A stretch of DNA of 28,737 nt, taken from IMG/VR virus record IMGVR_UViG_3300009164_000269, positions 1 to 28,737 of that record; one strand, 5' to 3'. Origin of the DNA: a virus. The notes beneath the pieces are model-generated. The model saw nothing but the letters and a program-made list of their open reading frames with translations. It was not told the origin of the DNA and made no database searches. Shown here in pieces: positions 1 through 28,737 of the stretch (position 1 is its first letter; the number at the start of each line of letters is the position of its first letter). Position numbers and translations under genes: made by a program.

Positions 1-369
1 AAACACACTAACTACCTTGGTATGTACTCAAGTTCATAGAACCGCTACGACCCTATCTTTAATGTGCTTCAATATGCTCTGCATCCCCCGGCGGTAATTA
101 TAGAGTATCAAGATACGACGCTATCGTACCCATCACACACTCCTTCCACCCGCTTCCCGACAGGGACCGTTCTCGCATTGCTAGCGGCCTTTGGGTTTGA
201 AGACTACCACCCGTAGTTGTCACACTACTTCTTATCGTGTGGGTCACACTATCCGGAGACACCCGGAACGTTCTGGCGGGCTGGCCCCATAACGGGATAC
301 CACTTAGCTTGGACTATCTTATGCATTTACAACCAAGCACCCAAATCTCTTACATCAAACATAAAAAAC
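1..369. other. Stretch without a recognisable gene, downstream of tRNA-Ser
   Basis: I see no convincing coding region here. The open frames are short, lack a sensible ribosome binding site, or run through the tRNA. The stretch looks richer in G and C than the neighbouring phage genes, and on the minus strand it has several short self-complementary pieces, for example GTAGT...ACTAC near 209-224 and TACGA...TCGTA near 113-127. No tRNA T-arm other than that of the tRNA-Ser is visible. It could be a structured RNA trailer, a control region or decayed sequence; I cannot tell which. Confidence 0.4.
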
Positions 370-459
370 TGGCGGAACGACTGGGACTTGAACCCAGAAA
401 GCGGCTTTCACCACTCGACGGATTAGCAATCCGCTCCAATACCATTATGGGACCGTTCC
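370..459 (-). tRNA. tRNA-Ser, anticodon GCU
   Basis: Read on the minus strand this folds as a complete class II tRNA. The acceptor arm pairs GGAACGG with TCGTTCC, followed by discriminator G and an encoded CCA. The anticodon loop is TTGCTAA, giving anticodon GCT (reads AGC and AGU serine codons). The long variable arm expected of tRNA-Ser has a GTGG/CCGC stem. The T-arm is CTGGG-TTCAAGT-CCCAG. The encoded CCA means it needs no host CCA addition. It is the only tRNA I find in the window. A sigma70-like promoter about 145 bp upstream may drive it. Phage tRNAs of this kind usually support translation of codons that are rarer in the host. Confidence 0.95.
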
Positions 460-484
460 AGTTAACACACTCTTACGAATGTGT

Positions 485-540
485 GTATTAAAGCACTCTA
501 AACTACTTAGTCTGACTGTTCGTAAAGAATGCTTTAATAC
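485..540 (-). repeat. 11-bp perfect inverted repeat upstream of tRNA-Ser
   Basis: GTATTAAAGCA at 485-495 is repeated exactly in inverted form at 530-540, separated by 34 bases. In a minus-strand transcript this would make a long-loop hairpin in the 5' leader of the tRNA-Ser. It may guide tRNA processing or be a protein-binding site; no function is shown by the sequence. Confidence 0.5.
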
Positions 541-604
541 GCTGTAATTTTTCCCTCTACAAGAAGAGTTCCATCCTACAGGCCGCCCTTTTGTGTTAGT
601 TTAT

Positions 605-634
605 AGTGTAACACAGGACCGCGTTCCCTGTCAA
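605..634 (-). promoter_or_regulatory. Sigma70-like promoter, probably for tRNA-Ser
   Basis: On the minus strand, TTGACA (634-629) is followed after 18 bp by TACACT (610-605). The -35 is perfect and the -10 matches the consensus at 4 of 6 bases. It lies just downstream of the 54-residue ORF and points at the tRNA, so it would give a precursor with a leader of about 140 nt. Confidence 0.45.
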
Positions 635-647
635 CCACTTTGCAATA

Positions 648-812
648 CTAAGCATCATCAAAGATGATGTGTTCTTGCCTTTTTGCCACTTGGCGCATTA
701 CTTCGGCACGCCTAAACTTGTCCTCGATCAGGCGTTTGACCTGTTCGGGTGTCAAGGTATACTCCTGTAACCACTTTGTCTCTCGTAACTTTTTTGCATC
801 TATTTCTGTCAT
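648..812 (-). CDS. Hypothetical protein, 54 aa
   Basis: A charged, probably all-helical 54-residue protein that starts MTEIDAKKLRE and ends EHIIFDDA. I do not recognise the family. The ATG at 812 was chosen because AAAGGA lies at a good distance upstream. A longer reading of the same frame would run back through a rho-independent terminator and is unlikely. It sits between that terminator and the tRNA promoter, so it would be expressed mainly by read-through from the tandem promoters near 1070-1190. No catalytic motif or membrane segment is visible. It may be a small early regulator, but that is only a guess from size and position. Confidence 0.55.
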   Translation of the reverse strand: MTEIDAKKLRETKWLQEYTLTPEQVKRLIEDKFRRAEVMRQVAKRQEHIIFDDA

Positions 813-824
813 ATTCCTTTCGGC

Positions 825-856
825 AAACAAAAACCCCAGGGTGTTTAGTCCTGGGG
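825..856 (-). terminator. Rho-independent terminator
   Basis: On the minus strand CCCCAGG (856-850) pairs with CCTGGGG (840-834) around a 9-nt loop, followed directly by TTTTTG. This is a textbook intrinsic terminator. It closes the transcript started by the promoters at 1069-1097 and 1160-1188, before the 54-residue ORF. Confidence 0.85.
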
Positions 857-1062
857 TCCTTGGAGTTTTGTTGTGTATTATTACACTACAGTCCCCCGGG
901 ACCCCTGGCAAATCTCTGGTGTGCGATCATTACTTGACACAGACCAATAGGAGGGCATAAAGCCTGCCTGTTTGGCGCTTGCTTGCGTTTGTAAATGTAT
1001 CGAACACGGTTTCATTGCTTGCTTTCAAATTCCTAAAATTTACTACACTTTTTACAGTGTAT
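826..1062 (-). ncRNA. Candidate small RNA of about 235 nt
   Basis: A consensus sigma70 promoter (1069-1097) would start RNA near 1062, and an intrinsic terminator at 834-856 would end it near 826. In between I find no convincing gene. The only open frame is 44 codons (minus strand, ATG at 1015, stop at 881-883), without a well-placed ribosome binding site and with no recognisable product. The RNA would begin with a TACACT/AGTGTA hairpin. It may be a regulatory RNA, an untranslated leader under attenuation control, or a carrier of that short ORF. Only the promoter and terminator are seen directly; the RNA itself is inferred. Confidence 0.4.
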
Positions 1063-1068
1063 GATCTA

Positions 1069-1097
1069 ATTATACAGTTATTTATCCCTCTTGTCAA
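1069..1097 (-). promoter_or_regulatory. Perfect-consensus sigma70 promoter with a late element in its spacer
   Basis: TTGACA (1097-1092), a 17-bp spacer, then TATAAT (1074-1069) on the minus strand: an exact match to the bacterial housekeeping consensus. The spacer holds GATAAATA (1086-1079), which resembles the T4 late promoter. It points leftwards at the candidate small RNA. Confidence 0.8.
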
Positions 1098-1159
1098 CCA
1101 GTTTTTGCGTTTTTGGCAAAAATAATTGACTTACGTGATACTTAACTGTCTATGTGTGT

Positions 1160-1188
1160 ATTGTACGTGTTTGCTGTGTCGGCGTCAA
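1160..1188 (-). promoter_or_regulatory. Upstream tandem sigma70-like promoter
   Basis: TTGACG (1188-1183), 17 bp, TACAAT (1165-1160) on the minus strand; each box misses the consensus by one base. It lies about 90 bp upstream of the perfect promoter and faces the same way, so the two form a tandem pair. A GTGTTGT/ACAACAC hairpin at 1194-1213 lies just before it, at the end of the upstream operon. Confidence 0.6.
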
Positions 1189-1212
1189 CCTTGGTGTTGT
1201 TTTAATACAACA

Positions 1213-1434
1213 CTATGAATACTTGATTGCAAACCAACTTGCCAAGGAATCATTGTAAAATGTAAACACTGCATGAGCCCGCATGACCGGTTCATGCGAG
1301 AAATTGTCATAGCGTTCAGGACTGTAGGCAAAATCAAAATCCTGTCCTTGTATGTAACCATAACCGCGTATTTCATGCACAATAGCAATCACGTGGCTGG
1401 CATTGCGTTCAAGTAGCTTGATTTCAGTTGTCAC
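1213..1434 (-). CDS. Small hypothetical protein of the C-terminal FxLxW family, 73 aa
   Basis: Unknown function. It starts at a GTG that overlaps the stop of the preceding gene as GTGA, so translation is probably coupled. The product starts MTTEIKLLERN and ends AVFTFYNDSLASWFAIKYS. That tail resembles the tails of the three genes before it: a beta-strand-like stretch, about five residues, then L-x-x-F/W-F-x-I/L-x-W/Y. It is the most divergent of the four. It is the last gene of the six-gene operon that begins at 3396, and a hairpin (1194-1213) overlaps its stop codon. No metal site or catalytic motif can be named. Confidence 0.65.
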   Translation of the reverse strand: MTTEIKLLERNASHVIAIVHEIRGYGYIQGQDFDFAYSPERYDNFSHEPVMRAHAVFTFYNDSLASWFAIKYS

Positions 1435-1688
1435 GGGCACCCTAGCATAAAGATCATCAAATCTCGGTCATCCGCAAAACAAAATCTATACTGGTCAAAG
1501 TCAGTCATGTCTGTGAATGTTCGGTCATGCCCTGCCCAGATCATGGTCCATAGTCCGGCACGATTGTCAAGCGGTGACCAACTCCTTCCGAACTTTTTCT
1601 CGCACCATTGTGCGGCCCGAAGGCGTTTGCTTTTATGAATAAGGACTTCGTGTCCCAAATGAGGTTTATAAGATAAATGTGAATTCAT
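1431..1688 (-). CDS. Small hypothetical protein of the C-terminal FxLxW family, 85 aa
   Basis: Unknown function. The ATG at 1688 overlaps the stop of the previous gene as ATGA; a longer reading of the frame would run far into that neighbour, so the coupled start is preferred. The protein is rich in W, H and charged residues, and its tail YRFCFADDRDLMIFMLGCP matches the tails of its neighbours (F-x-F, five residues, L-x-x-F-x-L). The middle part is not obviously similar to the sister proteins, so only the end seems to be shared. It may be a small fold used by phage early proteins, but the sequence does not show a role. Confidence 0.7.
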   Translation of the reverse strand: MNSHLSYKPHLGHEVLIHKSKRLRAAQWCEKKFGRSWSPLDNRAGLWTMIWAGHDRTFTDMTDFDQYRFCFADDRDLMIFMLGCP

Positions 1689-1915
1689 GACCACCTTAAA
1701 CAAAACATAGTTAACTGCTCTTTTGTACCAAACTCCACAGTCATTCCTTTGACTCTGGCACCATACAGATCGCACCAATCTAGTAATTCATCTACATTCC
1801 TTGTCCAAAAATTTAAATCAGTTAACACAACCAAAAGATCAGGAGTACCCGACAATTCAAAGTCTGCCAGTATAAACCTACTGCTTTTCCAATGGGCAAA
1901 TATATCGGCACTCAT
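1685..1915 (-). CDS. Small hypothetical protein of the C-terminal FxLxW family, 76 aa
   Basis: Unknown function. The ATG at 1915 overlaps the stop of the upstream gene as ATGA; a GTG two codons earlier is possible but less likely. The product starts MSADIFAHWKSS, has a central L/V-rich stretch that should form a beta strand, and ends MTVEFGTKEQLTMFCLRWS, clearly the same tail as the gene before it. It overlaps the next gene by four bases. It is part of a run of short, coupled genes that probably make their proteins in fixed ratio early in infection. Confidence 0.7.
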   Translation of the reverse strand: MSADIFAHWKSSRFILADFELSGTPDLLVVLTDLNFWTRNVDELLDWCDLYGARVKGMTVEFGTKEQLTMFCLRWS

Positions 1916-2241
1916 GACCACTTTAACAGGAACAAGGTTAGTTCAGCATCAGTACGCAGATAAATTCTACTGTCATTGCCATCATTTAACCAACACCATG
2001 ACGGGTTATGCGAAACTGCCAAGTGTGGATGAATGATGTCTTCCAGCCAATCGCCTATCTCTTTGCTGGGACCCCATGTGCTCCAAGACCATTCTCTCCA
2101 GGCATGAAACAGTTGATAGGATTCATAACGAGTTACTGTACCAACAGTACCAGAGCCACGCAAAGGTCTTGCTATGTAGTATTTCCAAATTGGATACCCT
2201 TTGAATCGGGCATCCATGGTGGTATATATCTTCTTAGGCAT
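1912..2241 (-). CDS. Small hypothetical protein of the C-terminal FxLxW family, 109 aa
   Basis: The longest and first of the four tail-sharing proteins. It is strikingly aromatic (many W and Y) and ends SRIYLRTDAELTLFLLKWS. The ATG at 2241 is chosen over a TTG one codon earlier. It overlaps the end of the metallophosphoesterase gene by eight bases and the next gene by ATGA, so it sits in a tightly coupled operon. No known domain or catalytic motif is visible. The shared tail with the next three genes suggests duplication followed by fast divergence of the N-terminal parts. Confidence 0.7.
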   Translation of the reverse strand: MPKKIYTTMDARFKGYPIWKYYIARPLRGSGTVGTVTRYESYQLFHAWREWSWSTWGPSKEIGDWLEDIIHPHLAVSHNPSWCWLNDGNDSRIYLRTDAELTLFLLKWS

Positions 2242-3049
2242 CAATAGTCAAGTCTGGTTTGAATCCACCAAAGTTTAAATCCCAACCGGCATAGCCTTTA
2301 GGGTTGCTCATTACTCTGCAGTTGCCAACTTCATAATCCACTGGATCATGAATGTGCCCATGTACCCAATACTTGATGTTTTCGTTGTCTAGAATGTCTT
2401 CGCTGACGTCGCTGGCATAGCCACCATTCATCAAGGTATCATCCACAAACTGTGGGGATATGCTTTTGTAGGTAGGTGCATGATGAGTGATCACAAACAC
2501 AGGTTTATCACGATGCATACTTAGAATTGTACGAAAGTACTGCATTGTTTTAACATGGGTTTTAACTGTATGTTCTGGAACCAACTTGTGATAGACATTT
2601 CGATCAACATAGTGATTCTGTATCACCCTATAGTCATTCATACTGTGTTTGAGATGATAATAGGTCAAGGAGTCACCGTTGTTGCAGTTGGTCCACATTG
2701 TGGCACCCAGGAATATCATGCCACCGTATTCCACTAGTTCATTTTCCAACAGTGTGACATTGGCGGGTAACACACGTTTGAGATTGTCGTAGGTTTGATC
2801 AAACCTACCATGATAGTGTTCATGGTTACCCATAACATAAAATACCCGTTCATACTTGGCACATTCGATATAGAAAAAGTCATAGTATGGAAATGCACCA
2901 GGAGTATAGCTGTCTGGTCTTGCGGTGTGAAAATCTTTAAGCAAGTTCTTGGCTTCGCAGATATCGCCGGCCAGGATTAGAACCTCACCACCCGGTAAGG
3001 TTTGATACTCGCACTCAAGATGTATGTCTGATACAAAACTAATTTTCAT
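2234..3049 (-). CDS. Calcineurin-like metallophosphoesterase, 271 aa
   Basis: This has the full set of metallophosphoesterase motifs in order: D8-I-H10 near the N-terminus, GDIC (D29), GNHEH in the first third, THHAP in the second half and GHIH near the C-terminus. These bind two metal ions and hydrolyse phosphate esters in this superfamily. Length is normal for a single catalytic domain and there is no signal peptide, so it is cytoplasmic. The substrate cannot be read; known relatives act on nucleotides, cyclic nucleotides, nucleic acids or phosphoproteins. Its ATG overlaps the upstream stop as ATGA. It sits in an accessory operon of small unknown proteins, so a role in nucleotide metabolism or in countering a host nucleotide signal is possible but unproven. 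Confidence 0.9.
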   Translation of the reverse strand: MKISFVSDIHLECEYQTLPGGEVLILAGDICEAKNLLKDFHTARPDSYTPGAFPYYDFFYIECAKYERVFYVMGNHEHYHGRFDQTYDNLKRVLPANVTLLENELVEYGGMIFLGATMWTNCNNGDSLTYYHLKHSMNDYRVIQNHYVDRNVYHKLVPEHTVKTHVKTMQYFRTILSMHRDKPVFVITHHAPTYKSISPQFVDDTLMNGGYASDVSEDILDNENIKYWVHGHIHDPVDYEVGNCRVMSNPKGYAGWDLNFGGFKPDLTIDA

Positions 3050-3396
3050 GTTATCTTTACTCGTTTGCTGTCAGCTCTATCACTGTAGAGTCTATGCCCT
3101 CGGTCACGTATAATGTTTGCAGTTTCTTGTGGGTGATTTTCCCATTGCTCACGCCAAAACAGTTCATCCAAGCCGTCATCACAATCAATGGCATAGATTT
3201 CATAATGCCGTTGACTGTTGAACTTGGCCCTCAATAACAAGTTTCTAACTATGGTATTTAAAGGATTGGGCTCTGTGGGTTTGCCTGCAATCATACTTAG
3301 TAGATTTGCGTGATCCCAGTGCTCATAGGCTGTGATAGGAACAATGGCCTCAATGCCTTCTTGGTCCCAGCTAAAGATGTATGCGTTTGTGGTCAT
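3046..3396 (-). CDS. Hypothetical protein, 116 aa, first gene of the metallophosphoesterase operon
   Basis: A soluble protein starting MTTNAYIFSWDQEGIEAIVPI and ending in basic residues. I know similar-looking proteins from aquatic myoviruses only as hypotheticals, and no motif gives a function. The acidic patch YAIDCDDGLDE in the middle may bind metal. It overlaps the metallophosphoesterase gene by ATGA, so the two are translated together and may work together. The start is of interest: TATAAT ends only six bases before the ATG and there is no Shine-Dalgarno sequence, so the mRNA probably begins at or next to the start codon. Confidence 0.75.
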   Translation of the reverse strand: MTTNAYIFSWDQEGIEAIVPITAYEHWDHANLLSMIAGKPTEPNPLNTIVRNLLLRAKFNSQRHYEIYAIDCDDGLDELFWREQWENHPQETANIIRDRGHRLYSDRADSKRVKIT

Positions 3397-3402
3397 GTGT
3401 TA

Positions 3403-3408
3403 ATTATA
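3403..3408 (-). promoter_or_regulatory. -10 element directly before the ATG at 3396
   Basis: A perfect TATAAT (3408-3403) on the minus strand, six bases before the start codon and just after the upstream terminator. No good -35 is visible at 16-18 bp (that sequence lies inside the terminator hairpin), so it may need an activator or an extended contact. It predicts a leaderless mRNA for the six-gene operon. Confidence 0.5.
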
Positions 3409-3414
3409 AACGAG

Positions 3415-3437
3415 AAAAGGCTGCCAAGCAGCCTTTT
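3415..3437 (-). terminator. Rho-independent terminator
   Basis: AAAAGGCTGC pairs with GCAGCCTTTT around a three-base loop, a 10-bp stem. On the minus strand it follows the HTH-like gene and ends in TTTT. Because the stem starts with A and ends with T it could work in both directions. It separates the single-gene unit at 3457-3702 from the next operon. Confidence 0.8.
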
Positions 3438-3456
3438 CGGACAGGTTGACCAAAAA

Positions 3457-3702
3457 TCAACCAAAGATTGTGGCGCGGCTGCCACTAAGGTCACGTGAGC
3501 TAACACGATAGGCGCTACGACCTTCTGTGTTCTTTTCACGGGTAACTTTCAAACCAGCTTGACGGAACTCAGTCATACGTGCACGGATATTACGGATGCC
3601 ATAAGTTGCATCTGCTTGGGCGGCGCTTAGTGCACGGCCTGTACCACGTAGGTATGATTCCAAGAATTGGTTTTGTGTTGTTGATAATGTTGTAAACGAC
3701 AT
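3457..3702 (-). CDS. Small helix-turn-helix-like DNA-binding protein, 81 aa
   Basis: The pattern is that of a small winged-helix protein: a first helix (TTQNQFLESYLRG), then SAAQADATYGIRNIRARMTE, which looks like a turn-plus-recognition-helix, and a basic wing ending GRSAYRVSSRDL. Phages carry many such short proteins, similar to the HTH_39 type, as transcription regulators or adaptors. It has its own sigma70-like promoter, a clear AAAAGGA ribosome binding site before the ATG, and its own terminator, so it is made alone as a monocistronic early message. That arrangement suits a regulator needed in large amounts. The target sites are unknown. Confidence 0.7.
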   Translation of the reverse strand: MSFTTLSTTQNQFLESYLRGTGRALSAAQADATYGIRNIRARMTEFRQAGLKVTREKNTEGRSAYRVSSRDLSGSRATIFG

Positions 3703-3747
3703 TTGTTTTTCCTTTTAAGTTGTAGCTAAACTTGTTAGCATGTGACG

Positions 3748-3776
3748 ATTATATAATAACTGTGCAAAATATGCAA
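3748..3776 (-). promoter_or_regulatory. Sigma70-like promoter of the HTH-like gene
   Basis: TATAAT (3753-3748) is perfect; 17 bp upstream lies TTGCAT (3776-3771), a weak -35. It is followed by a leader of about 40 nt with an AAGGA ribosome binding site. It reads leftwards into the 81-residue gene. Confidence 0.6.
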
Positions 3777-3792
3777 CGACTAATTTTGCCTT

Positions 3793-4338
3793 TTATAGCA
3801 CTACCCAGCCCAGTTTTCTAAGATCCTCTCGGACTTCATCTGTGACAAAGCCCTCACCAACATAATCCTTGAGTCTGTCAGCTATTTCTTTTTCTTGGTC
3901 AGTCATGCTCATGTATTCTGCCGCTGTGGGGTTGCTCTGGATACCGCTACAGTACCAGTCAATGTAGTCGCCTTTTCGTTGCATGTCGGCAATGATACCG
4001 CCAGCATATCTCCAACTGCAACCCCACGATTGGTCGGTCAGGATCTGCCACATTTCTATTTCTTGGAAAGTGTTGTTGCACATGGCCGCATAGAGATTCT
4101 GTGCGTAAACATCACTGTTACGAACTTTCTCTAGCATCCAGTCGGTGCTTCTAAGGTCATGCTCTAGATTGTGTTTGGCCCATTCGGGATCAACCTCTTT
4201 GGTCAACTTCAAGTTATTAGCGTCTTCAAACATTCTAATATATGCCGCATTGGGTTCTTTGCCCTGTTCCTTGCATCGCTTGAGGTAGTTTTCCATTTGG
4301 AAAGTGTTACGCTTGGGGCTTTTACTCAAGTCGGACAT
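3793..4338 (-). CDS. Conserved phage hypothetical protein, 181 aa
   Basis: A soluble protein with a mostly helical N-terminal half and a notable central block, QSWGCSWRYAGGIIADM followed by KGDYIDWYCSG. This block is the kind seen in widespread hypothetical proteins of aquatic phages and I recognise it as such, but no function is known to me. The two cysteines and many aromatic residues hint at a compact domain; the end is acidic and helical. The ATG overlaps the stop of the preceding gene as TAATG. It is the last gene of the long operon that begins at 7826. Confidence 0.75.
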   Translation of the reverse strand: MSDLSKSPKRNTFQMENYLKRCKEQGKEPNAAYIRMFEDANNLKLTKEVDPEWAKHNLEHDLRSTDWMLEKVRNSDVYAQNLYAAMCNNTFQEIEMWQILTDQSWGCSWRYAGGIIADMQRKGDYIDWYCSGIQSNPTAAEYMSMTDQEKEIADRLKDYVGEGFVTDEVREDLRKLGWVVL

Positions 4339-4613
4339 TACAACGCACGTACCTCAGTCACATTCATTACTCGAAAACTGCGCCATTCTTGTTTGTCTAT
4401 GCACCAAACGCTCATGGAGTCCACCTTGGCTTCACGTGTGCTTTCTCGTACAGGTGCAGGTGGCAGTTTATCTTTTTGCAAAGTGCAAGGCATAGTACGT
4501 GATTCACCATTGACCTTGGTAAAGGTCACATCGTAGGTACCGCGAGCAAGAAGATCGCGCAACCATTCGTTGCGTTCTGCTGTGGTTGTTCCTTGTAGTT
4601 CTAGTGTTTTCAT
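4338..4613 (-). CDS. WYL_2-like (DUF2693) small protein, 91 aa
   Basis: The sequence fits the short Sm/SH3-barrel family formerly called DUF2693 (now WYL_2): a strand-rich core TYDVTFTKVNGESRTMPCTL, a proline-rich link and SVWCIDKQEWRSFRVMNV near the end. Such proteins are common and short in T4-like and other phages; their ligand is unknown, though the related WYL domain senses small molecules or nucleic acids. The TAATG overlaps at both ends show coupling in the operon. Family assignment is by pattern, not by a search. Confidence 0.7.
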   Translation of the reverse strand: MKTLELQGTTTAERNEWLRDLLARGTYDVTFTKVNGESRTMPCTLQKDKLPPAPVRESTREAKVDSMSVWCIDKQEWRSFRVMNVTEVRAL

Positions 4614-4825
4614 TATTTAACTCCGTAATGTTGTTGAATTTGATTCATGGCATCATCATAGCCGTTTATGTACAAGTTGTACATGCAGTCTCGGACCAAT
4701 AACTCGGCAAACTTTTGGTATGCGTGTTCGCATTCCTCGGCACCTAACCATTTGGGCCAAGGTTCACCTTTAAGATCCACATACAAGCCAGCTTCTTGTG
4801 CAAGTTCGAGAAACAGTGGATTCAT
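4613..4825 (-). CDS. KFAEL-EC-HFGV family small protein, 70 aa
   Basis: One of five related short proteins in this region. The shared plan is an N-terminal helix (L-x-x-x-A-G), the block KFAELLVRDC in the middle, and a short C-terminal helix ending HYGVK (HFGV in sisters). This copy has a Pro/Trp-rich insert, GEPWPKWLG, before the core. The function is unknown; the conserved Cys and His could bind metal, but a helical interface is just as likely. The ATG overlaps the previous gene as ATGA. Many aquatic phages carry such genes in several copies. Confidence 0.75.
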   Translation of the reverse strand: MNPLFLELAQEAGLYVDLKGEPWPKWLGAEECEHAYQKFAELLVRDCMYNLYINGYDDAMNQIQQHYGVK

Positions 4826-5037
4826 TCTTCTTCTCCGATTCCAAAGTGACGTTTAACTGCCCTGCTAGTGTTCCATCCTATTCCCTGAAACAGATTTTTT
4901 TCAATTACAGTAGCACATTCCTGAACAATCAACTCGGCGAATTTTTCTTCATCTAGTTCACTACCAATCCAATGGCCGTACTCATCTTTGATACTAGTGG
5001 TAGCCTGTTCTGCAAGTTGTCCAATTCGTTTGTTCAT
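4822..5037 (-). CDS. KFAEL-EC-HFGV family small protein, 71 aa
   Basis: Second member of the family. It begins MNKRIGQLAEQA, has DEEKFAELIVQECATVI in the middle and ends VKRHFGIGEEE. Compared with its neighbours it has a typical core and a short acidic tail. It is coupled to both neighbours by ATGA overlaps. No function can be given; the repeated presence of one fold with different loops suggests each copy meets a different partner. Confidence 0.75.
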   Translation of the reverse strand: MNKRIGQLAEQATTSIKDEYGHWIGSELDEEKFAELIVQECATVIEKNLFQGIGWNTSRAVKRHFGIGEEE

Positions 5038-5231
5038 TTGTGCCCTTTGTAGATCAATTGATTTACAATGTTCAGATCAAACTGTAGTCTATTAATCTTG
5101 TCTCTGAGAGCATAATATTCGGGACTACTTACATCTCCATCATGTGTAACAATGTCCAAATATAGTCTGGCTGCTTGTTCGTGCGCCTTGGTTAACTCTT
5201 GTTCAATTAAAATTCTTCTATCTTTTAGCAT
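5034..5231 (-). CDS. Hypothetical helical protein, 65 aa
   Basis: A highly charged protein that should form two long helices, possibly an antiparallel coiled coil (LIEQELTKAHEQAARLYLDI and YALRDKINRLQFDLNIVNQL). It lies between family members but lacks the KFAEL core. A good GGAG ribosome binding site precedes the ATG at 5231, and the gene overlaps the previous one by seven bases. I do not recognise it. Small hairpin-helical proteins of this size often act as binding subunits or inhibitors. Confidence 0.7.
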   Translation of the reverse strand: MLKDRRILIEQELTKAHEQAARLYLDIVTHDGDVSSPEYYALRDKINRLQFDLNIVNQLIYKGHK

Positions 5232-5443
5232 TCTTTAACTCCAAAATGTTCTGCTAACCATTTCCTTGCTTGAAAACGTGCTATCAATTGATGCTCACCC
5301 GGATCTAAAACATTCATACATTCTTGCACAATCAACTCGGCAAACTTTTCAATGGCCTTGCGGTCATAGTCATCCATTTCATCCCAACAACCTTGTGCAG
5401 TAAGTCCGGCGTGATACATTAAATCTTCCAATTGTTTGTTCAT
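5225..5443 (-). CDS. KFAEL-EC-HFGV family small protein, 72 aa
   Basis: Third member of the family, with IEKFAELIVQECMNVL in the middle and the end LAEHFGVKEC. The ATG at 5443 is preferred to an upstream TTG because GGAG lies at the right distance before it. An acidic segment (WDEMDDYDRKA) precedes the core. It is followed by the coiled-coil gene with a seven-base overlap and preceded after 17 bases by a small secreted-protein gene. Confidence 0.75.
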   Translation of the reverse strand: MNKQLEDLMYHAGLTAQGCWDEMDDYDRKAIEKFAELIVQECMNVLDPGEHQLIARFQARKWLAEHFGVKEC

Positions 5444-5460
5444 TTTTGACTCCAAAATGT

Positions 5461-5637
5461 TTAAGGCTTCTTTTCTTTTTTAGCTTCGTCTGGAACTAAA
5501 AATCTTTTACAACTTTTTTTGGCAGGCTCTTTTAATGTAGCCTCTGTTTTGGTACATACTCTTTTTGTTTTATAGGCCATGGCAGAAGACATAGGAACCA
5601 AGGTCATTAACAAAATGCACCAAACAAATCTCATCAT
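5461..5637 (-). CDS. Small secreted or periplasmic basic protein with signal peptide, 58 aa
   Basis: A short gene in what would otherwise be a 190-base gap. Its ATG overlaps the stop of the preceding gene as ATGA, and the frame runs to TAA with 58 codons. The product begins MMRFVWCILLMTLVPMSSAMA, a clear signal peptide with an Arg, a hydrophobic core and a small-x-small cleavage site near residue 19 or 21. The mature part is about 37 residues, strongly lysine-rich, with two cysteines (C28 and C43) that could form a disulfide in the periplasm, and ends KKEKKP. No relative is known to me. In an early operon such a protein could act on the host envelope or on superinfecting phage; that is inference. 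Confidence 0.7.
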   Translation of the reverse strand: MMRFVWCILLMTLVPMSSAMAYKTKRVCTKTEATLKEPAKKSCKRFLVPDEAKKEKKP

Positions 5638-5837
5638 TCAAATTTAAAATGTTTTTTAATTAAATCACTGGCTTTATATGGTTCTGCTATATCGGCAATA
5701 TCGGCACATTCGCGCACAATCAACTCGGCGAACTTTTCTGTGTCAAACCGATCTACCATGTAGCTGTCAAAGGCATTGGTACCTCGTTGTTCACGCACAA
5801 TGCATTGAGCCTTTAGTTCTCTAATTCGTTCGTTCAT
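5634..5837 (-). CDS. KFAEL-EC-HFGV family small protein, 67 aa
   Basis: Fourth member of the family: MNERIRELKAQ at the start, FDTEKFAELIVRECADIAD in the middle and IKKHFKFE at the end. It differs in the last residues, where HFGV has become HFKF. It is joined to both neighbours by ATGA overlaps. The function is unknown. Confidence 0.75.
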   Translation of the reverse strand: MNERIRELKAQCIVREQRGTNAFDSYMVDRFDTEKFAELIVRECADIADIAEPYKASDLIKKHFKFE

Positions 5838-6067
5838 GATTTAAGTGTGTCTAATAGTAATTCTTTGCTTCGTTCGTCAAGACTTGTTTGTTCTGCATCG
5901 TATATATATGCAGTCACATGCGAAATGTATTCAACCAAGGCCTTGTTACCTTCGTCGGTCCAATGGCTATAGTAATAGCCCGATGAACTACGATAGTAGA
6001 ATCTTTTATTCTGCATGAGTTCATTGATACCACCATATATGATATCCTTGATCACTTGTTTATCCAT
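5834..6067 (-). CDS. Hypothetical protein, 77 aa
   Basis: The frame is open far back into the ligase gene, but the natural start is the ATG at 6067, one base after the ligase stop. The product has a helical N-terminus (MDKQVIKDIIYGGINELM), a tyrosine-rich middle (RFYYRSSSGYYYSHW) and an acidic helical end. No family is recognised. The tight spacing means it is translated with DNA ligase and may be a partner of it, but nothing in the sequence proves that. Confidence 0.65.
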   Translation of the reverse strand: MDKQVIKDIIYGGINELMQNKRFYYRSSSGYYYSHWTDEGNKALVEYISHVTAYIYDAEQTSLDERSKELLLDTLKS

Positions 6068-6068
6068 A

Positions 6069-7379
6069 TTAGATTTTCTCACCAACCGCAAATCCACGGA
6101 ACCTAATGAATCTCGGGAAGCGCAGGCTATAGGTTCCGTCTTGATTTTGTGTAACAGCATCTGCACGTACTTCAACCACTTCACCTTCTGTACGGCAGTT
6201 CCAAAAATCCTCACGCTGTTGGTCCGTGAATCCACTGCCAACATTGACTCTAATGTCTTTGCCATCATCTCGACCTTCGCATACCAGCGCACCCATTTTG
6301 CCCACATTACGCCCAGTACCCGGTTCTGTGTCTACCACAGTCAAACTCACTTCAATGAATGGTTTGAGTTTAAGCCATGCCACACTGCGTTTGCATTCGT
6401 AGACAGCCGCAGGATCCTTGATCATGATACCTTCGTATCCGCCGGCAATGGCAAGAGCATTGATTTCTCGGTATCTTGCTTGTCCCTCTTCAGAATCTAG
6501 ATCAACCAGTTCTTGTCCTACTACGGTTGCATTGGGCAAACTAGTTTGATGTTCTTCCATGAACGCACCCAAGTGACTGCTACGGAATTCTTGCGTGGCA
6601 TTCCATACACCTCGTTCAAAGTGTTCAAGAGGTATGCAGTCAAACAAGTTGAGTACAGCATCTGTGGCTTGAACATCGCTTTTACGATGTACCTGCTTCA
6701 TCAAGTCTTGAAAACTGCCACTCATGATCTCACCATCGAACACCCAAGGTTCAAGCAAGGTATTGGCAACAGTGGCAAACTGGTCTTTCACATGGGGAAA
6801 GTTCGAGAACTCTTTACCATTACGACTAAACATATCCACACGGCCATCAGGGTATACAATAGTAATAACCCTAACGCCGTCCAGCTTAACCTCGATGAGT
6901 TTTTTCCCTGAGACTTTTGATTCATGATTAGCACTATCATGAGCAAGCTGACACCCAAAAATAGGAATAGCATAACTAGCATACGTCTTCTCCACAACCT
7001 TGTTGATTGTTTTTTCACTCACACCACAACGTAGATCTTTGATCAGTATACGACGATACCAGTTGTTCCATTGTGTGTTAGTGCAGTTTGCCATTAATTC
7101 AGCAAGTGTGTCGCGGGCAAGATTGCCTGTAAACGTACGGTTAATGAAGCCGGTGATAATGAGTGTAAATGAGTCCCAATCTACACCAGGACCATCTGCA
7201 CCTGTACGCTCTGGTACCTGCTTGATGCCAAAGGTGATCATGGGATCCAATGCCAGTCTACAGCCTTCGAAGAATTCGTTGTTACCTTCTTGTGCTTGAA
7301 CAAGAACAATAGCTTCTTTGTCCAACCGACTGGAATGATCTTCAAGAGTGGAAATTACATTTTGGCACGGATCGCTCAT
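6069..7379 (-). CDS. ATP-dependent DNA ligase, 436 aa (T4 gp30-like)
   Basis: It seals nicks in duplex DNA, joining Okazaki fragments and repair tracts in the infected cell. All nucleotidyltransferase motifs are present: motif I KLDGVR with the AMP-accepting lysine K165, a phenylalanine- and arginine-containing strand (MFSRNGKEFSNFP), motif III VFDGEIM, motif IV EGIMIKD and motif V WLKLKP. About 160 residues of helical DNA-binding domain precede the catalytic core and an OB-like domain follows. Length is close to that of T4 ligase (487) and typical of aquatic phage ligases. A ribosome binding site AAAGGT lies before the ATG. It is the third gene of the operon from the promoter at 7849-7877, which points to early or middle expression. 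Confidence 0.95.
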   Translation of the reverse strand: MSDPCQNVISTLEDHSSRLDKEAIVLVQAQEGNNEFFEGCRLALDPMITFGIKQVPERTGADGPGVDWDSFTLIITGFINRTFTGNLARDTLAELMANCTNTQWNNWYRRILIKDLRCGVSEKTINKVVEKTYASYAIPIFGCQLAHDSANHESKVSGKKLIEVKLDGVRVITIVYPDGRVDMFSRNGKEFSNFPHVKDQFATVANTLLEPWVFDGEIMSGSFQDLMKQVHRKSDVQATDAVLNLFDCIPLEHFERGVWNATQEFRSSHLGAFMEEHQTSLPNATVVGQELVDLDSEEGQARYREINALAIAGGYEGIMIKDPAAVYECKRSVAWLKLKPFIEVSLTVVDTEPGTGRNVGKMGALVCEGRDDGKDIRVNVGSGFTDQQREDFWNCRTEGEVVEVRADAVTQNQDGTYSLRFPRFIRFRGFAVGEKI

Positions 7380-7388
7380 GTTAGACCT

Positions 7389-7595
7389 TTAAATAAAGAT
7401 TTCTTTAAGAAACACCATGGCCACTTCGGTGTCATCAATTTCATCTAATGTAGAAGCAGTGATTAGTTCACGCACAATAATTGCGTCAACACCAAATAGT
7501 TCTACAATGACGTCAACCTGTTGTTTGGTTTGTGATTGCCACAGCAAGTCGGCACATTGTCGTTGTCTAGCAGTGAGTCCAGTTAAAGTGATCAT
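7389..7595 (-). CDS. Conserved small phage protein, 68 aa
   Basis: A helical protein with LTARQRQCADLLWQ at the start, QQVDVIVELFG in the middle and an acidic end (LDEIDDTEVAM). I recognise the pattern from small conserved hypotheticals beside replication genes of aquatic phages, but no function is known. It stands between a KFAEL family gene and DNA ligase, nine bases before the ligase ATG, so it is part of the same message. Confidence 0.7.
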   Translation of the reverse strand: MITLTGLTARQRQCADLLWQSQTKQQVDVIVELFGVDAIIVRELITASTLDEIDDTEVAMVFLKEIFI

Positions 7596-7598
7596 TGT

Positions 7599-7826
7599 TT
7601 AATCCTGTTTAAAATGATTTTGTAATGTTTCAATACTTTTTTTAATAGTACATTCAACAATGCCTACTTGGAATGGTGTCATTGCACAATGTGTTGGTGT
7701 AGTTGCCACCACATCAACGCATTCCTGAATCAGGAGTTCTGCAAAACGTTCCAGGTTCTTACCGCCTACCTCAGGGTAGGTAGATCCGCCGGCTTCTAGT
7801 GCAAGCCTTTTAAATTTTTCATTCAT
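7599..7826 (-). CDS. KFAEL-EC-HF family small protein, 75 aa, operon leader
   Basis: Fifth member of the family, separated from the others by ligase: MNEKFKRLALEAGG at the start, LERFAELLIQECVDVV in the middle and LQNHFKQD at the end, with a longer loop holding several Thr and Cys residues. An ATG at 7832 is also possible; 7826 is chosen because the sister proteins start with MN and the AAGGA is better spaced from it. It is the first gene after a strong sigma70-like promoter and so heads a twelve-gene operon. Confidence 0.75.
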   Translation of the reverse strand: MNEKFKRLALEAGGSTYPEVGGKNLERFAELLIQECVDVVATTPTHCAMTPFQVGIVECTIKKSIETLQNHFKQD

Positions 7827-7848
7827 GGTCATGGTCCTTCAATCATTG

Positions 7849-7877
7849 ATTGTAACATAACGCAACCATAATGTCAA
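7849..7877 (-). promoter_or_regulatory. Strong sigma70-like promoter of the ligase operon
   Basis: TTGACA (7877-7872), 17 bp, TACAAT (7854-7849) on the minus strand, one mismatch in twelve. It gives a short leader with an AAGGA site and starts the operon running from 7826 to 3793. Confidence 0.8.
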
Positions 7878-7880
7878 CCT

Positions 7881-8162
7881 TTACATGCACCAAAAAGTTT
7901 CACTGGCAGGGTTGCAAGCCCAGGGAGTATCACGATCAATCTGCACAGGCTTACCTGTCATCAAATTCTTAACAGTGATCTTTGTAGGGTGGTATTCGAA
8001 GCGCCAGCCTTTGGTAGCAGGATACAAATCATAGAGTTCGTTGCATTCACGACGCATACCCGCTTCGTCACGATTTGCCCAAACTGTAGTGCTGAACAGT
8101 CGCTCGCCTGTCTTGGTACGACGATCTGTTTTGTAGATATACATGGTGTAATCTTGCTTCAT
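7881..8162 (-). CDS. Conserved phage hypothetical protein, 93 aa
   Basis: Starts MKQDYTMYIYKTDRRTKTGE and has a central GWRFEYHP and a C-terminal block with IDRDTPWACNP. The pattern is known to me from many uncultured aquatic phages, always as a hypothetical protein. It is strand-rich at the start and compact, with several conserved-looking aromatic residues. GGAG stands seven bases before the ATG, and this site overlaps the stop of the upstream 42-residue gene. It is the last gene of the short unit that begins with the GIY-YIG-like protein. Confidence 0.75.
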   Translation of the reverse strand: MKQDYTMYIYKTDRRTKTGERLFSTTVWANRDEAGMRRECNELYDLYPATKGWRFEYHPTKITVKNLMTGKPVQIDRDTPWACNPASETFWCM

Positions 8163-8163
8163 A

Positions 8164-8292
8164 TCATACTCCTTCTTCGGTTTCGTAAACCCAGCCGACT
8201 GGGATGTCTAACATTACAGCAACTTCTCGAGGTTGGTGCCCAGCATCCAACAGCTCTTGAATCTGGACTTTTAAATCTGACATTTTACTCAT
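8164..8292 (-). CDS. Very small helix-turn-helix-like protein, 42 aa
   Basis: A gene too short for usual gene finders. AAGGA stands before the ATG, and the product reads MSKMSDLKVQIQELLDAG, then HQPREVAVMLDIPVGWVYET and a short acidic end. This is the sequence of a single helix-turn-helix of the resolvase or sigma-region-4 type: one helix, then a second (REVAVML), a turn (DIP) and a recognition helix (VGWVYE). Similar 40-residue proteins are common in aquatic phages. It probably binds DNA or RNA polymerase as a dimer; the target is unknown. The third codon pair offers a second ATG (8283) that is also usable. Confidence 0.7.
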   Translation of the reverse strand: MSKMSDLKVQIQELLDAGHQPREVAVMLDIPVGWVYETEEGV

Positions 8293-8301
8293 TTTGTTTC
8301 C

Positions 8302-8628
8302 TTAGTGTGTGTTTAAAGCAGGTGCAAATTCACGGATCAGTTCACGCTCACGTGCATGGGCAGGCTTGCGTCCACGCACCAATTCTAATACGCCATATAC
8401 GTGGGCATCAGAACCGTAGTTACGAATGCTCTCGCACAAGGCCCAAGTCTTGTTTTCTGTAACTGCACGACGAACGTGCTTTTGGATACGCACTTTGAGT
8501 GCTTTGCGCACTTGCTGACCACATACAGTGATGCCAACATACTGCTGGCCGGTTACTGTATTTGTAATACAGTAAACTGCATGCTTGGTATCTTGACGGC
8601 GTTTACGGGTTTGTGTTTTACTGTTCAT
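8302..8628 (-). CDS. GIY-YIG-like nuclease domain protein, 108 aa
   Basis: After a basic start (QTRKRRQD) the sequence reads HAVYCITNTVTGQQYVGIT, which is the GIY...YIG signature in degenerate form (VYC and YVG). An arginine-rich helix follows, and near the end RERELIREF supplies the glutamate expected to bind metal. The family cuts DNA as homing, repair or restriction nucleases. At 108 residues it is the nuclease domain alone, without a separate DNA-binding domain, so it may be free-standing or decayed. The ATG at 8628 lies six bases after a TATAAT and lacks a Shine-Dalgarno sequence, so the mRNA may be leaderless. No intron or split gene is seen nearby. Confidence 0.7.
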   Translation of the reverse strand: MNSKTQTRKRRQDTKHAVYCITNTVTGQQYVGITVCGQQVRKALKVRIQKHVRRAVTENKTWALCESIRNYGSDAHVYGVLELVRGRKPAHARERELIREFAPALNTH

Positions 8629-8634
8629 GTATGT

Positions 8635-8664
8635 ATTATAACCGCAAAACGGTGATCTGGTCAA
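8635..8664 (-). promoter_or_regulatory. Sigma70-like promoter abutting the ATG at 8628
   Basis: TTGACC (8664-8659), 18 bp, TATAAT (8640-8635) on the minus strand. Transcription should start six or seven bases further on, at the start codon itself. It lies directly after the stacked terminators of the upstream gene. Confidence 0.7.
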
Positions 8665-8671
8665 CCGTTTA

Positions 8672-8750
8672 TTTTGTGGCAAAAAAGCCACAAAAAACCA
8701 CAAAAAATGCCTGTTTTTTCGGCACTTTTTGTGGTAAAAAAGCCACAATT
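8672..8750 (-). terminator. Three stacked hairpin terminators
   Basis: Three hairpins stand side by side: 8726-8750 (TTGTGGC/ACCACAA type), 8702-8730 (TGCC/GGCA with long flanking A and T runs) and 8672-8695 (TTTTGTGGC/GCCACAAAA with an A6 loop). On the minus strand each is rich in U after the stem, and the GTGGC word recurs. They follow the stop of the 78-residue gene at once and shield the next promoter. Confidence 0.75.
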
Positions 8751-8986
8751 TAATGTAAAGTTGTACCTGATCGCATGGCTAGATCTGTACTACTAACTCC
8801 AAACATATCTAGTATCTTTTGCACTGCTTCTGGTGGAGCACTAAATGATTCATTTGGCCCAAATACTGTTTTTAAATTACCTTCTCCGTCAATAAGGAAT
8901 CCAAAATCATTTTCATCAATATCAAACTCACCTAAATCTTCATTAACAGATAAACTAATATCTTCTTCCATGGATCTCTTTGACAT
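8750..8986 (-). CDS. Small acidic phage protein, 78 aa
   Basis: A very acidic protein (SMEEDISLSVNEDLGEFDID) with a middle block DFGFLIDGEGNLKTVFGPNE and a helical end (PPEAVQKILDMFGV). It has the look of small conserved late proteins of aquatic myoviruses; I cannot give a function. GGAG stands before the ATG, a late-type TTAAATA element lies about 22 bases upstream, and the stacked terminators follow the stop, so it is a single-gene late unit made in quantity. Confidence 0.7.
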   Translation of the reverse strand: MSKRSMEEDISLSVNEDLGEFDIDENDFGFLIDGEGNLKTVFGPNESFSAPPEAVQKILDMFGVSSTDLAMRSGTTLH

Positions 8987-9007
8987 AATAAAGCTCCTTA
9001 TACCTAG

Positions 9008-9014
9008 TATTTAA
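9008..9014 (-). promoter_or_regulatory. Late-type promoter element TTAAATA
   Basis: TTAAATA (9014-9008) on the minus strand, with CTA after it, resembles the T4 late promoter TATAAATACTA at its 3' part. It gives a short leader with GGAG before the 78-residue gene. Confidence 0.45.
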
Positions 9015-9019
9015 GTCTG

Positions 9020-9037
9020 GATAATCGGTTGATTATC
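9020..9037 (-). other. 7-bp hairpin after the Fe-S carrier gene
   Basis: GATAATC and GATTATC pair around a four-base loop. It follows the stop of the Fe-S carrier gene on the minus strand and lies just before the late element. It has no run of T, so it may be a weak terminator or an RNA 3'-end stabiliser. Confidence 0.35.
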
Positions 9038-9051
9038 GCACTAGTTAATTA

Positions 9052-9375
9052 TTACACAGAAAAACTACTTCCGCAACCACAACTACCAGAAGAATTGGGA
9101 TTGTTAATTACAAAACTACTGCCCATTAATTCTTCTCTGTAATCTATTTCTGAACCTGTTAGATATTGCATGCTCATGGCATCAACCAATACTCCAAATG
9201 GTTCAATTTTAAAAATAAAATCGTCTTCGGCTTGTTCATAATCTAGCATGAAACCATATTGAAAACCCGAGCAACCGCCACCTTGTACAAATACTCGTAG
9301 ATATACGTCTTTGCGATTTTCATCATATAGAATATCAGTTACTCGTTGTCGAGCAGATTCGGTAATATTAATCAT
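9052..9375 (-). CDS. A-type iron-sulfur carrier (IscA/ErpA/HesB family), 107 aa
   Basis: A-type carriers bind an Fe-S cluster or iron and pass it to target apoproteins in the cytoplasm. The three ligand cysteines are all present: C35 in GGGCSGFQYG and C99/C101 in SCGCG near the C-terminus. Length (107) equals the family norm and the rest fits throughout (ITESARQRV at the start, VDAMSMQYLTGSEIDY in the middle). The ATG overlaps the stop of the membrane-protein gene as ATGA. It is an auxiliary metabolic gene of aquatic T4-like phages. Which protein it serves is not shown; aerobic NrdB in this window uses a di-metal site, not an Fe-S cluster, so a host or other phage enzyme is more likely. Confidence 0.93.
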   Translation of the reverse strand: MINITESARQRVTDILYDENRKDVYLRVFVQGGGCSGFQYGFMLDYEQAEDDFIFKIEPFGVLVDAMSMQYLTGSEIDYREELMGSSFVINNPNSSGSCGCGSSFSV

Positions 9376-9698
9376 TTAAATAAAATCAAACTCATTATCA
9401 CAGTTTGTGCCACAAAGCCCAAACTAATGGTTGAAATATACAAGAAGTTTCTTTCAATCAAACTCTTGAAGAACAAGGTAATTAAACCACTCCATATAAA
9501 CAATACCATGTCAACCGATGGCAACTGGTCACTCTTGTTTAACAAAACTGCCAACAGGGTGGGAGCAGTAGACAAGTGTAACAATATAATTGTCAACCAA
9601 CCCAAGGTATGTGCACTCAGTTTACCCAAATGATTGAATAAGAAATCCCAAACTATCAAAGATATTTTTTTAGCAGGTTCAATAATAAATTTTAACAT
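9372..9698 (-). CDS. Small membrane protein, 108 aa
   Basis: Three hydrophobic segments can be seen, near residues 31-52, 64-77 and 86-107, with a short amphipathic N-terminus (MLKFIIEPAKKISL). No family name comes to mind, although I know similar hypotheticals from aquatic myoviruses. It lies directly after the SleB-like hydrolase gene and before the Fe-S carrier. Membrane proteins beside a cell-wall hydrolase are often holins, but its position after the hydrolase and its three segments do not prove that. AAGGA precedes the ATG. Confidence 0.7.
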   Translation of the reverse strand: MLKFIIEPAKKISLIVWDFLFNHLGKLSAHTLGWLTIILLHLSTAPTLLAVLLNKSDQLPSVDMVLFIWSGLITLFFKSLIERNFLYISTISLGFVAQTVIMSLILFK

Positions 9699-9706
9699 TT
9701 TTTTCC

Positions 9707-10285
9707 TTAACGATAAAACACGTGACCACCAATGGTACCAATTTTCACTCTGTTCCAGCCTGGGTTGATATGGGTGCTATGAAAGTACAGGGCATGTTGC
9801 AGACTGGGCAATCTAAAGTTTTCTAACAATACTTTTTTGGCCACAATCATGCACTCCTCATGTACTGCCTTGTTTAGGGGTTTAACTGCACTCTCTCGAT
9901 CACAGTACCACGAAAACTGACAAACTGTTTTTTCATAAAAACTGTTCTTTTGATACACAACCTTGCAGACATCATTGGGAAACTGACTGCTGGCGGCACG
10001 GTTCAGTGTGACCTGTGCCACTGCCACTTTGCCTTCAAATGGTTCTCCGCCGGCTTCATGGTAGATATTTTTGGCCAGGCAGGCCAGTTGCTGTTCTCTA
10101 AATTTTGCTGTTACATCCGACTGTTCTACAGCAGTAATACTGCTGAACTTTTTGGTTATGGTCCACTCCAACAGCGATACCGATGCCCAAATACCAATCA
10201 ACATCAACACCAATGCCAATCCTACACTTAGGATTTGGTCAACGTTGACCTCTGGGTTTTCTAATTCATAAGACTTATAATTCAT
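9707..10285 (-). CDS. SleB-like cell wall hydrolase with N-terminal membrane anchor, 192 aa
   Basis: The C-terminal two thirds match the Hydrolase_2/SleB family: CLAKNIYHEAGGEPFEGKVA with the likely catalytic glutamate E77, VTLNRAASSQFPNDVCKVVY, then CQFSWYCDR and HALYFHSTHINPGW at the end. These enzymes cut the glycan strand of peptidoglycan. Residues 17-40 are a single hydrophobic helix after a short acidic N-terminus, with no cleavage site, so the protein should sit in the inner membrane with its enzyme domain outside, as signal-anchor endolysins do. AAAGGAG precedes the ATG and a sigma70-like promoter precedes that. It is the best endolysin candidate in the window. Confidence 0.88.
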   Translation of the reverse strand: MNYKSYELENPEVNVDQILSVGLALVLMLIGIWASVSLLEWTITKKFSSITAVEQSDVTAKFREQQLACLAKNIYHEAGGEPFEGKVAVAQVTLNRAASSQFPNDVCKVVYQKNSFYEKTVCQFSWYCDRESAVKPLNKAVHEECMIVAKKVLLENFRLPSLQHALYFHSTHINPGWNRVKIGTIGGHVFYR

Positions 10286-10327
10286 TACATCTCCTTTACG
10301 GTGGTATGAATGCTACAACTGAATGCT

Positions 10328-10356
10328 ATTGTAACACACATAATGAAATTGATCAA
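10328..10356 (-). promoter_or_regulatory. Sigma70-like promoter of the hydrolase operon
   Basis: TTGATC (10356-10351), 17 bp, TACAAT (10333-10328) on the minus strand. It leads to hydrolase, membrane protein and Fe-S carrier. The -35 overlaps a hairpin that ends the upstream unit. Confidence 0.6.
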
Positions 10357-10375
10357 GAGTTTTGGCAACTCTTGA
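10353..10375 (-). other. 9-bp perfect hairpin at the end of the structural gene
   Basis: TCAAGAGTT and AACTCTTGA pair around five bases. On the minus strand it lies just after the stop of the 554-residue gene. It has only a weak T tract, so it is a likely but not classical terminator. Confidence 0.5.
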
Positions 10376-10384
10376 CGGGCACGG

Positions 10385-12049
10385 CTAGCAATTGTGATCT
10401 GCTAGTACTTGTGCGGCACGCTCGACTGAGTCAACCTTGGTGTAAGATTGAATTCCTTTGTCGATCAGCTGATTAATGTTGGCACCTTCTATGATGCTGG
10501 CCTTAATTGCTTCTCCGTATACGCTGTCTAATGCCAGACTGTTGATCATTTCAGCGTATTGTAACATCATGGGATCCTGTTGTACATTGTGCAGACCCAA
10601 GACGAATGCAGTTATTCCAGAATTAGAACCAACTGATTCAACAAGATTAATTCCTGTCAATGCAAGGTTCTTTCTTTCAACCAATAACCTGTTAAACATA
10701 TTTGTATAAGCAGTCTGTCCTGCTGTTCTAAATCCAACCACGGCTGTGTTTGTTGAACTGACTACCGCGGCAGTGGCGCTAGTGATATTTGCAGCCACTT
10801 GATTATAATTTACATTGCCAGTAACGGTTTGTGCGGCAATGATTGCAGTTTTAAGAGTTTGTCCTAGCTCAGTGCTTAATATTCCTGCTTGTGCAGTGGT
10901 CATTGCGGTAATATCTTTGGTATACCCAACTCCACTTACAGATCCAATAATGTCAGACATGATGGGATTACCAAACGGCCCAACACCTGTGCCCAATCTT
11001 GCATAAGAACCAGTGAATAAATTGGCAGGTGCCAGACTCGGCAAGCCATCCAAATGCGGCAAGTCCGTGCTTATTATAGATGCATAGGTGTTTTTCAAAT
11101 CTGCAAACGATCGAAACTCGCCGCCCACGTTGACCAACTTGTTTGACAATGCAGCCAGGGACGAGCCAGCGGCACCTAGTGCAATTGGACTTAGTACTCG
11201 ACTGGCATCCATGGCATCAAGTAAAGTATCCAAAGGTTTGTATGGAGCAAATTTAGTCACAGTCACTATTCTATTTAGATCTACACCTTTGATATTGGCC
11301 AGCACAGAATTGACTTGACGTAGATCAGCAGTGGCTATATTGCTAACATCAACACCGGCAGCAACAAGTGATTGGCTAATAAAATAAAAACCTTGACCGA
11401 TCAAATTTGAACACAGGGTTCTTGGATCACCCAATTTTGATAATTGTCTAATATCATACATGGTGCCAAAGTTACCAAACTCATTGACTAGAGTGGTGTA
11501 ACCACTGGGTATTGTGCCCGAAGGAACTGTGATTTCTTTGTTGGTTCCGCCTACCACACTGCTGTATTGACTGTTAAGCCCACTGGTAATGATGTCTTTG
11601 TAACTGTTAATGGTGTGACCGAAGTCAGAGAATTTTAGATTTTTATAACTATCGAATGCACCCATTGTATCAAATGAGTTTACACAAAACGCATTAACTT
11701 GAGTCAGTATGTCTGTTAAACCAATTGCACCATTGACCATGATGCGGTCGGCCTGGGCGCGAACATCTGCAATCAAGTTGTTGAAATTAAAACTGCTGGA
11801 TATATTACTTGGAACCGAGTCTCTCAATGCTGTAGACACCGTACCAGTTAAATATCCTGGTACAGCAAGCAGTGCCGAACGAACAGCAACATTGGAATTT
11901 GTGGTCAATGCGGTTTGACTTGCCTGCGTTAAAGCGGAAGTGTTAAATGATGTCACTGCAGAAGTAAAGCCGGGGGAAATACCTAAGCCGGTATTTTGCA
12001 ATAGTCCTGCACTGGCTACAGCCTGCACTGGTGTAAATATCTTGGTCAT
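10385..12049 (-). CDS. Large structural protein, probably tail or baseplate, 554 aa
   Basis: A long protein rich in Ala, Ser, Thr, Asn and Gly, with few charges, few cysteines and long helices; this is the composition of phage tail and baseplate proteins. Recognisable blocks such as FGTMYDIRQLSKLGDPR and TKFAPYKPLDTLLDAMDASR recall hypothetical structural proteins of aquatic myoviruses. No enzyme motif is visible. It follows the PAAR gene after 37 bases, so a place in the baseplate hub or spike region is likely. The start has no Shine-Dalgarno sequence, and a late-type GTAAATA element ends six bases before the ATG, predicting a leaderless late mRNA. Confidence 0.7.
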   Translation of the reverse strand: MTKIFTPVQAVASAGLLQNTGLGISPGFTSAVTSFNTSALTQASQTALTTNSNVAVRSALLAVPGYLTGTVSTALRDSVPSNISSSFNFNNLIADVRAQADRIMVNGAIGLTDILTQVNAFCVNSFDTMGAFDSYKNLKFSDFGHTINSYKDIITSGLNSQYSSVVGGTNKEITVPSGTIPSGYTTLVNEFGNFGTMYDIRQLSKLGDPRTLCSNLIGQGFYFISQSLVAAGVDVSNIATADLRQVNSVLANIKGVDLNRIVTVTKFAPYKPLDTLLDAMDASRVLSPIALGAAGSSLAALSNKLVNVGGEFRSFADLKNTYASIISTDLPHLDGLPSLAPANLFTGSYARLGTGVGPFGNPIMSDIIGSVSGVGYTKDITAMTTAQAGILSTELGQTLKTAIIAAQTVTGNVNYNQVAANITSATAAVVSSTNTAVVGFRTAGQTAYTNMFNRLLVERKNLALTGINLVESVGSNSGITAFVLGLHNVQQDPMMLQYAEMINSLALDSVYGEAIKASIIEGANINQLIDKGIQSYTKVDSVERAAQVLADHNC

Positions 12050-12055
12050 AATGTA

Positions 12056-12062
12056 TATTTAC
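12056..12062 (-). promoter_or_regulatory. Late-type element GTAAATA abutting the ATG at 12049
   Basis: GTAAATA (12062-12056) on the minus strand, followed by TACATT and then ATG. If it works as a T4-type late promoter, RNA would start at or within a base of the start codon. Confidence 0.5.
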
Positions 12063-12086
12063 CTACTTTTCAAGCAGGTTTTGCAA

Positions 12087-12353
12087 TCAGCCGGCGATTA
12101 CATCACCGCTGGCACTGGCTCTTGTGTGCCCGCAGGTGTCAGGGTTGCCCTGTACATTTATTGGTTTATTGCCGGCCAACACAGAGCTGACTCCACCGGC
12201 AGTTGCTGGACCACTGTGCGGTCCTTTTCCGTGCCTGGATACCGGCGTACCAATTACCACAATCGGGCGTCCGTTAACTAGGACTGAATCAACACCCGAT
12301 AAAGCGGCTCCGCCTCCGGTATCAGTATCTCCTTGTCTAACAACGCCCGGCAT
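12087..12353 (-). CDS. PAAR-domain spike tip protein, 88 aa
   Basis: PAAR proteins form the sharp cone on the tip of the gp5/VgrG-like spike of contractile tails. The repeated pattern is clear: MPGVVRQGDTDTGGGAALSG at the start, VLVNGRPIVVIGTPVSRHG in the middle and LAGNKPINVQGNPDTCGHTR at the end, with the His and Cys residues that hold the metal at the tip. At 88 residues it is a plain PAAR domain without a toxin extension. AAGGA precedes the ATG. It closes the unit that contains the nrd genes. Confidence 0.93.
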   Translation of the reverse strand: MPGVVRQGDTDTGGGAALSGVDSVLVNGRPIVVIGTPVSRHGKGPHSGPATAGGVSSVLAGNKPINVQGNPDTCGHTRASASGDVIAG

Positions 12354-12357
12354 GGTA

Positions 12358-12648
12358 TTATCCTTGAGTGTTAACTACTGTGAGATAGTGCTCACTCATT
12401 TTTTCATGTGTGCGGCACATGGAGATAACATGTTGATCTCTGATGAGTAAATTTTCTTTGTCTGGATCTAGTCCAAACATGGCTTGAATAAGACCGATGC
12501 CTTCTTGGCTGGTAACAACCAGACAAGGTTTATTAATTTCATATCTGTCGTCATTGGACGATACCAAGCGTCCGCATACCTCATCGCCATTTACGGTTTT
12601 GAATGATACGATTTCGTCTGTTGAATATTTTGTTTTTTCAATTAGCAT
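12358..12648 (-). CDS. Small Sm-like phage protein, 96 aa
   Basis: The first half looks like an Sm-type small barrel: EIVSFKTVNGDEVCGRLVSS, then DRYEINKPCLVVTSQE. The second half has a loop (AMFGLDPDKENLLI) and a helix with RTHEKMSEHYLTV. This pattern is known to me from hypothetical proteins of T4-like aquatic phages. A role in RNA binding or in virion structure can be proposed, but neither is shown. It overlaps glutaredoxin by eleven bases and stands before PAAR. AAAGGA precedes the ATG. Confidence 0.65.
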   Translation of the reverse strand: MLIEKTKYSTDEIVSFKTVNGDEVCGRLVSSNDDRYEINKPCLVVTSQEGIGLIQAMFGLDPDKENLLIRDQHVISMCRTHEKMSEHYLTVVNTQG

Positions 12649-12898
12649 TGAGTGTTTCCTTTAATTGTTGAAATGCTGAGTCATCTAATTTTGCAAGACC
12701 TTGATATCCGCCTTCGACGAATACTTGGTCTCCTAGATAGATTTGTGGAACTGTGCGATGCCCGGCTTGCATGATAAATTCTCTAGCGTCTGGATCTTGA
12801 TCCACACGTACTTCTTCGTACACTATACCTTTTTGAGTCAGTAAGTGTTTGGCACGATCGCAAAATGGGCAATTTGATTTACTATAAACTTTTAGCAT
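12638..12898 (-). CDS. Glutaredoxin, 86 aa
   Basis: A small thiol-disulfide oxidoreductase of the thioredoxin fold. The active site is CPFC (C10 and C13), the cis-proline block is RTVPQIYLGD (P51) and the glycine pair EGGYQGL binds glutathione. Length is exactly that of classical glutaredoxins. The gene begins three bases after nrdB and has no ribosome binding site of its own, so it depends on translation from nrdB. The obvious job is to re-reduce the C-terminal cysteine pair of the phage NrdA after each turnover, as T4 NrdC does. Confidence 0.95.
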   Translation of the reverse strand: MLKVYSKSNCPFCDRAKHLLTQKGIVYEEVRVDQDPDAREFIMQAGHRTVPQIYLGDQVFVEGGYQGLAKLDDSAFQQLKETLNAN

Positions 12899-12901
12899 AT
12901 T

Positions 12902-14002
12902 TTATAATTCTGGTAATTCGTCATACTCGACTGTTTCCGACATGACTCCGATAACATAGTTGGTGCTTTCGGACTCTTGCAAAGCTGTTTGCTTCTTGTT
13001 AATATTTATATGCTTGTTGAACCATGGTATAGGATTTGTTCTTGGATAATCTTCCATGTACTTGATGCCAACATCTTTGAGTTTGGTATAAGCTGTATAG
13101 TCAACAAAGTCTTTAAGTATAGCGGCATTTAAACCAATCACTACACCTTTCTTGAACAAGTACTCTGCCCAATCTTTTTCTTCTTTGATGACTCCTAGAT
13201 ACATATTGTATACCTCATCTCGGCATTCCTCTGCAATGGGTTGGAAGTCCGGATCATCTTTGATCACATTGTTGATCAACCAAGCAGTCCACTCTGAATG
13301 CAATAGTTCATCTTGTAGAATCAAACTAATGATGTTGCCATTGCCGATGTAAATTCTGTTTTCAACCATGGCCAGACTTGTGGCAAAACTTACCATGAAA
13401 CGCAATGCTTCTAGTGCATAACTGGCATGTAATGCCAACCAAATGGCTCGCTTGTGATCGTGCAACGAGACATCTTCGCCTAATTCTTTTTTACTATTTA
13501 AAATATGTAATTCTTCGTAGTAGTGTCCAATGTTGGATGCCATACCGGCAATTTCTTCTGTGTCATGTATCTTGTTAAATTCATCTTTTGGTACACCGTA
13601 GACGTTTCTAATAATGTGGCTGTAACTCTTGCTATGAATACTTGTTTCAAAGAAACTCCATGTCAACATAAGTGCTTCTAATTCTGGAATACTGCACACA
13701 GGTCCGAACACCTGGAATGGTGCACGACCTTGAATACTGTCCAAGGCTGTTTGTCTTAACAAGTTACTGGTAAAGATATGTTTAACTGCTTCACTGGCTT
13801 CTTTGTGATCCATCTTGTCTTTGGTTAGACTAATTTCTTCTGGAACCCAAAAGAAGCCACGTGCCAGTTCTTCGTACTTTTGAATCTTGGGATACTTAAC
13901 TTCCTCAAAACGTTGAACTGTGACAGGACCTTCTGGATCCAAGAACATCTTACGTTTTAGGTAATTTGTTGGTTTGGTAAAATTATATTGTGCTTTACTC
14001 AT
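12902..14002 (-). CDS. nrdB: Ribonucleotide reductase class Ia, beta subunit, 366 aa
   Basis: It holds the di-iron site and tyrosyl radical that start ribonucleotide reduction. By comparison with E. coli, the metal ligands are D88 (LDSIQGRAP), E119, H123, E198 (LEALRF), E232 and H235 (DELLH), and the radical tyrosine is Y127 in HSKSY. One thing is odd: E119 and H123 are separated by three residues (ETSIH), where E. coli and T4 have two (ETIH); counted from the preceding DSIQGRAP block, one residue is inserted between the ligands. The C-terminal tail (VEYDELPEL) is acidic as needed to bind NrdA. AGGA stands before the ATG; it follows nrdA after 16 bases. Confidence 0.96.
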   Translation of the reverse strand: MSKAQYNFTKPTNYLKRKMFLDPEGPVTVQRFEEVKYPKIQKYEELARGFFWVPEEISLTKDKMDHKEASEAVKHIFTSNLLRQTALDSIQGRAPFQVFGPVCSIPELEALMLTWSFFETSIHSKSYSHIIRNVYGVPKDEFNKIHDTEEIAGMASNIGHYYEELHILNSKKELGEDVSLHDHKRAIWLALHASYALEALRFMVSFATSLAMVENRIYIGNGNIISLILQDELLHSEWTAWLINNVIKDDPDFQPIAEECRDEVYNMYLGVIKEEKDWAEYLFKKGVVIGLNAAILKDFVDYTAYTKLKDVGIKYMEDYPRTNPIPWFNKHININKKQTALQESESTNYVIGVMSETVEYDELPEL

Positions 14003-14018
14003 TTATTTCCTATTGATT

Positions 14019-16370
14019 TTATAACTTGCATGCTTCGCAATCTTCTTCTAATTCATTATATATCACAGGTGTGTCAATCACATTGACAAACCCTGTTGAC
14101 ACAGTGGGAACAACATTTGAATTGATACTGGCCTTGGCACCAACCTTGTTGATCAAACTGTAATAGATTGTTTTCAAACCCCACTTGTATGCCAACATCA
14201 AATTCTTTGCAATCAATGTTGCAGGTACTTTGCTGTCTTTGAAGTGAGCAGGGTTATAAAATGTATTTGTGCTCAGGCTTTGATCGATGTAAGCGGCCAG
14301 TACTGCTGATGTTTTTAAGTAGTCAACACAGTCCTGTTGATCCCACATCAATTGATAACGATTCTTCAAGCGTTTGTATTCGGGAACAACTTGTACAAAA
14401 CTTCCTGCTTTGCTTTCCTTGACACTGATCAATTCCATTGGCATTTCAATACCGTTTGTGCTATTCAACACAACGCTACTGGACTCAACTGGTGCCACGG
14501 CCATTAGTGTAGCATTGCGAATACCGTACTTCTTCATGCGTTCACGCAAAGGTTCCCAATCCAGTCCTGGGGTAAAGTCAGTTAATTCATTTACGCCGTC
14601 TTTTCTACGCTCCCAAGGAAATACGCCTTTGCCATAGTAGGTATGCTCACTGCGAGTGCATGGTCCACGTTCCTGTGCCAGCTCAACACTAGCTTCTGTT
14701 AGGTAGAAGGCTTGATGTTCCATCCAGCGTTTGACTTCTGCCAGGGCTTCTGGAGAGCCGTACTTAAAGCTCTTACGTGCATGCCAGTAGGCCAAGTTGG
14801 TAATGCCAACGCCGAGAGGTTCAAACTCTTGATTGGCCAGTTTACTTTGTACACTCAAGAAGTCTTGATAGTTTAACAAGTTGCTGAGGCTACGCACCAA
14901 GATGCGACAGCATTTGCGCATCTCTTGAGGATTGCGGAATGATCCCCAATTTATGCTGCCAAGAGTGCAAAGAGCAATTCGTCCCTCTGGATCTTCAATT
15001 CTCTGGAAAGGACGGGTGGGTAAAAGTATCTCTTGGCATAGGTTTGATTGATATATTGGATCCACTGTAGTGTCAAAGGGCCCCTGGTTGATAACATTGT
15101 CGATGTTGACAAGATAAATGCGCCCAGTATCAGTTCTCTCTTTAAGTATTCCATTTTTGAATATCTCATCAGCTGATACAACCTTCTTTTTCTTTGTCTT
15201 GTCTTGTTCATATTGTAGATATAACCGTTCAAATTCTTTGCTGTCCCTGTAATAGGCTTCATACAGGTCTGGAACTTCTGCTGGATCAAACAGGCTCATT
15301 GTTTCACCCCGGCGATAACGATTCCAGAACATGGCATTGACTACCACACTGTAATCCATTTGTCGCACACGAACTTCTTCTGTGCCCTGATTGTTCTTTA
15401 ACACAATAAGGTCTTCAAACTGATAGTGCCAAACTGGAAATGTAACTGTACAGCTGGCATTGCGAATGCCGCCTTGCGAACACGATCTTAAATCACTAAA
15501 CCATTTCTTCAAGAAAGGAATCATGCCTGTATGTTTGATTTCCCCGTTGCGAATCGGGGCACCTAAGGGGCGAATTCTACCAATTTCTAATCCAATACCT
15601 GCACGTTTCGAGGCATATTTGGCCATCATTTCTCCGGCGGCAAATATGCTATCCAAAGTATCGTCGCTACTAATGAGAACACAAGAAGAAAACTGTTTTG
15701 TAGTAGTGCCGAGGCCAGCGAGTACAGGAGTAGCGAGAGTAAAATGACCATCGCTTGCACATTCATAATATTCCTTAACTAATTTTAGTCTAGTGTCTGC
15801 AGATTCATTGTGGAACGCTGTTGCTGCCGCAATAGCATAGCGAATCTGCGGTGTTTCATATATCTTGCCTGTGGCACGATTTTGTACAAGATACTTTTCG
15901 CACAGTTGTGCAATAGCGGCAAATGCATAACTTTCATCTTTGTTATGGTCAATGAACAAGTCAATGATGTTCCATTCATCTTCAGTATACCAATTTAACA
16001 ATTCAGGAGTATACATTCCTGCTTCTACATTGGTTTTAACAATGCTGTATAACTTGGGTGGAGTATATGTACCGTATACTTCTTTACGCAACATACTAAG
16101 ACGTTGACGCCCAGCTACGTATTGATAATTCACATTGTTGATTTCTGGATTTTCTGTTTCGTCTACCAAACTCACCATGGCTTGCAATAGCAAGGCATCG
16201 ATTGTTTCTGTGGTCATGCCATCGTGAAATTCCAATTGTGCTCTAATTTCAATCATGGATGGACTTACTCCATCAATGTCTCTACAACCAAACGCCACCT
16301 GTCTCTGTATTTTTGATATGTCTAGCGATACTTTCTCGCCATTTCTTTTTATTACTTGTATTTGCGTCAT
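14019..16370 (-). CDS. nrdA: Ribonucleotide reductase class Ia, alpha subunit, 783 aa
   Basis: It reduces ribonucleoside diphosphates to deoxy forms for phage DNA synthesis. Residues 1-95 form an ATP-cone (VIKRNGEKVSLDISKIQ), the allosteric activity site. In the catalytic barrel all key residues are in place with a constant shift of 5-6 against E. coli: C230 and C468 (the redox pair), N443, C445 (radical) and E447 in NLCQEILLP. Tyrosines Y736 and Y737 carry the radical from NrdB. The C-terminal pair C778/C781 (DCEACKL) is the shuttle reduced by glutaredoxin. It lies between a tail-spike unit and nrdB. Confidence 0.97.
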   Translation of the reverse strand: MTQIQVIKRNGEKVSLDISKIQRQVAFGCRDIDGVSPSMIEIRAQLEFHDGMTTETIDALLLQAMVSLVDETENPEINNVNYQYVAGRQRLSMLRKEVYGTYTPPKLYSIVKTNVEAGMYTPELLNWYTEDEWNIIDLFIDHNKDESYAFAAIAQLCEKYLVQNRATGKIYETPQIRYAIAAATAFHNESADTRLKLVKEYYECASDGHFTLATPVLAGLGTTTKQFSSCVLISSDDTLDSIFAAGEMMAKYASKRAGIGLEIGRIRPLGAPIRNGEIKHTGMIPFLKKWFSDLRSCSQGGIRNASCTVTFPVWHYQFEDLIVLKNNQGTEEVRVRQMDYSVVVNAMFWNRYRRGETMSLFDPAEVPDLYEAYYRDSKEFERLYLQYEQDKTKKKKVVSADEIFKNGILKERTDTGRIYLVNIDNVINQGPFDTTVDPIYQSNLCQEILLPTRPFQRIEDPEGRIALCTLGSINWGSFRNPQEMRKCCRILVRSLSNLLNYQDFLSVQSKLANQEFEPLGVGITNLAYWHARKSFKYGSPEALAEVKRWMEHQAFYLTEASVELAQERGPCTRSEHTYYGKGVFPWERRKDGVNELTDFTPGLDWEPLRERMKKYGIRNATLMAVAPVESSSVVLNSTNGIEMPMELISVKESKAGSFVQVVPEYKRLKNRYQLMWDQQDCVDYLKTSAVLAAYIDQSLSTNTFYNPAHFKDSKVPATLIAKNLMLAYKWGLKTIYYSLINKVGAKASINSNVVPTVSTGFVNVIDTPVIYNELEEDCEACKL

Positions 16371-16395
16371 TGATTGTTGATTCCTTATGTTCTTG

Positions 16396-16851
16396 TTAAT
16401 ATACGTCTAATTGTAGATCTGCCACTGAATAACTGTGTTTCAGTATTAAATTTTCTTGGAGTTGAGTTTTATTTACGACAGTGTCGAAATTGAAATTAAG
16501 TATATATATTCCCTTGTTGATCCATACAGTGTTGTGTACGTCCTGATTTATTGGGTTTTTATACACTCGTAACTCGAGATCTGTTATTTCTTTTCCGTAG
16601 TGGTGGCTTAGATATAGAGTATACAGCATTCCTAGAGATTTAGCAAGATCACAGTAGTAGTTTTCGTGTAATAACATCCAGGGATCTGGCCATTTAGATA
16701 GTTCGATTGAGTCTAGGTAGTGTGCAACGTAGGGTGCGTAACTCCAGAGATGAGAAGTTTCTTGTACTGCTTCATTGATTGAGGCAATACCAATTTTATT
16801 TCGAAACTCTTTCCACTCGTGGAGCCTTTCAGTAGGCGTGAGATTCCACAT
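16396..16851 (-). CDS. Conserved phage hypothetical protein, 151 aa
   Basis: A soluble protein with a marked block SKWPDPWMLLHENYYCDLAK followed by SLGMLYTLYLSHH. This WPDPW...CDLA...LGM-YT pattern recurs in hypothetical proteins of aquatic T4-like phages, usually near tail genes. The N-terminal part is helical and the end strand-rich. No function is known. It starts 12 bases after the tail-spike gene, without a clear ribosome binding site, so translation may be coupled. It may help spike assembly, which is inferred only from position. Confidence 0.7.
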   Translation of the reverse strand: MWNLTPTERLHEWKEFRNKIGIASINEAVQETSHLWSYAPYVAHYLDSIELSKWPDPWMLLHENYYCDLAKSLGMLYTLYLSHHYGKEITDLELRVYKNPINQDVHNTVWINKGIYILNFNFDTVVNKTQLQENLILKHSYSVADLQLDVY

Positions 16852-16863
16852 GTTTGAATTGTT

Positions 16864-18432
16864 TTAGTTTGTTAATGATTTAATGTCGTATGTAAATGAT
16901 GATGGCATGCCGCTATTGTCAGCTATGCATATTATATATGGTTCAGGTATGCCTGAGTCAGAATTAACCTCTACTGATAGTTCTACTCCAACTGGCTCCA
17001 GTTCAGAATATGAGTCATGGAATTCGGCAGTACCTGATATTATGTTTGTTGCAAATTTCATTGTACCAGTTCTTAGTTTTTCATCGCGTTCAACACTGTA
17101 ATTGATTGTACCCTGTCGATACTTGTTTGTCAATGGAATACGATTGATACTGGCATCATTGCATAAAATACTCTTACCAATTGTTTGGTAAGCATTTCCC
17201 AATCTAACAGCACTGACAGCATTGGTGCTGATGCTGTTATTTCCAGTGTGTTGGACCGCTGTGATAGCAATATCTTTTTCCATACTTCTGGTAATAACAT
17301 CTGCCATCGAATAACTGATGTTACCGGCAAACTCAATCACAGGCGATACTGGCGTAGCAGTGTAATTGTTACCAACATTCAGGTAAACATTAAATGCACT
17401 AACAACACCATCTGCATTTGCGTCTGTTACTATACCTTGTTTGGAAACAACATCGAATGCTGAGTTTGTGACTCTGACGCCCATGGTAGATGTTGTATTG
17501 CTTGTTGCATATATACCCTGGTAAACATTGGAAAAGGTACAACGATCGAATACCACATTGTTGATACCCAAAGTGCTATCAATTACCACAGCACTCGAAC
17601 CTTTGTAAAAGTCACATTCAACAAAGTTAATGTTCTTGGATTTAACTGCCTTGGAGGAGATAACAATACTGTGACCAGAATTTACAGATGTGGGTTTATC
17701 AACAAAGCCTTCAAAGCGGCAACGAGTAAACGATACGTCTTTGGCCGAGTCAATCAAGGCCACTGGAAGGGCACCATCGATTCTACGGAACACAATGCCG
17801 GACATTTCGATTGGTCCAATGGTGGCATTGGCCGGTATGGTGTTACCGGAATAGGCATCTAGCCCTGACGAGGTTGTGGTTTTAATCACGCAATTGGCCA
17901 AAGCATTTGTTTGGCTGATTGTGACACTGCCTTTGCCAGAGTTACGGAAAACGCAATAGGGAGGAATTCTTAGATCCTGACTAATTAAATAACTGCCAGG
18001 GTGGAAGTTGATTGTTCGTCTAGTGTACACAGGAGTGGTCAAAGACAGCCGTCCGTAAATTTCGTCAATGGCACGTTGTATGGCTTCGGTATCATCTGTG
18101 AAGCCATCACCGGCAGCACCAAAGTCCTTGATATTGATCACATCATCCAGCTTGTCTTGCAGATTGCGAACAACAGGTACTACACCTGTAGCAACTTGGT
18201 AGCCACCTAAAGTACCTTTGTACTTGTAAGCAGAAATATAACCTGTGATATCAGAATTGGTTGTTAGAACTTCTGTGTTACCTATATAAGGTGCACCTTC
18301 TGCAGTGGTTCCGTTGCCAATGAATAAACGCAACTTGTCAACTGCCCAACCAAATTCGCCAGCACCCAGCTGACCAAGATCTTGTAGTAAACCTCGACGA
18401 ACTTGAATCTGAGAAATTTGTATAACAGCCAT
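16864..18432 (-). CDS. Tail spike protein with pectate-lyase-type beta-helix, 522 aa
   Basis: The N-terminal 60 residues contain QVRRGLLQDLGQLGAGEFGW and RLFIGNGTTAEG, the short repeat seen at the start of many phage tail fibres and spikes, probably for attachment to the particle. From about residue 97 the sequence reads VINIKDFGAAGDGFTDDTEA, the classic opening of the pectate-lyase / polygalacturonase beta-helix. Strand-rich coils follow to about residue 400 and a C-terminal beta domain ends the protein. Such spikes bind or cut surface polysaccharide. The exact substrate and catalytic residues cannot be read. A late-type element CTAAATA lies about 22 bases before the ATG and AAAGGT supplies a ribosome site. 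Confidence 0.85.
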   Translation of the reverse strand: MAVIQISQIQVRRGLLQDLGQLGAGEFGWAVDKLRLFIGNGTTAEGAPYIGNTEVLTTNSDITGYISAYKYKGTLGGYQVATGVVPVVRNLQDKLDDVINIKDFGAAGDGFTDDTEAIQRAIDEIYGRLSLTTPVYTRRTINFHPGSYLISQDLRIPPYCVFRNSGKGSVTISQTNALANCVIKTTTSSGLDAYSGNTIPANATIGPIEMSGIVFRRIDGALPVALIDSAKDVSFTRCRFEGFVDKPTSVNSGHSIVISSKAVKSKNINFVECDFYKGSSAVVIDSTLGINNVVFDRCTFSNVYQGIYATSNTTSTMGVRVTNSAFDVVSKQGIVTDANADGVVSAFNVYLNVGNNYTATPVSPVIEFAGNISYSMADVITRSMEKDIAITAVQHTGNNSISTNAVSAVRLGNAYQTIGKSILCNDASINRIPLTNKYRQGTINYSVERDEKLRTGTMKFATNIISGTAEFHDSYSELEPVGVELSVEVNSDSGIPEPYIICIADNSGMPSSFTYDIKSLTN

Positions 18433-18453
18433 GAATTTTACCTTTTGCTACTG

Positions 18454-18460
18454 TATTTAG
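18454..18460 (-). promoter_or_regulatory. Late-type promoter element CTAAATA
   Basis: CTAAATA (18460-18454) on the minus strand overlaps the stop codon of the nuclease gene and leads into the tail-spike gene with a leader of about 16 nt containing AAAGGT. Probable T4-type late promoter. Confidence 0.5.
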
Positions 18461-19167
18461 TTGCTTCTGTAGTACTCAGACACACGATCCCACCAACGAT
18501 TAGCCCACATGTCAAAGTCTCGTGGTTCTAATATAAACTGTTGGTACTCGGGCTCGCCCCAAACGCCAGGTGAGACCTCAGGGGGTTTAACGCACATTAA
18601 AATAACACCCTTACGAATGTTGGTACCATGTACTGCATTATGTGCCAGTGCGTAGGCTGTGAGCTGTAAGAAGTAATCGTCAATGTATTCCAACTTCTTG
18701 GGCTTGTTTGTTTGCTTGAAGTCTAAAATGCTTTCATCACCATCATGCACACCCACACAATCTGTGGTACCAGCATACAGTTCAGGATAGAACAAAGGAA
18801 CTTCACTGCCCCATACTTCGTTGATGTTAGGAAAGCCATAAGTGATAACTTTCTTGGCCATGATTAGACTTTGATTGGCATACGGGTTAGATACAGATTC
18901 TTTAAGTGCCTCACCTTTGATGTGATTCTCAAGATAGGTGTGCATCCTGGTACCACGGTTGGCAGCTTCTGTTGTGATCTCTTGTGCCTTCTTTTCACCC
19001 ACTGCCCGGCGCCAGTTGGCTAATGCAATTCTACTTTCGGCTGGTTTGGTTGCATCCAGGATTGTGGTAACACTGGCAACTCTGTCCCCTGCAGGTGTCA
19101 CATAGTGTCTCTTTCCGTTTACTACTTCACGATTGATTGGTTGGTATTGGTATTTGTTAACTAACAT
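18457..19167 (-). CDS. PD-(D/E)XK nuclease, RecB/Cas4-like, 236 aa
   Basis: The order of motifs is that of single-strand exonucleases of this superfamily: RGTRMHTYLE (R71 to E80), a glutamate at 122, YAGTTDCVGV with D136, SILDFKQTNK with D149 and K151, and FLQLTAYA with Q168 and Y172. D136, D149 and K151 should form the metal site. Similar proteins serve phages in recombination, in packaging or in breaking down host DNA. No helicase partner adjoins. The start is notable: a perfect TATAAT ends seven bases before the ATG and there is no Shine-Dalgarno sequence. Confidence 0.88.
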   Translation of the reverse strand: MLVNKYQYQPINREVVNGKRHYVTPAGDRVASVTTILDATKPAESRIALANWRRAVGEKKAQEITTEAANRGTRMHTYLENHIKGEALKESVSNPYANQSLIMAKKVITYGFPNINEVWGSEVPLFYPELYAGTTDCVGVHDGDESILDFKQTNKPKKLEYIDDYFLQLTAYALAHNAVHGTNIRKGVILMCVKPPEVSPGVWGEPEYQQFILEPRDFDMWANRWWDRVSEYYRSN

Positions 19168-19174
19168 TATTTTG

Positions 19175-19180
19175 ATTATA
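19175..19180 (-). promoter_or_regulatory. -10 element abutting the ATG at 19167
   Basis: TATAAT (19180-19175) on the minus strand, seven bases before the start codon. No good -35 can be seen at 16-18 bp; a GTATGT/ACATAC hairpin occupies that place. It predicts leaderless mRNA for the nuclease. Confidence 0.45.
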
Positions 19181-19230
19181 GATTAGTATGTATTTTAACA
19201 TACACAAATCAAAAACACAACCGGGAAACG

Positions 19231-19641
19231 TTACGTACGGCGGTTTAATGCTCGTTTAGACATTGCGTCTACTGTGCTTGCTGGATTGGATCGTGCTGTT
19301 GAATCAGTGCCTGTATCCGGATTGTTGATGGTCAAGTTGTCGTTGTAGTCACCAATGGAGGGTTTGATGTAAATGTGCTTGATTTGGGAATCATCATCGT
19401 GAATACTTGTGATTAAGTTTTTCACAGCTGGGTTCTTGTCGTAAGCAGACATTAGCGAATCAATGTTGAACATCTCGGAACCAGGAATGGCACGAACCAT
19501 GTTGACCAAACTGTCAACACGGATCTTGGGTTCTTCGTGTACATCGCCAAAACGATTACGCAAAGTGTCTAACACATTAAGTAAATTATTGGTTGAACGA
19601 TTTGCGTGGTCTGATTCAGCGAGGAATTCGCTTGCTCTCAT
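19231..19641 (-). CDS. Probable capsid-packaged protein with T4-type targeting leader, 136 aa
   Basis: The start MRASEFLAE followed by S has the form of the T4 capsid-targeting leader (MKTYQEFIAE): a short amphipathic helix ending in L-x-E, which the T4 prohead protease gp21 cuts after the glutamate. The rest is unknown: a helical part (LLNVLDTLRNRFGDV) and a polar C-terminal half ending NRRT. The gene overlaps the upstream scaffold-like gene as TAATG and is the last of the late operon from 21366. It is likely to be an internal head protein; its task after injection is not known. Confidence 0.65.
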   Translation of the reverse strand: MRASEFLAESDHANRSTNNLLNVLDTLRNRFGDVHEEPKIRVDSLVNMVRAIPGSEMFNIDSLMSAYDKNPAVKNLITSIHDDDSQIKHIYIKPSIGDYNDNLTINNPDTGTDSTARSNPASTVDAMSKRALNRRT

Positions 19642-20324
19642 TAGCGTTTTTCTCTACCAACTGGTTCTGCACCACCGGCAGCGGCATCGCTGGCAGCAAA
19701 TGTATCAACTTCTGCGCCGGCACCCATGTCCATGTCCATGTCGCTAGGCTCGCCGGCAGGAGCTGCGCCTGGAAGAGGCATTGCACCTGTCATGCCAGCA
19801 CCAGCTTCACCAGCCAGTTGTCTAGCTGACATGTCTGCGGCTTCTCTTGCTTGGCTTAGTGCACCAGCAATATCAGTTAGCAATTGAGCCATGTTGCCCT
19901 TGAACTGATCTGCGTTCTCAATGCCCATTTGATCACGGATAGTGTCAATCAGTGCAGGCAATTGTTCTGCTTGCATTTTGCTGACTTTTTCTACCATGTC
20001 TTGAATACTGTCAACCATGTCCTTGGCAGCAAGAATAGCTTCGCTACGACCCATTTCACCTTCCATGAGGTTACGGTTTTCGCTGATCCATTTGTTTAGG
20101 CTTTCACGTACCATCAAGAGTTCCATGTATTTGGGATTCTTTTCGGCAGTGTGTGCGCCATAGCTGTGTCTAATACGGTTAATATTTTCCGATATGGTAT
20201 TGCTCAGGTGCATGGCCTTTGAATAGCTTAAACGGCTATAATCAATGGTAAAACCAAAGCGTGTGTTCATAAGGGAGTTCATCTTGTGTGAAGATGCTAC
20301 TGGGTTAATGTCTGAAAGGTTCAT
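19641..20324 (-). CDS. Putative prohead core or head-related protein, 227 aa
   Basis: Residues 1-170 are almost wholly helical with long charged stretches (RSEAILAAKDMVDSIQDMVE, MAQLLTDIAGALSQAREAAD), and the C-terminal 55 residues are low complexity, rich in Ala, Gly, Met and Asp. This build is usual for scaffold or core proteins of T4-like proheads. NLMEGE (about residues 85-90) also fits the L-x-E/G rule of the prohead protease. No known name can be given. AGGA stands ten bases before the ATG. It shares the late operon with a capsid-targeted protein. Confidence 0.6.
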   Translation of the reverse strand: MNLSDINPVASSHKMNSLMNTRFGFTIDYSRLSYSKAMHLSNTISENINRIRHSYGAHTAEKNPKYMELLMVRESLNKWISENRNLMEGEMGRSEAILAAKDMVDSIQDMVEKVSKMQAEQLPALIDTIRDQMGIENADQFKGNMAQLLTDIAGALSQAREAADMSARQLAGEAGAGMTGAMPLPGAAPAGEPSDMDMDMGAGAEVDTFAASDAAAGGAEPVGREKR

Positions 20325-20336
20325 AGTGAGTAATTC

Positions 20337-20858
20337 CTAGAATTTAAAGTATTTAGCCGATTTTAAACTTTTCTCTAATTGAGATTTAGATTCGTTTAGC
20401 CTATTTGTTGTTTCTTCGTACCTGACTAAAAATAAGTCAGTTTTTAATGAATTTTTTTTCTTTTGTGCTTGTACCAAGCGGAAATAAAATTGATCTGCTT
20501 TGATAGAGAGTCTACCCACATCAGCATCTTGTGTTAGTATACGATCTGCCAACATTATTTTGTCCATTTGTTGGCATACTGCATAACAAATTGCCGACAT
20601 TTTGCTAGTAAACACATGATCAAAATCACTGAAACGATAGCATGCTCGCCACCAGTTATTATCAACTGGTAGCACTGCATAGTTTCCTACCACGTAGCCT
20701 TTCTTTCCGATACGAGCAATCAAAGGCATTTTTCCTTTGTCTTTTGTGTCAGATATCATGGCTGATAATTCAGCTTTGGACCAATTGCGTAAGTAAACTA
20801 CCGCTTGATCAACCAGTTGTTCAACGGTTAATTTGTCTAGAGAATTCGATTTGTCCAT
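20337..20858 (-). CDS. Conserved hypothetical protein, 173 aa
   Basis: The N-terminus is helical (LDKLTVEQLVDQAVVYLRNW), the centre strand-rich (MPLIARIGKKGYVVGNYAV followed by NNWWRACYRFSD), and the end a long charged helix (FYFRLVQAQKKKNSLKTDLF and onwards). I know similar proteins only as hypotheticals of aquatic myoviruses. It overlaps the preceding gene by 38 bases, more than is usual here, and has no clear ribosome binding site. It belongs to a late operon, so a virion or assembly role is likely. Confidence 0.65.
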   Translation of the reverse strand: MDKSNSLDKLTVEQLVDQAVVYLRNWSKAELSAMISDTKDKGKMPLIARIGKKGYVVGNYAVLPVDNNWWRACYRFSDFDHVFTSKMSAICYAVCQQMDKIMLADRILTQDADVGRLSIKADQFYFRLVQAQKKKNSLKTDLFLVRYEETTNRLNESKSQLEKSLKSAKYFKF

Positions 20859-21033
20859 TATTATTTTTTCTAATTAATGCACCTTTGTTGACCAGCTGTG
20901 AGGCTAGATGCTGTTCTCTAAGTTCCAGTTCGGATTTTAAAACCACTTGTCCGTTGTCAAACTTTGATAAAACATCTGCCTCTTCGTTGGTAACGGGCAT
21001 TTGTATATTGTTGATTAATTCTACAATTTTCAT
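20821..21033 (-). CDS. Hypothetical small protein, 70 aa
   Basis: A charged, helical protein starting MKIVELINNIQMPVTNEEAD. The second half (LASQLVNKGALIRKNNNGQI) looks like a helix followed by a basic turn and a strand, as in the recognition part of a winged helix. It may therefore bind nucleic acid. The ATG overlaps the upstream stop as ATGA. It is the second gene of the late operon. No closer identification is possible. Confidence 0.65.
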   Translation of the reverse strand: MKIVELINNIQMPVTNEEADVLSKFDNGQVVLKSELELREQHLASQLVNKGALIRKNNNGQIEFSRQINR

Positions 21034-21335
21034 TGTTTGTTGATGAAATGAATGAGCAGGGAAATGAAACCAGATATCAACACTGTCATCATGGCAGTAC
21101 CAATGGTAATCAATTGTTTACTCTGCTTGCTTGATGCGCCTGCCAGCGTTTCTCTAATAAAAACTATATGTGTTTCCAGGGTTGAAACCTTGGCACCTAA
21201 TACGTCGATTCTGGTTTGTAGAGTTATATAGCGGTCTCCTAATGCTTCATAACGTTCCGCACAAAGTTCGACGTGCGCTTCAAGATTTTTCTTTTCAATG
21301 TCTGTAGACATAATTTCCCTTTTAATTCTTGGCAT
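21030..21335 (-). CDS. Coiled-coil protein with C-terminal membrane anchor, 101 aa
   Basis: After a basic start (MPRIKREIMS) come about 55 residues of heptad-like helix (YITLQTRIDVLGAKVSTLET), then a hydrophobic segment TIGTAMMTVLISGFISLLIH near the C-terminus. This plan recalls the small XhlA-type proteins that accompany phage holins, though it is found elsewhere too. AGGA stands before the ATG at 21335; an upstream TTG is less likely. A late-type TTAAATA lies about 25 bases before it. It is the first gene of a five-gene late operon. Confidence 0.65.
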   Translation of the reverse strand: MPRIKREIMSTDIEKKNLEAHVELCAERYEALGDRYITLQTRIDVLGAKVSTLETHIVFIRETLAGASSKQSKQLITIGTAMMTVLISGFISLLIHFINKQ

Positions 21336-21359
21336 GATGTTTTCCTGCAACCAATATAC

Positions 21360-21366
21360 TATTTAA
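21360..21366 (-). promoter_or_regulatory. Late-type promoter element TTAAATA
   Basis: TTAAATA (21366-21360) on the minus strand, followed by GTATA and a leader of about 19 nt with AGGA. It would start the operon 21335-19231. It overlaps the sequence just after the stop of the preceding gene. Confidence 0.5.
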
Positions 21367-21371
21367 CATCT

Positions 21372-21800
21372 TTAAGAAGAAACCTTGAAATAGGTATTTT
21401 TGAGTATGCCGTTTGTGTAGAAAACTGGATCGGGAAATGCCGCACTTTCAGATAATCCTGTGATTACGGGTACATCATTGATGTCTTTTTCTAGTAATTC
21501 TGTAGGATTAGCATCAGCGCCGAATACATCACGATGCTCTACATAAAATTTAAACTTCCAACAACGATGCGACCCTGTGTAATACGATCCAAACTGGTGA
21601 TTATTCATGGCAACTATCCTGGGATCTGTAGGCGATACTACATCCAATGGTTGTGCCCTGAGCCCAATGACTTGTAAAACTGTTTCCCAATTGCGTTGTT
21701 GATTCCTTGTCAAAGGCAGTTGCACATCATTCCTGTATACACCGGTGTTGGTAATGTCTATCAAGGTATAACCAATAAACCACATGCCTATTCTATTCAT
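21372..21800 (-). CDS. Conserved hypothetical, probably structural, 142 aa
   Basis: A strand-rich soluble protein: MNRIGMWFIGYTLIDITNTG at the start, a central FGSYYTGSHRCWKFKFYVEH and a C-terminal NGILKNTYFKV. The aromatic-rich beta pattern and late position fit a neck or tail component, and hypotheticals like it occur in aquatic T4-like phages. No enzyme motif is present. AATAAATA ends five bases before the ATG and no ribosome binding site is seen, so this too may be a leaderless late message. Confidence 0.65.
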   Translation of the reverse strand: MNRIGMWFIGYTLIDITNTGVYRNDVQLPLTRNQQRNWETVLQVIGLRAQPLDVVSPTDPRIVAMNNHQFGSYYTGSHRCWKFKFYVEHRDVFGADANPTELLEKDINDVPVITGLSESAAFPDPVFYTNGILKNTYFKVSS

Positions 21801-21805
21801 TGCAA

Positions 21806-21813
21806 TATTTATT
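21806..21813 (-). promoter_or_regulatory. Late promoter AATAAATA abutting the ATG at 21800
   Basis: AATAAATA (21813-21806) on the minus strand matches the T4 late promoter TATAAATA at 7 of 8 bases and the NATAAATA form reported for cyanomyoviruses. Only TTGCA separates it from the ATG. Confidence 0.65.
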
Positions 21814-21832
21814 TGACAATTTTTACAGCCGT

Positions 21833-21858
21833 AAAAAAGCCCTGTTGCCAGGGCTTTT
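21833..21858 (-). terminator. Rho-independent terminator
   Basis: AAAAGCCCTG pairs with CAGGGCTTTT around four bases, with extra T on the minus strand (TTTTTT). It ends the single-gene unit at 21878-22153, 20 bases after its stop codon. Confidence 0.88.
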
Positions 21859-21877
21859 GCAAACTAAGAAGTTTAAA

Positions 21878-22153
21878 TTACTTAGTTACGAATGTGCACA
21901 ATGTTGTGACTGTGAATGCGCCGATTGTAGCGTCAGCTACTGTTGGGCCTTCGACTGCAACGTATACAACGTCTGTAGTACCAGCTGTGAATTCGCTGAT
22001 GCCAGAAACTGTGTTAGTTGCTTGTAACAATTGAACTAATGTGTCAATTTGAGTTTGTGTCATGTTGGTAGCGGCACAGTTCAAAACTTGTAATGAACGA
22101 CCAAATGCACCAAAATTCTCTGATTTACCGTTAACTCTTGCAAATACTGCCAT
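21878..22153 (-). CDS. Small structural-type protein, 91 aa, single late unit
   Basis: A low-charge protein rich in Thr, Val and Ala, starting MAVFARVNGKSENFGAFGRS and ending in beta-strand-like DATIGAFTVTTLCTF. It looks like a small capsid-decoration or tail protein, and its isolated unit (own late promoter GATAAATA, AAGGA ribosome site, own strong terminator) suggests high production late in infection, as for a virion component. The exact role cannot be given. Confidence 0.7.
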   Translation of the reverse strand: MAVFARVNGKSENFGAFGRSLQVLNCAATNMTQTQIDTLVQLLQATNTVSGISEFTAGTTDVVYVAVEGPTVADATIGAFTVTTLCTFVTK

Positions 22154-22195
22154 GATAATTTCCTTTTTAAATGTTTACGCTTTCACGTATAAAAT

Positions 22196-22203
22196 TATTT
22201 ATC
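22196..22203 (-). promoter_or_regulatory. Late promoter GATAAATA
   Basis: GATAAATA (22203-22196) on the minus strand, 7 of 8 bases of TATAAATA, with a leader of about 37 nt to the ATG at 22153 containing AAAAGGA. Confidence 0.65.
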
Positions 22204-22216
22204 AAACTTTAAAAAA

Positions 22217-23296
22217 TTAGCGGGGTTTATTAAAATGTGACTTACCAAAGTTGGGATTAACTAGTTTAATAGGTCCTAAACTGGTGTGAAATACTATGCC
22301 TTCGCCACCAGGTCCTGCAGGTGTTGTTTGATTAAAACCCTGTATTTGACTTTCGAATGCCGCTTCAATTTCTACCTTGACTTCAAATATAGACTGCCAT
22401 ATTTTGTACAAGGAATCTAGACCTGCTTTGTTTTGTGCCATGTAACCAGACGCACCATCACCAATTAAATTTTGATACTGCTTGTTGTTGGCTTGTGTTT
22501 TAAGCCACACATTTATAGTGTCTTTGGTTTGTTCTGTGCGCACATGAGTAAGATATGTGCCTAGATATCCTCTGGCCACATTGTCTAGTCCTGCAACAAA
22601 GTCGTCGGCCAATGTACCATAGTTTGTAATTACACTTTGCAATCCCACAACCCGGCTTAGTAACGCATTTCCGTTGGGCAATGCAAAAGTCATGTTAATA
22701 TTAGGAGGTACCACTGCCACATTGCTGACATTGGCAAGACCTGTTTTGCCATCCCATGGGCGACCTGCAAATCCGTGCACCACAATTAGTGCAACCTTGT
22801 TGGTCATCAGGCGTCCTAGATATGAATCAGCTGGAACAGTGTAGGTAACAGTGGTAGGTTTAAAAATATAGGCGTTGTTCTTGGGTATCATTTCCTCACC
22901 GTCGGCCATCAAGTCGCCCTTGAATATGCCTGTGGTATTGCCAACGCTGGCTTCTAGGCCAGGCCATAGTGCCGCAATCTTTTCGTATAAGTTTGTGCGG
23001 TTGGCACCACGATTGACATCGTAATCTCTCCAACCTTGTGGACTAGTAGGATACACACCTTTGGCAGGCATGTACTTGTCTGTGATAAAGAACTGTCCTT
23101 GTTGATTGCGCCCGAAAAAAAGCGCAATGCCGCCATCCCATTTAATGGTGGCCGCTTGTGGGTTTCTAACTATTTCGGTCAGTGCATTGGCATACTTCTT
23201 GGCCTGTTCAGAACCCTGCAAGATACTATCTTCTGGGTGTGGAATACGTGGCCCATCTGTAATTGCTTCAGCTAGGTACTCTACAAATCGTTTCAT
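22217..23296 (-). CDS. KWDG protein: ligase-like nucleotidyltransferase candidate with capsid-targeting leader, 359 aa
   Basis: The start MKRFVEYLAE followed by A fits the T4-type capsid-targeting leader with a prohead-protease site after E10. The rest has the spaced motifs of the covalent nucleotidyltransferase (ligase and capping enzyme) superfamily: TIKWDGGIALFFG (K52, D54, G55) as motif I, FKGDLMADGEE (D128) in the place of motif III, GEGIVFHT (E332) as motif IV and PIKLVNP (K344) as motif V. It resembles an aquatic-phage family I know as DUF6267, whose function is unknown. The order of motifs is seen; enzyme activity is inferred. The ATG overlaps the nucleotidyltransferase gene as ATGA, in a late operon. 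Confidence 0.7.
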   Translation of the reverse strand: MKRFVEYLAEAITDGPRIPHPEDSILQGSEQAKKYANALTEIVRNPQAATIKWDGGIALFFGRNQQGQFFITDKYMPAKGVYPTSPQGWRDYDVNRGANRTNLYEKIAALWPGLEASVGNTTGIFKGDLMADGEEMIPKNNAYIFKPTTVTYTVPADSYLGRLMTNKVALIVVHGFAGRPWDGKTGLANVSNVAVVPPNINMTFALPNGNALLSRVVGLQSVITNYGTLADDFVAGLDNVARGYLGTYLTHVRTEQTKDTINVWLKTQANNKQYQNLIGDGASGYMAQNKAGLDSLYKIWQSIFEVKVEIEAAFESQIQGFNQTTPAGPGGEGIVFHTSLGPIKLVNPNFGKSHFNKPR

Positions 23297-24951
23297 CTAA
23301 CTACATCACTTATTTGTCTAAACCAAGCGGCAGTTCCAGGCTGTACAGTTTCAGGCAAGTTAATTATACCCTTGGCAGCATCTTGACGAGCTTGTGCCAA
23401 TTTACCTTCCCTGTCGGGGTCACTTTCCAGTGCTTTTAAGGCAGATCTGACGCTGTCTAGGGCGTTTTCTTTGGCTTTAGGACCAAATAAAACCCGGGCT
23501 ACTTCTTTGCGTGTTCTAGCTACAACTTCGTTTGTGTCTCTATTGAGAAGTTTTGCGGCAAAAGCATCAAACTTTAAATTCAAATGTTTAGCAATACTGT
23601 TCATCAATATAAACAGATGTGATCCTTTGAAGTCTGGGTCGTTGTACATGCCACGAGGACCGTGTTGATGCCAAGGTGCAACAATGTTGACATCATGGAT
23701 GACCATTACGTCTACTTGTGCTATTTTAAGTTCTTTTGTATCTTGTTCACGATATTCAACACCAATGCTGACGTTGCGTCCGTTGGCGTTGGCTTCAATG
23801 CCTTGCTTTTCAAAATGTGCTTTTAGGATCTGTTTGGCCTTTTTAACAGGATCCGGAGCATCTTGTGTGTTGGTTAGATCGATCAAGTCTTGTGCCTCGA
23901 TCATGATATCAATATCGCCTGATTGTACTTTATAGCCAGCAGAACCTATATCAGTGTGTAGGTTTTTTAGTAGTTCTGCTGGCAGTGCTTTTTTTGCTAG
24001 ATCAACAACTCCTGCAACGTCTTGTTGCTTTACTGGTGTTGATCTAGCAATGGCATTGCCACCTTCTTTTAATTGTTTCCTAGATTCGTTAGTTGTTTTC
24101 TTCGGACGTATGTTTGTTACGTTGGTGGGTCTGTTAGGGTCATTAGGATCAGGCGGAGGTGTATTATCAAATCCTGTTGGTCCAACTGTTGGCACTGGTG
24201 TATTAGTTGCCACTGGTGCCGGGTTAACTGGTGCTGGATTCACAGGTGCTGTATTTACTGGTGCCTGCGATTGTGGTTGTGGTGTTTGTACACGAGTGTT
24301 TGATTGTAGATTTAATGTTGCCGCAGACGGCACATCTGGATCCTTGCCTTGTCCAGCCAAGAACGCTTTCTTAACGTCAAGGTATCTTCTGTTCAACGAA
24401 GTCACGTCAGCTGGGTCAGCTATTACATTTGAATCTTCATCACGCCACTGCCTACTTGCTTGGTCGTACTCATAAAAATAACCATTAGGCATTTGAATAT
24501 TTGCATCCGTTTTAGGAAAAGCAAAACCTGTTCTAAGCCCTGCAGTGCCTGGTTGTGCAACCGGAGCAGCCTGTGTACTAACTGTTTGGAAATATTTTTG
24601 TGTGCTGGCTGCCAAGTAGTCGTACATGCTACGTGGGTTATCACGTGCCACGCTGGGCGGGGGTAAAACTAAATTTGGTTTATCACGGAATCTGTTTTTG
24701 GCCCAGTTTGCCATCAATTGATTTAACTCAACTGCTGTCATCTGTGGATAGTTTCTTAGATCGGCATTCCAATCAGCAAACATCCTGTCAACAATTTCTT
24801 TTTGTACTTTGCCCGAGGCCTGTGCGGCTTTTTCACCTTGGTACCCTGCTATTGCGCCTTTTACACCACCGGTCTTTAGACCTTGAACGCCTGCACCTAT
24901 TTTCCGTGCAAAGTCCAAAGGACCTTCTACGATAATTTCATTAGTTTTCAT
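23293..24951 (-). CDS. Polymerase-beta-type nucleotidyltransferase with capsid-targeting leader, 552 aa
   Basis: Three parts can be seen. Residues 1-9 (MKTNEIIVE, then G) fit a capsid-targeting leader with a prohead-protease site. Residues 10-220 form an N-terminal domain with no known match. Residues 220-290 are a Pro-rich linker with four copies of a five-residue APVNP-like unit, followed by KQLKE/GG (296/297), a second site of the protease type. Residues 310-490 form the catalytic part: DIGSAGYKVQSGDIDIMI holds GS (336-337) and the pair D346/D348, and IAQVDVMV holds D414, the three acidic residues of the DNA polymerase-beta nucleotidyltransferase fold. The substrate is unknown; the fold adds nucleotides to RNA, protein or small molecules. 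It overlaps its neighbours by eleven and four bases. Confidence 0.8.
   Translation of the reverse strand: MKTNEIIVEGPLDFARKIGAGVQGLKTGGVKGAIAGYQGEKAAQASGKVQKEIVDRMFADWNADLRNYPQMTAVELNQLMANWAKNRFRDKPNLVLPPPSVARDNPRSMYDYLAASTQKYFQTVSTQAAPVAQPGTAGLRTGFAFPKTDANIQMPNGYFYEYDQASRQWRDEDSNVIADPADVTSLNRRYLDVKKAFLAGQGKDPDVPSAATLNLQSNTRVQTPQPQSQAPVNTAPVNPAPVNPAPVATNTPVPTVGPTGFDNTPPPDPNDPNRPTNVTNIRPKKTTNESRKQLKEGGNAIARSTPVKQQDVAGVVDLAKKALPAELLKNLHTDIGSAGYKVQSGDIDIMIEAQDLIDLTNTQDAPDPVKKAKQILKAHFEKQGIEANANGRNVSIGVEYREQDTKELKIAQVDVMVIHDVNIVAPWHQHGPRGMYNDPDFKGSHLFILMNSIAKHLNLKFDAFAAKLLNRDTNEVVARTRKEVARVLFGPKAKENALDSVRSALKALESDPDREGKLAQARQDAAKGIINLPETVQPGTAAWFRQISDVVR
24205..24264 (-). repeat. 15-bp tandem coding repeat, four copies
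   Basis: Encodes APVNT-APVNP-APVNP-APVAT in the linker of the nucleotidyltransferase protein. The DNA copies are imperfect at third positions. It is a flexible spacer, prone to change in copy number. Confidence 0.7.
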
Positions 24952-25189
24952 CTTTGAGCTTTCTTATACCTCTAACAAACTTTGAGGAATCTCCGCTACG
25001 GATGCTGTTAAGTAGCCTGCGCTCGAGTTCGCCTGCAGTTTCATCGTCGTAGTTTTCCTTGATGAAACTCATCAAGTTGATTGCGCTTTGAATAACGTTG
25101 GCAGCACGACTCTCCACAAAGTTTTCTCTATCCCTGTGGGTGGGTATGCTATCCAATTCAGCCAACAGACTTTTAGTGCGTTTTTGCAA
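24941..25189 (-). CDS. Conserved small phage protein, 82 aa
   Basis: An all-helical protein with RAANVIQSAINLMSFIKENY in the centre and ELERRLLNSIRSGDSSKFVR and GIRKL near the end. I recognise this pattern from aquatic T4-like phages, where it is a frequent small hypothetical. The start is a TTG, chosen because GGAGG stands exactly six bases before it and no ATG is near. A perfect T4 late promoter lies 20 bases upstream. It heads the operon of the two capsid-targeted enzymes and overlaps the next gene by eleven bases. Confidence 0.75.
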   Translation of the reverse strand: MQKRTKSLLAELDSIPTHRDRENFVESRAANVIQSAINLMSFIKENYDDETAGELERRLLNSIRSGDSSKFVRGIRKLKDEN

Positions 25190-25209
25190 AAGATGCCTCC
25201 GTAATGTAT

Positions 25210-25217
25210 TATTTATA
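25210..25217 (-). promoter_or_regulatory. Perfect T4-type late promoter TATAAATA
   Basis: TATAAATA (25217-25210) on the minus strand, followed by ATAC. It is identical to the T4 late promoter consensus, and the predicted leader of about 15 nt holds GGAGG before the TTG start. It drives the 82-residue gene and the two capsid-targeted proteins. Confidence 0.8.
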
Positions 25218-25231
25218 CACAGTTATAATAT

Positions 25232-26689
25232 TCAGAGTTGCGAAGTCTTGAAAGAACTCAGCATCTGCTTGAGTTTGACACTTTGTACTTCTGCTGTGCC
25301 TGTAGGGGCTTGTTCCCAGGCTGGAGTACCTGTTGCACGTTCCCATTTGGGTTTGCTATTGCCTTCAAATTCATCTGCTGACTTGTTTACTGTAGTGGTA
25401 GTTTTAATTTTATCTAGCATACTGCTAGCAGTACTGCGGTATCCAGACTCCGATGACTGTGATTCGCCTGGATCTGTGATACGCATATTTTCCATGTTGT
25501 AGTCTAGATCAATCTTTTGTCCAACACCTGTGGAACTACGACTTTTCATACATTGTATTTGATACTTGCCTTTTTCTTTCATGGAACGACTTGTAAAGAT
25601 ACCAAACACATTATCTGCTGTATTGATCTTGGAGATACCACCCGAAATGTGACTGTGATCAAACTCCACTTCTTCCACAGCACTACGATTCAACTGCGAT
25701 GCTGTGACCATAAGTACACCCAGCTCTTTGGACAAGTTACGCAACTCTTCTGACACATACTTGTCTTTCACAAACAAGTCACTGGGGCTAACTTTGGCAC
25801 TCACTGGCATCAGCAAGTCCAAGTAGTCAATCATCACAAAGTCCACTGCCTTGTTGGTTTGAATCTGATACTCTTTTAAGTATGCTCTAATGTCATTGAT
25901 GTTGCTCTGTGCTGGCAATCCTTTAACTTGATATGCACCTGCACGTTTACCTACCATTTTGACTTTGAGTGCAGTGGTATCTATGTCCTTGCGAATGTCC
26001 TTGGTACTCATTGTGGTCAACATGGCATCGGTACGCAGACTGGTCAGTTCCTCACTAAGTTCCAGTGTAACATACACGCCACTGAGTCCCTGTTGCAACC
26101 AGTTGAGTGCAATGTTCATCATAACTAACGATTTACCACTACCGGATCCACCTGCAAAGATGTTGAGTTCACCACGACTGAATCCACCGTACAACAGTCT
26201 GTCCATTTGTGGCCAACCTGTTGACACTTGTCCGCCACTGTTGAAGTATTTGTTGATACGAGCTTCAGGATCAGCAAAGTAATCTGTGCCCATGTCCTTG
26301 GTCAGGCTGATCTGCACTGCATCCTTGATCAGCTTCTCCACAGGATCAAACTCACCTTTCTCCAGCAAGTCTGCCGCTGTCAAGATTGCACGTTCCAGTT
26401 CCTGTCTGCGAGTAAAACTTTCAAACTCGGTCATGAACCAATCCAAGTGCCCACTACCAAGATCTGGAACTATTCTCAGTTCTGTGCCTGTCACTGCTTT
26501 AATTTGATCCACAGTGGGCAATGTTTTGTATTGGTCGGAATGTTTGGCCAAGAACTTGGCACATTCTCTAAGACTGCGATCAAAGTTTTCAGGATTGTAA
26601 ATGTTCTGCACACGCACGAAACTCTGTGCGTCAGTTAACATGATTTCCAAAAACAGTTTTTGCAGGTCCGGTGAATATTCTTTTGACAT
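25232..26689 (-). CDS. Replicative DNA helicase, DnaB family (T4 gp41-like), 485 aa
   Basis: It unwinds DNA at the replication fork as a hexamer on the lagging strand. The RecA-type motor has its Walker A at GGSGSGKS (residues 180-187), Walker B at VDFVMIDYLDLL (D288), and SQLNRSA as the next helicase motif. About 140 residues of helical N-terminal domain come first; a polar C-terminal tail with KPKWERATGTPAWEQAP ends the protein. Length agrees with gp41 (475). The ATG overlaps the primase stop as TAATG, so helicase and primase are made together, as fits a primosome. Confidence 0.95.
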   Translation of the reverse strand: MSKEYSPDLQKLFLEIMLTDAQSFVRVQNIYNPENFDRSLRECAKFLAKHSDQYKTLPTVDQIKAVTGTELRIVPDLGSGHLDWFMTEFESFTRRQELERAILTAADLLEKGEFDPVEKLIKDAVQISLTKDMGTDYFADPEARINKYFNSGGQVSTGWPQMDRLLYGGFSRGELNIFAGGSGSGKSLVMMNIALNWLQQGLSGVYVTLELSEELTSLRTDAMLTTMSTKDIRKDIDTTALKVKMVGKRAGAYQVKGLPAQSNINDIRAYLKEYQIQTNKAVDFVMIDYLDLLMPVSAKVSPSDLFVKDKYVSEELRNLSKELGVLMVTASQLNRSAVEEVEFDHSHISGGISKINTADNVFGIFTSRSMKEKGKYQIQCMKSRSSTGVGQKIDLDYNMENMRITDPGESQSSESGYRSTASSMLDKIKTTTTVNKSADEFEGNSKPKWERATGTPAWEQAPTGTAEVQSVKLKQMLSSFKTSQL

Positions 26690-27669
26690 TAACTATATAG
26701 CTTTCTTTTTCTCAGCGTAATTTTAAGACCGCTTGTTTCACGTGCATCAAGAATACTCTTGAGCACAAATAATTTTCCATACTTGACCACAGCTTCATTT
26801 ATGTCTTTGCAAGTTTCCAACCATACGGGAAAACTCACAGTCCAACCATATTCTACAGCTTGGTCTATCAGTTGTGCGCCTGCACGATCTGCATCTGGCA
26901 CAACAACAACTTCTCTGGCCAAGGTATCAATTATGTCAGCTTGACGTTGACTACAGTTGTTGCTTAATACAGCAACACCATCGATGGCCATGGCATCAAA
27001 TGGGCCTTCTGCCACAATCACAAACCGAGCATCGGGACGTTGGCGATCCACATTGAACACATACCCAGGCTCATAACTGTTGTGATACTTGGGTTTCACA
27101 TCAGGATACACAGCTCTTGCAGTATAACCAACAATGCTGCCTTCCCAAGTGAAAGGCACAATCACTCGCTTGTTTAAATTATAAGTTGTTTCTGCAGTGG
27201 AGTAAAAGTCATAACCACCAATGTGTCTATCATTGATATACTTATTGATGTCAAGATCTTGGTCGGTTATTAACTGTGCCTGCTTTGGTAATGGCCTTGC
27301 TTTAAACGTTATTTTTTCTGCTGGCTCTGCTGGTTTTACAGAATTGGGAGTAACTAGTTCACGCACTCTGACTGCATCAATTACCAAGCGCCTCACAGTG
27401 TTTTCGTCTGCACCCAGCCACTTTAACAAGTTTCTAAACTTGAACCCCAACACATGCCCAGGTGTGTAGCCAGTTTTAAATCCGCAGTTGAAACAATGAT
27501 AACTGATGCCGCCTTCGCCGTTGTTTGTTACACCACCACGATTGCGAGTGTCTCTGGATTCTCCGTAATGCGTACAGCACACAGCATTGAAACTGGTCCA
27601 GCCAGATGCGCTGGTTTTGCGCCGGGCAGGAAGAAGTTGGTTAACCGTGTCTTGAATAGAAGTCAGCAT
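26689..27669 (-). CDS. DNA primase, DnaG/T4 gp61-like, 326 aa
   Basis: It makes RNA primers on the lagging strand with the helicase encoded next. The N-terminal zinc ribbon uses C31/C32-x-H34 and C59/C62 (YHCFNCGFKTG). The TOPRIM domain follows after residue 200: FVIVAEGPFDAMAIDG with the catalytic glutamate, SNNCSQRQADI, and VVPDADRAG with the DxD metal site. Length is near that of T4 gp61 (342). The ATG at 27669 lies seven bases after a TATACT box and lacks a Shine-Dalgarno sequence, so the primase-helicase message may be leaderless. Confidence 0.93.
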   Translation of the reverse strand: MLTSIQDTVNQLLPARRKTSASGWTSFNAVCCTHYGESRDTRNRGGVTNNGEGGISYHCFNCGFKTGYTPGHVLGFKFRNLLKWLGADENTVRRLVIDAVRVRELVTPNSVKPAEPAEKITFKARPLPKQAQLITDQDLDINKYINDRHIGGYDFYSTAETTYNLNKRVIVPFTWEGSIVGYTARAVYPDVKPKYHNSYEPGYVFNVDRQRPDARFVIVAEGPFDAMAIDGVAVLSNNCSQRQADIIDTLAREVVVVPDADRAGAQLIDQAVEYGWTVSFPVWLETCKDINEAVVKYGKLFVLKSILDARETSGLKITLRKRKLYS

Positions 27670-27676
27670 TTGTACT

Positions 27677-27705
27677 AGTATACACTAACACAACAGAAAA
27701 AACAA
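27677..27705 (-). promoter_or_regulatory. Sigma70-like promoter abutting the ATG at 27669
   Basis: TATACT (27682-27677), with TTGTTT (27705-27700) 17 bp upstream, on the minus strand. The -35 is weak. Seven bases separate the -10 from the primase ATG. Confidence 0.5.
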
Positions 27706-27707
27706 TG

Positions 27708-28415
27708 TTATTTGGATTTGATTTTTGCCAGTCCGAGGAATTCAAATGTTTTGAGATACATCCACCCTATGTCAAATTCAAACCATTTGCGGCTAAATTT
27801 AGAACTTGCCGGATCCAGGTGGTGATTGTTGTGTAGTTCTTCACCACCGATCCATATGCCAATCGGCACAATGTTTCGGGAATGATCACTGGTATCGCCA
27901 TTGCGGTATCCCCACCAGTGACCAACACCATTGACCACACCTGCGGCCCAGAATGGGATCCATATCATTTGGATGCCCCATATTACAAAACCCAGCCAAC
28001 CAAACAATAACAAGTCAATTAGTAACATGAGCAAGATACCCACACGACTGTGCCGGGTGTAGACGTTCTGTTCCATCCAATCACTGGGTGTACCAGCACC
28101 ATATTGCGTGACCATTTCGGTGTCCTGGCTGGCAGCCTGGTACAGGCCAGCACCCGTAAACAGCACACGCCAGAAACCGTACACATGCGGACTATGAGGA
28201 TCTCCTGTTTTTTCTGTGTATCTATGATGTTTTCTATGTACTGCTACCCATTGTTGTGTTACCATGCCTGTTGTGAGCCAGAGCCAAAAGCGCATCAAAT
28301 GAGATAATACAGGATGAAACTCAACACCTCTGTGGGCTTGGCTTCTGTGCAGATAAAGTGTTACGGATACAATTGTTAAATGTGTGGCAAGTAGTGTAAA
28401 GATAATAGCAGTCAT
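27708..28415 (-). CDS. Membrane fatty-acid desaturase, 235 aa
   Basis: It puts a double bond into acyl chains, probably at delta-9, using a di-iron site at the membrane. The three histidine boxes are all there: HRSQAH (H23-H28), HRKHH (H60-H64) and HNNHH (H195-H199), and GHWWGYRN (H166) is also typical. Hydrophobic segments lie at about 4-20, 40-55, 80-95 and 125-165. At 235 residues it is a short bacterial or viral form without a cytochrome b5 domain. The ATG at 28415 is only four bases after a GTAAATA element. Changing host lipid fluidity during infection is the plausible purpose. Confidence 0.93.
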   Translation of the reverse strand: MTAIIFTLLATHLTIVSVTLYLHRSQAHRGVEFHPVLSHLMRFWLWLTTGMVTQQWVAVHRKHHRYTEKTGDPHSPHVYGFWRVLFTGAGLYQAASQDTEMVTQYGAGTPSDWMEQNVYTRHSRVGILLMLLIDLLLFGWLGFVIWGIQMIWIPFWAAGVVNGVGHWWGYRNGDTSDHSRNIVPIGIWIGGEELHNNHHLDPASSKFSRKWFEFDIGWMYLKTFEFLGLAKIKSK

Positions 28416-28419
28416 GTAG

Positions 28420-28426
28420 TATTTAC
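28420..28426 (-). promoter_or_regulatory. Late-type element GTAAATA before the desaturase
   Basis: GTAAATA (28426-28420) on the minus strand is followed by CTAC and ATG. It overlaps the gap after the tail-fibre gene. It could be a late promoter giving a leaderless message, but the distance of four bases is shorter than ideal. Confidence 0.4.
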
Positions 28427-28430
28427 GTTC

Positions 28431-28737
28431 TTAGCTGATTGTGACATAGCCCCAAGAGACTGGTTGACTTGATCCACTGGTATTATTAATTACAAAATCA
28501 AATCTATTGGCTGTAGAGGTTGCTACAACAGCAGTTGATATTGTGCTATCTGTGCCCACAATCTGCCCTGGTATACTTGTTATCAAAATTGGACTGCCGC
28601 CACCGGTGTAGTTCCATGCTCGTTGAGTGCCCAGCACCGGCACATTGGTATTGGTAACACTTACTGTGGCCTGGTAAGCTATGATACCGTTAGGGATGTT
28701 GGCTCTAACCCAAATTTGATAATTGCCGTTTATAGGA
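28431..28737 (-). CDS. C-terminal part of a probable tail-fibre or other virion protein (5' end outside window)
   Basis: The frame is open from the window edge to a TAA at 28431, about 100 codons. The visible part is rich in Thr, Ser, Gly, Asn and Val and alternates hydrophobic and polar residues: IWVRANIPNGIIAYQATVSV, TGGGSPILITSIPGQIVGTD and a final NTSGSSQPVSWGYVTIS. This is typical of beta-rich virion fibres or appendages. The GTG inside the frame (28643) is not needed as a start because the frame is open beyond it. Partial. Confidence 0.65.
   Translation of the reverse strand, partial: PINGNYQIWVRANIPNGIIAYQATVSVTNTNVPVLGTQRAWNYTGGGSPILITSIPGQIVGTDSTISTAVVATSTANRFDFVINNTSGSSQPVSWGYVTIS

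What the first reader, a model, noticed from the sequence alone, without database searches (positions are those of the whole stretch)
22217..24951. Two neighbouring nucleotidyltransferase-superfamily proteins carry T4-like capsid-targeting leaders
MKTNEIIVE/G and MKRFVEYLAE/A have the form of the T4 leader MKTYQEFIAE, which directs internal proteins (Alt, IPI-III) into the prohead and is cut by gp21 after (L/I)xE. Both genes belong to an operon behind a perfect TATAAATA late promoter, as needed for packaging. One has a polymerase-beta-type active site, the other ligase-type motifs. Together they look like an injected enzyme pair that could modify host RNA, tRNA or protein, in the way T4 Alt ADP-ribosylates RNA polymerase. 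The pairing, timing and leader are seen; the injected role is inferred.
Basis: partly seen in the sequence, partly recalled or inferred. Interest (0 to 1): 0.72.

Follow-up and report, generated by a model that had tools for sequence, protein, structure and literature searches.

The report
Head-targeted phage polymerase–ligase enzyme pair
A T4-like phage makes, late in infection, two neighbouring enzymes that look like a gap-filling polymerase and a ligase and that carry the kind of cleavable tag T4 uses to load proteins into its head, so the virus may inject a ready-made nucleic-acid repair kit along with its DNA.

Summary
Both ORFs lie where stated, overlap by ATGA, and sit behind a late promoter whose [AC]TAAATA core precedes the operon's first gene in 64/64 relatives. 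P0001 (MKRFVEYLAE|A) matches T4's capsid-targeting sequence at every mapped position (4, 7, 8, 10). Among 1851 gene calls that strict pattern hits only this family; in a T4 stretch it hits only IPII and IPIII. P0002 (MKTNEIIVE|G) keeps only the gp21 cut motif, a weaker leader. P0001 is DUF6267; its model resembles mainly polynucleotide ligases. P0002's C-terminal domain has an invariant DxD…D site and resembles PolX DNA polymerases. In dozens of relatives the two are fused, with (L/I)xE at both N-terminus and inter-domain linker, as if prohead protease separates them. A profile-confirmed NTase homologue in syntenic PA5oct is annotated as MS-detected in virions. Packaging is likely; an injected end-repair/gap-filling role fits better than Alt-like modification, but substrate, cleavage and injection are unproven. 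Against: cyanophage DUF6267 copies lack leaders, PA5oct's NTase has no leader, and leader-like starts are not significantly enriched among PA5oct virion proteins.

The parts
25210..25217 (-). late promoter core TATAAATA
   Evidence: [AC]TAAATA in the same place in 64/64 distinct relatives
24941..25189 (-). first gene of the operon, 82 aa, phrog_11854 virion structural protein
   Evidence: E 1.5e-16; PA5oct gp259 and Atu_ph07 gp068 occupy the same place
23293..24951 (-). P0002, 552 aa: leader, N-terminal region with Pro-rich stretch (about 1-295), PolX-like nucleotidyltransferase domain
24925..24951 (-). P0002 leader MKTNEIIVE, predicted gp21 cut after E9
   Evidence: same form M[KR]xN[ED][IVL][IVL]xE in 9 gene calls: P0002 relatives or genes at the same kind of place, and PA5oct gp333 next to the portal
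24064..24072 (-). internal LKE|GGN site (L294-E296) at the start of the nucleotidyltransferase domain, predicted second cut
   Evidence: alignment A1: [LI]xE directly before GG in the rows that extend past it; leaderless homologues begin M[GS]G at this point
23296..24063 (-). PolX-like nucleotidyltransferase domain (residues 297-552)
   Evidence: model pLDDT 86.9; PolX Z 8.6-9.3
23908..23922 (-). SGDID with catalytic carboxylates D346 and D348; third carboxylate D414 at 23710-23712
   Evidence: the three Asp are invariant in 29 sequences
22217..23296 (-). P0001, 359 aa, DUF6267 ligase-like protein
   Evidence: PF19782 E 6.8e-20, 72 bits over cut-off 27
23267..23296 (-). P0001 leader MKRFVEYLAE, predicted gp21 cut after E10
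   Evidence: only residues 1-15 fall under pLDDT 50 in the model
23132..23143 (-). KWDG, covalent nucleotidyltransferase motif I (K52)
   Evidence: WDG invariant, K in 90% or more of 33 sequences
19231..19641 (-). third leader-like protein of the same late block, MRASEFLAE|SD, 136 aa
   Evidence: PA5oct gp246 MKIKDILVE|SD in the corresponding place is annotated ESI-MS/MS

Best explanation
P0002's C-terminal domain and P0001 are the two halves of a late-made polynucleotide end-repair module: a PolX-like nucleotidyltransferase that adds nucleotides at an end or gap, and a KxDG ligase-type enzyme that joins the ends. T4-type leaders place them in the prohead core, the gp21 prohead protease cuts after (L/I)xE and frees the enzymes, they stay in the head with the DNA, and they are delivered at infection to repair either nicked or gapped incoming phage DNA or host tRNA broken by defence nucleases. 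Shown: leaders, late operon, folds by prediction, active-site conservation, fusion in relatives. Inferred: packaging in this phage, cleavage, injection, catalysis, substrate.
For: Leader of P0001 matches T4 CTS at all mapped positions and the pattern is specific. [LI]xE in the first 17 residues in 12/12 non-redundant proteins of the non-fused DUF6267 set (0.8 expected; the set holds one truncated fusion, L035), 14/15 fused proteins (1.4 expected) and 14/14 inter-domain linkers (1.1 expected), with the middle residue varying. gp21 (PF03420) and gp23 are present in relatives' genomes. PolX-like fold, Z up to 9.3, and ligase-like fold, best Z 7.1 with ligases filling nearly the whole list. Fusion of the two domains in dozens of relatives. 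NTase profile A1 finds PA5oct gp253, E 3.4e-17, annotated structural protein, ESI-MS/MS, in a syntenic operon of mostly MS-detected proteins; PA5oct gp256 beside it carries a KxDG motif. In Atu_ph07 the same pair (gp065, gp066) lies in CDS 31-76, which holds 29 MS-identified virion proteins. Late promoter conserved.
Against: Cyanophage DUF6267 proteins start at the domain with no leader. PA5oct gp253 is in virions without a leader, and its KxDG neighbour gp256 is not marked as MS-detected. Leader-like starts are not significantly enriched among PA5oct MS-detected proteins: 4/89 against 5/347, p 0.09, and that MS list includes metabolic enzymes, so it has carry-over. P0002's leader lacks the targeting aromatics. 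Many fused proteins have only 4-9 residues up to the cut motif, short for a CTS. The p-values treat related sequences as independent. Z values near 7 for the ligase model are in the range that can be unspecific; no solved-structure sequence match.
Confidence: 0.55

Rival explanations
1. Alt-like injected effectors: the enzymes are packaged and injected but transfer nucleotides to host proteins or RNA to take over or disarm the host.
For: Leader and head targeting as above. In Atu_ph07 the same locus continues into a tandem run of leader-bearing proteins such as MRWHQLIE|N and MKWHQLTE|A that look by eye like ADP-ribosyltransferases. Polβ-type NTases are proposed to modify proteins in other conflict systems (PMC5512222).
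Against: Top structural matches are PolX polymerases and polynucleotide ligases, and the two are fused, which suits end joining better than two unrelated protein modifications. Pfam did not recognise the Atu_ph07 run as ADP-ribosyltransferases.
Confidence: 0.17
2. Late-made repair enzymes that act in the producing cell and only co-purify with or associate to virions; the leaders are incidental N-terminal extensions.
For: Cyanophage copies lack the leader; PA5oct MS list contains replication and metabolic enzymes; leader enrichment not significant there.
Against: Strict CTS pattern found only in this family, 14 against 0.04 expected; (L/I)xE kept at three separate places while the neighbouring residues change.
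Confidence: 0.18
3. Structural or assembly role: the proteins are head-core components whose enzyme folds have been kept for binding nucleic acid, not for catalysis.
For: First gene of the operon and most of its PA5oct counterparts are virion proteins; one paralogue in L007 has motif I Lys replaced by Arg.
Against: Catalytic carboxylates invariant in 29 NTases and WDG invariant with K nearly so in 33 ligase-like proteins.
Confidence: 0.1

Closest known systems
T4 internal proteins IPI-IPIII and Alt (capsid targeting sequence, gp21 processing)
   Same: N-terminal leader of about 10 residues; P0001 matches T4 at positions 4, 7, 8, 10; (L/I)xE cut motif; late expression
   Different: Cargo is a PolX-like/ligase-like pair rather than small internal proteins or an ADP-ribosyltransferase; extra (L/I)xE sites stand between domains; P0002 leader lacks the targeting aromatics
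RlaP nucleotidyltransferase plus RNA ligase repair systems of phages (PMC7824862)
   Same: A Polβ-superfamily NTase works next to a ligase, proposed to restore lost nucleotides before sealing
   Different: RlaP profile PF10127 does not match ours; RlaP is a separate gene elsewhere in Atu_ph07 and Lak; no head-targeting leader is described for it in the passages read
PolX DNA polymerases, including ASFV PolX
   Same: Fold (ASFV PolX Z 9.2, rmsd 3.2, 157 of 177 residues), catalytic DxD and third Asp
   Different: No Pfam PolX profile match; about 50 C-terminal residues untested; that ASFV PolX is carried in virions with a ligase is from memory, not checked here
DUF6267 (PF19782; T4-GC 71 of cyanophages)
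   Same: P0001 is a member, well over cut-off; the family is found in 467 phage records with the Syn1 copy as query
   Different: Cyanophage copies read here have no leader, and no NTase partner was found in those genomes; there it sits beside a cytidylyltransferase, T4-GC190, whose product was found in S-SM1 virions

Membership tests
T4-type CTS-bearing internal protein | 10-residue N-terminal leader with targeting residues 4 and 7 and processing residues 8 and 10 (P0001) | tested here: met
   P0001: F4, Y7, L8, E10
T4-type CTS-bearing internal protein | same leader feature (P0002) | tested here: not met
   N4 and I7 instead of aromatics; 9 residues; only the IVE cut motif is kept
T4-type CTS-bearing internal protein | prohead protease of the gp21 kind in the same phage | tested here: inconclusive
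   found in relatives G002 and G003; the window is a 28.7-kb fragment without recognised head-shell genes
T4-type CTS-bearing internal protein | leader cut off and protein present in virions | not testable with these tools
   no proteome of this phage; NTase homologue PA5oct gp253 is annotated ESI-MS/MS
DUF6267 (PF19782) | profile score over the curated cut-off | tested here: met
   72.2 bits against 27
ATP-dependent polynucleotide ligase superfamily | motif I KxDG and the nucleotidyltransferase fold | tested here: met
   KWDG; ligases fill nearly the whole VIA-align list, best Z 7.1, rmsd 4.1, 179 aligned; the Z is middling
ATP-dependent polynucleotide ligase superfamily | sealing activity on DNA or RNA | not testable with these tools
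   needs purified protein
DNA polymerase X | palm with DxD plus third Asp in a PolX fold | tested here: met
DNA polymerase X | recognised by a Pfam PolX profile | tested here: not met
   no such match up to E 1
RlaP (PF10127) | profile match | tested here: not met
   no match; none in relatives G001-G005 that carry the NTase

The most novel reading that the evidence does not exclude
The prohead protease acts as a processing enzyme for an enzyme polyprotein: it removes the leader and also cuts between a PolX-like polymerase and a ligase, so that the phage head matures with a free gap-filling and sealing kit that is injected and mends the incoming genome before any phage gene is expressed.
Probability: 0.27. 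Interest if true: 0.82.

Novelty: new variant of a known kind. Interest (0 to 1): 0.62.

Why it matters
T4-like phages load their heads with proteins of mostly unknown purpose. If this pair is packaged, it would link DUF6267, a family in hundreds of marine phage genomes with no known function, to a concrete and testable chemistry, and would show a phage bringing nucleic-acid repair enzymes with it instead of making them after entry.

Tried and rejected
(1) Enrichment of leader-like starts among all MS-detected PA5oct proteins: not significant. (2) Exact TATAAATA as the conserved promoter: only 3/64; the conserved form is [AC]TAAATA. (3) Sequence search of solved structures with both alignments: no meaningful match. 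(4) NTase as an RlaP member: profile negative. (5) tblastn of P0002 and of the L014 NTase against phage records: no match; the NTase relatives were reached only through divergent copies and the profile. (6) P0002 N-terminal region against PA5oct gp257: a shared NEGPLD[FW]-type stretch, but the local score is reached by about 3% of shuffles, so only suggestive. (7) DUF6267 itself in a virion proteome: the supplement of PMC3037559 and the PA5oct paper could not be read. (8) Atu_ph07 leader array as ADP-ribosyltransferases: no Pfam support. (9) Literature on DUF6267: no paper in the library names it.

Full report
WHAT IS THERE. The window is a 28.7-kb fragment of a virus record. The two reported genes are on the minus strand at the stated coordinates and start MKTNEIIVE|G (P0002, 552 aa) and MKRFVEYLAE|A (P0001, 359 aa). 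They overlap by ATGA and follow an 82-aa gene of the virion structural family phrog_11854. TATAAATA at 25210-25217 is not unusual as an octamer, but in all 64 distinct relatives [AC]TAAATA lies in the 50 nt before the same gene, 0.9 expected. Late expression is well supported.

LEADERS. In T4, the first ten residues of IPIII target it to the head; residues 4 and 7 matter for targeting, 8 and 10 for processing, and gp21 cuts after L/I-x-E (PMC9026906). P0001 has F4, Y7, L8, E10. The strict pattern occurs 14 times in 1851 gene calls, every time in this family, with 0.04 expected from shuffled N-termini; in a T4 stretch it picks out IPII and IPIII among 30 genes. More distant copies keep the form with other residues: MKTYIDFLVE|A, MKTYTEYLVE|A. 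P0002 keeps only the cut motif; its form MKxN[ED]IIxE recurs in its own relatives and in PA5oct gp333, an MS-detected protein just after the portal gene and two genes before the head protease. In the P0001 model, pLDDT 90.4, only residues 1-15 are under 50, so the leader hangs off the fold.

A SECOND LAYER OF SITES. A search with the neighbouring helicase gave 80 relatives. In dozens of them the two enzymes are one protein of about 640 aa, NTase first and DUF6267 second. (L/I)xE is kept before the GGN that opens the NTase domain and in the linker before DUF6267: 14/15 and 14/14 non-redundant fused proteins, 1.4 and 1.1 expected. In P0002 the same LKE|GGN stands at residues 294-299. Several homologues without an extension begin M[GS]G at just this point. 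This is what one would see if the prohead protease released the two enzymes. Related sequences are not independent, so the p-values overstate the case.

THE ENZYMES. P0001 is DUF6267, with KWDG motif I; its model matches mostly RNA and DNA ligases, best Z 7.1 (Foldseek alone was weak). The P0002 domain has an invariant GDxD and a third Asp; its model, pLDDT 86.9, matches PolX polymerases, pol lambda Z 9.3 and ASFV PolX Z 9.2 over 157 of 177 residues. No PolX or RlaP sequence profile recognises it. The known idea nearest to this is RlaP plus RNA ligase repair (PMC7824862). Fold similarity does not prove function.

VIRION EVIDENCE. PA5oct has the same operon: helicase, 82-aa homologue, further virion proteins, a KxDG protein (gp256), the NTase (gp253), then counterparts of the window's next genes (the correspondence of the small genes rests on order and by-eye similarity). 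The NTase profile finds gp253 at E 3.4e-17, and it and most neighbours are annotated ESI-MS/MS. gp256 is not. The PA5oct list includes metabolic enzymes, and gp253 has no leader. In Atu_ph07 the pair lies in a block of 46 genes with 29 MS-identified proteins (PMC6102473); which ones could not be read. In cyanophages DUF6267 has no leader; its neighbour T4-GC190 was found in S-SM1 virions (PMC3037559), and in Syn9 the next gene starts MKKFSAFLSE|A. In Melnitz and HTVC008M DUF6267 does have leader-like starts.

MECHANISM AND RIVALS. The best reading is a polymerase-plus-ligase end-repair pair put into the head. Whether the substrate is the incoming phage genome (PolX points that way) or damaged host tRNA (the RlaP precedent and the RNA ligases at the top of the ligase list point that way) cannot be told. 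An Alt-like role, action in the producing cell, or a purely structural role are the rivals; each has some support and is scored above.

VERDICT. Packaging is likely. A delivered polymerase-ligase repair pair is the best reading at about 0.55.

Noticed in passing
L022:11502-13436, L030:6933-8834 and many others: NTase and DUF6267 fused in one protein of about 640 aa with (L/I)xE at the N-terminus and in the linker
   Followed up: yes
L111:7555-11732 (Agrobacterium phage Atu_ph07): tandem paralogues with leader-like starts M[RK]WxQLxE in the same locus; they look by eye like ADP-ribosyltransferases, no Pfam support
   Followed up: partly
window 19231-19641 (-): third leader-like gene MRASEFLAE|SD in the late block; PA5oct counterpart by position, gp246, annotated ESI-MS/MS
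   Followed up: partly
window 4613-7832 (-): five small paralogous-looking proteins sharing a FAEL[IL][VI][QR][ED]C stretch
   Followed up: no
window 27708-28415 (-): fatty acid desaturase gene (PF00487, E 1.4e-14) in a phage
   Followed up: no
window 16864-18432 (-): tail-spike-like protein with pectate-lyase fold domain and a sub-cut-off match to the major tropism determinant N-terminal domain
   Followed up: no
L007:3984-5189: second DUF6267 paralogue with motif I Lys changed to Arg (KARWDG), while L004 and L008 copies keep Lys
   Followed up: no
L110:7613-9565, L112:10948-11805, L134:3905-5053: cytidylyltransferase-like and other proteins beside DUF6267 in marine and freshwater phages also start with leader-like sequences (MKKFSEIIE|A, MKLFNQFFKE|A, MKKFSAFLSE|A)
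   Followed up: partly
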